From a virus, in the IMG/VR virus record IMGVR_UViG_3300042892_005961, positions 147,169 to 211,168 of that record: a stretch of DNA of 64,000 nucleotides, one strand, 5' to 3'. Shown one piece after another: positions 1 to 64,000 of this stretch. The number at the start of each line of letters is the position of its first letter. Position 1 is the first letter of the stretch. Below the pieces are notes generated by a model. The model saw only the letters and a list, made by a program, of their open reading frames with translations. It did not search any database and was not told the origin of the DNA. The translations under genes and the position numbers were made by a program.

Positions 1-1018
1 CACAAGCATTTACACCCGATGGTGTACAATGACTAATATAATCATCATATTTAAAAAATCTTTCAGGATCATTTGTAACATCTCCAAGTTCAGAATAATG
101 TATAATTGCAATACACCTTTGTTCTGACGGTAAAACTTCAACTAATTCATCGAATGAATTTTTAAATGTAGTTCCTGTTATAGTTGTTCCTACAAAATTT
201 GTAAATGTTTGTCCTGATTTTGTATATCCTAATAATTGTTTTGTTGAAACATATTGATTACTATTATAACCACTTAAACTTTCATCTAAATCATTTGTTG
301 GGTAATCTGCCCCGATTGGTTTGTCCGACCATACTGTATTTAATCTCCATGAATTAAGTTGTTGTGTATAATCAATTGGGTTAAATATGTCAGTTGTTGG
401 TGATTCGTCGAAATATTCATTTAATACTACTTGTACATTACCTGTTAGTCCTGTTAAATTAGGGAGTTTACGATCTAGTGTTAATGTATTATCTGTTTTT
501 GATACTACCTTATAGATCATACTATTTGTTTGTCCCGTAATTGTTGTACTTGAAAAACCATCTAAAACTACTGTTATAAAATCATTTGGTTTAAAATTCG
601 TACCATCCACCACAACGAGACTTGTTGTTCCACTTAGTTTACTATATGTTAATGGTTGTGGTGTTGTTTTTACTGTTGGTGCGGTTGAATACATAGATAC
701 AAATCCAGCACTACCCATTTCATTTCTTAAAGTTGTAGTTGAACTATTACTAATTGGTGTTCCGTATGTTGTTGAAGTTAAGACATCGCTACCTAAAGAA
801 TATGGATATTTTACCCCTGATTCGTTATCAAATGGGGAAAATACTTTTTGTTGTCCTGTTGTTCCTGTTAAACCACTAAAAATTGTATTATAATCATATT
901 CAGAATCTCCAATTTGAAAGAATTCAATATTGAAACTACCTTTGGCAATTGCCTTTCTACCCTCATTTGTTATTCGGGCTGTTAAATATTCTGCGTGATT
1001 ACTGTTTAAAAAACTCAT
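1..1018 (-). CDS. Virion structural protein, partial (C-terminus beyond left edge)
   Basis: An open frame runs from an ATG at 1018 to the left edge without a stop, giving 339 visible residues and no C-terminus. The protein begins MSFLNSNHAEYLTARITNEG and continues with Thr/Gly/Ser-rich beta-type sequence. Openings of this kind (Asn-x-x-Glu-Tyr-x-Thr-Ala-Arg then a short 'GDSEYDY' stretch) are familiar to me from unnamed structural proteins of T4-like environmental phages, but I cannot assign a T4 gene. It is last in a run of baseplate-associated genes on the same strand. Its start lies 4 nt after a TATTTATA box on the coding strand, and no Shine-Dalgarno is present. Virion role is inference from position and composition. 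Confidence 0.7.
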   Translation of the reverse strand, partial: MSFLNSNHAEYLTARITNEGRKAIAKGSFNIEFFQIGDSEYDYNTIFSGLTGTTGQQKVFSPFDNESGVKYPYSLGSDVLTSTTYGTPISNSSTTTLRNEMGSAGFVSMYSTAPTVKTTPQPLTYSKLSGTTSLVVVDGTNFKPNDFITVVLDGFSSTTITGQTNSMIYKVVSKTDNTLTLDRKLPNLTGLTGNVQVVLNEYFDESPTTDIFNPIDYTQQLNSWRLNTVWSDKPIGADYPTNDLDESLSGYNSNQYVSTKQLLGYTKSGQTFTNFVGTTITGTTFKNSFDELVEVLPSEQRCIAIIHYSELGDVTNDPERFFKYDDYISHCTPSGVNAC

Positions 1019-1022
1019 ATGT

Positions 1023-1030
1023 TATAAATA
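1023..1030 (-). promoter_or_regulatory. TATTTATA box upstream of the gene at 1018
   Basis: Coding-strand TATTTATA ends 4 nt before the ATG. It belongs to the recurrent set of such boxes in front of structural genes and is a candidate late promoter element. The very short spacing would give an almost leaderless transcript if it works as a -10 box. Confidence 0.45.
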
Positions 1031-1043
1031 TCTTTATTTTATT

Positions 1044-2354
1044 TTAATCACAAGGACAAGTTACGTTTGTAAATGATGAGAAGTATATTGCTGATGGATA
1101 GTTTGTTGCCATATAAGCACTATCTTTATTCGTGTCTATTCTTGAACAACATTCACTATTTATCGTCACAAAACTTAAATTACCCGCACTATAATCTACA
1201 TAATATATTGCTGTTAAATCACATCTCTCATACACATCATATGTTTGCGGTGTAGGAGTTGGTGGTAAAGGGGTTGAAGTTGGTGGTGCTCCTGAACAAG
1301 CTGTACAAGCTGTTTGTGCTGTTCCTGTTTGTGCCGAACCATCTCTCATAAATTCTCTTTCATCAGTACCATCAGAAACCCAAAATGTAGTGTTATTAGT
1401 CATATCACCATACACGCTACCATACATTGTGGAAGATAAACCTTTTACTTTTGTTAAATTACATAAAGACGTACCTACAACCGTAATATTAACATTACTA
1501 TATTCACCACCAGTACATGCTGTTGGTCCGTTAACTAAACTAACATAACCACTAAACGTAGTTTCAAATGGAGTTGGTTGTGGTGTTGCAGTTGCCGGTA
1601 AAGGAGTTGGTGTTGTAGGACAACTACAAGGCGTTGATCCATAAGATATATCCGTAATACTTGCACCAACTGCGAATAATGAACCATTTTGAATACAATC
1701 ATTTATTACTTGTGGTCCAATACCAAATGTTAAATCAATTGTCTCACCGCAACAATCAATATATCTAATATCACCTCCCGTATCAACCTCAAATTGTACA
1801 GATGTTACACAATTAGGTGTTGGGGTTGGGGTTACAGTTGCCGGTAATGGGGTTACAGTTGCCGGTAATGGTGTTACAGTTGCTGGTAATGGGGTTACTG
1901 TTGCCGGTAATGGGGTTACAGTTGCTGGTAATGGGGTTACTGTTGGTGTATTTGTGGGAGTTGCCGTTGGTACAACTGTTGGTGTGGGAGTTGGTGTGGG
2001 AGTTGGTGTGGGAGTTGGTGTAGTCGGCATTCTTATAGTTAAATTATTATAATCAACACATTCCACACATATAACAGAGTCATCATCTTTTCCATTAAAA
2101 TTTGATGGTATCACTCTAATTGTTTTTATTCCCTCGGGAACAACTACATATGTACCATTTAAACTTGATCTTGGAATATTGGAATATCCAACTAAAGGAA
2201 AATATTTTGACGAGTCAGATCCTGAAAGGGATCCTGTACATAAGGATCCAGAATTGTTGGTACAATCCTCTAAACTTCCCGTACAGGCATACAAATCAAC
2301 ATTTAATATTGATACTCCTAAAGTAAATCCTGTTAATCGTATTGTATATGACAT
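1044..2354 (-). CDS. Modular Cys-rich protein with Pro-Thr linkers, probable tail adhesin
   Basis: 436 residues. Residues 1-108 form a Cys-containing N-terminal domain (begins MSYTIRLTGF). Residues 110-178 are a Pro-Thr linker holding five copies of TPLPATV. Then come module A (about 179-245, with the string FGIGPQVINDCIQN), a short linker, module B (about 262-352, with TNNTTFWVSDGTDEREFMRD), another linker and a final Cys-rich module (about 370-436, ending NVTCPCD). Modules A and B recur in the 710-residue protein at 10508-12640. No signal peptide or membrane segment is visible. The start follows a TATTTATA box by 5 nt. The role as a surface-displayed tail or baseplate appendage is inference from linker architecture and neighbourhood; no enzymatic motif is seen. 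Confidence 0.75.
   Translation of the reverse strand: MSYTIRLTGFTLGVSILNVDLYACTGSLEDCTNNSGSLCTGSLSGSDSSKYFPLVGYSNIPRSSLNGTYVVVPEGIKTIRVIPSNFNGKDDDSVICVECVDYNNLTIRMPTTPTPTPTPTPTPTPTVVPTATPTNTPTVTPLPATVTPLPATVTPLPATVTPLPATVTPLPATVTPTPTPNCVTSVQFEVDTGGDIRYIDCCGETIDLTFGIGPQVINDCIQNGSLFAVGASITDISYGSTPCSCPTTPTPLPATATPQPTPFETTFSGYVSLVNGPTACTGGEYSNVNITVVGTSLCNLTKVKGLSSTMYGSVYGDMTNNTTFWVSDGTDEREFMRDGSAQTGTAQTACTACSGAPPTSTPLPPTPTPQTYDVYERCDLTAIYYVDYSAGNLSFVTINSECCSRIDTNKDSAYMATNYPSAIYFSSFTNVTCPCD
1838..1943 (-). repeat. 21-bp tandem repeat coding TPLPATV x5
   Basis: Five consecutive 21-bp units encode TPLPATV in the Pro-Thr linker. Units differ at silent positions (gcc/gct and gtg/ggg variants on the plus strand), so the peptide is conserved while the DNA has drifted. 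Confidence 0.9.
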
Positions 2355-2359
2355 ATTTC

Positions 2360-2367
2360 TATAAATA
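2360..2367 (-). promoter_or_regulatory. TATTTATA box upstream of the gene at 2354
   Basis: Coding-strand TATTTATA, 5 nt before the ATG. It lies just downstream of the terminator that closes the preceding gene, so a fresh transcript is expected here. Candidate late promoter element. Confidence 0.5.
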
Positions 2368-2389
2368 GTATTATATAGAATTTAAACAA

Positions 2390-2415
2390 AAAACCCCTTA
2401 AAATAAAGGGGTTTT
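2390..2415 (-). terminator. Rho-independent terminator after the 188-residue gene
   Basis: A 10-bp perfect stem (AAAACCCCTT paired with AAGGGGTTTT) around a 6-nt loop, followed on the minus strand by a T-rich run. It sits between the stop of the gene at 2438-3004 and the start of the gene at 2354. The symmetric A/T flanks mean it could also act on the plus strand, but no plus-strand gene ends here. Confidence 0.85.
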
Positions 2416-2437
2416 AATATTGTTTTGTTTTTAAATT

Positions 2438-3004
2438 TTATGTTGAGCAAACATTAATGTCCGTTACAAATCCACTTGCTGAAATTTGTCCTGTATATGT
2501 TGCAAATCCACTGTCGGTTCTATAATAAGCGTGATATTCATCCTCTCCACCATAACCACTTGTTAAACCAGCATCAGTAAAGAATTGTTCTACATTGGCT
2601 GCATTATTTGTTGCGGCAAATACTTCAGTTAAGAGACTTTGAGGTTCTCCACCACCACCAGTAATAGCAGCACAAGCCTGTCCAATATTCGATTGTGTAA
2701 CTGATGGTCCTAATTGATATGAATATGATGTTACTACAGGTGTTGGACTCGGAGTAGGTGTTGGGGTTGCTGCTGCCGGTGTCGCCAGCCACGGGGTTGT
2801 AGTTGTACAAGTACCTGTACTTGCAATTGTTCCCCCTGTTATAGCATCATTAATACCGGTAATTGTATGACCTGCTGTTAATTGGGCTTTTGTAATACCA
2901 GAGGCTAATTCTGATACAACGTTAGCATTTGTTGTTCCTGAAATATTAAACGGACCCGCTGCAGTTCCTGAGGATTCCGATTTTAATGTAAATGTTACTG
3001 TCAT
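2438..3004 (-). CDS. Small modular virion protein with Pro-Thr linker
   Basis: 188 residues. An N-terminal beta-type segment (residues 1-72) is followed by a short linker ([15 protein letters not shown]) and a C-terminal module (about 90-188) beginning TSYSYQLGPS with [11 protein letters not shown] and GEDEYHAYY. The same module, clearly diverged, ends the 1683-residue protein just upstream ([29 protein letters not shown]). The gene therefore looks like a separate carrier for a module also found on a baseplate protein. It has its own TATTTATA box 16 nt before the ATG and a strong terminator after the stop, so it may be transcribed alone. Function unknown; display on the virion is inference. 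Confidence 0.75.
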   Translation of the reverse strand: MTVTFTLKSESSGTAAGPFNISGTTNANVVSELASGITKAQLTAGHTITGINDAITGGTIASTGTCTTTTPWLATPAAATPTPTPSPTPVVTSYSYQLGPSVTQSNIGQACAAITGGGGEPQSLLTEVFAATNNAANVEQFFTDAGLTSGYGGEDEYHAYYRTDSGFATYTGQISASGFVTDINVCST

Positions 3005-3020
3005 ATTATTTGTTTCTTTT

Positions 3021-3028
3021 TATAAATA
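3021..3028 (-). promoter_or_regulatory. TATTTATA box upstream of the gene at 3004
   Basis: Coding-strand TATTTATA, 16 nt before the ATG, in the 42-bp gap after the 1683-residue gene. Candidate late promoter element. Confidence 0.5.
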
Positions 3029-3046
3029 TCTGTTTATTTTGTTTTA

Positions 3047-6000
3047 TTAAGGTTGTTCAGCACAAACACTTTTGTCCGATACCTGACCAGTATATGAAAT
3101 TCTTCCTGAATATGGTGATCCTCCACTATTTAAAGCGAATGAGTGATATTCATTTTCACCGGTATATACGTTTACTAAATTAGGATCTGTAAAGAATTGT
3201 TCTACATTAAATGGTTGATCTGCCGCCGCATATGCTAGAATATAGAAATCCTGACCGTAATTTTGACAAGCCAAACTCGATGATGTATAAGATGGTCCTA
3301 ATTGATAAGCATACGATGTTGCAGGTACAGGTGTGTCTGTAGGTACCGGTGTTGCCGTTGGTGGGAATGGTGTTGGTGTTGGTGATTCTGTTGGTACGTT
3401 TGTTGGTACTGCTGTTGGTACGTTTGTTGGTACTGCTGTTGGTATTGCTGTTGGTACGTTTGTTGGTACGTTTGTTGGTACGTTTGTTGGTACGTTAGTT
3501 GGTACTGCTGTTGGTACGTTAGTTGGTACTGGTGTTGGTGTTGGTCCACAATATGTACAATCACTTGATATGTTACAAGTATTACCACATTCAACATCAG
3601 TTAATAAACCTGAATTAATAATTGGAGCTGTTCCACCTTGTAGACAATGCTGTCTACTTGTACCAGGTAATAAATTAATTGATTGTTCAGTTCCATTACA
3701 ATTTGTTATTGTATAGTTTCCTGTTGTTCCACCTTCATTATAAATTGTCCAACATATACAAGGTAATGGTGTCGAAGTTGGTATTGCTGTTGGTACGTTT
3801 GTAGGTACTGCTGTTGGTACGTTTGTTGGTACTGCTGTTGGTATTGCTGTTGGTACGTTTGTTGGTACGTTTGTTGGTACGTTAGTTGGTATGTTAGTTG
3901 GTATGTTAGTTGGTATATTGGTTGGTTCTGGTGTATTAGTTGGGACCGCCGTTGGTACGTTAGTTGGTATGTTGGTTGGTATGTTGGTTGGTATATTGGT
4001 TGGTACTGCTGTCGGTACTGCTGTTGGTACGTTAGTTGGTAATGGTGTTGGTGTGCTGTAGATAACATCAACATCAACATTAAAGTTACAATCTGGCGTT
4101 GGAGTTGGAGTTGGTGTTGTAGTGTTAGTAGGTGTTGGGGTTGGTGTATTTGTCGCTGGTAATGGCGTAGGAGTTGGTGTATTTGTTGCGGATTCCGGTA
4201 ATGGTGTTGGAGTATTTGTATTTGTTGGTGTAGGAGTTGGTGTACTATAGATAACATCAACATCAACATTAAAGTTACAATCTGGTGTTGGAGTTGCGGT
4301 ATTTGTTGGTGTTGGAGTTGGGGTATTTGTTGGTGTTGGAGTTGGGGTATTAGTTGCTAATTCTGGTGTATTTGTATTTGTTGGTGTTGGGGTTGGTGTT
4401 GGTGTACCATATATAATGTCCACATTTATTTCAAAATCACAATTTGGTGTAGAAGTTGGTGTACTAGTTGGTGTTGGAGTATTTGTATTTGTTGGTGTAG
4501 GAGTTGGTGTACTATATACAACTAAAACATCAACATTAAAGTTACAATCTGGTGTTGGTGTAGGTGTTGCAGTGTTAGTAGGTGTTGGAGTTGGGGTACT
4601 ATAAAATATTTCTACGTCAACAGCAAACTCACAATTTGGTGTGGCTGTTGGGGTTGGTGTTGGGGTTGGTGTACTAGTAACAACTAAAACATCAACTAAG
4701 AAATTACAATTTGGTGTAGGTGATGGAGTAGGTGTTGGTGTACTAGTAACAACTAAAACATCAACATTAAAATTACAATCTGGTGTTGGGGTTGGTGTTG
4801 GGGTTGGTGTACTAGTAACAACTAAAACATCAACATTAAAATTACAATCTGGTGTTGGGGTTGGTGTTGGTGTATTTGTTGCAGGTGATGCCGTTACTGT
4901 TGGTGTTGGGGTGGAAGGTAATGGTGTTGCAGTTGCTGGTAATGGTGTAGCTGTTGGTGTGGCTGTTGGTGTTGGTGTGTTTGTTGGAGTTGGTGTTGGT
5001 CCTGGCTCATATATCGCTAATCCTCCACTAAATCTACAATCTTTCACATCATTTTGACCAATTGATACATATCCATAATCTAAATAATTATTTACTGTAC
5101 AATCATTTGGACCGTATTTGTAAGATGTGAATTTAATTTTTTCACGTCCTTCATTATCTATGAAAAATTCATATGATATTATTTTTTGTTTTGTTGTTCC
5201 TGTAATCGATGAATTACCAATTTCGGTTCCGTATTGTGTGTTTTTACCTTCTCCATCTATAGTTGATCCAGAATAGGTGTTAATATATGTAATTGTATTT
5301 TGTATCGCCCTTTTCCACAGTATTTTTAATTGTTGGTCTATTTCACTATAAACCGAAAGGTTATTAGTTGTACCTCCACTATATAATTTAACACTAATAC
5401 CATTAGTTGTAACGGTATTATCGTTATTAAATGTTAATGTTGTTCCAGTTAATGAAGTTGCTCCACTGATTAAAACATATGTACATCCTGTAACATTTGT
5501 TGTTGTGTTTAATGCAGAAGCATTTTCAGGGTCAGTCATACCTGAATAAACTATACCGTCAATTTCAAATATTGGATAAAGTTTAACATAACCATCGTGT
5601 TTTGTTTCCCCATCTTCATCAATTTCAATAGAAAAACCAAGATCATCGTCAGCCTGTTGTATTAAATAATCAAAATAACTTGTAAATCCTGTTGGTATTT
5701 CTAAATCAAAATTAATGTGGTCTTCCGTTTCTGTAGGTTGACATCCATATCTATATTGATATTTTGATCTACCAAAAATATTATTTGAAATTAAATTACC
5801 TCCCGTCCATAAAGTTGTTGCAGGAATAATTTGATCGATAACACTTGTCCAATAAGGACTCATTTTTTCAATAAACAAATTAATGTCAGGAAATGTGTAT
5901 GCTTTGTTAGGTGAAAAATCTCTAGTAATATAATCTTGATAGATGTCCTCTAATGTAATATAATTCTTCTTATATTTTATTAAATTAGAATTTTTAATTT

Positions 6001-8098
6001 GTTGATGTATCATTAAATCGACATACTCAGCGAATGTTACTCCTGTTTGTGGTGTTAAACTATTTGTACCGAATGTTGTACCTGTTGGACCAAAGTCTCT
6101 AGATTTACGATATATGTCATAATCAACCGCTTGTGCTGATGATAAATAAACTTCAATATTTTTTCTATTTAATAATAAACCAGAATTATCATTAAGATTT
6201 TCTGTTTGATTATTATCAATAATATTTTTTAATTTATATCCTGAGTCTAATCCTGGCAATTTTCTATAAACGTCAAAATAATCTTCACCATAGGTATATG
6301 CACTATTTTTAGTAACAATATTTTTAGTTCTTCCTGTTACCGTTGAATTATCGATATCAATCACTAATGGTGATTTATGATCTGTAGTATTATCATACCA
6401 ACCAGATCCTTTTTGGAAAAAATATTCTGTTGATCCCGTAATTCCTTTAGGTAATAACGTATCTCCATTAACGGGATAATTTTCAGAATTAAATGTTGTT
6501 GTACCTGTAGTTATACCAGTATAATATCTATATGGAAGATATGTTACACCATTAATAGTTCCACCTGTTGGTAAGAATATTCCTGTTTTGTAAGTTTTAG
6601 TTCCCGATATAACATCATAAATGTCACCTTTTAAATCAAATGATTTAGGTAAAGATATTACCTTGTAAACATATTGATTAATTTTAATCATTGGTTCAGG
6701 AGCACCTAAAAATCTTAAAAAAAATTCTAAAGATTGTCTTGTACCTTTTGATTTATAAATGTAAGCCAAGTTAACTAACAACCTTCGATAAAATTCATAT
6801 TCGGCGTCTATTAAAGACGTTCCCGATACTAATCCAGAATATTGTTGTGATGTCTTAGTGTATAATAATTCATCTAAACCTTTCTCATCAATTAAGTTAA
6901 TTGTATCTAACCCTAAAGTATTTGCCAAGTTTTTTAACAATACATCGGGTACGTTATTAATACCGTCATAACTTACATTTCTCATGTAAGCAATATTATC
7001 AATATATTTTTTTACACTATCAAAACTTTGTCCATATAATTGAAATAATGATTCGGCCTTTTTATCGGGACTATCAAATTCAAACAATTGAGGTGATGTT
7101 AAAAACCTAACAAATAAGTTAGACTTATAATCATCAATTTCATCTGCTATATTACTTAAATTTGTTAAATAACTATCATATTCTAAACCTGTAATTTTAA
7201 TGTTCCAATCTTCCTTATCGGATAACGGCCAACTATAATTTACTGAAATTAATTCGGTTTTTGTTTCGTCAAAACTATCTCTTGGTACCTTAAAACTTGA
7301 AGTATATTTTGGAAAAGTGTCTCTGTTTAATAAACTTTCCTCTAAATCATCTAAACCTTTAAAGAACTCTTCAACAACACCATCATTTGGTTTAATTAAT
7401 ATATTTTCAGAAAACCCCGTTAAGTTATCAAATGGTTTACCACTTACCTTTAATGAAATTATATTATCACTATTAGGTTCAATATATGAAATTACATCAT
7501 ATGTTTTTCCACTTATTGAAATTAAATAGTTTTTAAAAGAAGTATAAAAATCTCTGTTTTTATTAATTGAAGGTAATATGGTATTACTTTTCGGTGTAAC
7601 CATAACAATCGAAAATGGATTGTATAGTTTACTGTACTCAACTTTAAATTGAGTGGTGTTACTTATATTATCATATGTAATATTATTAGCGGTAAAATTC
7701 GTTACTTTAATTAAACTATTAGAATCAATTAAAATAGCCGCAGGAAAATTATTAATTATATTAGTTGTCGCAACACCTAGTCTACTTTTTAATGATCCAA
7801 ATAAAGATTTAGCAGCATCATTTTTAGAACCTTTAAATTTTATTTCTTTATTTTTACTTGTAGTACCACTCGTAGTTGTACTTGAAGTTTGTCCTTTTAA
7901 ATCATCTAATGTTAAAAAATTAGAAAACGGATTTGTTTTAAAATTCTTTGTATCTCTTTGTATTACCTCACTATCTAACGCAAAGTTCGTATTAGTCAAT
8001 TGACCGGTACCCGTGGTAATTTGATTACCGACTAGATTGTCACTGAATGTATCGGCACCACTCGCAGCTTGACTTGGAATTTTACGTAATTTTGCCAT
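3047..8098 (-). CDS. Baseplate wedge protein, P2 gpI / T4 gp7-like, with long Pro-Thr modular tail
   Basis: 1683 residues. Residues of about 340-490 look like the tail protein I family: a segment with [20 protein letters not shown], then [12 protein letters not shown], then [21 protein letters not shown] and [12 protein letters not shown]. The Lys-Gly-Thr-Arg then Phe-Leu-Arg-Phe-Leu-Gly string is typical of gpI proteins, whose T4 structural counterpart is gp7. From about residue 1030 the protein changes to Pro-Thr linkers carrying eight short units of the form C(N/E/D)FxVDVxVxYS. [16 protein letters not shown]-type linkers follow, flanking a Cys-rich module (CICWTIYN... to about residue 1520). 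A last module ([10 protein letters not shown]...) is shared with the neighbouring 188-residue protein. The start codon overlaps the stop of the upstream gene (TAATG), suggesting coupling. The tail of roughly 650 residues is unusual for this family. Confidence 0.7.
3340..4060 (-). repeat. VPTNVPTA-type low-complexity repeats
   Basis: Two tracts (about 3340-3545 and 3770-4060) of 9- to 12-bp units encode Val/Ile-Pro-Thr-Asn/Ala triplet peptides within the 1683-residue protein. They are separated by a Cys-rich module. The plus strand is GT-rich and nearly free of C. Confidence 0.85.
4050..4875 (-). repeat. Tandem CxFxVDV minimodules; locally a perfect 69-bp period
   Basis: Eight units each encode a Cys-x-Phe-x-Val-Asp-Val beta-strand-like peptide followed by a Pro-Thr linker. 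The two units whose shared string begins at 4742 and at 4811 are a near-identical 69-bp tandem repeat. Units toward 4050 are more diverged and have longer linkers, which fits growth by tandem duplication. Confidence 0.85.
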
Positions 8099-9009
8099 TA
8101 GATATTAGTGATTGTATCAAAGTTTAAATTTTCATCAATATCATTACGGTTTTCTCTAACCTCATATAGAGTTTCGTTAAAGTTGTCTTTAATTTCAAAT
8201 AAGTTATATTGTTTATAGATGTTATTATCTTTATCGTAAATTGTGTAAATACCTGGAGTAACCGCCTTAGTTTGATTACCGTAAAGAGCATTTGCAAGTG
8301 TTGACGCATCATGTTCAACCATATCAATTTCGATAGTTGTTGGGTTCATATATGTATTTGATAAAATAACCATTTGACCTGGACTACCAATAAATGGAAC
8401 GGTATTTGGTTTGTTTGACGGTGCAGACGATGGTGTAATTGTTAAAAACATAAAGTTTGTTGCACCTTCACTATATTGATATCTTACTGACTTTTGTGTT
8501 GAACTATTTAGATTCGCCGTAACAGGAGTACAATAAAAAGAAGACGTAACAATTTTATAGAAATTTGGTGTTTTTTGTTTGTTATTAGAATTTATATATT
8601 CAATCCTATAACCAACTAAACCTTGTGGTGTAAATTTATTTCTATCTTCAGACTTAACATTTGATAAATCCAAGATTAGTCCTCTTACTGATGGTAATGA
8701 TGCTAAAACACCACAATCCATAATTGTTGTTCTAATTTGTTTTGGTCTGATATGAAGTGTGTATATTCCTAAATCAGGAAAATCTGTTGCATTTAATTTA
8801 AGATTATATAAACCTCCTAAGATTTCCACACCACTTTCTCCACCGGTATTTCCATTATGTAAAATAGGTGTTAATACCTGATTTGGGGTTAATTTCTTTA
8901 ATACTGTTGGAGTTGTTGAGATCCGATTGGGTGCATAATGATAAAGTATTTCTACATCATCGGGTGATACATCCGCCGGTCTAACTATTCCATATGATCC
9001 TACTGCCAT
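8098..9009 (-). CDS. Virion structural protein, unknown, upstream of gpI/gp7-like gene
   Basis: 303 residues beginning [20 protein letters not shown]. The sequence is mixed beta with no membrane segment and no enzymatic motif that I recognise. The stop overlaps the start of the wedge protein gene by one base (TAATG), so both should be made from one transcript in related amounts. I read it as a baseplate-associated protein because it lies within the wedge operon; the exact T4 counterpart is unclear. The start is preceded by a TATTTATA box 10 nt away and no Shine-Dalgarno. Confidence 0.7.
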
Positions 9010-9019
9010 ATTCTTTTAT

Positions 9020-9027
9020 TATAAATA
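9020..9027 (-). promoter_or_regulatory. TATTTATA box upstream of the gene at 9009
   Basis: Coding-strand TATTTATA, 10 nt before the ATG, in a 24-bp gap. Candidate late promoter element. Confidence 0.5.
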
Positions 9028-9033
9028 TAAATC

Positions 9034-10506
9034 TTATTGTTTTTTAACTTTAAAAAATCCATTTCCATAAACATCTAACTCACTCATGTTGTCAATTTCA
9101 CCCAATCTTAGATTAACCTCCATGACACCTTGACGTCCTCTTTCCACAAAAATGTCAGAATATACTGTTGGGTCATCGATAAAACCTAAGAAATGTTCGT
9201 TTCTTGTTAACATATGATTTATAACATACTCGGTAGCAAATTCTGTTGTATTACCACTTGTTGTTAAATATGGTACAGTATTTATTGTGTTTCCCGATAT
9301 TTCATATGTATAACCACTAGTTGGTCCAAACCTATAATTTGGAACACTTCCCGTTATTTGTGTAAATCCATCTTCTCTATCCATATAATATAAATCATCT
9401 ACCGTATATCCTGTATACTTTGTTCCATCAGATAATGATCCTGAATCAACACCATAAGGTGTGGTTTCACCATATCTCTTAAATTCACCAATTCTGCTTT
9501 GACCTATTGCCATAAATTTAAATGTCTTTGTGGGTGTTGCAGTATATCCTGTGTTAGAATATTCATAATCATTTAAATAATTTAAAGATCCTGTTATTTG
9601 TGTATATGGTATTGTAAACCCGCTAAATGTCCCTAATACATTAACATTATCAGTAATAGAACCTGTATTAAAAATGGTTATGTTTTTAGTTATTTTTTGA
9701 TTTGACCATGGAGAGTTTAAAAAAATTGATATATCAAAACTACTTATATTTGATCCCGAATATGTTTCTTTATATGAACCTGTATATGACGATGTATATG
9801 GTGTATAATTAAATGACGCGGTTGGAAAATTTGAATATAAAACTCCTCCATTTGAATCTAATGAACCTGTAATTGATAGTGATCCTGTTATATTTTGTTT
9901 AACTCCCCAATCTATTGTAAAATCTTGATCAACAATTTTTCTTAATTTATCAGGATTTACAGTACTATAAATCGTAACATGTGATCCTGATATTCTATAT
10001 GTAAAATTAACTAATTGTTCTACTTGTTCCATATTTCCATCGAATGAAACCATAACACCCATTTCATCCACATCCGATTCTAAATAAATTGGTATCTCAT
10101 ATTCATAACCCGTAAATCCCGTGTATAAATTCCAATTATCTCCATCCCATTTATAATATTTCCCCTTTGTATTGTTAATTGCAACTTGTTCAACCTCTTT
10201 CCAATATACACTACCAGATGGTATGTTATTTAAATTACTACCTGTTAATGATTGATACGTTTTACCACTATAAAATAAAACAACGCTTCCTGTGTATGTA
10301 ATATCAGGATACCATTTTATGTCACGTACCAAATGTAAACTACCTGTCTCATTTGAAGACGGTACCATACCATCTATTGGGACTGACGCACTATACCAAG
10401 ATTTCCAATCGTTTATTTCTGTATCAAACCAAAAAGTACCAGTTTCTGAATGTAAATTAACATCAGGTATCTGTCTTTTTAATATTGTATATTCGTTTTT
10501 TTTCAT
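9034..10506 (-). CDS. Baseplate-associated structural protein with CBM5/12-like segment
   Basis: 490 residues, rich in Thr-Gly-Ser and Tyr, ending in a basic tail (FFKVKKQ). Residues of about 64-107 read WYPDITYTG, then VVLFYSGKTYQSL, then NLNNIP and a closing Trp. This Trp-Tyr-Gly-Tyr-Pro-Trp pattern resembles chitin/cellulose-binding modules of the CBM5/12 type and recurs twice in the 722-residue protein at 12640-14808. The gene is packed directly against the 710-residue gene upstream (one-base gap). Carbohydrate binding is inference from the pattern alone; a structural baseplate role is suggested by position. Confidence 0.65.
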   Translation of the reverse strand: MKKNEYTILKRQIPDVNLHSETGTFWFDTEINDWKSWYSASVPIDGMVPSSNETGSLHLVRDIKWYPDITYTGSVVLFYSGKTYQSLTGSNLNNIPSGSVYWKEVEQVAINNTKGKYYKWDGDNWNLYTGFTGYEYEIPIYLESDVDEMGVMVSFDGNMEQVEQLVNFTYRISGSHVTIYSTVNPDKLRKIVDQDFTIDWGVKQNITGSLSITGSLDSNGGVLYSNFPTASFNYTPYTSSYTGSYKETYSGSNISSFDISIFLNSPWSNQKITKNITIFNTGSITDNVNVLGTFSGFTIPYTQITGSLNYLNDYEYSNTGYTATPTKTFKFMAIGQSRIGEFKRYGETTPYGVDSGSLSDGTKYTGYTVDDLYYMDREDGFTQITGSVPNYRFGPTSGYTYEISGNTINTVPYLTTSGNTTEFATEYVINHMLTRNEHFLGFIDDPTVYSDIFVERGRQGVMEVNLRLGEIDNMSELDVYGNGFFKVKKQ

Positions 10507-10507
10507 T

Positions 10508-12640
10508 TTAGCACTGTTCTGATGATAATCCTGTTATTTGTCCTGTACTATTATTAATATCCCACGTTTCTCCATTAATTTGAACATATTCGTATCCTAT
10601 CAAAGCATTAGGGAATGTATCAACATATACAAAGCATCCTGTTGTAAAATCAAATGGTCCACAATCAGAATAGAATGTTCTATTATTTGATGCGTCATTA
10701 CAAACTCCACTAAATGTATTTCCTCTACCACAACCTGTATATGTTGTTAAAGGTATTGTAGTTGCTGTTGGAGTAGGCGTTGGTGTTGAACCGCCAGGAG
10801 TTGCTGTTGGCGTTGCGGTTGGAGTTGCAGTTGGCACACCTGAACAAGAGGTACATGCTGTTTGAGCTGTTCCTGTTTGTGCCGAACCATCTCTCATAAA
10901 TTCTCTTTCATCAGTACCATCAGAAACCCAAAATGTAGTGTTATTAGTCATATCACCATATACGTTACCATATATTGAAGAAGATAAACCTAATACTTTA
11001 GTTAGGTTACATAATGAAGTACCTTGAACTGTAACAGTCACCGCCTCATATTCACCACCACTACAAGCTGATGGACCATTAACTAAACTCACATAACCAC
11101 TAAATGTAGTTTGGAATGGTGTTGGAGTTGGTGGTAAAGGAGTTGGTGTTGCAGTTGGTGGTAAAGGAGTTGGTGTCGCCGTTGGTGGTAAAGGAGTTGA
11201 TGTTGGTGTTGGTGTTGCGGTTGATGGAAGACATGACGTTTCACCATAAAACACAGATGAAATTGACGCGATTACTCCTGATAATGAATTATTTTGAATA
11301 CAATCATTAATTACTTGTGGTCCAATACCAAATGTCTCCGTAACTTCACTACCCTCACAATTAAAATATCTAACAGTTCCACCAAAATCAACTTCAAAAC
11401 TTACTGACGTTACACAAGGACTTTCTGTAGGTGTTGGGGTTATTGTAGGAATTACCGTAGCCACTGGTGTAGGTGTTGAAGTTGGGAAAGGTGTTGACGT
11501 TGGTCTAGGTGTCGCCGTAACTCCACCAATAGGTGTCGGAGTTGGGGTTGATACCGGTAATAATACTCCTCCTCCTTTTTCGTAGAATGTTATACTATCA
11601 GTCGTTGTATAACCTGTACCTATTCTATCTAATTTTGTTGTCCCCGTATATCTATATATTTGATATGTTCTTTCATAGTGATCAAAATCAATTTGATAAT
11701 ACATATCTTTTTCTTCCGTTATATTATAACTTGTTGTTTGACCTGAATTTATAAAATCTAATATCTCACCTCTATCCGCATTGAAAAATTTTGCTGTCAT
11801 GAAAAACGTATTCATTCCGTGATAAAATGGTGATTTATTATCATTTGGGTTTTTTATAATTTCATATGTTAAATTTGGATATTGAAATGTTTGTCCCGTC
11901 CAACCAATTAATGTGGTACCTGTAGTACCTGTAGTTATTGGTATGTTTACTTGTGTTATATCGTTATTTTCATTTGTAAATAAAATAGTTTGTTCCGTTG
12001 TTGCGGTAAAACTATACATATCTAATGTTGTAGTTCCACTTAAATTAGTATCTGTTAAAACACTCTCATTATCAAACCAAAACAAATACATATTTTCTTT
12101 GTTTCGATAATTTGAACCTGTAAAAACAGGTACAAATATATTATACCCATAGTTACTACCTGTATGAAAATATTTTTCACCTAAGGGTAATGCTAAATTT
12201 TTAGAATTTATTAATCTTCTATTTTGTCTTGTCGGTGGCTCACATGTTAAAACATAATTTGTTATACTACCGGGTGTTTTATAAAACTCTAATCTAAAGA
12301 AACTTTCAGTTGATTGTTTTGTCATCAATTGATTTTCTTGTGTTGATATACCAACAGGATTATAATCTAAAACATAATTTGGTGTGTCTCCACTTGTTGC
12401 AAAATAAAATTGAAACCATATGTCAGTTTGTGTAAAATTAGGTGGGTAAGTGTTTCCCGTTACAATATATGGTTTATGAATGTATCTAACTGTTTCATAA
12501 TTTTTAGATGGATTAATAATATCTTTTAAAACTTCATCTTCAAAATCGGCAAGATTATCCTGCCAACCCAAATCGGTTCTAAAACTTTGTTCACTATTAA
12601 CTACAATATTTAAATTGTTACTATTTTTTAAAATTTCCAT
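10508..12640 (-). CDS. Baseplate-associated protein with appended Pro-Thr-linked Cys modules
   Basis: 710 residues. Residues 1-365 form a unique structural part (begins MEILKNSNNLNIVV). A Pro-Thr linker then leads into module A (about 412-475, FGIGPQVINDCIQN), a linker (PLPPTATP repeats), module B (about 515-600, DGTDEREFMRDGSAQTGTAQ), another linker and a terminal Cys-rich module (about 640-710). Modules A and B are the same pair, in the same order, as in the 436-residue protein at 1044-2354, and a 95-bp stretch is identical at DNA level. The start overlaps the upstream stop by one base. Probable surface adhesin carried by a baseplate protein (inference). Confidence 0.7.
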   Translation of the reverse strand: MEILKNSNNLNIVVNSEQSFRTDLGWQDNLADFEDEVLKDIINPSKNYETVRYIHKPYIVTGNTYPPNFTQTDIWFQFYFATSGDTPNYVLDYNPVGISTQENQLMTKQSTESFFRLEFYKTPGSITNYVLTCEPPTRQNRRLINSKNLALPLGEKYFHTGSNYGYNIFVPVFTGSNYRNKENMYLFWFDNESVLTDTNLSGTTTLDMYSFTATTEQTILFTNENNDITQVNIPITTGTTGTTLIGWTGQTFQYPNLTYEIIKNPNDNKSPFYHGMNTFFMTAKFFNADRGEILDFINSGQTTSYNITEEKDMYYQIDFDHYERTYQIYRYTGTTKLDRIGTGYTTTDSITFYEKGGGVLLPVSTPTPTPIGGVTATPRPTSTPFPTSTPTPVATVIPTITPTPTESPCVTSVSFEVDFGGTVRYFNCEGSEVTETFGIGPQVINDCIQNNSLSGVIASISSVFYGETSCLPSTATPTPTSTPLPPTATPTPLPPTATPTPLPPTPTPFQTTFSGYVSLVNGPSACSGGEYEAVTVTVQGTSLCNLTKVLGLSSSIYGNVYGDMTNNTTFWVSDGTDEREFMRDGSAQTGTAQTACTSCSGVPTATPTATPTATPGGSTPTPTPTATTIPLTTYTGCGRGNTFSGVCNDASNNRTFYSDCGPFDFTTGCFVYVDTFPNALIGYEYVQINGETWDINNSTGQITGLSSEQC
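10866..10960. repeat. 95-bp segment identical to 1318-1412
   Basis: Reading both stretches base by base gives 95 identical positions, both inside module B of two different genes in the same orientation. Flanking sequence is homologous but diverged, so the identity points to recent duplication or gene conversion. Confidence 0.85.
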
Positions 12641-14808
12641 TAACAGTTAGTTTTATTTTTATAATTATTAAATCCACCAAATAGATCATTTTTATTTTTA
12701 TATGATTTTTCATTTCTTAAATAAAAATTAATATCATTTACAACATAGTGTGTATTATTCATATATGGAAATCTTGTTCCATTACCATCTTGATCCACAA
12801 ATCCATGATCATATAAATCTCTCCATTTCCATAATTTATCATCATTATCGTAAATTGCATTTTCGGGTAAATTGATTAAATCGTTTGTTTTTGAACTTTC
12901 GATATATGGAGATAGTTCTCTTAATTTAACTCTGTAGTGTGGTTGGTAATAATACCCGACTGTATTTGATGGTGTTGCTCCTTGATAAAAACTATCTTGA
13001 TCTTGTGAGTGATAAAATAATCTATTACTTCCACCTACTGTTGTTCCAGAAAAAATTGTTTTGTGTGAAAATTTATGAAACGCCTCACTAATAATTCTTT
13101 CTTTTAATTCTTTTCTATTGTATTCAACGAAGGCACCTGTAAGACCTGTGGTTCCTACCGGTATAGTTGTTCCGCCAGTAAATGTTACACCCGTATAATT
13201 GTAGGTACTACCTAATATTGTATTTGTTTTACCACTGAACGTTTGTGTTAATCCTGTCATTACCTTTTCAACCGATGTTGTTCCACTAAATTGATTATCC
13301 AACCAATTATCATGAAAATTAAATTTAAATCCTACTTTTGGTGGGTAATCAAATAATCCGTTACCGTTTTTAAAAATTATACTTACATAAACTTCTGTTG
13401 GTGTGTAACCCAAATTATTGGTTATTCCGGTTAATGAGAATGTTTCTTTAAAATCAAATAATACAGATTCTTGTCGATTTCTTTCTACTAATATATCATT
13501 TTCTTGTAATGGATTTTCGAATAATATTTTTCTTTCGTCTTCAAAAATTGATGATTCAAAACCAACTTTATCCATAATATATTGTTGATCTCCTGTTAAT
13601 GTTTTATGTTTATGAACATAATATTGTGACGTTGTTCCTGAAATATTTTTAATATCTAAACATCTTTTACCTAACACAACTGAGCTTAATATTGTTCCCG
13701 ACGAAAATTCATTTTTTAATATGTTGATTACATAATTTTCTGAATTATAAGTTTGATTACCAACACTATCGATATAGTAAATTCTATATTTTTCGGTGTC
13801 GGAAGTAATTGGTATTGTATAATATTGTCTATTAGATGTTTGTTGCCAGAAACTTGTTGATCCCGTAATCGGTGGTATATTATTTAAATTAGAATTTACT
13901 AAAGATTTATAAGTTGCTCCCGAATAAAAAACTAAATTATTAACATCATAAGTTTCAGTTGAATTCCAATTAGTAACTAATTTCCAATTTGTATTTCCTG
14001 TTAGTGGTGGTATGTTATTTACATTACTATTTATTTTTGATGTATATATTTTATCAGAATAATGTATAATATTATCTTTACTATAGGTAACTCCTGAAAC
14101 CCAATTATGAGAAGTATATGTACCTCCCGATAGAATAATATATTCCCCTTGTGATATTCCGTGTTCAACTGGTGATGTTAATATATAATAATTTGGATCT
14201 GTTGTACTGTCTACTCTAAATGGTATTCCGTTACCAGCAACAAAGTTAAAATTAGTTTCATCTGATAAAGTATAGTTCATAGTGAATCCACTATCTTGTC
14301 CGTTCACATAACTTAAATATAAATTCCAATTTTTATAAGGAGCGTCGATTGATGTTGTGATGGTATGACCGGTGTATCTTCCAAATGGTGTTCCGTCAAA
14401 TAAATCAATTTTTGGTATTACATTTGTTGTTCCTAATGTAGATCCATATGAAGGGGTTGTCCTTTCTCGTAAAACATCATTTCTTAAAAATGCAAATTCA
14501 TTATATGGTACAAATCCTAAATCATTTCCCGTTCCGTCACCACATAAATAAAGGTTTCTTAATAGTGGAATATAATCAGTAAAACCATTATACATGTTTC
14601 TAAAAACCATTTTTAATTTACCATATATTTTATAATTAAAACTTTGGTTTCTTTCATCATCAAATAATTCGGTTAGATTTAACATTATATTTCTATCACC
14701 TTCTCTCATCAATGTCTCATCATTATCTAATTTAACATTAAGATTAAGATCCTGTTCATCTGCCTTAAAATATCTTTTACTCGGTAATAAAATTTGTTTC
14801 TTTTTCAT
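12640..14808 (-). CDS. Baseplate-associated structural protein with two tandem CBM5/12-like segments
   Basis: 722 residues, beginning with a basic MKKKQILLPSKRYF segment. Two tandem segments at about residues 234-278 and 278-326 share WxxxxTYxxxNxxxYSxxxY and NNIPPxTG followed by Trp, resembling CBM5/12 carbohydrate-binding modules. The rest is beta-rich with many Thr-Gly pairs. The stop overlaps the next gene's ATG by one base, and the gene follows the 1205-residue gene after 13 bp, so it lies mid-operon and has no box of its own. T4 counterpart unknown. Glycan contact at the host surface is inference. Confidence 0.65.
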   Translation of the reverse strand: MKKKQILLPSKRYFKADEQDLNLNVKLDNDETLMREGDRNIMLNLTELFDDERNQSFNYKIYGKLKMVFRNMYNGFTDYIPLLRNLYLCGDGTGNDLGFVPYNEFAFLRNDVLRERTTPSYGSTLGTTNVIPKIDLFDGTPFGRYTGHTITTSIDAPYKNWNLYLSYVNGQDSGFTMNYTLSDETNFNFVAGNGIPFRVDSTTDPNYYILTSPVEHGISQGEYIILSGGTYTSHNWVSGVTYSKDNIIHYSDKIYTSKINSNVNNIPPLTGNTNWKLVTNWNSTETYDVNNLVFYSGATYKSLVNSNLNNIPPITGSTSFWQQTSNRQYYTIPITSDTEKYRIYYIDSVGNQTYNSENYVINILKNEFSSGTILSSVVLGKRCLDIKNISGTTSQYYVHKHKTLTGDQQYIMDKVGFESSIFEDERKILFENPLQENDILVERNRQESVLFDFKETFSLTGITNNLGYTPTEVYVSIIFKNGNGLFDYPPKVGFKFNFHDNWLDNQFSGTTSVEKVMTGLTQTFSGKTNTILGSTYNYTGVTFTGGTTIPVGTTGLTGAFVEYNRKELKERIISEAFHKFSHKTIFSGTTVGGSNRLFYHSQDQDSFYQGATPSNTVGYYYQPHYRVKLRELSPYIESSKTNDLINLPENAIYDNDDKLWKWRDLYDHGFVDQDGNGTRFPYMNNTHYVVNDINFYLRNEKSYKNKNDLFGGFNNYKNKTNC

Positions 14809-14821
14809 TTTTTAGTTTTTA

Positions 14822-17800
14822 TTAAGGAACTTGGTTTTCACATTCAAGTAAATTAAATGCCCCTTTAGGACCAAATAAATCTACAAACTTATCCATTCCC
14901 GTTTTACCCGCCATTAGTCCAAAATAAAAATGAAATGGTGTCGAAAGGATTTGTCTATTTCCACTGTAATAATCAATTGTTGGTCTTATGATATAATCAA
15001 TTGAACTACTCCAAAATTGTGAGTGCCAACCATTTGTTATTGTAATACCTTGGTATGTTGAGTTACCCGATACTGGACCAACTCTTGTATATAATGTTCC
15101 TCCTGTTGGTGCCTTAGTATATTGTCCCGACCCACCAGATAATAATTGATTTGTAAATCCTGTTACGTGTAAATAAGTAAAACCAGGATATTCTAAACCA
15201 TAGTCCTCACTACTATCAAAAGGATTTTCATCAAGATCAACAATATCAAAATCAATTTGATCTGTACCATCTCCATTTATTGTTAAACCACTAAAAGTAT
15301 AAGTCATTGGTAATAACAAATATTTGTCTGACGAATCATTTGGTGCTCCATTAATATTATAAGCATATGTCATTCCTTGTAAAGGTTGTAATTCAACGGA
15401 ACCATAATCCCAAGATTGACTATCTTTATATTCATTATATGGGCCAAATCCTTCACCTCCCTTATCCCACAAATAAAACGGTACTTTTTGTGAAGATCCA
15501 TAAGTATCAGAATCCCAACCCAATCTTCCTGGTTCATTTAAACACGCTCTAATTCTTTCACCATCTTCTTTTAGATCGAAAGTAACCGGTAATGGTCCAT
15601 ATTGAGAGTTTACGGTTTTAAAAACTTCAGGATAAATCTCAGGATCTAACTTATTGAATTGATATGCAAGATATTTTGAATTTTCTAAATCAAATCCTTC
15701 TATACCGGCTTCATTATTAATAGATAATAATTGTAGAATATCTCCATCTAAAATTTGTCTTAGACCTATTTTATTTTGAAATCCTTTGTTGGTAAAAAAC
15801 ATATCTAAATTTCCGAGAGCTCCTCCGACATCCATTCTATAATTAATTGCTAATCCAAGTAAATCTCCAATGTCTTGATATGAGGTAGGTCCAATACTTC
15901 TTGATACAGAACAATTTGGATCTAATCTTTTATCAATACATATTTCTTTAATAAATTCATCTCTTGGTCCTAAATCTACAAATGTCGTAGGGTGATTTAA
16001 TTCATTAGGTATAAAATTACCATTTTTAAATTTAGCTGACCTATAATAAAATTTATTAATTCCGTTACCTACGAATCTTACCAATGTCCTACAATATCTT
16101 ATTAATTTTTCATTATTACTACTTATAGCTCTAGTAACTCCTTTAGCTTTAAATTGTAAAAAATATAGTGATCCAGATAACCAATTATCAATAAAACCAT
16201 AATTAACGACACCACCACAAAACATTTTACCCACTCGTTTTCTTCTATAGTATTCTCTCAATATACCTGTTAATCTTGCTGGAGTTTGAGTACCTGGAAC
16301 AATATAAAAAACTCCGTTTGCGAATTCACTTCTTGCACTTGGGGTTGCGTATCCTCCATTATAATTATAACTTTCACAAGCAAAATCTTGAACACCTGTT
16401 ACGAATGGATTACCTGAATTATATGGATAATATGATTCTGGCACATTTATTGCTCCCCCATAAATTGCGGTGGAGATTAATATATTACCTGCACTTAATT
16501 CTGTTTTTAATTGTGCATTAGTTTGAACATATTTTCTTCCTATATTTTCTGGTAAAAGTGTAGCATTATAACCGCAACCTTTAAATTCACTCGTATTACT
16601 AGTATTCGTAACAAAATACCCTGTCACCAAATTATCATCATATAATGTATCATAATAACCACAACTACTATTTCCACTATAAGATATGCCAGAACCATTT
16701 CCACCTCCAATAGTGGAACTTTCATCTGAACATTCGACGCATTCAGGATAATTAATTAAACTTAATTTTGTTTGATTATTAATAACAAATTCTGTAAGTC
16801 TTGATCTTAGAGGTCTATTCCTTTTTGCCGCAACAGAAATTAACGCTTCGACTATAAATCCTAAAATAAAAACTGTAAAATTTAAAAATTGTAATGTTAA
16901 AAATTTAATAACAAAATCCAATACTAATAAAAAATCGGCAATTAATAATGGAAATGTATAATTCTTTATACCAAAATTTGATGGTGGTGTTAGTTTATCT
17001 CCACAATCTTCTTCTTCACTTGGAATTGTGTCATTTATATTAGCGAAACCGACTTGTCCAATTAAATTTGTGCCGTTATATCTCTGTTGAAATGACGATA
17101 CTGTATAGACTTTATTATATGTAAATCTATAAAAATAATCTTGTGGATAATACTCACCTCCATCATTATTTAAAATTAATGGTAAAGCCTCAGATGGATA
17201 ATCACTTAGACTTGTTGAAAACGCATATGATTTATCATTTGGAACATCATAAGAAAATCCACCTAACGTTTCGGTTAATTGATACTCTCTTATGTTTGGT
17301 AACAAATAATCAGCATTAAATCTAACTCTCGTTAAATCATTATCATTCATGTTAATTCTAAATCTATAACATCCTGATGTTGGAATACCTCTATTAATAT
17401 CATTAGTTATTTCATTCTCACCAAATTCATTTGTAATTACATAATCCATGTTCATAACAACCGGTAATACAAATCCACCGTCATCGGGTATATCCTCATT
17501 TATATTAACAACTTCTAAACGTGGGTAATTGTTATCATCTTTTTGAGGTGTGAATCTAATAGCTTCAATCTTACCTGACTTAGCAACTAAATCACATTTT
17601 CTTCCCATTTTTCTTCTTGGGGTACAAGCTTTATTAATTGCATTTTTACTACTGTCAGTAAAAATACCACCAATTACATATGCTTTAGGTTGAATATTAA
17701 CTCCGTTTTCTGTTAAGTCAAAATCTGTTCTTGTAATACCAATCTCACATAAAGATTCATTTCCCCAAAAAGGATAAACTTGGATGATTTTATTTATACT

Positions 17801-18439
17801 AACAATTTGTGGTAAAGAGTCTAAATCTTCAGATTCTTTAAATGAGAATTTGTTTTTAAATCCATCGACATTTATTCCTTGTCTAATAAAATCATACGGT
17901 CTTAAAGAGAAACAACCGACATCAGATAAGTCAGCATCCATATGTATTGTTTGTGCACCAATAGGTACACCCCAAATCATAAAATCACCCGCACTATTTG
18001 TTTTAACTGTGTATTTGTAATATTTCTCATATACCTCTAAAACTTCTTCTCTCTCTAAAATATTAGTTTGATCGGGAAACGTCCCCGTTTTTGCATGTCC
18101 ACTATGTTGTTGTCTTGATGGTAATAAGTTATAACGATAATTATTTTCGTCTCTGTCAGTAACTTCCTTATATGGGTAAAGAGTAGAAATTACAGGATCC
18201 TCTTCATCTTCTATTGTTAATGGTACAAATATTGATACTCTTACATTACCGAGTCCAAAACCATTGTTTGCAGTAACTCTACCACAGACAACTCCGTAAT
18301 CAGAGCACATCGAAGTGTAAATCTCTTTTTGACTAAATTTTAAAGATAAAATCTCTAAAACGTCAAAATCTTGTTTTAACTCAACTGTGATTTTTTGGTC
18401 AACCCCAATATTGGTTGAAATTCTATGCTTTTGTATCAT
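14822..18439 (-). CDS. Very large baseplate-associated protein with carboxypeptidase-regulatory-like fold and hydrophobic segments
   Basis: 1205 residues, directly downstream of the gp6-like gene. The N-terminal part has a split pattern seen in carboxypeptidase-regulatory-like beta sandwiches: CGRVTANNGFGLGNVRVSIF near residues 51-70, then KTNSAGDFMIWGVPIGAQTI near 141-160. Residues of about 488-530 contain two strongly hydrophobic stretches (LLIADFLLVLDFVIKFL and FTVFILGFIVEALISVA) with the look of membrane segments. A Cys-pair region (CVEC) follows. Residues 530-1205 are Tyr/Gly/Asn-rich and beta-type. No catalytic motif is recognised. The start is preceded by a TATTTATT variant box. Function unknown; virion role is inferred from the wedge operon. 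Confidence 0.65.
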   Translation of the reverse strand: MIQKHRISTNIGVDQKITVELKQDFDVLEILSLKFSQKEIYTSMCSDYGVVCGRVTANNGFGLGNVRVSIFVPLTIEDEEDPVISTLYPYKEVTDRDENNYRYNLLPSRQQHSGHAKTGTFPDQTNILEREEVLEVYEKYYKYTVKTNSAGDFMIWGVPIGAQTIHMDADLSDVGCFSLRPYDFIRQGINVDGFKNKFSFKESEDLDSLPQIVSINKIIQVYPFWGNESLCEIGITRTDFDLTENGVNIQPKAYVIGGIFTDSSKNAINKACTPRRKMGRKCDLVAKSGKIEAIRFTPQKDDNNYPRLEVVNINEDIPDDGGFVLPVVMNMDYVITNEFGENEITNDINRGIPTSGCYRFRINMNDNDLTRVRFNADYLLPNIREYQLTETLGGFSYDVPNDKSYAFSTSLSDYPSEALPLILNNDGGEYYPQDYFYRFTYNKVYTVSSFQQRYNGTNLIGQVGFANINDTIPSEEEDCGDKLTPPSNFGIKNYTFPLLIADFLLVLDFVIKFLTLQFLNFTVFILGFIVEALISVAAKRNRPLRSRLTEFVINNQTKLSLINYPECVECSDESSTIGGGNGSGISYSGNSSCGYYDTLYDDNLVTGYFVTNTSNTSEFKGCGYNATLLPENIGRKYVQTNAQLKTELSAGNILISTAIYGGAINVPESYYPYNSGNPFVTGVQDFACESYNYNGGYATPSARSEFANGVFYIVPGTQTPARLTGILREYYRRKRVGKMFCGGVVNYGFIDNWLSGSLYFLQFKAKGVTRAISSNNEKLIRYCRTLVRFVGNGINKFYYRSAKFKNGNFIPNELNHPTTFVDLGPRDEFIKEICIDKRLDPNCSVSRSIGPTSYQDIGDLLGLAINYRMDVGGALGNLDMFFTNKGFQNKIGLRQILDGDILQLLSINNEAGIEGFDLENSKYLAYQFNKLDPEIYPEVFKTVNSQYGPLPVTFDLKEDGERIRACLNEPGRLGWDSDTYGSSQKVPFYLWDKGGEGFGPYNEYKDSQSWDYGSVELQPLQGMTYAYNINGAPNDSSDKYLLLPMTYTFSGLTINGDGTDQIDFDIVDLDENPFDSSEDYGLEYPGFTYLHVTGFTNQLLSGGSGQYTKAPTGGTLYTRVGPVSGNSTYQGITITNGWHSQFWSSSIDYIIRPTIDYYSGNRQILSTPFHFYFGLMAGKTGMDKFVDLFGPKGAFNLLECENQVP

Positions 18440-18445
18440 TCTTAT

Positions 18446-18453
18446 AATAAATA
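18446..18453 (-). promoter_or_regulatory. TATTTATT variant box upstream of the gene at 18439
   Basis: Coding-strand TATTTATT, 6 nt before the ATG. It is a one-base variant of the recurrent octamer, in the 55-bp gap after the gp6-like gene. Confidence 0.35.
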
Positions 18454-18494
18454 GAAACTATGTGATTTTCTATATATTATAACGAAAAAACATT

Positions 18495-20324
18495 TTAAAA
18501 TGTAGCCGTTCCTAATGTTTTAACCCTAACTTTAATATCTTTATTTGGGAATCTAATTTGGAAGATTTGATTTGACTTCATAAAGATCATATTATCGGAT
18601 TGATTTATCAATCTAGTGTTTTGATCTGTTGTTTGTGATGGCTCCGCAGATGAATACTCACCTCCTATTTTACTGTAAACTCTTGTCTCAATTACATTTA
18701 TCACACCTGATACGCTACCTACGATTTTGTTTAAAGCACCGATAAACAAAGGATCACCCATTTTACGTTTTTCTATTGCAAAATGTTCAATTGTATCCTG
18801 AATTACCGTTTGTATGATATCCGTCTGATTTGCGTTTTTATCTATGTTTAAATCAATTTCTAACCCCATATCGATGACTTCACCACTTACAATATCCAAA
18901 TAGTCATTAATCATTTTATATTCCGTAAGATAGGTTAAAATGTTCGATTTTAGTGTATAAGAAACAGTATCAGTTAAATTACCTTGGTCGTCATATGATA
19001 ATAATTTAATTCTAATCTTATTATCTTCCTCCATAACATTAACCTTAGCTGGTGCTCCGTATGTTGATGGCATCGTTTCAATTAATGATTTATAATCATT
19101 TAATGTAACCGCCCTATTTTGTGCTGCAAAGTTATATGAAACCATATTACGAATTTCTTCGATTGTTGGTTGGTCCGCACCACCTACTGCAGGTGTTATG
19201 TTATTAACTCTAAGTGATTGTACCACACCAGTATTCTTTGCTGGCACAGGTCCTGAAACTATAAATTCAACATCATCTACGTTTGTAATTACATTCACCC
19301 CTAAGTTACTATCTTTACCACCACCCACACGATATTGTACAAATAATGTTGTATTAATTTTTGGTGTAGTTCCTAATGATAGATTATTTAAATAACTCGC
19401 CAAATTAACTTTCAATTGTCCTGTCATATAGTTGTCCAAATTGTCTAATGGATTAACTGTACCCGAACCAAATGTTAATGAAAAATAACCTTCAGGTGTA
19501 TATTCTGTTATGAATTTATTATTAACAGGTAAAAACGTTCCTGCGGTAAAATTATTTGTATCCGATACAGACGTTGGGTCTGGCACAAATACTTTATCTT
19601 GAATTAATGATTTAACCTCATACCATTTGTTTGAGGTATTAGAAAATTCATTTGATGTTGGATTACTTGTAAAAGTTGTACCGTCCTTATGAATAACAGA
19701 TGTTACTCCTAATACGTTTTGTTCGGGTAAGTATAATTTTAAGAAAGGTTTTTGATCCGCTTGGTTTATAACTCTTCTATAAATTTTTGTTATACCATTT
19801 ACAACAGGTTCTCTTTTTGTAATTGTATAAGATATTAATCTATTATTTACATCAAAATTTGGTATCTTTAATCTATTAGGTTCTCCTTTTTTATTAAATG
19901 GAACAGAAAAATCAATATCATCAATTGTTTCAAAAACTTGACCTCCTCCTGAAACTTGAGCACCACTCTTTAATATACCCAAATATCTAACATCTTCTTT
20001 ATCTCCTCTAACATCCACAGTAATTGAAAAATCACATAATGCAACTGATGGTCTAACTCCTGGTAATCTAATACCATATGTTTTTGCAATATGATATAAT
20101 GATTGTCTTTGTTGTGCAAAATCCAACATAGTTTCCTGCCAAACTCTATCAATGTGAAAGTGTAAGTTATCCGCAACCGCGGCATTAATATCTAATAACA
20201 CCGAATAAATCGATGCGTCGTTAAAATTTTTAACTAAATCAGGATAGTAATTTTTAGTTAATGTTACTAATTCATTTCTTAATCCCTGAAAATCTCTTGT
20301 TGCGTATGATATCTGTTTACTCAT
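18495..20324 (-). CDS. Baseplate wedge protein, T4 gp6-like (Baseplate_J family)
   Basis: 609 residues, close to the length of T4 gp6 (660). The opening (SYATRDFQGLRNELVTLTKN, then FNDASIYSVLLDINAAVADN) and the middle segment (RVNNITPAVGGADQPTIEEI, then AVTLNDYKSLIETMPSTYGA) are hallmarks of the baseplate J/gp6 family. Gp6 dimers form the inner ring of the wedges that tie the periphery to the hub. It follows the gp25-like gene after one base, the same 25-6 order as in T4. Confidence 0.9.
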   Translation of the reverse strand: MSKQISYATRDFQGLRNELVTLTKNYYPDLVKNFNDASIYSVLLDINAAVADNLHFHIDRVWQETMLDFAQQRQSLYHIAKTYGIRLPGVRPSVALCDFSITVDVRGDKEDVRYLGILKSGAQVSGGGQVFETIDDIDFSVPFNKKGEPNRLKIPNFDVNNRLISYTITKREPVVNGITKIYRRVINQADQKPFLKLYLPEQNVLGVTSVIHKDGTTFTSNPTSNEFSNTSNKWYEVKSLIQDKVFVPDPTSVSDTNNFTAGTFLPVNNKFITEYTPEGYFSLTFGSGTVNPLDNLDNYMTGQLKVNLASYLNNLSLGTTPKINTTLFVQYRVGGGKDSNLGVNVITNVDDVEFIVSGPVPAKNTGVVQSLRVNNITPAVGGADQPTIEEIRNMVSYNFAAQNRAVTLNDYKSLIETMPSTYGAPAKVNVMEEDNKIRIKLLSYDDQGNLTDTVSYTLKSNILTYLTEYKMINDYLDIVSGEVIDMGLEIDLNIDKNANQTDIIQTVIQDTIEHFAIEKRKMGDPLFIGALNKIVGSVSGVINVIETRVYSKIGGEYSSAEPSQTTDQNTRLINQSDNMIFMKSNQIFQIRFPNKDIKVRVKTLGTATF

Positions 20325-20325
20325 C

Positions 20326-20778
20326 TTATATGTTTAAAATTATAAAGTCGGAAGTTGAAAATGACCCGTTATTAACTGTATATTCTATTTTAACTACCGC
20401 CGTATATGGTTTTGTCGATTCATCAGAAACCCTAAATAATCTTTCATCTTCATCTTGTGCAATACTTCTTTGTCGATTTGGATCATCTTCGGCGGATGTT
20501 ATAGATATATTTGTAATATCTAAGTTTGGTATGAATTTTTTAACTCCTTCTCTGATTTCTTCTTCAATTAAATTATATGTAATTGCGTCATTTTGATCAA
20601 AAATATATTGATATATTCTTGTTCCAAAATCAGGTAAGTAATATCTACTACCTTTTCTTGTTAAAATAAGGTGTATAAGATTGGCTCTAATCTCCTTTTC
20701 AGGGATTTCAGTCATATTAAGATAATCTCCTTTAGGACTATCTCTAAATGGATAATCAATACCGTACGTTACTGCCAT
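20326..20778 (-). CDS. Baseplate wedge protein, T4 gp25-like
   Basis: 150 residues from the ATG at 20778. The frame extends to a TTG at 20784, but the ATG gives MAVTYGIDYPF and lies 4 nt after a TATTTATT box, so I prefer it. The signature of the GPW/gp25 family is clear: EKEIRANLIHLILTRKGSRY, then LPDFGTRIYQYIFD, then a late ITNISI strand. Gp25 joins the gp6 ring to the sheath and is one of the most conserved parts of contractile injection machines. The gene pair 25-6 is intact and tightly packed. Confidence 0.92.
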   Translation of the reverse strand: MAVTYGIDYPFRDSPKGDYLNMTEIPEKEIRANLIHLILTRKGSRYYLPDFGTRIYQYIFDQNDAITYNLIEEEIREGVKKFIPNLDITNISITSAEDDPNRQRSIAQDEDERLFRVSDESTKPYTAVVKIEYTVNNGSFSTSDFIILNI

Positions 20779-20782
20779 ATTC

Positions 20783-20790
20783 AATAAATA
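20783..20790 (-). promoter_or_regulatory. TATTTATT variant box before the gp25-like gene
   Basis: Coding-strand TATTTATT ends 4 nt before the chosen ATG. It marks the switch from the replication/nucleotide block to the wedge operon. Confidence 0.4.
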
Positions 20791-20808
20791 TAGATAAACC
20801 TAAAATGG

Positions 20809-20982
20809 TTATGTATCCTCTTTTATTTTTGAGTTCCCTTTTATAATATGTGGGGGGTCATAAGGACAATTTGCGCATCCATTGGAACAACAATGTCCTC
20901 TCTTCTGTAAAAAAAGAGAAGTCAGAACCATAAGCCCCGACTTCTCATCTATGTAATAATCTACTCCTTCCTCTAATTTCAT
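20809..20982 (-). CDS. DUF5522-like small Cys-rich protein
   Basis: 57 residues, from the ATG at 20982 to a TAA. The ATG overlaps the stop of the ribonucleotide reductase gene (TAATG), indicating translational coupling. The protein has DYYIDEKSGLMVLTSLFLQ followed by KRGHCCSNGCANCPYDPP. The Lys-Arg-Gly-x-Cys-Cys-x3-Cys-x2-Cys-Pro-Tyr core matches what I remember of DUF5522, a family of short Bacteroidota proteins with a likely metal-binding Cys cluster. Family and host link come from memory of the motif; the function of DUF5522 is unknown to me. Its coupling to the reductase suggests a host-derived helper in nucleotide metabolism or redox (inference). Confidence 0.75.
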   Translation of the reverse strand: MKLEEGVDYYIDEKSGLMVLTSLFLQKRGHCCSNGCANCPYDPPHIIKGNSKIKEDT

Positions 20983-23243
20983 TAGATACTTGTCACATCA
21001 CATTGTGCTCCACTACAAGATTGTGCCGCATAATCGGAAATACTCTTGTATTGTGGTTTATCTAAAATTTCACCGAAGTTTACTTCTTTGAATTGACGAG
21101 TAATAGTCTCCCACTTATAGAATAAATGAACGTCTTTTAAACAATAAACCATCTTCTTCAAATCACCTTTAAAGTAATTCTTCGCAAATTTCTTCGCTCT
21201 TGAGATCCAATATTTCTTTAATAAGACTTGTTCTCTTGTTCCTGTAATTTGTATTGAATCGTCTAATAAAGTATCTGTTGCTAACCATAAGTTTTGATTA
21301 AAATAATGTAAACCATCAATAATCAAACCAGATGCTAATACCGAACCTTTACCATATACCTCAACTAATTCGTCAAGATTTAATACTGACGTAAATGGCG
21401 CTTGATTGAAATCTTTATCTCCGTAGTCTGACATGAAACTAACCGCAGTAAATAAATCTCTTTGTTCCCAAATATAATCAACAATTGCATCTTTATCGTC
21501 AATAATAACTGTACAAGATGTATTATGATTTACCGGCATATAAGCACATAACTCAGGATTAGTTCCAGCATTTACCCAATGTTGTTGAACCAACTTAATT
21601 AACTCAAGGTGTTTAATACCTTTCATATCTTTTTTGAATAAACCAACTTTTGGATTTTCAACAGGAACGAATACAACATAATCTGATTTAGTTGAAGACC
21701 ATACACTTTCTTCTAATAAGAAAGCCATATTTTCTTCTAACCATTTTGCAGTGTTACTTTCTTTATTTAACTGCATGATACGGAAATACTTTTCAGAGTG
21801 TTCAGGGTGAATACCTGATGCAGTTCCTAATACAACTGACGCATTACCTGAAGGTTTTACACAAGTAGTTCTTGCCGCTTGGTTAATTCCAATTACCGCT
21901 GCCAATTCTTTATTAGCATCTTTTACGGCTTGTGCTCCTTCTTCTAATAATTCAGCATTAAATAATTTAGGATTATTCATCCAACCTGTAATACTAACAC
22001 CTAACAAAGCTTCTCTTTCAAAGATTGCTTTACTTGTTTCACCTAAATAAGGAAAATTAGTATAACCCGCTTGTAATGTTCCTAAGAAAGAAGCATCTTT
22101 ACATGCCTTTAAAAACTTTTCTTTTGTTGTTGCCTTCTCAGCATTGATCTCGGTTAAATTACAACCTTGAATACCGAACTTAGATTTGTTGTCTTTAACA
22201 TATTGTTCAACTTCATCATATTTGATTTTACCAAAATCAATTGTATCTAATACAGGGATTTTCATAATCTCAAAACATGGATTAAACATATCAAACCAAC
22301 TGTTCGCAAAAACAAAACCAATATCATTTGCTCCGTCATTTAATTGTACCAAGTAATTGAATTGTTCTTTAACAACTTCACTTCTCAATAAAATAACTGA
22401 GTTATTACTACGACCTCTTTGTGGGTTTTCTATTCTCCAATTACCTGTCTTAGCGTGGATCATCTCATCATCATTAGGATCAACGATCATATTCAACGCT
22501 GAACGTCTAACACCACCCGACAATACTGCATCCGCTGAGTGACAAATAATATCAAACGCTAAGATAGGACGAATTTTTTCTCCTTCATTAGTTAACCACT
22601 TTTCAATTAACGATTCTATTTTTTCTAAAGATTGTTTTAAACCATCAGGACCAGGTGCTTTAAAACCACCGCTGATGAATGAACCTTTCTCACGAATTAA
22701 AGAATAATCTAATTTAACTTCATAACCTGCATATTCAGGGAATGGTTGTTCGTCAACAAAGTAAGATGATAACAATACACCCAATGCGTTTGCCCAACCT
22801 TCAATTGAATCTTCAATATAAAAAGTTTTAGTCCCTAAAGTTCTTTTTTGAATTCTACTTAAATTATTTACAAAAGGAGTTAATAATCCTCCACCGAATC
22901 CACAACCAGATAATGCCAAGTAAAAAATCTCTTGGAATACTCTATTACGTGCAATGTGTCCTGATGTACAGTTAAACATTCTCGTGTTATGTTTCATAAT
23001 TTGTTCGTGTCTGTATTGTAAGTTTCTTTGTGAAGCTAATACAGCTTGATCTTTCATACTCTCAACGGCAGATTGTAAATATGGTTCAATTGCCTCAGCA
23101 TAATCCACATATTTTTTTCTGTGTCCGTCAATTATGTTCTCACACGCGTCTTCCCACGTTTCATATCTTTTTTCATCTTCCTTCCATTTGAAATAGTCTG
23201 AGTGTAACTTTAAGTCACTCAGAAATTTTTTACCTTTCTGCAT
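20982..23243 (-). CDS. nrdJ: Adenosylcobalamin-dependent (class II) ribonucleoside-triphosphate reductase
   Basis: 753 residues, the size of monomeric class II RTPR. Visible landmarks are LSGCGFGGG near residue 110 (first redox Cys), NPCFEI near 322-327 (thiyl-radical Cys with the Asn and Glu of the active site), GCNLTEIN (partner Cys), TTCVKPSGNASVVLGTASGI, and the C-terminal shuttle pair C743-x4-C748 in CSGAQC. The enzyme makes dNTPs from NTPs without oxygen or a second subunit but needs vitamin B12 from the host. It is co-oriented with the helicase and UvsX genes and supplies the replisome. No tyrosyl-radical small subunit or glycyl-radical motif is present, which argues against classes I and III. 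Confidence 0.85.
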   Translation of the reverse strand: MQKGKKFLSDLKLHSDYFKWKEDEKRYETWEDACENIIDGHRKKYVDYAEAIEPYLQSAVESMKDQAVLASQRNLQYRHEQIMKHNTRMFNCTSGHIARNRVFQEIFYLALSGCGFGGGLLTPFVNNLSRIQKRTLGTKTFYIEDSIEGWANALGVLLSSYFVDEQPFPEYAGYEVKLDYSLIREKGSFISGGFKAPGPDGLKQSLEKIESLIEKWLTNEGEKIRPILAFDIICHSADAVLSGGVRRSALNMIVDPNDDEMIHAKTGNWRIENPQRGRSNNSVILLRSEVVKEQFNYLVQLNDGANDIGFVFANSWFDMFNPCFEIMKIPVLDTIDFGKIKYDEVEQYVKDNKSKFGIQGCNLTEINAEKATTKEKFLKACKDASFLGTLQAGYTNFPYLGETSKAIFEREALLGVSITGWMNNPKLFNAELLEEGAQAVKDANKELAAVIGINQAARTTCVKPSGNASVVLGTASGIHPEHSEKYFRIMQLNKESNTAKWLEENMAFLLEESVWSSTKSDYVVFVPVENPKVGLFKKDMKGIKHLELIKLVQQHWVNAGTNPELCAYMPVNHNTSCTVIIDDKDAIVDYIWEQRDLFTAVSFMSDYGDKDFNQAPFTSVLNLDELVEVYGKGSVLASGLIIDGLHYFNQNLWLATDTLLDDSIQITGTREQVLLKKYWISRAKKFAKNYFKGDLKKMVYCLKDVHLFYKWETITRQFKEVNFGEILDKPQYKSISDYAAQSCSGAQCDVTSI

Positions 23244-23276
23244 TTGTTCTTTTTTCTTTTATGTTTGTTTTATTAA

Positions 23277-24653
23277 TTACTTTCCAGCCACTTGTTGTCT
23301 CCTTTTAAATGCTTCCGCCGCTCTATTAGCATTTATCTGAACTTTTTGTTCTTCGTGTCCCAATAATGTATTTTGAGACTCTGTATCAATAAGAAGAAAC
23401 TCGTTATTGAATTTACAGTTTTGGAATACAACACCATCTCGACCAATACGAGATTTTAATAATGTAAGAGTTGCTAAGTTATGATCTTTTTGTTCTAATG
23501 TTTTACCAATAGATAATATAACGTGTGCAATTTGTGCTTTCTTAATTGACCCACCCATTTGATCTCCAGTTACTACTTCACTTGAAATTGATTCACGGTT
23601 ACCTTGTGTTGCCGTCCATATTGCCATTTCAAATTCTCCTGTCATTGATTCTAAACTTCTCATAATAGAACCTTCACCTTTCCATTCTTCACCATTAGCT
23701 GATTTATCAGTTGAAATACAATCTACATAATCTATTACTAATAAATCAACTTTTTTAGTTCCATCAGAATTCATCTTTCTGATTTTATTTTTAATCTCAG
23801 AAACTGTAACATTATCACTTGCTAATTTTAATAATTTTAAACTACCTTTAGATTTAGCTTGAGCTTCCTCTACTTTAGCTTTAACTTCTTCTTTAAATTC
23901 AGGTTGACTATCAGGTGCAATCTCAGTCCAAATCGTATAGTGTTTTCTTTTAATATTACCCGGATTATCTTCAAAGAAAATCTGAACGACATTATAACCT
24001 AAGTTATATGCGGTGTTAGCGAACTTAGTAAGTAAGGTAGTTTTACCAGTACCTGTGGGAGCTAATACAACCCCCAATTCTCCGATCCCTAACCCACCTT
24101 TAAGTAAGTTGTCAATTCCCACAATACCTGTCGGTAATGGGTGTCTAAAGTCCTTTTCTAACGCTCCATCAATATCATGGAATACATCCGTCGCTTCATC
24201 ATTTGAAATACCAACTTGTAATGCCTTTTGGATAATTTCCTCAATCTTATTGTAAGCCTCGAACTCACCACTTTCAATAATACTCTGTACACTTTTTAAC
24301 TCTCTTTTCAAGTTTTGTTGTTTACAAAAATTAAGTGCGGTATCTTTAACATACTCAATTTGAGAATCATTATTTTTAATTGCTTCTAATGTATCTACGT
24401 GAATTTTAGAGGAATCTTTGTTACCACCTTCAGCCATGATTTTCTGTGCCAATGTATTGTAATCAGGAATTTTATTGTAATTCTTATACAACTCCTTTGT
24501 ATTTTCCATAATAAATCTAAATGAGTTATTATCAAAAAATTTACTATCTAATACATCAATAATTGTTTCTCCATACTTCTTATCTTCAATGATCGCTTTA
24601 ATAAGGGATTGTTGAAACGAAAACCCCAAATACCCAAAATTCCTTTCTTCCAT
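23277..24653 (-). CDS. Replicative DNA helicase, T4 gp41 / DnaB-like
   Basis: 458 residues (T4 gp41 is 475). The N-terminal helical domain (1-150) precedes a RecA-type core. Walker A is APTGTGKTT near residues 200-208, Walker B is LLVIDYVDC, and a later GDQMGGSIKKAQIA segment matches the DnaB motif 4 region. It should unwind DNA 5'-3' at the fork as a hexamer. It lies between the 152-residue unknown gene and the reductase gene with short gaps. No separate primase gene or helicase loader was recognised in this window. Confidence 0.88.
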   Translation of the reverse strand: MEERNFGYLGFSFQQSLIKAIIEDKKYGETIIDVLDSKFFDNNSFRFIMENTKELYKNYNKIPDYNTLAQKIMAEGGNKDSSKIHVDTLEAIKNNDSQIEYVKDTALNFCKQQNLKRELKSVQSIIESGEFEAYNKIEEIIQKALQVGISNDEATDVFHDIDGALEKDFRHPLPTGIVGIDNLLKGGLGIGELGVVLAPTGTGKTTLLTKFANTAYNLGYNVVQIFFEDNPGNIKRKHYTIWTEIAPDSQPEFKEEVKAKVEEAQAKSKGSLKLLKLASDNVTVSEIKNKIRKMNSDGTKKVDLLVIDYVDCISTDKSANGEEWKGEGSIMRSLESMTGEFEMAIWTATQGNRESISSEVVTGDQMGGSIKKAQIAHVILSIGKTLEQKDHNLATLTLLKSRIGRDGVVFQNCKFNNEFLLIDTESQNTLLGHEEQKVQINANRAAEAFKRRQQVAGK

Positions 24654-24678
24654 AGTGTTTATTATATATTGTTTTTTC

Positions 24679-25137
24679 TTATAATTCGTATCCTAAATAA
24701 CTTGTCTCCAATTCTTCTGAAGACAAAATGTCTGTCAAATCTGACAAAATTCTCTTCAATCTTGGACGAATGTCCACCGTGTATCTTGCCTTTGGATGAT
24801 AAAGATATGCGGGGAATAGTCTTTGAATAAATACATCCTCGCCCAACTTAATTTCCATTAAAAAATGTTCTTTTTCTGGAATTGCCGACTCATCCACAAC
24901 CTCCGAATGAAGGATATAGTTTTGATTCTCACATAGATAGTTAGAACTTTTTATTTTCAAATCTTCCATAAAATCCTCACAAATATTTTTTATATAATAG
25001 TGAAGATCCATTGAACGTCTAGCCTGATCAACATGATCTCTAACGTTAAAAAATCTTTGACATACGATATGTCCTTCTAATGACAACAAGAACTCAAATT
25101 TGGTTATGTTGTCTTGGTTTTGGTAATCTCTACTCAT
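24679..25137 (-). CDS. Conserved phage protein of unknown function in replication block
   Basis: 152 residues (begins MSRDYQNQDNITKFEFLLSL), mixed alpha/beta, no recognised motif. It overlaps the start of the nuclease gene's C-terminal codons by 8 bp and precedes the helicase gene, so it is co-expressed with replication genes. The position invites the guess of a replication accessory factor, but nothing in the sequence supports a specific role. Confidence 0.7.
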   Translation of the reverse strand: MSRDYQNQDNITKFEFLLSLEGHIVCQRFFNVRDHVDQARRSMDLHYYIKNICEDFMEDLKIKSSNYLCENQNYILHSEVVDESAIPEKEHFLMEIKLGEDVFIQRLFPAYLYHPKARYTVDIRPRLKRILSDLTDILSSEELETSYLGYEL

Positions 25138-26164
25138 AGGGTCTTACTTTAATTGTTTTTGTTTTATTATTATTTATGTTTTTTTCTTTTCTTGTTAATC
25201 TAAGAAAAGGGTTTATAAAATTTATCCAAGCGTCTTCCGCTTTTGGTAAGATGTTGAAGATTCCGTCTTCTTGCATCATCTTCATTGCATTTTTATATGA
25301 TCTACCTTCTTGGTCTAACGGTTCATTTATTAATAGATCTATGGTTTCTTTTGCGTCGTCCGTTAAAAACGGTTCATCCAAACTTACTATCCTATTGTTT
25401 ACGTCGAAGAATTCCTCACCGAGTACACCGTGTTTTGTAACACCTGTCAATAAATTAGCAATTAACTTATTATGTTTGTCTTGTTCAAATAATTGGTTAC
25501 ATCTATCTCTAACCTGATCAACTGTAATTGGTTGATTTCTTAGTTCAGGAACCAAAGACAATAATCTTTTGAGTCCCATTCCTCTTATTCCTGCAATGTT
25601 GTCTGATGAGTCTCCACAAATCATTTTAACTAAACGAACATTTTCGATGAGAATTTCTTCGTGTTCGTAAACGATTATATCATTAGGTGAATATAATTTC
25701 CTATGTGATGGATTGTAAACTTGTGTGTTTTGTGAAACGAGTTGAGTTAAGTCCCCGTCTGATGAATAAATAATTTTCCTTTCGTTGGGTGAATTTTGAG
25801 TATAGTAAGCGATGTTGTCATCAGTCTCACAATACTCAAATTCCCCTTGTCTTACATAAACCTCTTCAAGATATTGTTTGATTCTATCTCTCTGATATAA
25901 GTAAGATTGTAAATCTTCTTCTGTTCTAACTCTTTGTCTTCTGTTTTCCTTGTAATGAGAATATATTTTTCTTCTACATTGAGATCCTTCTAATCCGTCC
26001 CAAAAGACAACAATCTTATCTAATTGGTATTGTTCAAAAGATCTTCTTAAAGTGTTTAGAAAGTGGTAGATACCACCGATGTGCGTTCCTTTATAAAACA
26101 CGTTCTTTGCACCGTAATAACCAATAGTTAATAGATTGTCTCCATCAACAAGTAAAACCGACAT
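25130..26164 (-). CDS. 5'-3' exonuclease / T4 RNase H-like (FEN family)
   Basis: 344 residues (T4 RNase H is 305). The FEN/PIN active-site acidic clusters are visible in order: LLVDGDNLL at the N-terminus, VFWDGLEG with a basic RRKIYSHYKENRR arch region, ETDDNIAYY, YSSDGDLTQL, then GDSSDNIAGIRGMGLKRLL, which is the helix-3-turn-helix DNA-binding segment. It should remove RNA primers and flaps during lagging-strand synthesis. The basic C-terminal tail (RLTRKEKNINNNKTKTIKVR) could contact SSB or DNA. It lies between UvsX and the unknown 152-residue gene. Confidence 0.88.
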   Translation of the reverse strand: MSVLLVDGDNLLTIGYYGAKNVFYKGTHIGGIYHFLNTLRRSFEQYQLDKIVVFWDGLEGSQCRRKIYSHYKENRRQRVRTEEDLQSYLYQRDRIKQYLEEVYVRQGEFEYCETDDNIAYYTQNSPNERKIIYSSDGDLTQLVSQNTQVYNPSHRKLYSPNDIIVYEHEEILIENVRLVKMICGDSSDNIAGIRGMGLKRLLSLVPELRNQPITVDQVRDRCNQLFEQDKHNKLIANLLTGVTKHGVLGEEFFDVNNRIVSLDEPFLTDDAKETIDLLINEPLDQEGRSYKNAMKMMQEDGIFNILPKAEDAWINFINPFLRLTRKEKNINNNKTKTIKVRPYE

Positions 26165-26173
26165 TTGTTAAAT

Positions 26174-27154
26174 TTAAAGATCACTTTCTTCTGTTACAAC
26201 TTCTACGTCTGCGATGTCTGTAACATTAACACCTAACATCTTACTGATGTAATCACCACTTTCTTTTTTATACTCCTCGATAGATTTCTTCTCTTCAGTG
26301 TCTTCTCTACCTGGCATAAATCCGTGTGATGTAACCAAGATACGTCCATCCTCATATCCTAAACCATTGATGTGGTTTTTCATAATTGAGATTTTCGTTC
26401 TTGTTGCAATTTTTACTTTTCTCTTATCTTTTGTGATTGAGATTTTTGTTGTTCCCGCTCCTTTTTGATTACCAAATAAGAATACGATACTTGAGTTTAA
26501 CCAAATTGCTTCTCCACCTTTTGCTTTAATCTTTGGTTGTCCGAAAGGATTATCAGGTAATTCTACCCAAGGTTGGTTAACAATGATTAATGTGTTTGTA
26601 TAAGGTTTATCTGTTCTTCTTGACCCTGAAATACGTTGGTTGATACCCATTCCAATTTTATCGGCTAATACCGATGCGTTGTGTTGTTTACCACCTTTAC
26701 CATCGTAAGTCATCTTACATGGAACCGAACCTACCGAATCCCATAAGATTAATAAATCGTGAGGTAAATCTCCTTTCTCTTGTGCGTCTAATAGTTCGTT
26801 GATATATTCTGTAATTTGTTCGATATATTCAAAATCACTATTGAAAAGATAGTCTCCATCTTTATTAAACCCCATTAACTCCGCATGATCCCAACTCCAT
26901 TTTTGTTCGGTAATAACAAACACAGGAACGACTCCTTTCTTTTGTGCATCAACCGCAGCTTTTACAAGTGCTGTTGTTTTACCCGTATCACTATGTCCTA
27001 ACAACATATTGATGTGTCCCATTGCAGGACCTGGAATACCACAAGCGTCTAAGAAAGCATCTCCCAAATCAAAGAAACGATCTGGTTTATATTCTGCCTC
27101 TTTCGAGAACTTCTTTTTAATTGCTGAAAAATCAGTCTTTTTTATACCTGCCAT
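26174..27154 (-). CDS. uvsX: UvsX-like RecA-family recombinase
   Basis: 326 residues. Walker A is GHSDTGKTTA near residues 53-62. Walker B is LLILWDSVGS. The RecA core continues with TLIIVNQPWVE and a GGEAIWLNSSIVFLF stretch. The N-terminal FSAIKKKFSKEAEYKPDRFFDLG is typical of phage UvsX proteins. It should form filaments on ssDNA coated by the gp32-like protein encoded just upstream and drive recombination-dependent replication. An acidic C-terminus (TEESDL) is present. No UvsY was recognised in the window. Confidence 0.9.
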   Translation of the reverse strand: MAGIKKTDFSAIKKKFSKEAEYKPDRFFDLGDAFLDACGIPGPAMGHINMLLGHSDTGKTTALVKAAVDAQKKGVVPVFVITEQKWSWDHAELMGFNKDGDYLFNSDFEYIEQITEYINELLDAQEKGDLPHDLLILWDSVGSVPCKMTYDGKGGKQHNASVLADKIGMGINQRISGSRRTDKPYTNTLIIVNQPWVELPDNPFGQPKIKAKGGEAIWLNSSIVFLFGNQKGAGTTKISITKDKRKVKIATRTKISIMKNHINGLGYEDGRILVTSHGFMPGREDTEEKKSIEEYKKESGDYISKMLGVNVTDIADVEVVTEESDL

Positions 27155-27208
27155 AATATTGTTTTAAAAATGGGGTTTCTGACGTTATCTCCACCCCTCC
27201 GTTAATAA

Positions 27209-28051
27209 TTAGAACGGTAAGTCACCGTCTACTTCTGCGTCATCTTGTGGATCAACAACAGGAGTTGAAGACTTCGGTGCTCCGATAGTTTCTTCTGTTG
27301 TTAAATTAGAAACCCATTTGCTACTTGCGGTATCCCAACGTGGAACTTCACCTCTCGCAACCATTTCCAAATAATCTTCACCTTTTTTAGAGTAAACATC
27401 TGACCAAGTTAACTCATCATCTAACCACGTTTTTGCAACGTCTGCGTCAGTATGTAATGGACTTGGATCGTCGTTTAATACTGAATTGATAACTGTGTAT
27501 TCTTTACCTGTTCCCGCTTTTGTTAAAGCCAAAGACAAGATCAAATCACGACCATTTTCAGGATTGGTAACATCTCCTTTATTACGGAAGATTGGGAAGA
27601 TTTTGTCAATAACACCATCACCTTTGTGATTATGTTTAAATCTCCAAAATTTAACTCCATCAGCTTCATGATCACGATCGATCACTTTAACGATATAAAA
27701 CTTACGAGAACGGTAGTTACGTGCTAATTCTTTGTCAGAATCTACACCACTCATCATCAATCCTTCGTAAACCTCATTTAATGGAGAACGTTTTCCTTCT
27801 TGTGCTGGGTCATATAATTTAACCCATTTTCCGTCCACTTGAACTTCGTGGAACTTTACCTCTACGAATGGTGAAGAACCATCTTTTGTAGGTAAAATAC
27901 GGATACGTCTTTCTTCACCTTTAGAACCTTTTTGTAATACGGTTGTGAAATAACGTTTTAATCTATCCTCTGAGGATATCTTGTTGTTGTTGCCACCTGT
28001 GGCGTTTTTGTTTTTCTCGTACTGTGCAAGTACTGCATCAAATGTACTCAT
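27209..28051 (-). CDS. Single-stranded DNA-binding protein, T4 gp32-like
   Basis: 280 residues (T4 gp32 is 301). The basic N-terminal region is followed by an OB-type core (RRIRILPTKDGSSPFVEVKF, then SRKFYIVKVIDRDHEADGVK) and a short acidic C-terminal tail (DPQDDAEVDGDLPF), as in proteins that recruit replication partners. There is no cysteine at all, so the structural zinc of T4 gp32 must be absent. It starts a replication operon: a good terminator lies 50-75 bp upstream of its ATG and closes the previous transcript. No TATTTATA box precedes it. Confidence 0.88.
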   Translation of the reverse strand: MSTFDAVLAQYEKNKNATGGNNNKISSEDRLKRYFTTVLQKGSKGEERRIRILPTKDGSSPFVEVKFHEVQVDGKWVKLYDPAQEGKRSPLNEVYEGLMMSGVDSDKELARNYRSRKFYIVKVIDRDHEADGVKFWRFKHNHKGDGVIDKIFPIFRNKGDVTNPENGRDLILSLALTKAGTGKEYTVINSVLNDDPSPLHTDADVAKTWLDDELTWSDVYSKKGEDYLEMVARGEVPRWDTASSKWVSNLTTEETIGAPKSSTPVVDPQDDAEVDGDLPF

Positions 28052-28102
28052 AGAATTAAAATTTAAATTATAAAATCATTTATGTTATAATATACATAAA
28101 AA

Positions 28103-28126
28103 AACCCAGACTATAAAATCTGGGTT
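28103..28126 (-). terminator. Rho-independent terminator between virion gene block and SSB gene
   Basis: An 8-bp stem (AACCCAGA / TCTGGGTT) with an 8-nt loop, followed on the minus strand by a run of T. It ends transcripts from the 75-residue gene and isolates the replication operon. Confidence 0.85.
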
Positions 28127-28151
28127 GAATTATTTTTAAAGTATTTTTTTG

Positions 28152-28379
28152 TTACCAACTAATCACATAATCGTTATTGGTACCCATGAAATTGTTCTTA
28201 GTCTGAATTTTATAACCATAATTTCTTAATGTGGTTACTATTGCGTCATTCACGTATCTTGGGTCTAAAGTAATTTGATATTGTCCTTGAGCTGTTGCTC
28301 CTGATATTAAACCATCGATATATGTTAATGAACCTGTTGCTGTATTTGAAGCTGTTCTTGCTGCTGATCCTGATTGCAT
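28152..28379 (-). CDS. Small protein of unknown function
   Basis: 75 residues. The N-terminus is Ser/Ala/Thr-rich (MQSGSAARTASNTATG), and the remainder (YQITLDPRYVNDAIVTTLRN, then YGYKIQ) has an alpha/beta look. It follows the DUF5856-like gene after 21 bp and is closed by a terminator. I do not recognise a family. Expression with late structural genes is likely from position. Confidence 0.65.
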   Translation of the reverse strand: MQSGSAARTASNTATGSLTYIDGLISGATAQGQYQITLDPRYVNDAIVTTLRNYGYKIQTKNNFMGTNNDYVISW

Positions 28380-28400
28380 CTTAAATATTTTTTTTTATTT

Positions 28401-28772
28401 TTATTCTAATGTTAATAGATATGTTATTTTATTTAATAGTCCTAAAATCTCATCACGGATATTCAATAAATCCGTATCTGTTGAATCAAACTCACTACTC
28501 CATTGGATTAACGCCTCTTTAGATGTTTGTAACATGTTCTTTAAATCCAATTCAGATAAATTTACAACGTTTAATGTTTTATCTTCATTTTCTAATTTAA
28601 ATCTACCGTACTTACCCATCGCGGCCTCAGCAAACGTGTCTGTCAAATCAACTAATCCTTCATATAACTTGTCAAAGGCTTTATGTCTTGCGTAACCTTT
28701 GGTTTGCCAATGGTTAATCTTAACTTGAGCCTGAAGTTCCATTAAGAACTTTATTTTAGAAGCTATATTCAT
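28401..28772 (-). CDS. DUF5856-like helical protein
   Basis: 123 residues, almost entirely helical. The stretch KIKFLMELQAQVKINHWQTK followed by HKAFDKLYEGLVDLTDTFAE and MGKYGRF matches my memory of the phage family DUF5856, which has a ferritin-like look (His-Trp in helix 1, acidic residues in helix 2). Function is not known to me. The gene overlaps the upstream Pro-rich gene by 17 bp, so the two are likely translated together. Confidence 0.75.
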   Translation of the reverse strand: MNIASKIKFLMELQAQVKINHWQTKGYARHKAFDKLYEGLVDLTDTFAEAAMGKYGRFKLENEDKTLNVVNLSELDLKNMLQTSKEALIQWSSEFDSTDTDLLNIRDEILGLLNKITYLLTLE

Positions 28773-29433
28773 CTTTTTGTTCTTCGTTTGGGTTAAATGA
28801 TGATCTTAATGCGTCAGGAGCGTAGTTTTCAACATCATCCTTAGTTAATACATATTCGTTTTTACCACTAGCTCTCATTTCACCTTGTTTGTGTGCGAAG
28901 AACTCTTGTGGTTTTTCATTGAATGGGTATGAATCTAAAGATCTCATTTCCAATTTTTCAATTTCAGTTTTAGGTTTGTTAGCCTCAACTGTTGCTCCTA
29001 ATTGGTCAATCTTAGCCATAACTTGATCCATTTGAGCCAATTTACTTTCTAAGTCATTCAATTTGGTGAATACGTCGTCCATTTTATTTATAACCGCAGA
29101 ATTGTCTTGTTTATTATTTTCAAGGTCGTTTTTGATATTCTTAGTCATATTAACTAAATCTGTAATATCCATTTCTTCAGTATCACCACCCATACCTGCT
29201 TCATCCATTGGAGGGGTTCCCATATCATCTGCTGGTGGAGGTGGTACATCACCACCCATGTCACCTGCTGGAGGTGGAGGAGGTACATCACCTGCTGGTG
29301 GAGGTGGTACATCACCTAATGGATCTTCTGCTGGTGCTGGTGGTGGAGCGTCTTGCTCCATGATCATTTTCTTACTATACTTGTTGATAGCATTAAAACG
29401 TTTTACTTCTTCTAATAATTTTTTCTCTAACAT
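28756..29433 (-). CDS. Pro-rich, coiled-coil virion-associated protein
   Basis: 225 residues. A short helical N-terminus (to about residue 25) precedes a Pro/Asp/Gly-rich tract (PPPPAGD repeats, residues 30-85). A helical region follows (about 90-155) in which INKMDDVFTKLNDLESKLAQ has heptad-like spacing, and then a charged C-terminus (ALRSSFNPNEEQKDEYSF). The PPPPAGD tract is distinct from the Thr-Pro linkers of the adhesin genes. I know similar unnamed proteins in T4-like environmental phages but no function. It follows the 67-residue gene after 3 bp. Confidence 0.7.
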   Translation of the reverse strand: MLEKKLLEEVKRFNAINKYSKKMIMEQDAPPPAPAEDPLGDVPPPPAGDVPPPPPAGDMGGDVPPPPADDMGTPPMDEAGMGGDTEEMDITDLVNMTKNIKNDLENNKQDNSAVINKMDDVFTKLNDLESKLAQMDQVMAKIDQLGATVEANKPKTEIEKLEMRSLDSYPFNEKPQEFFAHKQGEMRASGKNEYVLTKDDVENYAPDALRSSFNPNEEQKDEYSF

Positions 29434-29436
29434 GGC

Positions 29437-29640
29437 TTAATCTTGTAATAATTGTCTACCGTCATTGGTAATATATCTTTTATTTATTCTTTCAACGATA
29501 CCGTCTTTTTCTCTGATTGTATAACATTCTCCTGTTACTAAATCACATTCTTCTCTTTCCATACCATCATTAGATACGTTTTTAACCTTTTTAGGGTTTA
29601 AAAACTGATCCATGGTATTATTTAATCTATTATTTTCCAT
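29437..29640 (-). CDS. Small protein of unknown function (67 residues)
   Basis: The frame extends upstream to 29721, into the coding sequence of the giant hub-like gene, but the ATG at 29640 (MENNRLNNTMDQFLNPKKVK) is preceded at 17 nt by a TATTTATA box and is the more likely start. The protein has a short CDLVTGECYTI Cys pair and a C-terminal NKRYITNDGRQLLQD. The family is not recognised. It opens a four-gene run ending at the terminator at 28103-28126. Confidence 0.6.
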   Translation of the reverse strand: MENNRLNNTMDQFLNPKKVKNVSNDGMEREECDLVTGECYTIREKDGIVERINKRYITNDGRQLLQD

Positions 29641-29657
29641 AATATTTGTTTTATTAC

Positions 29658-29665
29658 TATAAATA
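29658..29665 (-). promoter_or_regulatory. TATTTATA box upstream of the gene at 29640
   Basis: Coding-strand TATTTATA, 17 nt before the preferred ATG and just after the stop of the hub-like gene. It supports the shorter start of the 67-residue protein. Confidence 0.45.
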
Positions 29666-29683
29666 TCCCAAGTTTTATTAATA

Positions 29684-32600
29684 TTACACTTTCTCCAATT
29701 TAAAATAAACAATATCACCATCTTGTAAATCTAAATCTTTCATCAATTTAGGTGATAGAGCAATTCCATATTCTTTTTCATCCCTAATATTGTCAATTGG
29801 ACCTCTAGCTATTGGTTTAGTTTTATCTGAACTATCTTGATGATTTACTGTTATATTTTTATTTTTATTTGGATTTAGGAAAAGTGTTTTATAATCTGTT
29901 AATGTTTCATTAACATCCATTTTATCTAAAATAAATCTGGTTGAATAGAAATAATTTTTATCACTAAATTGTCTAATATTACCCCAAGTAAACGCTGGAT
30001 CTTGTTTAAAATTAGATTTAGTTATTAAAGACATACTATCTGTATCGTTCATTGAATAATTTGATTCTCCCATTCTAACCACCTGTGCTCTTAACCATTT
30101 ATCTCCTTTATATTCAACTTGAACAATATATCTAAATTCATTAAATCCATTATATGGTATTCCATTTACGGTTACTCCCACATCGTCTAAAGTAACCTTT
30201 TCTCCCGGTACTTTCTTTTTATCAGGACCCATATCATATGTGTATTGACTACCATCGGCAGTGACAATAGATGCACTTGTTTCCGTAACTTTATCTGAAC
30301 CATTAACCCTATTGATTGCCTTTTGTTGTAGTTTATCAAATAATGTTCTATAACTTGACATAAATGAATCTGTCAAATCTGGTAATGCCGTGTATGGCAT
30401 TCTTGATCCTTTAAATTTGGTTACAATATTATTATTTCTAATTTCATGACCAACTTCAGTTATCCAATATGTTCCTTTAAACATAGGGATATTTTTTAAA
30501 TAGAAAAACATCGTAGGTTGTATCATAACATTACCCATACAAGTTATTTCACATGTGTATGCCGCTTGTCTATAATACTCATATAAACCAATATCAACAT
30601 TATGTGATGATGAACCTGATTCACTTCTAGCTAAGTTTTCTAATACATAAAATGACTCTGTAGTATTTTTAATTGATGCCTGATCTAAACTAATACCTTT
30701 AAAAATACTTTGATTTTGATCTCCAAAACTTACTTCAAATGCAACTACTTTATTTGTTTTAGATAAATCTCCTGTTTGAAATACTTTAGGTAAAGTAATC
30801 ATAACTGGATTGTTATTGGTATTACCAATATTAAAACTATCGTCAGTAAATCTATATTTTTTATTATCTGACATATCAGGTCTTGTCGAATTTTTACCTA
30901 CATATTGTACAATAATTTTAGGTGATGATTCTTGATAATCAACTTCTAAGAATGTTCCAAATATATTTTGTGCTATTTTTTTGGATGGTGTTAATTTAGG
31001 TGTGTTTGAAAAATTTGTTCCATAGAAATTAATATAAGCTGGTAATGCCCTTAAATCAAAACCCGTATCTTGTAATAATATTGATATTGAACTGAATAAA
31101 TTTTGTTTAATGTTTTCGGGTTCTCCTAAATTAAGTAATCGTGCTATGTCTATATAATATTCATTACCTATGTCTTTATTGGCCTTATCTAAAAATAAAA
31201 ACTCTTCTAAAAGTGACCTTTGACCTATAGAATTTCCTGCAATCCATTTATCGTTCATAGATTTAAAGAAATTATATAACTCAACCTTTAATGGTTTATT
31301 ATTATAACCATCAAAAAAATCTATTTTACTTTTAGATTCTTCAATATTAAAAGATGAAAATTGAGGTATCAAAGTACTAAAGAATAATGACATTCTATTA
31401 TTTAGACCTGTATTATTTTCACTATTAAAAATAATATTTTTATATAGATATTGTTGGAATGTATATTTGTCTCGTGTTCCTCCATTTTTTATATATCCCG
31501 CATAAATGTATATTAACGATCTAAACATCAACACATTTGATTCACTTAGTTTAATATTATTATCATCGAAGAAATCTAAATATTCATTATTATTACCAGT
31601 ATCCGTTAGATTTAAATATGGTCCAACATATAATTGAATATATTTTGTATCTCCCGATTGTGCGGTCAAATCGTAAGTATCGTATTTAAATTTATCTGTT
31701 TTATTAATATCAATAAAACCATTAATTACATGTGGGTCTAACTCTTTTGGGTTTCCGATTGTTATGTTTATTAAATCATTATTTGATAATAATGAAGTTG
31801 TAATTGTTTTTAATTTTTCAGACTGTTTAATTTTTAAATTCTGAATTTGGGTATCGATATTATCAGAATCACCATTTTTATCATATGAAAGGTTTACAAT
31901 GTCTCTTAATACTTCTTGGAACTTACCGTATTTTGTTAAACTAAATGATTTATCGGAATAATTTAAATTAACTTTTTCAGACGCAAAGTTTAAAAAGTGA
32001 GTTTCAAAATCTTCTAACATTTGTGGATTAAACGTTGCAATTAAATCAAATACCTTTTTGTTGTTACTACTTAAATTATAAAAATTACCTATTGTTCTAT
32101 TATACTCTTCTGGTGAAAAAAATGTCTCATTACTATATTTGTTATTAATATACTCATCTTCCCAAATAATTCTAAAATTATTTTGTTCTTCTAACGCAAA
32201 AGAATTATCACTAAATGGTGTGTCATTATTTACTAATGATTGTTTTTTACCGTGATGTAAGTTACCACCTGTGGACGGTAATAAAGTATACCCATTATTT
32301 CCATTATTAACATATTGTGTCCAATAATTAATTTTGTTGGTTCCTCTACTATCGTATTTTTTTAATTTTAATTTTCCATTTGTAATTGCGGTTGTATAAT
32401 TTTCAGTGGCACCACTTAGATATATGAAGAAACTATCGTTGTTTACTACATTATAAAAAACATTATCATAATAAGGATGTATACCTACATCAGTATAACC
32501 ACTAGTGTCACCAGTATATTTAACAGATTGAGTTTCCCCTGAATTAGTAAAAAATGTTAAGTTATTTTGATTATCAAAAAATTGTCTTCCGTTTATATTT

Positions 32601-35494
32601 GTTGTGGTTCCACCTGATAAAAATCCTTCTTTTAGAACAACATTTGAACTGTTTTTTTGAACGTCTAATATATCTTTACCTTCTAATATATATTTTTTGT
32701 ATCTGTGATAAATTGATCCCCATTTCAACATTAAAAAATAAGGAACATATTGTGACGTGCTAATTTCTCTAAATAATGATGAAACCATTATAATTGATCC
32801 TTCATAATTTACATTATCATCTAAATCAACAAAAGGTAATGAATTTAAAAATAAATAAGCTGAAGCGGTATATCTACCGTTTGGTCCGTTGACATCTGTA
32901 TCCATAAAATCCGCAAACAATTGTTTATGGAAATATGGGGTGTTTAATATGTTAGTTTTATTATTATCAACATTAATTGGCATTGAAAATAAATTACTTG
33001 TATAACCCGATTTTACCCAAAATTTAGAGTCTTTTTTACCTGATATTAATCCTTGTGTTGTATCGATTTCTAAAAACCCTTGATATGTAAAATTATCTAC
33101 TCCAAATTTATCAACAGAGGTCCCATTAAGATTTAAATAACTTAAATATTTCGTTGAACTGAATGGATATATGTTTGTCCTATAATCATCAACTCTATAA
33201 TTTAATAAATTATTTTTTAATTTTGGGTATACTTCAACGTCATTAAATGTACGGATCGGAAAATATTGTTTAATGGAATATGATTGTGAATAAAATGATT
33301 TTAAATAATCTGTTGTTGGTAAACTATCTAAATAATAATTATAACTCTCAAATGGTGCAATTTTCTGTAATTGTAATAAAAGATCAGTTTGACTTTTGAT
33401 ACTATCTTTTAATAATTTTCTTAGATTATTATCTCCTTTTACCGATTCTAATATATTTTGAAATTCAATATTCGCCAATTCTTTAATTGTATCTTTATTA
33501 AATGTATCGACTAAATTATATGTTAATGCCCTTTCATAAATTTCATATACAAATGATGATGGTGTTTTATTTACATAAGGTAATATATTAGTAACTGAAT
33601 TAGCCGTATTGATTTTCTTTATTTTATTAACATCAGTATCAGTTTCAAATTGTGTTTTATTTTTATCAACTCCACTCTCTTTATTTGTTAATGAATCCAC
33701 TTTATTTGTTGATATTCCAATATATGTTTCAATAAACTCAACTTCAGGCCATCTAACCGGATTATCCGAACCTAATCTAACATGAAAATCGGGGTCTCCA
33801 GGATAAATAATTGTATTTTCTTTACCTAAAATAGTTGATTTTAATTCCGGCCACGGATATATCGACTCTCCTTTTGATTCTTTAGAAAATTCACCTACTA
33901 CTTTTTTTCTTGTGTCCGCCTGATCAATTGCTCTTCTGTGTACGTCTTTCATTAAACGTATTAGAACTTCAGCATTGGCCAATATAACTGCAAAAATATT
34001 TCTAATTGTGGGTTCAAATCCAAAACCGTTCTTTTTATTACGAACAATTTCGTTCATTTTTTTCTCCACATCATTTTCCAATCTATTTCTTTGTTGTTCA
34101 AAACTTCTTCTAACGTCTCGAATATCATCGACTAATTTCTCAATTGCAACCGCAACAAATTTTTGGTCATCGGTTGTGGTATAACCACTTATTCCCTCTA
34201 TTTTGTTAATACCTAAACTATTTTTTGAAAAAACAGAAGTTGTATTATTAATTAAAGATGGTTGTTGTGGTTTACTTGATAAAAAATTAGTAAACATTTG
34301 ATTTTCATTTATTTTTTTATCATATAATTTTAATAAATTTTCTAATGTTCCATTACCATCACCTATTACTTGTGTTGTTTTCTTTTTGTCCTCGTTATTA
34401 ACATAAAAATATTGAACTATTGTACCGTTCGGTTGCTTGGAGTTTAATGAATTTACAGGAGTGTTAATTAAATTACTTGATGCCCACGATCTAACTGACT
34501 TTTCATATTCATCTATAGTTTCACCAAATTCTTTTGTGGCAGCAAATAATCTCATGTCAACCACTTGATCAAATATTTGTTTTTCCAATAAAGAATCTAA
34601 ATTAGATGCAATAGTTAAAATTTCTCTAACTGTTTTTACTGGAAAATCTTTTGGTATAAGTCCTTTTAATTTATATTCATTATAAACTGTCTTTAATATT
34701 TCGTACCCTCTTGAAGATTTTTTTAATTCTTCTTTTTCTAATCCTAAAGTTTCATTAAAACGAGTTGTTCGTGTTGACTCATTAGGAAAAAGATATGGGG
34801 CATTTAATATTCCTTGTAATGGAATATCGGACAACCACGCATATGTTGATCCAACGAATGTTGTACTAACTTCAAAATTACCACTAGATTCATTAAATTT
34901 ACTTGTAAACTTAACTAAATGAAGTCTATATTTGATCGCTTTACCATAATAACCTTTTACCGTTAAATAAAATATTGGCCAAGGTATATGAAAGAATGCT
35001 TTATATGGTGAATTTTCAGGTGATTCAAATAATGTTTTACCTCTTACATCAATAAAATTTATTCGAACTTGTGGTATCGCATTAAATCCTTTAATTTCTA
35101 TTGAAATACTATCGATACCAAAGGACTGTCCAGTTTTATCTGATTGAAAAAATTCACCTGTTGGATTACCTTTATTATCTTTTTTTTCTTCTGTATTTAA
35201 AAATGAGTCAGTCCATGTTGTATCATAGTCTTGTCCGTCTCCATTTTTTAGAAAATTAAGGGTTCCACTTGCAATACTTGTTAATGTGTTAGTTTCATTA
35301 TCTGATACTAAAATAGATCTTGGAACGATGTCCGCCTCTAAATTAACATACATGATTAACTTTTCCGCTTGTATGTTTCTTGGGTTTACATTTCCATCCG
35401 CGTCAACAGTTGAGTTTGGGTCAATATAAATTAAATTATTTTGATCAACTTTTACTTGTATATCTTCAGTATTTGTTACGTTATTTTTCACCAT
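29684..35494 (-). CDS. Giant baseplate hub-like structural protein
   Basis: 1936 residues. Residues of about 40-190 contain structural beta sequence. At about 1650-1720 the run YEYYRQAAYTCEITCMGNVM, then PTMFFYLKNIPMFKGTYWIT and VGHEIRNNNIVTKFKG has the layout of the T4 gp27 / P2 gpD hub fold (Gly-Asn, then Gly-x-Tyr-x-Ile-x-x-Val-x-His). The last about 40 residues (GIALSPKLMKDLDLQDGDIV) resemble a small double-psi-barrel-like end. It is far larger than T4 gp27 (391). It overlaps the LysM/gp53-like gene by 14 bp. Hub assignment is moderate; no lysozyme or needle motif was found. Confidence 0.6.
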   Translation of the reverse strand: MVKNNVTNTEDIQVKVDQNNLIYIDPNSTVDADGNVNPRNIQAEKLIMYVNLEADIVPRSILVSDNETNTLTSIASGTLNFLKNGDGQDYDTTWTDSFLNTEEKKDNKGNPTGEFFQSDKTGQSFGIDSISIEIKGFNAIPQVRINFIDVRGKTLFESPENSPYKAFFHIPWPIFYLTVKGYYGKAIKYRLHLVKFTSKFNESSGNFEVSTTFVGSTYAWLSDIPLQGILNAPYLFPNESTRTTRFNETLGLEKEELKKSSRGYEILKTVYNEYKLKGLIPKDFPVKTVREILTIASNLDSLLEKQIFDQVVDMRLFAATKEFGETIDEYEKSVRSWASSNLINTPVNSLNSKQPNGTIVQYFYVNNEDKKKTTQVIGDGNGTLENLLKLYDKKINENQMFTNFLSSKPQQPSLINNTTSVFSKNSLGINKIEGISGYTTTDDQKFVAVAIEKLVDDIRDVRRSFEQQRNRLENDVEKKMNEIVRNKKNGFGFEPTIRNIFAVILANAEVLIRLMKDVHRRAIDQADTRKKVVGEFSKESKGESIYPWPELKSTILGKENTIIYPGDPDFHVRLGSDNPVRWPEVEFIETYIGISTNKVDSLTNKESGVDKNKTQFETDTDVNKIKKINTANSVTNILPYVNKTPSSFVYEIYERALTYNLVDTFNKDTIKELANIEFQNILESVKGDNNLRKLLKDSIKSQTDLLLQLQKIAPFESYNYYLDSLPTTDYLKSFYSQSYSIKQYFPIRTFNDVEVYPKLKNNLLNYRVDDYRTNIYPFSSTKYLSYLNLNGTSVDKFGVDNFTYQGFLEIDTTQGLISGKKDSKFWVKSGYTSNLFSMPINVDNNKTNILNTPYFHKQLFADFMDTDVNGPNGRYTASAYLFLNSLPFVDLDDNVNYEGSIIMVSSLFREISTSQYVPYFLMLKWGSIYHRYKKYILEGKDILDVQKNSSNVVLKEGFLSGGTTTNINGRQFFDNQNNLTFFTNSGETQSVKYTGDTSGYTDVGIHPYYDNVFYNVVNNDSFFIYLSGATENYTTAITNGKLKLKKYDSRGTNKINYWTQYVNNGNNGYTLLPSTGGNLHHGKKQSLVNNDTPFSDNSFALEEQNNFRIIWEDEYINNKYSNETFFSPEEYNRTIGNFYNLSSNNKKVFDLIATFNPQMLEDFETHFLNFASEKVNLNYSDKSFSLTKYGKFQEVLRDIVNLSYDKNGDSDNIDTQIQNLKIKQSEKLKTITTSLLSNNDLINITIGNPKELDPHVINGFIDINKTDKFKYDTYDLTAQSGDTKYIQLYVGPYLNLTDTGNNNEYLDFFDDNNIKLSESNVLMFRSLIYIYAGYIKNGGTRDKYTFQQYLYKNIIFNSENNTGLNNRMSLFFSTLIPQFSSFNIEESKSKIDFFDGYNNKPLKVELYNFFKSMNDKWIAGNSIGQRSLLEEFLFLDKANKDIGNEYYIDIARLLNLGEPENIKQNLFSSISILLQDTGFDLRALPAYINFYGTNFSNTPKLTPSKKIAQNIFGTFLEVDYQESSPKIIVQYVGKNSTRPDMSDNKKYRFTDDSFNIGNTNNNPVMITLPKVFQTGDLSKTNKVVAFEVSFGDQNQSIFKGISLDQASIKNTTESFYVLENLARSESGSSSHNVDIGLYEYYRQAAYTCEITCMGNVMIQPTMFFYLKNIPMFKGTYWITEVGHEIRNNNIVTKFKGSRMPYTALPDLTDSFMSSYRTLFDKLQQKAINRVNGSDKVTETSASIVTADGSQYTYDMGPDKKKVPGEKVTLDDVGVTVNGIPYNGFNEFRYIVQVEYKGDKWLRAQVVRMGESNYSMNDTDSMSLITKSNFKQDPAFTWGNIRQFSDKNYFYSTRFILDKMDVNETLTDYKTLFLNPNKNKNITVNHQDSSDKTKPIARGPIDNIRDEKEYGIALSPKLMKDLDLQDGDIVYFKLEKV

Positions 35495-35807
35495 AATATA
35501 GATTATACAATTCTACACCTCTTTTATAATCTTGTAAAGAGCTAATTAATGGGTACGGTATTCTTATGAAGAAATTATCTGGTATATCAAATTCTAAACT
35601 TCCCGCCTGTGGATTTGCTAACATAATTAACCATCCAAAAGTGGGTCCACCATAATATTCTTGTGACATTTTATCTAATCTGTCTTTACCTTTCTTAAAT
35701 AAAATATATTTATCCGTTCCTTTAATTGGGATTTCAATTCCCGGTACAATTCTAAATGTACCATCATCTATAAAAAACTGATACCTATCAAAATAATCCC
35801 TACTCAT
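35481..35807 (-). CDS. LysM-like baseplate wedge protein, gp53-like
   Basis: 108 residues. The stretch GKDRLDKMSQEYYGGPTFGW, then LIMLANP and IPDNFFIRIPYPL reads as a LysM-type fold of the kind found in P2 gpX and in T4 gp53. These proteins hold wedge or hub parts together, and LysM folds often bind glycan. Its start overlaps the stop of the upstream 1588-residue gene by 4 bp (ATGA), and its end overlaps the hub-like gene, so the three are coupled. T4 gp53 is 196 residues, so this is a short version. Confidence 0.7.
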   Translation of the reverse strand: MSRDYFDRYQFFIDDGTFRIVPGIEIPIKGTDKYILFKKGKDRLDKMSQEYYGGPTFGWLIMLANPQAGSLEFDIPDNFFIRIPYPLISSLQDYKRGVELYNLYYGEK

Positions 35808-38800
35808 TTTCTATAATAGTTTAATTTATCTGTCACATTATTTGATGATCCGAATAACTTTTTAACTTCATCTATAATAGTTATTACAGTTTCTTCTGAT
35901 TCTCCCATTGGTTCCAAATCAATCTTAATTTGTTTATCATTTTTACGAACAGGATCTTTACTAAATTTAATATTAATTTCCGATGGTTGGTATAGTGATT
36001 GATTTAATTTTTTAGTTATTCTGTCCAAAAGATCATTATCCGTTGTAGATAAAGTAGTTCCTATTTTACTAACTATAGATGATTTATCATCGTAAAATAA
36101 TACTCTTATAATGTCTTCAGCAATTTCAAATGTATATTGTATATTTAAAAAGTTAATTGAAGTATCTAATTTAGAATACATCTTTTCGGTATTCTTTTTT
36201 ATATGTTCAATACAATCACTATAATTTGAATAGAAGCTTACTTTTCTTTGTTCGTCTGTTGTTCCGTCTAATTTATATATATTCTTTGTTACTTTTTCTT
36301 TTTCAATTTTAACATCTCTAGCGTATTTTGTAATAAAATTAACATTATCAATAGATTTAATTAATTCATTTCTATTATTTTCAAAATCTGTAATATTTTT
36401 AAATGTTGATAAATCAATCATTTTTGATGGTATTTGTTCTATCACATACGAGTGTAGAACATTAGCAACATCATCTTTTATATTTAATGGAATGGTGTCC
36501 TCAAGTTTCAATATCTTTAAAATATAATACTTATCTGATAAGAAGTTAAGGTCATTTAAATAAGTTTTTAACGAATCGGCGGTGTGATTACATAGTGAAG
36601 GTAAACTAGAATTGTTAGGATATAATCCAAATAAATTTAAAGTTGTTGCCGCTCCACCGGTTTCCACATCATAAACATTTATTTTACGATAATCTTTATT
36701 AAAAACTAAATTTGTTAAATGTTTACCATATTTTGTTAGAGTACTATTATAAAAACTTTCATATGAGACAAAATATTGACTTGTATTTTTATAAAGATTA
36801 TCAATAACGGTCGTATAATCTAATGCCGATCCATCTATCAAAGCACCAATATATTGTCCTTCAGATACGTTATTTTTACTAGGACTATCTTTTAGTAATG
36901 TTGGTGGAAATAATTTATCGTTTAAACCTTGTATGAATTCTTTTGTAAATTCATTTGCATCCATACCTCCTATTTTTGTATTAGTAGATTCAGATCTTTC
37001 GTCGTACATTTCAGTATTTGCGTAGAAATTTGACGATAACGCATTTTGTAATCTTTCAATAGGTCTTTCTAAACCTTGTCCACCTAAGAAATTCAATTGT
37101 ATTGTTACAGTTGCAATCATAGGTTGTATTCCAATACCTTCAGAATTCAAATCCCATACGTTTTCTTCAAATTGAATATTAAGATCTCTAATAACAACTT
37201 TTGAATTATAGAAATCACCAACTCTTAACACACAAACAGGTGGGGGTCCAAATGTTGTATTTCTCGCATTTATATCGGAATCATCAGATGATCCTTTTAT
37301 TGGTATTGTGTTGCCTGGTCTTAAACATTGTTGTAAAAACGTCAATCGTGAGTTCAAACCTTCAGGAGTCATTGAGTGAAATCCAGGATGAAAATATCTT
37401 AATTTTTCTTTTAATGAACTATAAATCATTGGAGACGTTTCTTCTAATTTCTTAAAATAAAACTCTTCAGATAATGTTTTCATTATGATTCTTTTCATCA
37501 AATCAATAGGTGGTTTAGTTTTGTTAGTACTAACATTACCCGTAGGTGACATTCTTATACTAGACACGTTTGAAGGTCCATCTACATTCGTTTTAGTATC
37601 GTAATCGATTGATACTGTAGATTGTCTACATCCATATGATAATGGTGAAAATCGGTTTAAATTTGGAGTTTCATACGTTACTCTACCACAGTCAACATTA
37701 TCTACGTTTTTTTTCTTTCCGTAATTAATTGTTCTAAAAATTATAGACTTATCTAAACCATCAAAACCTAAATCTAAGTTTAAGGTATAATTAACTTCAA
37801 TTGGAAACACTTCGAATCCTGGTGAAAACTCTTTCGATGTTACGTTTTTAAACTCCCACTTATCTTTTATAAATGGGTTTAATGTTTCTATAACATATTT
37901 AACAATAGAATGTGATCTCCTCATAGATAAGTTATAATCACTAACATCATCTCCTGTAGCTGAAGTTGTAGATCCAATTAAAACAACAATGTCACTATTT
38001 ATATTTTTATTTTCTATATTTGTTTTTAATTTTTTAATTGCCGCTTTAAAACTATCAAAGTTTGTTTGTTGATTTTCAAAAACTTTTAATAAATCATCTT
38101 TAACATTTTGAATTGATTGTGTCGATTCTGGTCCGCTTATATTATCTTTTCCAAATACATTAACTAAATCTGTTTTTTTATTTTGACTAATAATAGTGAT
38201 TAATGCGGTCTCTAATCGAGCCAATGCAGTTTGTTGATTTGTTGTTCCACTTAAACTTTGGGCAATATCATTATAATTCTGAATTGATTTAAAACTTGTT
38301 CCACTATCACTATCTGGATCTGAATTAGGGAATATTAATTTTACCTTTAATGATTCATTTTTCTTATTAGCATCGTTTGTTGAACTTCCTTCAGGATTAT
38401 TCCCCACTATAGTCGGAACAGCATCTTTTAATCGATTAATGTCATTTGGATTTTTATTGGTGTTTAAATAATTCTGTATTGCAGTAATATCATCTTCATT
38501 TAAATTTGCGTATGTTCTTATTAAACTATAAAAATCAATATCTTTTGCTCCCGCAAAAAATGAATTAATATAATCATCCGCCTGTTCATCGTTTAAATTT
38601 TTAAAATGTTCTCTAACAAGTAAATTCATAATACTTGGGTGATCCACAACAATTTTAAAATTTAATGTTCCACTTCTTTCAGTATTTTGATATGTATAAA
38701 TTGGTTCGGGTCTACCTAAAAACGTATTAGATTCCCATTTAGCACTATTTTGTTCAGATACTTTTAAATCATATGGTGGAAACCACATTACTCTACCTCC

Positions 38801-40570
38801 GTTAGGTCCTCTTTCTGAGAAAGGTAAATCATTTACTGTATAACCTGGTAATGTTGATGAACCCCATGCTAAATTTTCAATTGACAACATATACTTTTTA
38901 GCATAAAAATTTTTCTCTCCTCTAACAATATTTGTTGAACCTGGAAATTCAGGGTTAGTCGTTCCGTCCGACATAGGAGCCATATTCAAATTCCATGTAT
39001 CTGACATAACACTTCCATCAAAACGTCTTATACCTTTTCTTCTAAATGGTGTTTCTTTTCCCTTATAATATGGTTTATCTTCCGTTTCCTTATAAAATGG
39101 CATTGTATTACCATAATTAAAATATGGTCTATCTTTAGTCCATACTCTTGCATATTCAACACCTATATCTCTACCTGAATTATCTATATATTTTACACCT
39201 GAACCTCTTGATATTAATGTGTCTCCATCTTTAAAATATCTACTTGTTTGATCAATAACGTGACCGATATGTGCTAAAGAATCTCCACCATTTTGTGGTT
39301 TTGAATCTAATATTTGTTGAGTAACTTCTAAAATTGAATCTGGTCTAAATTTATATCTTGTAGATAAATCTTCATTAATATTTTGTAAATTTACACCTTT
39401 GGTTGTTCCATTTTTACTAGCCCATGTTAATTTACCACCTATTTTACCTCCCTGTGTAATATTTTTATTACTATGAAAAAGTTCAGCAGCAATTGTATCA
39501 AACATTAATGAAAGATAATAACTACTTCTTATTGGTCTACCACTAAATAAATCGGTAGTGGCGTTTTTAACATTATTTGCTCTATCATCTCCAATATATG
39601 CAGCTCCGGCTGGTGCCTCAACACCTAATATACTTTTAACACCTTGAGCAACCATACTCGGTATTCTACCTAATCCGGTTGACATTTGAGATCTTGCACC
39701 TGTTGTATAGTTAGGAGCATAAGCGTTGAAACTTAATAAATCAAATAATCTATACTTTGTGGCATCTCCCATATTTTCAATTAATATGTCGGACGGTTTT
39801 CTTGTTGGTAAAGGTCTTCTTTGAATACCTACAATTGAACCTAATACCCCCGTTAAATCTTGCCATACTTTAGTCCCCGTAGAAACGTCTGTAGGTCTTA
39901 CATTAATGGGTGCTCTTGGGTTTGTTAAGTAATCTCCAGGTATTGTACTAAACGGTAATTGTGTTCCCGCCACGGTACCTAAAAAATCAATTCCTTTACC
40001 TAATATACTTCTAGATGCGGTAATTTTTTCATTACCCTCAATTAAAGGTTGTTTACCTCTAATAATGTTTATTAGTGTGTTAGTATTACCTAATAATGCT
40101 TCTCCTATTTTATTTTTAGCAACCGTTGCGGTATATAAATTTTGATTAATTCTTGCTAAAACAGGACCATTACTATTGGTTCTAATATTATGTGCTGCAA
40201 ACTTAAATAATTCGGATTCTGTATCATAACTTCTAGTGGCCATAATACTAATCAAATTTTCGTCCGTCTTTACAAAATATGGATATAAATTTAAATTTGC
40301 TCTTCTTGGTAAATCTGCTATTGTTTCTTTAATGAAATATTCCGTTGGTTTAAAAATATTAGATTTTTGAGGAACCAAAAGATCATTCTTTCTATTGTCG
40401 TCGACTTGAGGAAGTAATAGATTTGGACTGTCTCCTAATGTTTGAATACTATAATCATCACTTTTAAAGGTTTTAGGAGACGGACTTCTTCCGTAAACAG
40501 GATCTAAGGTCCTATTTAACATTCTATCTCTAATGTCCTTAGTAGCGTCAAAACTTAAGTATTTTGGCAT
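35804..40570 (-). CDS. Giant baseplate/hub-associated protein with OmpA-like segment
   Basis: 1588 residues. The N-terminal about 500 residues are Arg/Ser/Asn-rich. Near residues 855-895 the sequence SDIVVLIGSTTSATGDDVSD, then YNLSMRRSHSIVKYVIETL fits the OmpA/MotB peptidoglycan-binding pattern (Gly-x-Thr, Tyr-Asn-x-x-Leu-Ser, Arg-Arg-x-x-x-Val-x-x-Tyr). Around 1120-1180 there is VCVLRVGDFYNSKVVIRDLN, then WDLNSEGIGIQPMIATVTIQ and NFLGGQGLERPI, which I know from unnamed tail proteins of T4-like phages. The position between tape measure and LysM/gp53-like genes suggests baseplate or hub. The start follows a TATTTATA box by 14 nt. Confidence 0.6.
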   Translation of the reverse strand: MPKYLSFDATKDIRDRMLNRTLDPVYGRSPSPKTFKSDDYSIQTLGDSPNLLLPQVDDNRKNDLLVPQKSNIFKPTEYFIKETIADLPRRANLNLYPYFVKTDENLISIMATRSYDTESELFKFAAHNIRTNSNGPVLARINQNLYTATVAKNKIGEALLGNTNTLINIIRGKQPLIEGNEKITASRSILGKGIDFLGTVAGTQLPFSTIPGDYLTNPRAPINVRPTDVSTGTKVWQDLTGVLGSIVGIQRRPLPTRKPSDILIENMGDATKYRLFDLLSFNAYAPNYTTGARSQMSTGLGRIPSMVAQGVKSILGVEAPAGAAYIGDDRANNVKNATTDLFSGRPIRSSYYLSLMFDTIAAELFHSNKNITQGGKIGGKLTWASKNGTTKGVNLQNINEDLSTRYKFRPDSILEVTQQILDSKPQNGGDSLAHIGHVIDQTSRYFKDGDTLISRGSGVKYIDNSGRDIGVEYARVWTKDRPYFNYGNTMPFYKETEDKPYYKGKETPFRRKGIRRFDGSVMSDTWNLNMAPMSDGTTNPEFPGSTNIVRGEKNFYAKKYMLSIENLAWGSSTLPGYTVNDLPFSERGPNGGRVMWFPPYDLKVSEQNSAKWESNTFLGRPEPIYTYQNTERSGTLNFKIVVDHPSIMNLLVREHFKNLNDEQADDYINSFFAGAKDIDFYSLIRTYANLNEDDITAIQNYLNTNKNPNDINRLKDAVPTIVGNNPEGSSTNDANKKNESLKVKLIFPNSDPDSDSGTSFKSIQNYNDIAQSLSGTTNQQTALARLETALITIISQNKKTDLVNVFGKDNISGPESTQSIQNVKDDLLKVFENQQTNFDSFKAAIKKLKTNIENKNINSDIVVLIGSTTSATGDDVSDYNLSMRRSHSIVKYVIETLNPFIKDKWEFKNVTSKEFSPGFEVFPIEVNYTLNLDLGFDGLDKSIIFRTINYGKKKNVDNVDCGRVTYETPNLNRFSPLSYGCRQSTVSIDYDTKTNVDGPSNVSSIRMSPTGNVSTNKTKPPIDLMKRIIMKTLSEEFYFKKLEETSPMIYSSLKEKLRYFHPGFHSMTPEGLNSRLTFLQQCLRPGNTIPIKGSSDDSDINARNTTFGPPPVCVLRVGDFYNSKVVIRDLNIQFEENVWDLNSEGIGIQPMIATVTIQLNFLGGQGLERPIERLQNALSSNFYANTEMYDERSESTNTKIGGMDANEFTKEFIQGLNDKLFPPTLLKDSPSKNNVSEGQYIGALIDGSALDYTTVIDNLYKNTSQYFVSYESFYNSTLTKYGKHLTNLVFNKDYRKINVYDVETGGAATTLNLFGLYPNNSSLPSLCNHTADSLKTYLNDLNFLSDKYYILKILKLEDTIPLNIKDDVANVLHSYVIEQIPSKMIDLSTFKNITDFENNRNELIKSIDNVNFITKYARDVKIEKEKVTKNIYKLDGTTDEQRKVSFYSNYSDCIEHIKKNTEKMYSKLDTSINFLNIQYTFEIAEDIIRVLFYDDKSSIVSKIGTTLSTTDNDLLDRITKKLNQSLYQPSEINIKFSKDPVRKNDKQIKIDLEPMGESEETVITIIDEVKKLFGSSNNVTDKLNYYRK

Positions 40571-40584
40571 TATCTTCTTTTATC

Positions 40585-40592
40585 TATAAATA
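40585..40592 (-). promoter_or_regulatory. TATTTATA box upstream of the gene at 40570
   Basis: Coding-strand TATTTATA inside a larger A/T palindrome (TATCTATTTATAGATA), 14 nt before the ATG. Candidate late promoter element. Confidence 0.5.
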
Positions 40593-40610
40593 GATAATAT
40601 ATGATTTTAA

Positions 40611-42491
40611 TTATTTTTTATTGTGTAACATAATATAAGGAGTTCCTTTAACATTAACCGCTGGTTCCATGTTAAATCCTTTATTTGTAACTTCTATTTG
40701 TGATTTTATAACAAATTCATTTGTTCTAGGATTTGATCTTTCGTAATAATCTTTTTTCTCTTTATCATAAGCCTCAAGACGATTTCTTCCAGTTTCATCT
40801 CCTGTGAGATATTTTCTTAAATTCTCTGCTTGTTTGTTCATCGCATTCTCTAAAACTGAACTATAACCTCCTATAGTTTTGGCAAACTTATCTATTTCAT
40901 TACCGAAACTTGTCGGTATACCTTTTAATATTTTATCTGAAAAGTCTGTTGCATATTTTAAATTATCTTGTGCTATTTTTTCTATAGAAATAGTTCCTTT
41001 ATATCTTTCGTCATTATTCAGACCTTCATTTCTTCCAAATGAACTATCTTTTACGTTCTTAACACTTTTTAGACCTGCACCTTGCATCACATTTAATATC
41101 TGTTTAACTGTAGAAAATTGTTCTTTGGCAATTTGCTCAGGGCTCATATTCTCGAACGCCTTCCTATTTTCTTTTAACACATCTATTTGTGCTTGTGTTA
41201 ATGAATCTAATGTAACTTCTGTTTGTTTACCAAATTTATCCGATAAACTTTCAGGTATGGTAATTGACATTTTACCATCCTTCATTTGTGACATATTTGT
41301 AAGAAACTCTCTATCCTTACTATTCATATCAAACCCTTTAGCTAATAAAACGTTATTAGCTAGTATTCTTTCTTGAGCAGCAATTGCTGTTTTATTTAAA
41401 TCACCGGTTGACATACCTAATTTATCGGCCATCTCTTTTGCTCTTCTTAAATTTGCACCCGTAACTTCAAATTTTCCTTGCTCCTTATTGTATGTCGCTA
41501 AACCACCCGCAGCACCAATTAACGCATCTTGTAAACCTTCAACGTTATTTGTTGCCATATACATTAACTTAAGTGGATCATTAAAATCACCAATTGCACC
41601 ACCTAATACTTGTAAATTTGCAGTTAATTCAATTGCACTATCAGGACTCATAACTTTATCCGCAATCTTAAATACGTCATTCATATTCGTTCTAAATTCA
41701 AGAGATTTTTGTATCATTCTATTTAATCCTTGAACACCAGCCGAAAACCCATATTCGTTTAATTTACCTAAATCTTTTTGCAACATTTCTGTTGTTTTCT
41801 TTGCATTTAAACCTAAAGAAATTGACGATCTACCTGCCGTATCAATTTTTAATAAAGTATCGGCAGCACCAAATCCCACTTTTTCAAATTCACTCATTGT
41901 CTCCGACATATCTCTTAAAGAACTACCAAACGCCCTAGTTGTCACTAAAGAGTTTTCCATTGTTTTTTGAGATAATAAGTTAAATCTACCGGATTTTTCA
42001 CCCAACCCCGTAACTAATTCCCCCAAATTTTCCATATCAAACCCTAAGGTTGCTGCCATAGGAACGGTCTCTAATATGACATCTCTATATGCTCTCGATA
42101 GTTCTCCTGTAATACCTATTTTTTCATTAATAGTTGTATGTAATTGAGACTCTCTTTCTAATTGTTTGAATATTTCCTTTTCAAGTGTTAATAATGTTGT
42201 TGCAGGATTTAATAATCCCTTCATGTCAACTTTAAATTCACTACCCATTTCTGATTTTGATGAAACACTTTTTGCCATTGCATCACCGACATCTATTGGG
42301 TTTGTTAAACTTCTATATGCATTTTGTGTAGTTGATGTAGTATTTGATTGTATTGATCTTCCGTATCTAGATTGTCTACCGATCCAACTCTGTGTTGCAG
42401 GATCATTTCCACCATCATTCATATAAGCACCAACAGCAGAATTTTTATCTGCATAATTGTTTACGTAATATTCTTTATCTCTTACCGCCAT
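40611..42491 (-). CDS. Tail tape measure protein, probable
   Basis: 626 residues (T4 gp29 is 590). From residue 100 the protein is dominated by helices with Ala/Gly-rich stretches: VPMAATLGFDMENLGELVTG, then FEKVGFGAADTLLKI, then LTANLQVLGGAIGDFNDPLK and GLQDALIGAAGGLATYN. This pattern is common in tape measure proteins. It follows tail tube and a chaperone-like gene pair, the canonical position of a tape measure gene. The protein sets tail length and is ejected with DNA. No peptidase or lysozyme domain is seen. The start follows a TATTTATA box by only 3 nt. Confidence 0.75.
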   Translation of the reverse strand: MAVRDKEYYVNNYADKNSAVGAYMNDGGNDPATQSWIGRQSRYGRSIQSNTTSTTQNAYRSLTNPIDVGDAMAKSVSSKSEMGSEFKVDMKGLLNPATTLLTLEKEIFKQLERESQLHTTINEKIGITGELSRAYRDVILETVPMAATLGFDMENLGELVTGLGEKSGRFNLLSQKTMENSLVTTRAFGSSLRDMSETMSEFEKVGFGAADTLLKIDTAGRSSISLGLNAKKTTEMLQKDLGKLNEYGFSAGVQGLNRMIQKSLEFRTNMNDVFKIADKVMSPDSAIELTANLQVLGGAIGDFNDPLKLMYMATNNVEGLQDALIGAAGGLATYNKEQGKFEVTGANLRRAKEMADKLGMSTGDLNKTAIAAQERILANNVLLAKGFDMNSKDREFLTNMSQMKDGKMSITIPESLSDKFGKQTEVTLDSLTQAQIDVLKENRKAFENMSPEQIAKEQFSTVKQILNVMQGAGLKSVKNVKDSSFGRNEGLNNDERYKGTISIEKIAQDNLKYATDFSDKILKGIPTSFGNEIDKFAKTIGGYSSVLENAMNKQAENLRKYLTGDETGRNRLEAYDKEKKDYYERSNPRTNEFVIKSQIEVTNKGFNMEPAVNVKGTPYIMLHNKK

Positions 42492-42494
42492 ACC

Positions 42495-42502
42495 TATAAA
42501 TA
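42495..42502 (-). promoter_or_regulatory. TATTTATA box upstream of the tape measure gene
   Basis: Coding-strand TATTTATA directly abuts the TAG stop of the small upstream ORF and ends 3 nt before the tape measure ATG. Confidence 0.45.
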
Positions 42503-42646
42503 CTATTGAGTATTATTTTCCAACTCAATTATGTAATTTACATAATATCTACGTAAGTGAACCGGCATTGTTAATAAATCGCCGTAAGAAAACCCTTTTT
42601 TAATTAAAAATAAAATTTCGTCTAACTGTCCTTTCTTATATTCCAT
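42503..42646 (-). CDS. Small tail-assembly-chaperone-like ORF overlapping gp26-like gene
   Basis: 47 residues from the ATG at 42646 (begins MEYKKGQLDEILFLIKKGFS). The LLTMPVHLRRYYVNYIIEL end resembles C-terminal parts of phage tail assembly chaperones. The ORF overlaps the 3' end of the gp26-like gene by 11 bp in the +1 frame and lies immediately before the tape measure gene, the same arrangement as lambda G-T. It may be translated alone by coupling or as a frameshift fusion. Real-gene status rests on family feel, the overlap and the lack of any other gene in this gap. Confidence 0.7.
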   Translation of the reverse strand: MEYKKGQLDEILFLIKKGFSYGDLLTMPVHLRRYYVNYIIELENNTQ

Positions 42647-43385
42647 AGAAAGGGCGAAAAAACTCTACCCCAAATCCAATTCTAACTTGGACATCTTCTC
42701 CTGATGGGGTTCTTACTGTTTGGGTTAAATCTAACCCGGGTTTATTATCTTTTACAAATTTCCTAAAATCTTGTGAATCTTTAATTGGCATGGTTTCAAT
42801 AAAACCTCTAATTTTTAACGCATCTCTCACTCCACCAACAGATTTAATCATCATCTCAAGTTGTTTGGTTATAACAGGTGCAACACCATTACCATTCCAA
42901 CTCTCTTTAATTTTTTCAATTTCATCTTCTTGTTTTTGTGTTAAAAACTTGAACGTGATTTCTGTTTTACTTTTTTCTAAATAATGACCGTATTCTCCGT
43001 TTGTATCTTCTACTAAATTAAAATCTTTTATTTTTAATGAACCTAAATCTACCTCAACGGTAAATTCATTTCCAGTTTTATCGTCAGTAATTGTTAAATT
43101 ATAATCAGAACCAAATGCCGTATTTCTTAAAAATATTAAAATTGCTTGTCTATCTTCCTCAACAATTTCTTCTATGTTTAAATCTTTATCTAAAATTTTT
43201 CTTTTTAAAAGTTCAGTAATAACGGTATTTGTATTTAAAAAACTTGGGGATGATAAAATGTTCTCATCTGAAGCCGTTAAATAAGCCACTCTTACCGATT
43301 TTTTCTTATTCGTATAATGAATACCTTTACTTGGTAATTCTATTACATCATAGGCGATCGCCGGGTCAATTCTAGTTTCTTCCAT
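42636..43385 (-). CDS. T4 gp26-like baseplate/tail assembly protein
   Basis: 249 residues (T4 gp26 is 208). The opening (YDVIELPSKGIHYTNKKKSV, then RVAYLTASDENILSSPSFL and ELLKRKILD) is characteristic of the T4 gp26 / T4_baseplate family, followed by FLRNTAFGSDYNLTITDD. The protein is needed for hub or tail assembly. It sits between the tube terminator and the small chaperone-like ORF, which overlaps its last codons. A TTTTTTC run lies about nine nt before the small ORF's ATG and could permit slippage. No TATTTATA box precedes this gene. Confidence 0.8.
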   Translation of the reverse strand: MEETRIDPAIAYDVIELPSKGIHYTNKKKSVRVAYLTASDENILSSPSFLNTNTVITELLKRKILDKDLNIEEIVEEDRQAILIFLRNTAFGSDYNLTITDDKTGNEFTVEVDLGSLKIKDFNLVEDTNGEYGHYLEKSKTEITFKFLTQKQEDEIEKIKESWNGNGVAPVITKQLEMMIKSVGGVRDALKIRGFIETMPIKDSQDFRKFVKDNKPGLDLTQTVRTPSGEDVQVRIGFGVEFFRPFYGI

Positions 43386-43436
43386 AATACTATAATTTAC
43401 TTAATAACTACTTCAAAGTAAAGTTTTTAAAAAAGA

Positions 43437-43467
43437 AAAACCGATAATCTTTTGAACTATCGGTTTT
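43437..43467 (-). terminator. Rho-independent terminator after tail tube gene
   Basis: A 10-bp perfect stem (AAAACCGATA / TATCGGTTTT) with an 11-nt loop, followed on the minus strand by a T-rich run (TCTTTTTT). It lies 22 bp past the tube gene's stop codon and should confine tube overexpression to its own transcript. Confidence 0.9.
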
Positions 43468-43488
43468 CGTATATGAAAATCTGTAATA

Positions 43489-43977
43489 TTAGTATATTAA
43501 AATACATCTATCCATTCTCAAAGAACATGTAATATTAGCTAATTCATCTCTGTTATAGTCTAATTCACCAAAGTTCAAGTCAGTTAAAAAACAGTTTTCT
43601 AATAACCATTTTTCAACTACTACTCCTGTTGGGTCTAACATCTCCAATTCAATATCCTTTTTATAACCTGCAGCATAACCCATACGACCTGTTACAGATT
43701 CAGCATGTAAACGGAACCATTCCATTAAAGCTTGAGAAGCTGAAGGTCCAATTGGATCTCTAAAAGTCATTTTAATTTCATTCCACTCAAATCTACCTGC
43801 AACATATGTTGATGTGTTCAGGAAAGGAATTGCAACTGAATTGATTTTAGCACTTGGTCTTGACGCGGCAGATACATACCATTCGTTTATACCCAAAGAT
43901 GAGTTGAATCTTACGATAAATCGGTTGACCCTTTTCGGTTCGTAAGGTGTCGGCATTTTCATTAATAAATCGGCCAT
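43489..43977 (-). CDS. Tail tube protein, T4 gp19-like
   Basis: 162 residues, matching T4 gp19 (163). Family landmarks are NRFIVRFNSSLGINEWYVSA, RPSAKINSVAIPF, FEWNEIKMTFRDPIGPSASQ, then MEWFRLHAESVTGRMGYAAG and the C-terminal LTDLNFGELDYNRDE. It polymerises into the inner tube of the contractile tail. The gene has its own leader of 321 bp and a terminator, as expected for a very abundant protein. The order sheath then tube matches T4 18-19. Confidence 0.94.
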   Translation of the reverse strand: MADLLMKMPTPYEPKRVNRFIVRFNSSLGINEWYVSAASRPSAKINSVAIPFLNTSTYVAGRFEWNEIKMTFRDPIGPSASQALMEWFRLHAESVTGRMGYAAGYKKDIELEMLDPTGVVVEKWLLENCFLTDLNFGELDYNRDELANITCSLRMDRCILIY

Positions 43978-44016
43978 ATTGTGTGTTTGTTAAGTTTTGT
44001 TAGTTATTTACTTTCT

Positions 44017-44024
44017 AATAAATA
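44017..44024 (-). promoter_or_regulatory. TATTTATT variant box in tube leader
   Basis: Coding-strand TATTTATT, 39 nt before the tube ATG. Two further TATTTATT-like strings lie upstream. Candidate late promoter element. Confidence 0.4.
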
Positions 44025-44114
44025 TATCCAAAAGGAAAATAATTTTATTTTGAATTAATTATCTCAAAAAGGTTGTTTATGTCAATTATTTTTCGTAGTT
44101 TTTTACAGGCCCCA

Positions 44115-44190
44115 GTATCTAGTTCCAGTTTAATACTCTACTTTAATAAATAATATATCATTAATAAATACTAGTGTATCTAGTTCCAGT
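44115..44190. repeat. Pair of 15-bp direct repeats
   Basis: GTATCTAGTTCCAGT occurs at 44115-44129 and again at 44176-44190, starts 61 bp apart. The pair is bracketed by CCCAG (44111-44115) and CTGGG (44194-44198). It could be paired protein-binding sites or a recombination remnant. Confidence 0.8.
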
Positions 44191-44228
44191 ATTCTGGGTA
44201 AAGTATAATTATTTTTTTGTTATACATA

Positions 44229-44244
44229 TGTTCCACGTGGAGCA
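44229..44244. promoter_or_regulatory. parS-like palindrome
   Basis: TGTTCCACGTGGAGCA differs at one position from the palindromic parS consensus TGTTNCACGTGNAACA bound by chromosomal ParB proteins. It contains a perfect 10-bp palindrome TCCACGTGGA. It lies between the sheath terminator and the direct repeats. No parA or parB gene was seen in the window, so any binder would be the host's or encoded elsewhere. Confidence 0.45.
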
Positions 44245-44250
44245 TTAAAA

Positions 44251-44274
44251 AAGGGCACCATTTCTGATACCCTT
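44251..44274 (-). terminator. Rho-independent terminator after tail sheath gene
   Basis: A 9-bp stem with two G-T pairs (AAGGGTATC / GGTGCCCTT) and a 6-nt loop on the minus strand, followed by a run of T. It lies 25 bp past the sheath stop. Confidence 0.85.
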
Positions 44275-44298
44275 CTTATTTTTATATCTCCTTTTAGA

Positions 44299-47283
44299 TT
44301 AGATATTTTCAAATGAAGCTCCTGTTGGTGTAATAATGAATTCCACATCGATATATTCAAGAGAACGAGTTGGTTTAATGTAAATCTTACCTCTCATTGT
44401 GTTTGCGTCGATATCCTCAGGATCGTTAGAAACTGTTACACGGAAGTCATACAAACCTCTTTCTTTCTTAATTGCGTCCAAGATAGGGTTTACCAATCTT
44501 AAGAATTCATTTCTTACTTGGTCATCGTTTTGTTCAAACAATAATCTTACAGAAACTGCAGAAATTAACTTTCTTGCTCTTAATAACAATCTTCTTACGT
44601 TGATTCTATCTAAAGCGGATTCTCTAACTTGTAACGTTTTGTTACCCCAAATAATAGTACCTGTATCAGAGAATGTAGCGATTGGGTTAATTCTGTTCTT
44701 ATATAATACGTCTCTATCATCTAAAGTCAATTTTTTAGTTGCTTTGATCGCATTTACTAAACCTCTACTATAACCCGCAACCGCGAACCAAGGATAAGAC
44801 ACGTTGTCAGTTAAGGCAATGTTCTTTACAACCTCACCTGTTGGTGGGATATATAATTGAGTTGCATTATCTGTATCTCTTACTTGAATCCAAGGCCAAT
44901 ATGTTGCAGAATAGTTAGAATCTATACCCGCGTCATCTAAAGCAGATACAATAGAATCTGTTGCAGTTGCCCCTGTGATATTTGGTGAGTTCATAATATA
45001 TAATGAATCAGCTCTTTCAGTTTCAATCATATCAATCGCTTGATTAACTAATGAACTATGATCTTGGAAGTTAATACCAGGTGTTGCAAATACGTTAATA
45101 TCTACAGCTTCAGGATTTGAATACGTCTCAATACCTTGTAAGTAAGCGTAATAGTCAGAATTACCTACTGAATCACTAAACACTCCTCCGGGGGTTGTAT
45201 GTCCTAACTTATAGATAGATTTACCAAAAATATAACGATCGTCGTTAGTTCTTATTGATCTATATATATCCCAACCATCCCTACCTCCATAAACTGCAAA
45301 AGTGAATTTACGGAAATTAATATTAGTTAATTTATTATTACCATTATTATTAAGCTCATCTTGACCTTCTAAATCATATGGTGTTGTTTGGAAAGTTGTT
45401 GTTCCAGTAATTGTGGAGGCGTTTACAGACAAATGGAAACCAAATGTTTCTGTTGTTGCCATCTCACCTTTATATTTTAATAAATCTCTATCGAATCCAA
45501 CAGCGTCAGATAAACCTAACATAACTTTTCTTACCTTATCTCCACCTTCAATATTAGGTGAACCATTCACATCGTAAGTTTCAACATCACCCGCATCGTT
45601 ATATTTTGTTTTGAATATTACATTACCTAATCCCATATTAATTCCTGATACAGTACCAAAGTTTTTGTTGTTTGCAAAACCTCTAAAACCAGCAGGAATA
45701 GCATCTACAGGTGCTCCGTCCGCCATAACCAACATAATTCTTTTAGAAACTAACGCGTATTCACCATCAGATGTACCGATTTTCTTACCTATATAACCTG
45801 GAGTATCTGGATTCATAGAACATCTTGAATATTTTTCAAGAGCTACTTGATTCTCATCAGTATCGTTAAAATCACGAACCACTAAATCAAACTCCATAGT
45901 TTCTAAATTAATATTTTGAATATTGATTTTTACTTCAAAGTTAGCAGCCTCTCCGTCGGAGATTGTAATAACTTGAAATAAATCAGCAACATTACCACCA
46001 CGAACTTCAGAAACAACCATCGGTGAAATTGTTGTATCCCATGGTTTTAAGTAATTATATGAATTAGAATCTTCTTCTGATTCATATGAAACGTCCATAG
46101 AAATACCTCTTACTAATCCTCTTTCAAAGGCGGTTCCTAAATAATTAGGATATGATTCATGTACATATACCGGATAGTCACCTTTATCTTTATCAAATAC
46201 ATCAGTTCCTAAAACTTTAGAAATATATTTTGATGATGATCGATTTAATGAACAAACAAATTGTTTAACTCCACTTGTCGTACCTGTTACGTTGATTGAA
46301 AACTCACCCATTGGGTTTGTATTCATATCAGATCCCGTAACACCTGATAATATGAATTTATTATCATCCTTAACTTCATGTATTAATGTTTGTCCGCTAT
46401 ATATACCTCTTGATCTTATTGCTGCAACCACTACATTATGGTATTCATCGGCTAAAAGTGCTTCCCAATCAAATTGAGTAATTGACCATTTGTTAGTTGA
46501 ATTTGTAAATGTGAATAAATAAGAATAAATACCATTTACACCGTCACCGTCTGGAGGAGTGACCAAACCATCAGATTGGTGATGCATTGTATTCCACCAT
46601 TCTTTTGTATTATTACTATTACTATATTTTTCTCCAGATAATGGAGATACTAATTCTGTACCATTTCCAACAATTGCACTATCTTCTGTTCCTTCCGTAT
46701 TTCTTCCTATCCAAAAATATTCATTAGTTGATCCGGTAGTTGAACCTTCATAATCACCGTAATTATCTTTTAAATATGTTACAATATCAGTACCATCAAC
46801 AGATGTTACACCTGACAAATGAGCAATAATTTCATTTAATGAATTTATTGAAGATCCGGTTTCTGTTGTTGTAATTCCTGTTGTTGTAATTGTTACACTA
46901 CCAACTTCATTAGTTACGCCAGAATACCCTTCTAAAATTACACCACCTACGGTTTTAATACCGAATGTTTTATATGGTCTATAACCTGTAAGACCCAATA
47001 CTCTCGTTACGAATAATTGATTAGATTCTTGTAAATATGATTTTGCAACATATCCTAATTCATATTTTGGATTACCGTCACTGAACTTTTCAGGTGAAGT
47101 AGATCCAAAATACAATTTGAATTCGTCAAAATTTGAAATTAAAATAGGTTCGAAAGCTGGACCTTTTAAAGTCTCACCAGCTAAACCTAATGTTGTAACA
47201 CCTACACTCTGTGCTACAAATGTTAAATCGAGCTCGGATGTATAGACACCTGGAGACACGAAAACTCTGTTATTACTTGCCAT
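44299..47283 (-). CDS. Tail sheath protein, T4 gp18-like
   Basis: 994 residues against 659 in T4. The N-terminus (VFVSPGVYTSELDLTF, then GVTTLGLAGETLKGPAFEPI) and the C-terminal third (ESALDRINVRRLLLRARKLI, then LFEQNDDQVRNEFLRLVNPI and a final strand ending in ITPTGASFENI) are textbook sheath. These parts form the conserved core whose contraction drives the tube through the envelope. The extra about 330 residues lie in the middle, probably as surface-exposed domains. The leader carries a TATTTATA box 37 nt upstream, and a terminator follows the stop. Confidence 0.94.
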   Translation of the reverse strand: MASNNRVFVSPGVYTSELDLTFVAQSVGVTTLGLAGETLKGPAFEPILISNFDEFKLYFGSTSPEKFSDGNPKYELGYVAKSYLQESNQLFVTRVLGLTGYRPYKTFGIKTVGGVILEGYSGVTNEVGSVTITTTGITTTETGSSINSLNEIIAHLSGVTSVDGTDIVTYLKDNYGDYEGSTTGSTNEYFWIGRNTEGTEDSAIVGNGTELVSPLSGEKYSNSNNTKEWWNTMHHQSDGLVTPPDGDGVNGIYSYLFTFTNSTNKWSITQFDWEALLADEYHNVVVAAIRSRGIYSGQTLIHEVKDDNKFILSGVTGSDMNTNPMGEFSINVTGTTSGVKQFVCSLNRSSSKYISKVLGTDVFDKDKGDYPVYVHESYPNYLGTAFERGLVRGISMDVSYESEEDSNSYNYLKPWDTTISPMVVSEVRGGNVADLFQVITISDGEAANFEVKINIQNINLETMEFDLVVRDFNDTDENQVALEKYSRCSMNPDTPGYIGKKIGTSDGEYALVSKRIMLVMADGAPVDAIPAGFRGFANNKNFGTVSGINMGLGNVIFKTKYNDAGDVETYDVNGSPNIEGGDKVRKVMLGLSDAVGFDRDLLKYKGEMATTETFGFHLSVNASTITGTTTFQTTPYDLEGQDELNNNGNNKLTNINFRKFTFAVYGGRDGWDIYRSIRTNDDRYIFGKSIYKLGHTTPGGVFSDSVGNSDYYAYLQGIETYSNPEAVDINVFATPGINFQDHSSLVNQAIDMIETERADSLYIMNSPNITGATATDSIVSALDDAGIDSNYSATYWPWIQVRDTDNATQLYIPPTGEVVKNIALTDNVSYPWFAVAGYSRGLVNAIKATKKLTLDDRDVLYKNRINPIATFSDTGTIIWGNKTLQVRESALDRINVRRLLLRARKLISAVSVRLLFEQNDDQVRNEFLRLVNPILDAIKKERGLYDFRVTVSNDPEDIDANTMRGKIYIKPTRSLEYIDVEFIITPTGASFENI

Positions 47284-47320
47284 TGATTTTTGTTTGGTTA
47301 ATTAATTTTATTACTTATCT

Positions 47321-47328
47321 TATAAATA
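47321..47328 (-). promoter_or_regulatory. TATTTATA box in tail sheath leader
   Basis: Coding-strand TATTTATA, 37 nt before the sheath ATG, in the divergent region shared with the small plus-strand gene at 47399. Candidate late promoter element. Confidence 0.5.
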
Positions 47329-47398
47329 TCTTTGTTTTTATCAAAGATTTCCCAACTTTTCTTAAAAAGATAGTTATTTATCTTTTAATATCTTTTAT

Positions 47399-47557
47399 AT
47401 GGAAAACACTCAAAAAAACGTTAAAATAAGTGGGAAACACCACGAAATGTTAAAAAATTACTGTGATAAAAATGGTTTAAAAATCTATAAAGTTTTAGAA
47501 AAACACATAGAAGAACTTTGTAAACCTAAAAAGAAGGACATATACGGGGATGATTAA
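47399..47557 (+). CDS. Small ribbon-helix-helix-like protein
   Basis: 52 residues on the plus strand. The layout is a short strand (QKNVKISGKHHEMLKNYCDK) followed by NGLKIYKVLEKHIEELCK and a charged tail (PKKKDIYGDD). Strand-helix-helix layout with Lys-Val-Lys-Ile followed by two helices fits small MetJ/Arc-type DNA-binding proteins of phages and plasmids. It diverges from the sheath gene and converges on the 420-residue gp15-like gene, whose stop codon it overlaps by 4 bp. A weak TTATTTATC string lies about 17 nt before its ATG. A regulator of tail gene transcription is possible (inference). Confidence 0.6.
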   Translation: MENTQKNVKISGKHHEMLKNYCDKNGLKIYKVLEKHIEELCKPKKKDIYGDD

Positions 47558-48816
47558 TAAAGATAAACAAAATCTAAAGTGGCACCGAATACAGGAGCAC
47601 TTGTTAGTGTTATTTGTTTTTGTCCTGTTATTTCATATCCCTCATCACTAAATTCAATAAGTCCATTTGTGGTAACACTAATAACACTATTAATCTTTTC
47701 TTGTAGATCAAAAACTAAGTTGACTCCATTGAAATTAAAACTTTCACGACCAACCTGTAATTCATTACCGTTTTGGTCATACATTTTGTTATTTCTACCT
47801 TTATAGTAACTTACAACAATTACATCACCTTGTAATGGGGTTCCGCTAAAATTTATGTTTGATAATCCCCCAAAATGAGAATGTGAATAATGTACGTCTT
47901 TTTCCTGTACAATTCCATTAATTGATACGTTAAATAAAACTGTTATATTCTCACCTACACTATATATTGTACTAGTACCATTTGATATTAATGTGGCTAA
48001 CGTTATATCAATTGTTTTAGATATATATTTTTTAGTTAAACTACCTCCACCTTTCATCGATTCATTTACGATAAAAGCTCGACTAATAGCTGGTTTAACC
48101 TCGAATTCATCACTATCAATTAAAAACCCTAACATAGTACATTTATATGTTTGCATATAAAATCTACGACCATCAATTGTTTCCATAGGTGTATTGTCTT
48201 CTATTGTGTCTAAAACAATTGGAATATAATGACCTTTAACTTGAGTGTAATCTTGTCTAGATGAAAAATTTTGTAAAACTAATTTATTAAATTTATTTAA
48301 ATCTCTAAACTTATTACAAACAATAGTAATATCATATGTAATATCACATGGAATCGGTTGTGGTATTTTATAAATGTCCGCTCCCATAGAATTACCATTC
48401 CAAGTTGGAACTGTTGCATAATGAAACTGATGTCTATCAGGAATAGTTCTTTGTATTGACGGGTTTGTACCAAACTGTACGTCAGGTTTTCTAATGATTG
48501 TAATAAATGGTAATTTTACATTACCGTCAGAATCTGAAAATTCCCAATTGTTTGAAAATTCACCCCATCTTTGAATTGTTAATATTTTATCAATAACAGG
48601 TATTTGTACACCATCAGAAACAACTTTAAATGTATTTTTTACATAATCCAACATACCCCTATCCAAATCATCATGTAAAATAGAGTCAGGTAAAAAAGAA
48701 TCGGATTTTGTAATCATATCCAATAACTCCTCTCTTCTTTTTAATATACCTTCACCTTGGTAAGTATCCTTACCACCGTAAACGTTGATCATGTTTTTTC
48801 TTTTAGGTATTCCCAT
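47554..48816 (-). CDS. Tail sheath terminator / stabiliser, T4 gp15-like
   Basis: 420 residues from the ATG at 48816 (MGIPKRKNMINVYGG). The frame extends to 48855 inside the upstream gene, but the inner ATG lies one base after that gene's stop and is preferred. The central run LPFITIIRKPDVQFGTNP, then QPIPCDITYDITIVCNKFRD and LNKFNKLVLQNFSSRQDYTQ fits T4 gp15 and relatives (Pro-x-Pro-Cys/Tyr-x-Ile-x-Tyr-x-Leu followed by a helix and Phe-x-x-Arg). Gp15 caps the tail and joins it to the neck. T4 gp15 is 272 residues; the extra C-terminal about 150 residues are beta-type. Position next to sheath agrees. Confidence 0.72.
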   Translation of the reverse strand: MGIPKRKNMINVYGGKDTYQGEGILKRREELLDMITKSDSFLPDSILHDDLDRGMLDYVKNTFKVVSDGVQIPVIDKILTIQRWGEFSNNWEFSDSDGNVKLPFITIIRKPDVQFGTNPSIQRTIPDRHQFHYATVPTWNGNSMGADIYKIPQPIPCDITYDITIVCNKFRDLNKFNKLVLQNFSSRQDYTQVKGHYIPIVLDTIEDNTPMETIDGRRFYMQTYKCTMLGFLIDSDEFEVKPAISRAFIVNESMKGGGSLTKKYISKTIDITLATLISNGTSTIYSVGENITVLFNVSINGIVQEKDVHYSHSHFGGLSNINFSGTPLQGDVIVVSYYKGRNNKMYDQNGNELQVGRESFNFNGVNLVFDLQEKINSVISVTTNGLIEFSDEGYEITGQKQITLTSAPVFGATLDFVYLY

Positions 48817-48817
48817 A

Positions 48818-49330
48818 TTAAACTCCTCTAAATTCACCTTCTTGTGTTGGAGCACAAACTATACTTCTATAGTGTGGTTTGTACCCAAACATTTTATGTT
48901 TATTATCCGATGTAATTCTACCGTCATTTGTAACGGTATAATATCTTAATCTTTCTTCTGAATCCGCATAACCAATATAATCACCATATCTAATATCAAC
49001 ACCCAATTCATTAAGGTGTGTAATATAAACCGATAATATCATATTACCTGGCTCATTATATCTCATAAGACCTTTTGTGTATGATGAATTTTTTGGTTCA
49101 TCAATTTTAACCAACGCATTAAACTCAACGGGAGGAAAAAACTTAATTTCATCCATTCCCGCCTCGGCGTATACGTCGTCATTGTCGGTCTTTTGTCTAT
49201 CAACACGATATAAGACCAATTTCATATTTAAATCCCCGTGTAGATACTCCTGACCCATCTGAATGTTAATATCAAAGTCATCTTGGGAGAAGAATTTACC
49301 TAAACGAGTAATTGGTAGTTTATTGTTCAT
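48818..49330 (-). CDS. Neck/head-tail joining protein, possibly gp14-like
   Basis: 170 residues. The stretch KLVLYRVDRQKTDNDDVYAE, then KFFPPVEFNALVKIDEP and GVDIRYGDYIGYADSEERLR reads as a beta-rich connector protein. Its place just upstream of gp15-like and sheath genes is where T4 carries 13 and 14, and T4 gp14 (256 residues) is the best candidate, but the match is weak. The start follows a TATTTATT box by 5 nt. It is divergent from the SNF2 helicase gene. Confidence 0.6.
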   Translation of the reverse strand: MNNKLPITRLGKFFSQDDFDINIQMGQEYLHGDLNMKLVLYRVDRQKTDNDDVYAEAGMDEIKFFPPVEFNALVKIDEPKNSSYTKGLMRYNEPGNMILSVYITHLNELGVDIRYGDYIGYADSEERLRYYTVTNDGRITSDNKHKMFGYKPHYRSIVCAPTQEGEFRGV

Positions 49331-49335
49331 ATCCT

Positions 49336-49343
49336 AATAAATA
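49336..49343 (-). promoter_or_regulatory. TATTTATT variant box before the gene at 49330
   Basis: Coding-strand TATTTATT, 5 nt before the ATG, in the 54-bp divergent gap shared with the helicase gene. Confidence 0.4.
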
Positions 49344-49384
49344 GTTTAATCTTCCATTCTATTTAGTTATATTATATATAATAG

Positions 49385-51136
49385 ATGGAAAAGAAAATAC
49401 CTGAGGTTGAAGCAAGGGAAATATTAAATGAATATGACGGATCTAATAATGTTTTATTAGAATACAAACGTAAATTTGTGGAAGTTAAAAACTTTAAATT
49501 AACTCGTCCACAGTCGGAATACGTTATCAAATATAAAGACACCTCCCCTAAAGTTGCTCGTAAACACATCAATATCGTTTCCACATTTGGTGAGAAATTA
49601 ATGGAAGAAATGTTATTACCATTACCACCCGAAAAAGTGTGGTGTGAAAAATTGTTATGTGAATCCGATAAAGCATTTCATATTTGGGGTAAAGTAATTG
49701 ATAGTCAACAAAACCACGCAATGTGGTTACCTAAGTCTGCAATTGTTCAAGAAGAAAAAAAGTTAAATCGTGTAATTGATTATAGTCCGTATGATAATCG
49801 TCCCCCTATGGAACACCAGAAGGTCGCCATAGAGAAATTATTAGCAAACAATAAGTTTATATTAGCTGATGATATGGGTCTCGGAAAAACGACAGCAGCG
49901 GTTATTGCGTCAATGGAAAGTGGTGCGAAGAAAGTTTTAATTGTTTGTCCCGCATCCCTTAAAATAAATTGGGATAGAGAGATTAAAAATTATACAGATA
50001 GGAAAGTTTTAATTGTTGAAGGTCGTAAATGGGGGTCTACTTTTGATTACTACATTATCAATTATGATATATTAAAGAATTATCACACCACAGAAAAAAG
50101 TGAAGATAGTGATGACTATAAATTATTAGTAAATGAAAAGTTTGATTTAGCAATTGTGGATGAAGCACATTACGTTAGTAATAGTACAGCAAACAGAACT
50201 CGTTTATTAAATGACGTATTGGAAACCATACCACGAGTTTGGTTATTAACAGGAACCCCAATGACATCGAGACCAATTAACTATTTTAATTTATTAAAGA
50301 TTGTTGACTCACCTTTAACATTAAATTGGCAATCATACGTTCGTCGTTATTGTAAAGGTTATCAATTCACGGTTGGAAATAGAAAAGTGTGGAACACAAG
50401 TGGGGCAAGTAATTTAGATGAATTAAGAGAAAGAACTAAATCATATGTTCTTCGTAGAATGAAAACTGACATTTTAGATTTACCTGAAAAAATTGTTACA
50501 CCTGTATTTGTAGAATTAAGTAGTAAAATGTATGATGAGGAGTTAGAAGAGTTTACAAGAATTAGTAATGACAATAAAGATAAAGAAACATTAAGTGTAA
50601 CATTAAATCGTTTAATGAAAATTAGACAACTTATTGCTTACGAAAAAATTCCATATACTTGCGAGATTATAGATAAATGTTTAGACCAAGGAAAAAAAGT
50701 AATCGTATTCACCAACTTTACAATGTCATTGGATATGTTACATGAAAAATACAAAAAGAACTCTGTAATATTAAATGGTAGTATGTCTAAAGAAAAGAAA
50801 CAAGAGAGTGTTGATAGATTTCAAAATGAAGATAAAATAAAAATATTTATTTCTAATATCATTGCTGGTGGTGTCGGTATTACATTAACTGCGGGTGAGG
50901 TTGTTGTAATGAATGATTTATCATTTGTACCTGCTCATCATAGTCAAGCGGAAGATAGAGCATATCGTTACGGACAACAGAATAGTGTATTAGTTTATTA
51001 TCCCGTGTTTGAAAATACGGTTGAAAAAATAATATACAATATATTACAAAAGAAAAAGAACGTCATTGACCAAGTTATGGGTGACGGAGAATATTCCGAA
51101 TCGTTCAGTAAAGACCTACTTAAAAGTCTCTTTTAA
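49385..51136 (+). CDS. SNF2-family DNA helicase/ATPase
   Basis: 583 residues on the plus strand. Motifs in order are Q-like MEHQKVAIEKLL, Walker A ADDMGLGKTT (about 161-170), motif Ia VLIVCPASLKINWDREI, Walker B VDEAHYVSN (about 258), motif III LLTGTPMTSRP, then NIIAGGVGITLTAG (motif V) and QAEDRAYRYGQ (motif VI, about 523-533). The N-terminal about 130 residues are unlike T4 UvsW. SNF2-type proteins of this size in phages are usually placed with UvsW-like roles in fork regression and origin silencing. It is divergent from the gp14-like gene. It has no TATTTATA box, in keeping with early expression. Confidence 0.88.
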   Translation: MEKKIPEVEAREILNEYDGSNNVLLEYKRKFVEVKNFKLTRPQSEYVIKYKDTSPKVARKHINIVSTFGEKLMEEMLLPLPPEKVWCEKLLCESDKAFHIWGKVIDSQQNHAMWLPKSAIVQEEKKLNRVIDYSPYDNRPPMEHQKVAIEKLLANNKFILADDMGLGKTTAAVIASMESGAKKVLIVCPASLKINWDREIKNYTDRKVLIVEGRKWGSTFDYYIINYDILKNYHTTEKSEDSDDYKLLVNEKFDLAIVDEAHYVSNSTANRTRLLNDVLETIPRVWLLTGTPMTSRPINYFNLLKIVDSPLTLNWQSYVRRYCKGYQFTVGNRKVWNTSGASNLDELRERTKSYVLRRMKTDILDLPEKIVTPVFVELSSKMYDEELEEFTRISNDNKDKETLSVTLNRLMKIRQLIAYEKIPYTCEIIDKCLDQGKKVIVFTNFTMSLDMLHEKYKKNSVILNGSMSKEKKQESVDRFQNEDKIKIFISNIIAGGVGITLTAGEVVVMNDLSFVPAHHSQAEDRAYRYGQQNSVLVYYPVFENTVEKIIYNILQKKKNVIDQVMGDGEYSESFSKDLLKSLF

Positions 51137-51319
51137 TTCTTTAATTTTATCAGTTAATAACTGATCTAACTCCTTATCTTCAATATCAGGAATATTAACT
51201 ATGATGGTTTTAGGGTCTAAAGTATAGTCTATAAAGTTAGTTTCCCCCTCTTTTTGTAAGTGGAATACAAAATCGTTAATCCCACAGATACTGAATAATT
51301 CGTTTAGTTTCTCGTTCAT
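51116..51319 (-). CDS. Small acidic protein, 67 residues, unknown
   Basis: Begins MNEKLNELFSICGINDFVFH and ends in a charged helix (DQLLTDKIKELKETFK). The gene is convergent with the helicase gene and overlaps its last 21 bp. Its leader contains TATAAATA, which on the opposite strand is the TATTTATA box of the neck gene, so one A/T site may serve both directions. Composition and length fit a real small phage gene, but no family is recognised. Confidence 0.55.
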   Translation of the reverse strand: MNEKLNELFSICGINDFVFHLQKEGETNFIDYTLDPKTIIVNIPDIEDKELDQLLTDKIKELKETFK

Positions 51320-51334
51320 AATAGAAATATAAGA

Positions 51335-51342
51335 TATTTATA
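51335..51342 (+). promoter_or_regulatory. TATTTATA box upstream of plus-strand neck gene
   Basis: Coding-strand (plus) TATTTATA, 15 nt before the ATG at 51358. This is the key control: the octamer keeps the same orientation relative to the gene when the gene is on the other strand. Confidence 0.5.
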
Positions 51343-51357
51343 AGAATAAATCAAATT

Positions 51358-52473
51358 ATGTCTCAAATTATTTCACAAGCGGAAAAGGATAAATTATATA
51401 CTCAGGTCTTTCATCTATTAGGTATGCCAGTTCGTGGTATTGAACTTACCGAAGAACAAATGGATACCTTCATGGAATTGGCTTTATCTGAATACGAACA
51501 ATACGTTAGTGATTGGTTGATTGAATCTCAGTGGTCGGCACTTGCGGGATTAGATATAGATACACAATCATTATCAAGAGCTTTTACAACAAGAAGTTTA
51601 GATTACGAAACACAATATACTCACTCATACTCCAAAATTGTAGGTTTACAATCTGGTGGTGATTGGGAACTAAAAAAGGATTATTTTACACTTTCAGGAG
51701 AAACTCAAGTTTATGAAATTCCCGCTGGCCGTGAAGTAAATGAATTATTATGGTTTGCTCGTGCTGAATTAAGTGATTCATTTGTTGATCCGTTTATGGC
51801 GGGATTTGGTGGTCTTGGTGGATTAGGTTTCGGTGGTGCCGGTGGATTTGCACAAATGGGTAATGCTGGATCTTACTTTATGACTCCCGCATTTGACTTA
51901 TTATTAAGAATGCAAGATAGAAGTATTAAAAATAGACTAATTGGTGGTGATTTAACTTATAGAATAACTGCAGGTCCTGAAGGTAAAAAATTAGTTCATT
52001 TATATAATGTACCGGGTGGTAAATTTGATTTTGGTTCAATAAAACAAAAAAATTATAATGTTTGGTATTGGTATTATGATACTATGGATAGAGATTCATG
52101 TCTTAAAGATAATAAAGACGTAATTAAATTACCATCTGATGTTGATACTGAACAATTGGTATGGGAAAACTTAAATAAACCAGCTCAAAACTGGGTTAGA
52201 AAGTATTTGATTGCCTATTCTAAAGAAGGTTTAGGTCGTATTTGGGGTAAATTCTCAGGTGATTTACAAGTTCCTGATAGTCAAGTTAAGTTAGATTATC
52301 AATCTTTAATTACGGAAGGTAAAGATGAGAAATCTAAATTAGTTGAAGAACTTATGGCTAGATTAGAAAGACTCCGCCCCGACAAACTTCTTGAAAGAAA
52401 AGGTGCCGAAGCGGAGAATCTTAATAAGGCACTTAAGTTTAGAGCAATGCCTTCATCTATTATTGTAATCTAA
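51358..52473 (+). CDS. Neck protein, T4 gp13-like
   Basis: 371 residues (T4 gp13 is 309). The N-terminal helices (QMDTFMELALSEYEQYVSDW) and especially the C-terminal block (PAQNWVRKYLIAYSKEGLGR, then IWGKFSGDLQVPDSQVKLDY, QSLITEGKDEKSKLVEELMA and RLERL) fit gp13 and related adaptor proteins, which sit under the portal. A Gly-rich insert (GFGGLGGLGFGGAGGF, residues 143-158) is unusual. The gene is on the plus strand, opposite to nearly all other structural genes, and converges on the DNA polymerase gene with a 4-bp overlap. Confidence 0.78.
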   Translation: MSQIISQAEKDKLYTQVFHLLGMPVRGIELTEEQMDTFMELALSEYEQYVSDWLIESQWSALAGLDIDTQSLSRAFTTRSLDYETQYTHSYSKIVGLQSGGDWELKKDYFTLSGETQVYEIPAGREVNELLWFARAELSDSFVDPFMAGFGGLGGLGFGGAGGFAQMGNAGSYFMTPAFDLLLRMQDRSIKNRLIGGDLTYRITAGPEGKKLVHLYNVPGGKFDFGSIKQKNYNVWYWYYDTMDRDSCLKDNKDVIKLPSDVDTEQLVWENLNKPAQNWVRKYLIAYSKEGLGRIWGKFSGDLQVPDSQVKLDYQSLITEGKDEKSKLVEELMARLERLRPDKLLERKGAEAENLNKALKFRAMPSSIIVI

Positions 52474-55367
52474 CTTTCAATTGCGTGAAAGGCGTAATCG
52501 TGACCATTTGTTTCAATTATTTCTTCTTCATTTGATTTAGTACTTTCAGCTTGAAGTGTAACAACCTTTCTATTATGTTCCACCCAATATTGGTCAGCAA
52601 GTTCTAAACTATTTTCTACATACATAAAGTAAGGATCACGTCCAACTCTATTCCAAAATATTACTTCACTATCAGATAAAGTCATAACCTCATCTAATTT
52701 ATCTTGACCTTCTTCTTTTAACGGAAAACCATTAACTAAATCACATTGAGACTTTGTAAAGTATTGTCTATCTTTTGGATCTTCAATTAATATATCTTCT
52801 CTAATTGCCGGATTAAAAACAACCAATAAAGGTTCAACACGTTTGTTAAAATTGTTAAGATAACGAGGAACATTATACTCACCTTTTAAATCTGGGTTAT
52901 TTAATATTTCCTTTTCATCAATCATATAACAATTGACCTCGATATAATCATTTGGCATCGGATAACCATTCTTTGCTGTAAATTCTTCTTGTTGTTTCTT
53001 TGTTGGTTTTGTAATCTTCTGTACGTCACCTGATGATTTTTTTGTTCCATTATTAACATAATAAATTGTATCACCTAAACCTGCGGGATAATCACTATTC
53101 ATAATCAATTCCATATGTGCTTGACGAGACATTAATGAACCAGCCTTAGTAGTTTTCATAACATACTTTTTATATTCATTAATACTTTGTTTAACACGTG
53201 CTTTGTTTGCAATCTTTGATAATGGAATTTCTTTTTCGTAAATCTTTGTCACATAATCGTAATATAATTCCACGAATGAATGACCATCACCATTTAACAA
53301 ATATTTTAATCCTTCATCTAAAAACTCAACAATATATGTTTGTAATTTTTTAGATTTAATTGTGTTACCTGTCAATTTAATTTTCTCTTTTCCTTTCTTT
53401 ATTATCTTAATGATATAGTTCTTACGAGAAACATTAATACAAGCTGGCGCAACATAGTCAATATCTAAACCCATTTCACCTCTCATAAAAATATCATTAA
53501 ACTCCGCAGTATGTGCTTCAATACCCGTATATTCTTTTCCTTCGGTTACTAATTCATTTAATCCTTTACCGACATACACAGCATCTTTTGCAGTATCGGG
53601 CGTTTCAAAGTTCACACCATCCGTATCCATTACGAGAGGTTTATAACCCTTCTTCATGTAGAACATAATCATCATACGTAAACACTGACGACCAATACAG
53701 GTAATGGTTTCACCTGAATTCATTTCACCCCAAGGGAATACGTGTGGTGCCGATAAACTACCAAAATACGCATTGATAAAAATCTTAATTGGTAATTGTT
53801 TACGATCATATACCTCAGACATAACAGGATCACTATTCTTTAATTCACCCGCTAAGTTTTTATATTTAATACGAATGTTTCTAAAATATTTTAACATTGA
53901 TTTCTGAACTCCCATAACATCACAATCAGGAAATACATCATATACTAATTGAATAGATGGATAGAGTGATGAATAGTCAAACTTAACAATATTCTTTGCA
54001 AATCCCACATTTAATAAACGAGATAATCCACCTGTGAAAGCACGTTTCTCATCTTTTGCTGGTATTGCTAAATTGTGTTCGTATGACCACGCTAACATGA
54101 TAATTTTCCATAGTGTTGCAGTTCCCATTGTTGCAATTCTTTCATACGTCGTAGGAACTAATTTTGAAAGTAAAAATGTTGATTGAGAGAAACTATCATC
54201 TACAATCATAGTCTCATACAAATCATCATCAAGATATTGTTCTACAATTTTTCTTCCCGTCCATATCTCAAACTTGCCAGGATATTTCTGTGTTAGATTT
54301 TCTGTGCCAGGTTCTCCAATTTGTTTATAACCACCTGTCTTTGGATTCACATAATAACTTTCGTTCTCCAAATATATTTTTGAAATCTTTGCACCATCAA
54401 CGTATACACGATTAGGTTTTTCTTTCTCCAAATATGTTGTAATATATTTTAATCCCCAACTTTTAATTTCAGAGTTAATAGCTTGTGCTCTACGAACTGA
54501 ATGTGCAATATCAATAATATTAAATCCCCAAATAACGTGTTGTTTATATGGTTCAATTTCATTTGCAAGTTTTAACATTCCTTCCTTCTCTTTCATTCCT
54601 TGTGTTGTAAAGATTTGTGTTAAACCATCAACATCAACACCAAGAATTTCTGCACGTTTTAATATAAAAGGCCAGTCAAAAAACGCTGAATTATAACCTG
54701 CAACAATGGTTGGTTTTAAATCTTTAATATACTTGAAAAATCTTTCTATACATTTCTTTTCACCGTCTTCGCCAAACGCTGGAATTGTTTCATTCATACC
54801 ACGATTGTCTTTTACTCCAATCAATATGATAACACAAGTCTCAGGATCAAGACCTGTAGTCTCAATATCAAATACAAATCTATTCACACCACCGTAATCT
54901 TCAATACCTTTAAATAATCTTTTTTTCTTTTGTATAAGGTATTGTTCAACGGGGTTTAAGATTGTAAAATTATGTCTAACTTTTTCATCCCATGGATTTA
55001 ATCCACCCATTCTAAAAAACGAAACTAAATCCGTATATGATTTAATACTTTTAACGATATGGGTCATACCATTTTCTAAACGTTCGTTTCCGTGTGTGTC
55101 TAACTTTTCAATTAATATACCAAACTCACCCATACGTTTCTTTTGCATGGCTTTTGAGTTGTTATAAAAATTTAAACCTGTTAAATCACCCACCCATAAA
55201 AACGGAGTAAATGTATCAGTTTTAATAATTTTACCCTCAATTGGGTCCTGAATAATCTTGTAGATTGTGTTGGTTGGGTAGTCGTATTCAACTCCGACGA
55301 TATACATTTCATCGTCGCCACCATTGAGGAAGCCTTCAATAACTTCCTGAGAGATAACCTCTTTCAT
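52470..55367 (-). CDS. DNA polymerase, family B (T4 gp43-like)
   Basis: 965 residues (T4 gp43 is 898). Proofreading domain: Exo I FVFDIETTGLD near residue 165 and Exo II GYNSAFFDWPFI near 223. Polymerase domain: motif A KFDYSSLYPSIQ near 463, motif B region KIFINAYFGSLSAP and motif C VMDTDGVNFE near 580. A C-terminal region of about 100 residues ends HDYAFHAIES and may hold the clamp-binding peptide. It copies the phage genome with UvsX, SSB and the gp41-type helicase encoded 25 kb away. The leader contains a TATTTATA box 63 nt upstream and a small hairpin. No clamp or clamp loader gene was seen in the window. Confidence 0.93.
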   Translation of the reverse strand: MKEVISQEVIEGFLNGGDDEMYIVGVEYDYPTNTIYKIIQDPIEGKIIKTDTFTPFLWVGDLTGLNFYNNSKAMQKKRMGEFGILIEKLDTHGNERLENGMTHIVKSIKSYTDLVSFFRMGGLNPWDEKVRHNFTILNPVEQYLIQKKKRLFKGIEDYGGVNRFVFDIETTGLDPETCVIILIGVKDNRGMNETIPAFGEDGEKKCIERFFKYIKDLKPTIVAGYNSAFFDWPFILKRAEILGVDVDGLTQIFTTQGMKEKEGMLKLANEIEPYKQHVIWGFNIIDIAHSVRRAQAINSEIKSWGLKYITTYLEKEKPNRVYVDGAKISKIYLENESYYVNPKTGGYKQIGEPGTENLTQKYPGKFEIWTGRKIVEQYLDDDLYETMIVDDSFSQSTFLLSKLVPTTYERIATMGTATLWKIIMLAWSYEHNLAIPAKDEKRAFTGGLSRLLNVGFAKNIVKFDYSSLYPSIQLVYDVFPDCDVMGVQKSMLKYFRNIRIKYKNLAGELKNSDPVMSEVYDRKQLPIKIFINAYFGSLSAPHVFPWGEMNSGETITCIGRQCLRMMIMFYMKKGYKPLVMDTDGVNFETPDTAKDAVYVGKGLNELVTEGKEYTGIEAHTAEFNDIFMRGEMGLDIDYVAPACINVSRKNYIIKIIKKGKEKIKLTGNTIKSKKLQTYIVEFLDEGLKYLLNGDGHSFVELYYDYVTKIYEKEIPLSKIANKARVKQSINEYKKYVMKTTKAGSLMSRQAHMELIMNSDYPAGLGDTIYYVNNGTKKSSGDVQKITKPTKKQQEEFTAKNGYPMPNDYIEVNCYMIDEKEILNNPDLKGEYNVPRYLNNFNKRVEPLLVVFNPAIREDILIEDPKDRQYFTKSQCDLVNGFPLKEEGQDKLDEVMTLSDSEVIFWNRVGRDPYFMYVENSLELADQYWVEHNRKVVTLQAESTKSNEEEIIETNGHDYAFHAIES

Positions 55368-55399
55368 GTTTTATATTTTTTTAATGTGACGTATTAGCT

Positions 55400-55413
55400 T
55401 GTGGAAAACCACA
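55400..55413 (-). promoter_or_regulatory. Small hairpin in DNA polymerase leader
   Basis: TGTGG and CCACA form a 5-bp stem with a 4-nt A loop (T loop on the minus strand), about 33 nt before the polymerase ATG. There is no T-run, so it is not a terminator. T4 gp43 represses its own mRNA through a leader hairpin; this one might play that part, but stem and position are weak evidence. Confidence 0.25.
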
Positions 55414-55430
55414 GTTTGCCTTGTTTACAT

Positions 55431-55438
55431 TATAAATA
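55431..55438 (-). promoter_or_regulatory. TATTTATA box upstream of DNA polymerase
   Basis: Coding-strand TATTTATA, 63 nt before the polymerase ATG and right after the 118-residue gene. It is the only instance of the box before a replication gene and is farther from the start than the others. Confidence 0.3.
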
Positions 55439-55456
55439 TAATTAAAAAAGGGGGTA

Positions 55457-55813
55457 TTAAGAAATATTGATGTATAATTTTTCTTTAATAGGTAGAATAA
55501 GGATATTACCGTTATCAAATGTAATAGTTACTTTACCCTCAAACCTTCCCACTTGTGATGTATGTTCGGTTGTAAATCTATGTGTGATATAATATTCGTC
55601 AGTTGTATAGTTATACTTCTTTGTTCTATTGGTTAAAAGACATTCAGATCCTAACACCATAGGTTCGCCCGTTGTAACATCAGACATCTCAAAGGTGATT
55701 GTTGTACCACTTGCTAACATTTCATTGAATGATGACTTATCGTTTTTACCGTCGTCAATCATTCTCATCTTTAATATTGGGTCAGTTGCCCCTTGTCTTA
55801 TGTGAAATTCCAT
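55457..55813 (-). CDS. Small beta-sandwich virion protein, BppU-N-like
   Basis: 118 residues. The opening MEFHIRQGATDPILKMRMID, then GTTITFEMSDVTTGEPMVLG and VGRFEGKVTITFDNG matches the general pattern of the N-terminal domain of baseplate upper proteins (Ile-Arg-Gln-Gly-Asp/Ala-x-x-Pro, later a Gly-x-Phe/Tyr-x-Gly-x-Val/Phe-x-Ile strand). Such domains attach receptor-binding parts to a baseplate. It has a TATTTATA box 4 nt before the ATG. The family link is tentative. Confidence 0.65.
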   Translation of the reverse strand: MEFHIRQGATDPILKMRMIDDGKNDKSSFNEMLASGTTITFEMSDVTTGEPMVLGSECLLTNRTKKYNYTTDEYYITHRFTTEHTSQVGRFEGKVTITFDNGNILILPIKEKLYINIS

Positions 55814-55817
55814 ATGT

Positions 55818-55825
55818 TATAAATA
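55818..55825 (-). promoter_or_regulatory. TATTTATA box upstream of the gene at 55813
   Basis: Coding-strand TATTTATA, 4 nt before the ATG. Candidate late promoter element. Confidence 0.5.
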
Positions 55826-55856
55826 CATTAAGAACCGATTGTTGTTTATGTTTGTT

Positions 55857-56501
55857 TTAATTGGTGGTTTCTATTGTTTTCTGAAAATACCTTTCAATTC
55901 TTTTACTTAATCGGACTCTTACATCGGTTGTAGTTCTACCCACCACATCGTATGGTAATATAAAACCAAAACTTAGGAAAACTCTTCTTGATTTGAATTC
56001 GTTCGTCCAATGTTTGTATAGAGATGCCTCAAATCCGTATAGATCACCTTGATTTATTTTTATAACATCTTTATCTAAAAATAATTCGTAATCCTCTGAT
56101 AAAACACTAATATTACATTTATAATTAACATGTCCTTCAACTGCCGCGTCATAGTGAGGATTTATCTTTCCCCCACTATTCATATCTACCGCTTGTAAGA
56201 AGATATGATTTTTAGGAAATTCAAATTCTTCTGCAATTCTATCAATAATGGTATCAATCAAATCAGGTAGTTTATCTTTTGAAACATCTGATACCGCTTG
56301 AAACTTTGTAATATAATTTGTAAAAGGTGTATCCGAAATATCAAACATATAAGTTTTACCTTTTAGTTCTTTTGATAATTCCGAAAGATGATGATTAGCA
56401 CCATTACCACTATGGTCAATTGAGTCTATCCAATTTATTATTTGTTTGGACTCGGATGGTGTAATAAATCCCCTTTTAATTTTATAATTATTATTTTTCA
56501 A
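55857..56501 (-). CDS. 2-oxoglutarate-Fe(II)-dependent oxygenase
   Basis: 214 residues. The double-stranded beta-helix metal site is visible: H116 and D118 in INPHYDAA, H164 in ASLYKHWTNEF, and the 2OG-binding arginine R172 or R173 in KSRRVFLSFGF. This is the His-x-Asp...His...Arg layout of prolyl-hydroxylase and AlkB-like enzymes. Substrate cannot be read from sequence; options are a nucleobase, a host protein or the Pro-rich phage proteins. The start overlaps the upstream 82-residue gene by 11 bp. It is near, but not next to, the Pro-Thr-rich adhesin gene at 59094-62822. Confidence 0.82.
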   Translation of the reverse strand: MKNNNYKIKRGFITPSESKQIINWIDSIDHSGNGANHHLSELSKELKGKTYMFDISDTPFTNYITKFQAVSDVSKDKLPDLIDTIIDRIAEEFEFPKNHIFLQAVDMNSGGKINPHYDAAVEGHVNYKCNISVLSEDYELFLDKDVIKINQGDLYGFEASLYKHWTNEFKSRRVFLSFGFILPYDVVGRTTTDVRVRLSKRIERYFQKTIETTN

Positions 56502-56739
56502 TTTTTTTCAAATTATGTTTTGCTAAAAACTCTTTGGGGTTCATCGCCTCTATTATAGTTAATTCAGCAGAATCCATCATCTGTTTAGCCTTTTCTTCCG
56601 TAACCGCCATTACACACAATTTGTGAGTTGAAGGCGACTCTCCGGTTGGTGATAAATCTATTTTTAAGATATTATCATCTTTCATTTTTTCTCTTGCTTG
56701 CTGAACTTTGGAGTCTTCACATAATATACATATTCTCAT
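56491..56739 (-). CDS. Small conserved phage protein, unknown
   Basis: 82 residues (begins MRICILCEDSKVQQAREKMK). The middle (LSPTGESPSTHKLCVMAVTE) and end (TIIEAMNPKEFLAKHNLKKI) are familiar from unnamed short proteins of Bacteroidota phages, but no function is known to me. It overlaps the oxygenase gene start by 11 bp, suggesting coupled translation. Confidence 0.65.
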   Translation of the reverse strand: MRICILCEDSKVQQAREKMKDDNILKIDLSPTGESPSTHKLCVMAVTEEKAKQMMDSAELTIIEAMNPKEFLAKHNLKKIEK

Positions 56740-56754
56740 ATTTCTTTTGTTTTA

Positions 56755-59028
56755 TTAGTCTATTGGTTCGGTTATTTGTTGTGCTATATACCATTGACCA
56801 TTATTATCTAATGCAGTTAATATAGGTGTTCCATCAAACCTTCTTTGAATAGTTTTATTGTAATATTCATAAACCATTGGTGTTGTGGTAATTGTATCTA
56901 CCGTCAAAACTAAATCAGTAGTTCCACCAAATGAACCAGAAGCAATTGTTATTGTATCACCTGTTAGGTATAGTTTTCCAATAGTTGAAGCTTCAACATT
57001 ACTAACAAGAGTTGACGCAACAGTGATAGTAAATACTGAATTTACTCCTGCCCCTGATGATGTTCCAGTTACACCTGTATAAACTCCATCGGTTCCGGTA
57101 GTTGATGGGTATGAATAATCAATAGGGTTTCCTAAATATGCGGTAAAATCTATTCCATTTAGAGGAGTTTCTATTCTATTAAATTGAAAATCGTTACCTA
57201 CTGTATTGTTTTCAAACTCATCCCCAATATTATTATTATAGAAATATTCTCCAATTGTGTTGCCATAAAAATAGTTTCCAATTACATTACGCCTACTGTC
57301 ACTGCCACCAAATCCAAAACCGTCACCGATGTTGTTACTATAAAAACTATTTCCAATTTGATTATATCTAAAATCATCTGTTATTCCGTTATCAAAAAAA
57401 TTATTTAATATAAAATTATTTTTAAAATTTAATCCTATATCATTTGATTGAAAGGTATTTCCAATGTTATTATTTGTAAAATAATTTTCAATCTCATTTC
57501 CCCCAAAGTCGTTCCCAATTTTATTATCATCAAACTGACCCACTATTAAATTCGCCTTAAATTCATTACCAATATGATTGTCCTCAAAAGTTGAACTATT
57601 ATTAATTGTCCCTAATGTATTATTGTGAAAACCAAACCCAATTGTATTCCTATAAAAAGAGTTATAAATATTATTTGTATAGAAATTATCCCCCACCGTG
57701 TTATTATTAAAATCATTTTTAATAAAATTACTGTTAAAATTACCAACTACGTTATCATCAAAACTAGTTTGTATAATGTTTCCATAAAAAGAGGATTTTA
57801 ATATGTTATTGGCGAAAGAGTCGTCACCAGTGTAAAAATTACCATAGAATGATCCCATTATTAAATTATTATCAAAATCATTTGAGTCATTATCACCTAA
57901 ATTGTTGTTATAAAACTCATCTTGAATAATATTATTTGTGAAATCACATATAATTATGTTATCGTAAAAATCTGAAGATATTGTATTGTAATCAAAATCA
58001 TTATCAATTATGTTACCATAGAAATTACCACTAATTGTATTATTTGCACAATCATCATTAAAGGTATTGTTTCTAAAATTACTTCCAAAAGAGTTATCTC
58101 TATATGGGCCATCTCTGAAAACGTTGTTTGGAAGTAAGAAAGTATATTCTTCACCAATAGTGTTTGCAACTCTATTACCACAAGTATTGTTAAAACATTC
58201 ATCATAACTTGTGAATGTATTGTATTCGGTAAATCCTGTGTTAGAAATAATATTGCTTTGTTTGTAAGACATTCGAGTATCAATTTCGCGGTCTGTATAG
58301 AAAGTGTCATTGACACTATAAATTGTGCGTCCCGTAACAGTCATACTCGTTTCTGAATCAATAGAAACAATTTGATAAAAATTTACACCATACGCCGTAT
58401 TTGGATTCACGATACCTATAACTTCTCCGGTAGTTCTACCTGTAAAATTTGTTCCTACACCCGTTACAACACCAACACTATTAATACTTACTTTTCCGTC
58501 ATAAATTTCCTCGGCACTATATGCGTCATATCTCTTAAATAAAACTTCTCTAAAGTCATAATCAAAGGCATTTCCTTTATCGTCAATTCTGTATGTAATT
58601 CTACCAAACGCAGCACCTGCTGTAACTTCAGTAGATGTAAAATATGGATCATATTGTATTGTATCACCTGAATATTCTGGTTGATATGCGTGTTCTGAAA
58701 TTTTATCAACATCAGTTGCCAACACAAGTATAGGTGCCACATTACCTTGTTTGTAATTACCTGTTTCAATTGTGTTACCATTATGGTCATAATCAGGTTG
58801 GTCGTAACAAGTTTTGAAATCTGTGATTAAATAATGTTTACCTGGTGTTAATGTTGCACCTGTTAAAAGAGAGTATAACTCACTATGTGTTACTTCCTCA
58901 TATATTGAGACACTTAGTAAATTACTTACGCTTACTTTTTTAGTTTCTCCGTTGTTAACTATTGGTAACATATCTCCCGATAAAGGTTCGGTAAGTTCAT
59001 TTAATTGTGAAATTTTTTGATCTGCCAT
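56755..59028 (-). CDS. Tail fibre/appendage with nonapeptide repeat solenoid
   Basis: 757 residues. The N-terminus (ADQKISQLNELTEPLSGDML, then PIVNNGETKKVSVSNLLS) is the common attachment motif of phage tail fibres. Residues 45-300 are beta-rich. About 310-617 consist of some 33 nine-residue units of the form F-x-x-N-x-(I/V/L)-(G/I)-x-(D/N/S), for example FYGNTIGEY and FENNTVGND, with a few insertions of 2-6 residues. A C-terminal domain (about 620-757) follows. The repeat predicts a solenoid with stacked Phe and Asn ladders. The gene has a TATTTATA box 21 nt upstream. Host-binding fibre is inference. Confidence 0.75.
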   Translation of the reverse strand: MADQKISQLNELTEPLSGDMLPIVNNGETKKVSVSNLLSVSIYEEVTHSELYSLLTGATLTPGKHYLITDFKTCYDQPDYDHNGNTIETGNYKQGNVAPILVLATDVDKISEHAYQPEYSGDTIQYDPYFTSTEVTAGAAFGRITYRIDDKGNAFDYDFREVLFKRYDAYSAEEIYDGKVSINSVGVVTGVGTNFTGRTTGEVIGIVNPNTAYGVNFYQIVSIDSETSMTVTGRTIYSVNDTFYTDREIDTRMSYKQSNIISNTGFTEYNTFTSYDECFNNTCGNRVANTIGEEYTFLLPNNVFRDGPYRDNSFGSNFRNNTFNDDCANNTISGNFYGNIIDNDFDYNTISSDFYDNIIICDFTNNIIQDEFYNNNLGDNDSNDFDNNLIMGSFYGNFYTGDDSFANNILKSSFYGNIIQTSFDDNVVGNFNSNFIKNDFNNNTVGDNFYTNNIYNSFYRNTIGFGFHNNTLGTINNSSTFEDNHIGNEFKANLIVGQFDDNKIGNDFGGNEIENYFTNNNIGNTFQSNDIGLNFKNNFILNNFFDNGITDDFRYNQIGNSFYSNNIGDGFGFGGSDSRRNVIGNYFYGNTIGEYFYNNNIGDEFENNTVGNDFQFNRIETPLNGIDFTAYLGNPIDYSYPSTTGTDGVYTGVTGTSSGAGVNSVFTITVASTLVSNVEASTIGKLYLTGDTITIASGSFGGTTDLVLTVDTITTTPMVYEYYNKTIQRRFDGTPILTALDNNGQWYIAQQITEPID
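57180..58090 (-). repeat. 27-bp coding repeat array (nonapeptide FxxNxIxxx)
   Basis: About 33 units of 27 bp, diverged at DNA level but with Phe, Asn and Ile/Val/Leu kept at fixed positions. It lies within the fibre gene. Confidence 0.85.
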
Positions 59029-59049
59029 TTTGTGTTTGTTTTTCTTTTA

Positions 59050-59057
59050 TATAAATA
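59050..59057 (-). promoter_or_regulatory. TATTTATA box upstream of the fibre gene at 59028
   Basis: Coding-strand TATTTATA, 21 nt before the ATG, in the 65-bp gap. Candidate late promoter element. Confidence 0.5.
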
Positions 59058-59093
59058 GTTTTATTTTTTGTCTATTACTTAGTATTTTTATTA

Positions 59094-62000
59094 TTAACTA
59101 CCGAATGTTATTGATATTGGGTCGGCATATACAAATGGATTAGCTGATGTTACTGTTTGTGTGGCAGGTCCCGTTTGTATTGTAAAGATTCCGCCAATAG
59201 TATCAGCAAAGAACGTACCTGGTGTTGTACTTGTGTATGTTACAGTGTTAGCACCTTGTGTTATAGATATTGTACCACCATTAGTTGCCAATTCAGTAAA
59301 TTGAGTTGTGTAGTTGGTACCATTACTATCATCTAAATTGAAATAAATTTCATTAACACCGTTTGATTTATTTGGATTAAATGTTTCAGTTACTTCATTA
59401 GTTTCATTATTTCTTATTAAAAATATAGAATTACCATCTGATAACGGTGGTTGTGCATCAAAAATACCTCCTTCATCACTATAGAAATACCACGCACCTA
59501 TTCCTCCACCTATTGATGTTGGTGTGGGTGTCGGTGTTGGTCCTCCTAATCCTATACCTACAACGACATCAATCGAACCGCCAGACCATGTGTAAGTATA
59601 TGTTCCATTAGTTAAACCTAAACTTGATAATGTTTGACCTGTAAATGTTTGACTACTTGAAATATTTGCACCTGAAGTATAACCTGTTGGTACAATCAAT
59701 AAGTATGGTGGTGCCATATTCATGATTACACCAAACGATTGTCCAGTACCTGAACTATGTGGTAATCCAGAACCACTTCCAAAATTACTTGGTACAGATG
59801 TGAATCCACTATATGAACTACCTGATGAACCACTAGCCCCACAAACAAATGTTGCATTACTAATACCTAAACCTCCATTTCCAAATGGTCCAGCACTTGA
59901 TGATACTAAAGTTAATCCGCTAAGGTCAACTGTTCCCGATGCAGACATAACAACATTTGAACCAACTTCAGTTATTGTAACCGTCATTGGTGCTGAACCG
60001 GATGTCGGTGTAGGGGTGGGAGTACTTGTTGCTGGCACCTCTGTCGCCGTTGGTGTAGGAGTTGGTGTACTTGTCGGAGTAGGAGTTGGTGTTGAACATA
60101 AAATATCCGTACAATCCGTTACTATAGTTGCATTATCTAAATCATAATCATAATAAGGTCCGTCATCATTTCCTGCGATTGTATAACATATATTAGTATC
60201 AACATTAAATGTAAAACCAGACAAATTTATATCTGGGTCTAAACTCCTACCATATTTGTTATCACCTAAATTACAATTCAATAAATAATAGTAGTAATAA
60301 ATTGGTGTTGGTGTAGGAGTTGGTGTACTTGTTGCCGGTAAAGGTGTTTCAGTACTTGTCGGTTCTGGAGTTGGTGTACTTGTTGCTGCTAAAGGTGTTG
60401 GCGTTGGTGTATCTGTCGGTACCCCTGTTGGTACTGGTGTTGCCGTTGCAGGTTCAGGAGTACTTGTTGCCTCAGGTGTTGGTGTAGGTGTGTCTGTTGG
60501 AACGTTTGTTGGTTCTGTTGTAGATGTAGGTGTTGGAGTTGGTGTCGATTGACCTGAAACTAATATATCTATATAGAAAACCTCCCCAAATGTAAATGTA
60601 GAAACAGGCGAACTTTGTACTAATGATAATTTAGTTGAATCTAAAAAATACGAATAATTAAAACTGTCATATACCATAGCGCTATTTGTACCTGAATATA
60701 TTGCACTATTTCCATTTTGACATAATGTTACAGTAAATGAAGTACCTACTGCATTTCCGAAGTATGTTGTTTGGTCTGTTCCATCATTATCAATTTCATT
60801 AAAATATAATACCGAAGAATTAGTACCTAATATATTAACGAGATTTAATGCTGTTGCCGGTATAATATTTGATAACCAAAGTGATTCACCTGAACTTGGT
60901 GTTGTTAATAAATTTGACAACACATAAGGTTTACCACTACACGATGCAACTGGTGTTGGTGTTGGTGTCGGTGTATCTGTTGGACCTGATGTTGGTTCAG
61001 GAGTTGGTGTCGGCGTATCCGTCGGTGGGACTTCCGTTGCCGTTGGTGTAGGAGTTGACTCAACTGTTGGTTCAGGTGTTGGTGTATTAGTTGCCGGTAA
61101 TGGTGTTGCGGTCGATGTACAATCAAATGTTATTGATTTAGCAAAAACATCTGTAGGATTATTTCTATCTCTAATTGAAACCCAAAGAGTACCACTAGAA
61201 AACGGTGGTACAATACCTGTTGTTACAAAATTGTTTGGATTTGGTAATTCAAACCAACTGGTTTCTGCTAACGCCTCTTCTTCTGTATTAAATAAATTAT
61301 TACTTCTATCAATTACTCCCGAACCACCACCGTGATTAGATGTACTAATACGTCCACCAGCTGTACAATTATAACTGATAGTGAAATCTAAAGGTCCAAC
61401 CGTTATTGTAGGAGTTGGAGTACTCGTTGTTGTTGGTGTTGGTGTTGCCGTTGCCGGTTCAGGTGTTGGTGTTGCTGTTGGTGTGGAAGTTGGTAATGGG
61501 GTTGGTGTTTCAGTAGGTGCTAAAGTTGCTGCTGCGTAGAAATTAGCTTGTAATGTTGCCGTACTACCTGTTACATATACAATCGTAAACTTAGAATTTG
61601 CTGCAGGTAAATTAATTCCGTCTCCTGACCAATACCAAAAATCACTTAAACCATAATCTAAATTAATAGTGTATTGTTGATTTTTAATAACACCCGCACT
61701 TACATTTGATGTATATGTTTCACCATCAAAAATAATACTTGGTGATCCTGGTGGTACAATAATAGTTAATACCGCACCTTCAGGTGTTGATGTTGGTGTT
61801 GTTGTTGGTGTAGGTGTTCCTTCTGGGGTAGGAGTTGGTGTAGCGGTTGCTGGTGTACAGTTAACACCACTTACAAATTGACTATCGGTAAACTGAGTTA
61901 AGAAATATAATCCGCTACCATCGGCAAGAATGTAATACCCATCAAATAGTAATGAAACTGTTTCATTTGAATTTGAACTTACGTAAACATAATCAAAAAT

Positions 62001-62822
62001 TTCACCATCGACATAACCGATAATTGAATCCTGTGCGGAACAACTTGAATTCATTAAACAATCAAGTGCACTACAAGCGGTGGTTAAATCATTAAAAAAT
62101 GGACCCGTATTATCGGTATTACCAATTATTGTAATTTGATATGGATGATTAATTGGTTCATTCGTTGGTGTTGGTGTACTTGTTGCCGGTACAGGTGTGT
62201 CTGTTGGTACGGGAGTTGGTGTACTTGTTGCCGGTAAAGGTGTAGGAGTATCAGTTGGTACCGATGTTGCATCTGGCGTTGGTGTAGGAGTTGGTGTTGT
62301 TGATGTAGATTCTAATAAAATATTATCACCATTTTCTTGTAATAAACTATCACCATTCTCTTGTAATAAATTATCACCTAAATTATCAGTTGGTGTAGGT
62401 GTAGGTGTTGCCGTTGGTAAATTTGTAGGTGTAGGGGTTGGTGTTGGTAAATCTTCACCATATGTTGTAAAATAACCGTTATCATTTAACCAAGTTTTAG
62501 CATCACTACCATTTGTAAACGGTTCTAAACCATTTGTTATTGGTAAAACGTTTAATAAATCTAATAAAGATTGTTCGGTTAAATCTGTTGATCTCCAAAA
62601 ATTAATATAAGAATCTTCATCGACAGGTGTTGGGTGGTCACCTGTTGGTACTTGATTGGCAATAACATAACCTAACTCTTCATCAGGTCCCATCCACCAT
62701 TTAACCCCACCTGGATCTTGTGAATAATCTTGATCTGAAACACCTATTGCAATGTTTCCAATTTGTATTGTTCCGTCTATGGTGGAACCTGTGTTGTATG
62801 CGAAGGGTCTTGTTGTTGCCAT
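59094..62822 (-). CDS. Large multi-module adhesin with Pro-Thr linkers
   Basis: 1242 residues. N-terminal domain (1-120) with IGNIAIGVSDQDYS, then GGVKWWMGPDEELGYVI, a form I know from first-gene products of Bacteroidota phage fibre clusters. Then about seven beta modules (roughly 224-320, 350-427, 474-570, 627-757, 840-907, 944-1090, 1107-1242) are separated by Pro-Thr linkers (TPTPTP, PLPATSTP, EPATATP types). The first linker region includes the repeat LLQENGD twice. Modules differ from each other and several carry Cys pairs. No enzymatic motif was found. A TATTTATA box ends 7 nt before the start. Likely a virion surface adhesin (inference). Confidence 0.7.
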   Translation of the reverse strand: MATTRPFAYNTGSTIDGTIQIGNIAIGVSDQDYSQDPGGVKWWMGPDEELGYVIANQVPTGDHPTPVDEDSYINFWRSTDLTEQSLLDLLNVLPITNGLEPFTNGSDAKTWLNDNGYFTTYGEDLPTPTPTPTNLPTATPTPTPTDNLGDNLLQENGDSLLQENGDNILLESTSTTPTPTPTPDATSVPTDTPTPLPATSTPTPVPTDTPVPATSTPTPTNEPINHPYQITIIGNTDNTGPFFNDLTTACSALDCLMNSSCSAQDSIIGYVDGEIFDYVYVSSNSNETVSLLFDGYYILADGSGLYFLTQFTDSQFVSGVNCTPATATPTPTPEGTPTPTTTPTSTPEGAVLTIIVPPGSPSIIFDGETYTSNVSAGVIKNQQYTINLDYGLSDFWYWSGDGINLPAANSKFTIVYVTGSTATLQANFYAAATLAPTETPTPLPTSTPTATPTPEPATATPTPTTTSTPTPTITVGPLDFTISYNCTAGGRISTSNHGGGSGVIDRSNNLFNTEEEALAETSWFELPNPNNFVTTGIVPPFSSGTLWVSIRDRNNPTDVFAKSITFDCTSTATPLPATNTPTPEPTVESTPTPTATEVPPTDTPTPTPEPTSGPTDTPTPTPTPVASCSGKPYVLSNLLTTPSSGESLWLSNIIPATALNLVNILGTNSSVLYFNEIDNDGTDQTTYFGNAVGTSFTVTLCQNGNSAIYSGTNSAMVYDSFNYSYFLDSTKLSLVQSSPVSTFTFGEVFYIDILVSGQSTPTPTPTSTTEPTNVPTDTPTPTPEATSTPEPATATPVPTGVPTDTPTPTPLAATSTPTPEPTSTETPLPATSTPTPTPTPIYYYYYLLNCNLGDNKYGRSLDPDINLSGFTFNVDTNICYTIAGNDDGPYYDYDLDNATIVTDCTDILCSTPTPTPTSTPTPTPTATEVPATSTPTPTPTSGSAPMTVTITEVGSNVVMSASGTVDLSGLTLVSSSAGPFGNGGLGISNATFVCGASGSSGSSYSGFTSVPSNFGSGSGLPHSSGTGQSFGVIMNMAPPYLLIVPTGYTSGANISSSQTFTGQTLSSLGLTNGTYTYTWSGGSIDVVVGIGLGGPTPTPTPTSIGGGIGAWYFYSDEGGIFDAQPPLSDGNSIFLIRNNETNEVTETFNPNKSNGVNEIYFNLDDSNGTNYTTQFTELATNGGTISITQGANTVTYTSTTPGTFFADTIGGIFTIQTGPATQTVTSANPFVYADPISITFGS
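59510..62470 (-). repeat. Dispersed Pro-Thr linker repeats between adhesin modules
   Basis: GT-rich tracts on the plus strand at about 59510-59545, 60000-60090, 60300-60545, 60945-61110, 61405-61520, 61770-61855, 62160-62300 and 62385-62455 encode the linkers. They resemble the tracts at 1560-2020, 3340-4990 and 10750-11550 in sequence and composition. Confidence 0.8.
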
Positions 62823-62829
62823 TATGTTA

Positions 62830-62837
62830 TATAAATA
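62830..62837 (-). promoter_or_regulatory. TATTTATA box upstream of the adhesin at 62822
   Basis: Coding-strand TATTTATA, 7 nt before the ATG, in a 26-bp gap after the LamG-like gene. Confidence 0.5.
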
Positions 62838-62848
62838 CTTTTATTTTT

Positions 62849-64000
62849 TTATAATCCGTATTTTGATTTGTCTGCGTTATAGTTATTCAAAACTTCAGTT
62901 GATGTTAATGCACTACTATATATTCTAGTTATACCAATCTTTCCATCAAACCATTGTGCATATTCACCTCCATTGTATGAACCAATGTATAAGTTTGTAG
63001 TCGTATTTAATATACTAGTCAAACTATGTCCTACACTACCGATACTTGTACCATTAACAAATGTTTGGAATGTATTTGCAGCAACATTGGTAAAAACGTA
63101 AACTATTTGATACCAATTGTTTATTGTTGTTGCGGTGTAATTTATACTATCTTGAATTAAAGTATCTCCCGAACCCGAACCCGAACCATATTGTGCATAA
63201 AATCTTGTACCAAAAGTTCTAATACTATAACCCACATTTGTCGAAAGTCCACCTGCATTAAATTTACCAAGTACTACATCGTTACCCGACACCGCCTGAT
63301 TGACCCAAACTTCTACTGTCCAATCACCACTTCCTGGTTCTAATGCTGCATTATCTGCAACTGAAATTTGTGATGAAGAACCATTGTATGTAAAGTATGG
63401 TGATGTGTGTGAGATATTACTCATTGTTCCATGTCTACCATTGCCACTCAAATCCGTAATGGTTGTTCCACTACCAGGATAAGATGATACATTAGAAGGG
63501 TCATAATGTAACACCAAATTACTCGTAGTAAATCCGTCCAATGTAACACTTGGTGTTGGGGTTATTGTGGGGGTACTCGTAGGCGTTGGTGTAGGAGTAG
63601 GTTCAACAAATCTCGGAGCCAAATAATTATATTGTTGTGTTATTTCAGATAAACTTAATTGTCTATTATAGAAATACATGTTGGCAATATGTCCCCAAGG
63701 TTGAGCAACAATATCATTATTACCCCATCCCCAATGTGTGGTTCCACCAGCACCCGCACTGATTGTGCTACCCACTTGGGAACCATTTATGTAGAATGTT
63801 TGAGACGTACTTGTTCCAACTACCGCATACTGAACCCAAACACCGGCAGATGCAACATCATATCCCGAACTTTTCAAAGAAGTATCCCAATATCCTAATG
63901 TGTTTGATGCGTTAGGGATTGTAATTGGTGTGTATTTTGGCGAGTTTGTGTAAAGTAATGTTCTAAATCCAGCAGTGCTTGTTATTAATCTTGCCCAAGT
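62849..64000 (-). CDS. LamG / concanavalin-like lectin adhesin, partial (N-terminus beyond right edge)
   Basis: The frame is open to the right edge, giving 383 visible residues ending SKYGL. Two LamG-type beta-sandwich domains are seen. The first is incomplete and ends with IANMYFYNRQLSLSEITQQY. A Pro-Thr linker (about [18 protein letters not shown]) follows. The second domain spans LVLHYDPSNVSSYPGSGTTI, then DLSGNGRHGTM, WTVEVWVNQA, NNWYQIVYVFT and IGITRIYSSALTSTEVLNNY. This order is typical of Laminin_G_3 domains, which often bind glycans. A start at 63877 would be a TTG inside the domain and is not credible, so the true start is outside the window. Confidence 0.8.
   Translation of the reverse strand, partial: TWARLITSTAGFRTLLYTNSPKYTPITIPNASNTLGYWDTSLKSSGYDVASAGVWVQYAVVGTSTSQTFYINGSQVGSTISAGAGGTTHWGWGNNDIVAQPWGHIANMYFYNRQLSLSEITQQYNYLAPRFVEPTPTPTPTSTPTITPTPSVTLDGFTTSNLVLHYDPSNVSSYPGSGTTITDLSGNGRHGTMSNISHTSPYFTYNGSSSQISVADNAALEPGSGDWTVEVWVNQAVSGNDVVLGKFNAGGLSTNVGYSIRTFGTRFYAQYGSGSGSGDTLIQDSINYTATTINNWYQIVYVFTNVAANTFQTFVNGTSIGSVGHSLTSILNTTTNLYIGSYNGGEYAQWFDGKIGITRIYSSALTSTEVLNNYNADKSKYGL

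Follow-up and report, generated by a model that had tools for sequence, protein, structure and literature searches.

A nine-residue repeat in a likely adhesin of large phages is predicted to fold as an 18-residue beta-solenoid

The 757-aa protein encoded on the minus strand at 56755..59028 of the window (the whole 64,000-nucleotide stretch analysed here, which spans bases 147169-211168 of a virus record 211,168 bases long) carries 33 units of nine residues with the consensus N-x-I-x-x-x-F-x-x. The explanation that best accounts for the data as a whole, and that we hold to be probable, is a four-sided, right-handed beta-solenoid whose turns comprise 18 residues and which serves as the rod of an adhesin.

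The nonapeptide repeat and its family

The 211,168-base record contains the solenoid gene once; no second copy of it, of its N-terminal tail, of its N-terminal domain or of its C-terminal region was found there. Alignment and translation delimited an N-terminal tail (aa 1-43, ISQLNELTEPLSGD..., 58900..59028), and the alignment of relatives a conserved N-terminal domain (about aa 44-172, YLITDFKTCYDQPD..., 58513..58899). The nonapeptide solenoid (aa 312-620, 57169..58095), placed by the repeat parse, as its units 13-45, from N312 to about aa 620, lies between a beta-rich linking region (aa 173-311, 58096..58512) and a beta-rich C-terminal region (aa 621-757, 56758..57168), both assigned by DSSP from an AlphaFold2 model whose confidence is partly low in the linking region; all these parts are on the minus strand. 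For the solenoid protein itself, no usable match came from Pfam (none at E ≤ 1), NCBIfam or PHROGs.

The motif F..N.[IVLF] was found 31 times between aa 318 and 619, compared with a mean of 2.0 (maximum 8) in 2000 shuffles of the whole protein and a mean of 2.5 (maximum 9) in shuffles of the repeat region. The self-match curve peaked at lag 9 (95), lag 18 (85) and lag 27 (59), the other lags up to 30 giving 11-44. The nonapeptide repeat announced at this place in a preliminary description of the DNA is thus confirmed, as 33 units within one minus-strand ORF. Phe and Asn had both been called invariant there, which is right for Asn among nine close sequences (kept at 27/27 units) but not for Phe, since the Phe position is occupied by Cys in unit 2 of the solenoid and by Phe in 86% of 1173 family units, the others having C, V, Y and further residues; over these 1173 units the invariance of Asn is built into the unit pattern used for parsing. 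We found also that unit 13 is one residue short (NVVGNFNS), a feature absent from the preliminary description.

A scan with the solenoid protein returned 34 loci, a scan with an alignment of 21 relatives returned 189 relatives, 80 of which were kept, and a repeat-only scan of viral contigs returned at least 120 stretches. Among the stretches listed, the N-terminal domain was detected at E ≤ 1e-3 in 89 of 115 distinct repeat ORFs, and the solenoid therefore travels with that domain; 22 of the 26 listed repeat ORFs without it touch the edge of their stretch. Contigs with family members reach 436 kb, and the solenoid is common to many large phages. We found no description of the nonapeptide repeat in the openly licensed literature.

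Outside viral contigs, one of 26 pattern matches in a genome collection was a relative, located on a MAG contig labelled Chitinophagaceae (L116). At positions 1132-3900 of this contig, by our reading of the sequences, two neighbouring genes that encode the N-terminal domain of the family together with divergent repeats of nine residues (V for F in the first) lie upstream of a lysozyme-like ORF. A solenoid profile matched nothing in 294 genomes of the family of this MAG, in a weak search that also missed the MAG's own diverged copies (VxxN and not FxxN). Phage PAU, whose host is placed in Sphingobacterium, Bacteroidetes, in one report (PMC3738902), has the N-terminal domain as well, in its gp99 (E 1e-7 with L116) and without nonapeptides. 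Two solenoid genes occur in one locus in L025 (1-1386 and 3803-7051) and in L112, which suggests duplication of the adhesin gene.

Coil size and predicted fold

Coil size was read from the sequences by comparing runs of regular units at unit lags 1-6 over the six variable positions. The first set, 47 non-redundant ORFs, comprised 297 runs and 1158 units after removal of identical runs. Identity at lag 2 was 1.53 compared with 1.13 in within-run shuffles (z 11.7, 0/1000 shuffles); it was raised at lag 4 (z 3.6), lowered at lags 1, 3 and 5 (z -8.8, -3.8 and -3.8) and not significantly changed at lag 6 (z 0.8). In a second set of 54 further ORFs, with less than 35% of 7-mers in common with the first, identity was again raised at lag 2 (z 7.2, 0/1000 shuffles) and lag 4 (z 2.7) and lowered at lags 1 and 3 (z -3.2 and -3.3), lags 5 and 6 being near zero. 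The variable positions match at even and not at odd unit lags, therefore two nonapeptides make one 18-residue turn. The beta-helix coil of two units put forward in the preliminary description is borne out by both sets, and by the AlphaFold2 model.

Structure prediction of the monomer, proposed earlier as a check, gave a confident solenoid. AlphaFold2 modelled the solenoid alone (25 rows) with a pLDDT of 89.6 and a pTM of 0.87, and the full protein (21 rows) with a mean pLDDT of 73.4, the solenoid having mostly 71-96; the model leans on the repeat alignment, in which MAFFT may have slipped register. DSSP over 27 regular units, numbered from Asn as position 0, assigned strand to positions 1, 2, 6 and 7 in 27/27 units, to positions 3-5 in 11-22%, and never to positions 0 and 8. 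With the strands x-I and F-x in each nonapeptide and two units per turn, the modelled turn would hold four strands. Between these short strands, corners of three residues (often G-x-x) and of two residues (x-N) would alternate, and the model has Asn at a corner of each unit, the arrangement that an Asn ladder would require. Each turn would then have four narrow sides; by the side-chain directions that we infer, Ile and Phe would stack in the interior and the Asn residues would align at two of the corners. The result would be a tower of the pentapeptide type with sides of five and of four residues in alternation.

The solenoid model aligned structurally with EtpA (Z 20.9 over 314 aa, 2.8 Å), the Pam1 tailspike (Z 20.7 over 320 aa, 3.3 Å), MpAFP (Z 16.8 over 261 aa, 3.7 Å) and the pentapeptide protein HetL (Z 14.8 over 198 aa, 2.5 Å). 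The beta-helices that fill these lists, with Z of 11-21, we take to be right-handed, and the repeat would accordingly fold as a right-handed beta-solenoid of two nonapeptides per turn. Because high Z is common among repeats, the alignments indicate a class, stacked beta-helices, and not a relative. With a threshold of E ≤ 1e-3, a Foldseek search of the PDB returned nothing for the isolated solenoid and one match for the full-length model, the phi297 tailspike (E 1.5e-4, prob 0.72), so the nearest fold is unsettled. The best structural match in BFVD was A0A8D9CJP0 (E 3.9e-4, prob 1.00), an oddly labelled entry with a poxvirus name. Compared by sequence with PDB chains, the solenoid gave no convincing match. 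ParM-like PDB profile matches, of which the best (E 6e-4) was with a ParM hybrid chain and had neither of its two stretches below E 0.07, were taken as composition and rejected.

By number of sides, the nearest architecture to the model would be the pentapeptide-repeat tower (Rfr; PF00805; HetL, QnrB1, AlbG, MfpA), with which it shares a stacked tower, four short strands per turn, one hydrophobic residue stacked per side, and corner loops. In HetL, loops are inserted at the corners (PMC8145042). The published tower has four sides of five residues (PMC8145042, PMC7337050), that is 4 x 5 = 20 residues per coil, whereas the solenoid has 18, with sides of four and five and Asn at two corners. Using the definition of PF00805 as at least 8 contiguous consensus pentapeptides at period 5 (PMC8145042), we found a longest run of 1 in the solenoid protein and in all 47 family ORFs. 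The four strands per coil of pentapeptide proteins were found in the predicted model only (27/27 units, two units per coil). The earlier statement that the repeat is not a pentapeptide repeat is therefore correct for the sequence but not for the architecture, which is predicted to be close to the pentapeptide tower.

Two other beta folds were weighed against this four-sided tower. The RTX beta-roll has a nine-residue unit, two units per turn and stacked parallel strands as well, its nonapeptides being described as forming a parallel roll of two sheets (PMC6891781). A roll of this type, perhaps without calcium, would have one strand per nonapeptide and a flat 18-residue turn, and the alignment with the calcium-dependent MpAFP (3p4g; Z 16.8 over 261 aa), a bacterial ice-binding beta-helix with a long regular coil of similar size, speaks for it. 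We judge such a roll rather unlikely, given that GGxGxD was found in 0/47 family ORFs and that each unit of the solenoid has two hydrophobic positions (I and F) and two DSSP strands, not one. MpAFP itself is, by its entry title, a Ca2+-dependent antifreeze protein, and the solenoid is without a convincing sequence match to it or to any other PDB chain.

The other is a triangular three-sheet beta-helix of the tailspike or pectate-lyase type with an unusually short coil. Tailspikes (Pam1, Sf6, P22) are likewise phage appendages with a stacked beta-helix rod, and the fold lists are full of tailspikes and polysaccharide lyases, such as Pam1 with Z 20.7 over 320 aa. The right-handed beta-helices of these tailspikes have longer coils. 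The solenoid differs from them by an exact nine-residue sequence repeat, by the lack of a recognised enzyme family and by four strands per predicted 18-residue coil instead of three sheets. Two halves with two strands each give a turn of four sides, not three, and the Foldseek TM-scores are low, at about 0.1-0.3, which makes a three-sheet helix distinctly improbable. A further three-sided fold, the knotted solenoid described from Brevundimonas (PMC13123833), is also unlike the nonapeptide solenoid.

The four-sided solenoid would thus be a variant of the known beta-helix towers, of the right-handed beta-solenoid kind, for which the prediction is confident and consistent. A wider claim, that the nonapeptide defines a solenoid class of its own (a quadrilateral 4+5 beta-helix in which every second corner bears the Asn ladder) and is the extensible adhesin rod of large phages from a wide group, probably Bacteroidota phages, is put forward only tentatively; the part of it that concerns the fold is likely.

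Insertions and variation of the solenoid surface

The length of the solenoid is changed by three insertions of 2-5 residues and one of 7, together with a one-residue deletion. The parse and DSSP placed GDNDSND at the three-residue corner of unit 8 (aa 378-384, 57877..57897), TGDDS at that of unit 10 (aa 400-404, 57817..57831) and the GTINNSST loop at that of unit 18 (aa 473-480, 57589..57612). A GFGFGGS-type loop (GFGFGGSD stretch), supported in addition by the alignment, lies at the two-residue corner of unit 28 (aa 572-580, 57289..57315); all four are on the minus strand. The three loops cited as examples in the earlier account (GDNDSND, GTINNSST and GDGFGFGGSD, the last containing the GFGFGGSD stretch) are real, and TGDDS is added to them. 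In the alignment of relatives the GFGFGGS-type loop is kept across much of the family.

The four insertions of the window protein all fall in even units (8, 10, 18 and 28). Across 34 proteins of the family, 45 pairs of successive insertions are separated by regular units only, and in 42 of them the distance is an even number of units; this strict filter was picked after a first count and many of the 45 pairs are homologous (22 at distance 2), so that the nominal p of 9e-10 is overstated. The first count, made with a loose parse that ran into non-solenoid flanks, gave 275 of 768 pairs even, no excess over chance. As insertions are mostly an even number of units apart, most loops stand on the same side of the coil, which agrees with a turn of 18 residues, and the single loop-bearing face foreseen in the preliminary description is retained in the form "mostly", within the limits of homologous pairs and a post hoc filter.

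The idea that these loops form a variable receptor surface was not supported. From 15 independent sequence pairs, pN was 0.009 at N0, 0.154 at position 1, 0.054 at I2, 0.083 at position 3, 0.113 at position 4, 0.201 at position 5, 0.023 at F6, 0.197 at position 7 and 0.218 at position 8, compared with 0.132 in the insertion loops and 0.096 in the part before the solenoid. Positions 5, 7 and 8 (0.20-0.22) exceed the loops 1.55-fold (bootstrap 1.23-1.86), the loops are thus the slower part, and the GFGFGGS-type loop is conserved. This pattern of conservation fits the four-sided model, with core and corner Asn fixed and the outward positions free. Diversifying selection at positions 5, 7 and 8 was considered on account of a pN/pS above 1 in a set of nine close sequences, two of which duplicate others in the set, and was not retained, this ratio not being repeated in the 15 pairs (0.49-0.80). 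In these pairs pN/pS was below 1 at every unit position, with no sign of diversifying selection.

Gene neighbourhood and adhesin role

We compared 46 gene contexts (45 loci and the window), several of which end early at contig ends; the window and L002 are near relatives. Next to the solenoid gene, on the same strand, are a Thr-Pro-rich (PTPTPT) protein of 1242 aa (59094..62822) and a second Thr-Pro-rich (PTPTPT) protein with a LamG lectin domain (62849..64000; PF13385, E 1.6e-22), and Thr-Pro-rich genes lie near the solenoid gene in 21/46 contexts. Both are probably further adhesins. LamG lectin domains are reported in tail fibres of jumbo phages (PMC7824862). The window also encodes a T4-type baseplate protein (PF12322, E 4e-7), a baseplate wedge protein and a head-tail adaptor match. 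A 118-aa ORF at 55457..55813 (minus strand) belongs to a cluster (c1) common to Thr-Pro-rich proteins in relatives and, by its look, may be a baseplate-type domain.

A further minus-strand gene, at 55857..56501, has an invariant HxD...H...R, which we take to be the signature of the 2OG-Fe dioxygenase family, and likely encodes a 2OG-Fe(II) dioxygenase; it has no Pfam match and only a weak prolyl-4-hydroxylase match (E 0.1). Since dioxygenase-like relatives adjoin or are near the solenoid gene in 27/46 contexts, one might speculate that this neighbour hydroxylates the ladder Asn, or Pro of the Thr-Pro-rich fibres, as a modification of the virion.

The ends of the solenoid protein are exchanged between relatives. 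The N-terminal tail is replaced by Mtd_N in L013 and by collagen-like Gly-X-Y in L010, which is also linked to PA14, and the counterpart of the C-terminal region in a relative matches cyanophage tail-fibre and structural proteins, one match being annotated tail fiber. Tail-fibre PHROG matches were obtained on single members only, through variable parts. In L015 (1-2640), an upstream neighbour of a relative has collagen repeats (PF01391, E 3e-76). From the exchangeable ends (Mtd_N, PA14, collagen-like) and the C-terminal tail fiber match, an adhesin is the likeliest role, and the linked modules and neighbours make its most likely form a rigid rod belonging to an adhesin of the tail fibre or the baseplate. 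The name of tail fibre used in the preliminary description is likely on the same grounds, from which we also infer the location in the virion.

An injected or host-expressed protein outside the virion, for example a gyrase-protecting DNA mimic, was considered as well. Some pentapeptide proteins are such mimics, the predicted fold resembles QnrB1, AlbG and MfpA, and a DNA polymerase gene (c4) is nearby in 16/46 contexts. This role appears very unlikely: the protein is large, is made of several domains and has the kind of exchangeable ends (Mtd_N, collagen-like, PA14) that phage adhesins typically have, its gene is adjoined by Thr-Pro-rich and LamG genes, and in L116, the MAG contig, two such genes lie upstream of one that is lysozyme-like. 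As an adhesin rod, the solenoid would space and present the binding parts, its outward positions 5, 7 and 8 tolerating variation and its insertions pointing mainly to one side.

The solenoid would add to the beta-solenoids a class defined by its sequence, with statistics of the sequence giving the size of the coil ahead of any structure. A regular 4+5 tower would also be of interest for the design of solenoids, as an example of how shorter sides can be accommodated in the pentapeptide fold. For large uncultured phages, the repeat, with at least 120 stretches in viral contigs, would be a recognisable marker for adhesin genes.
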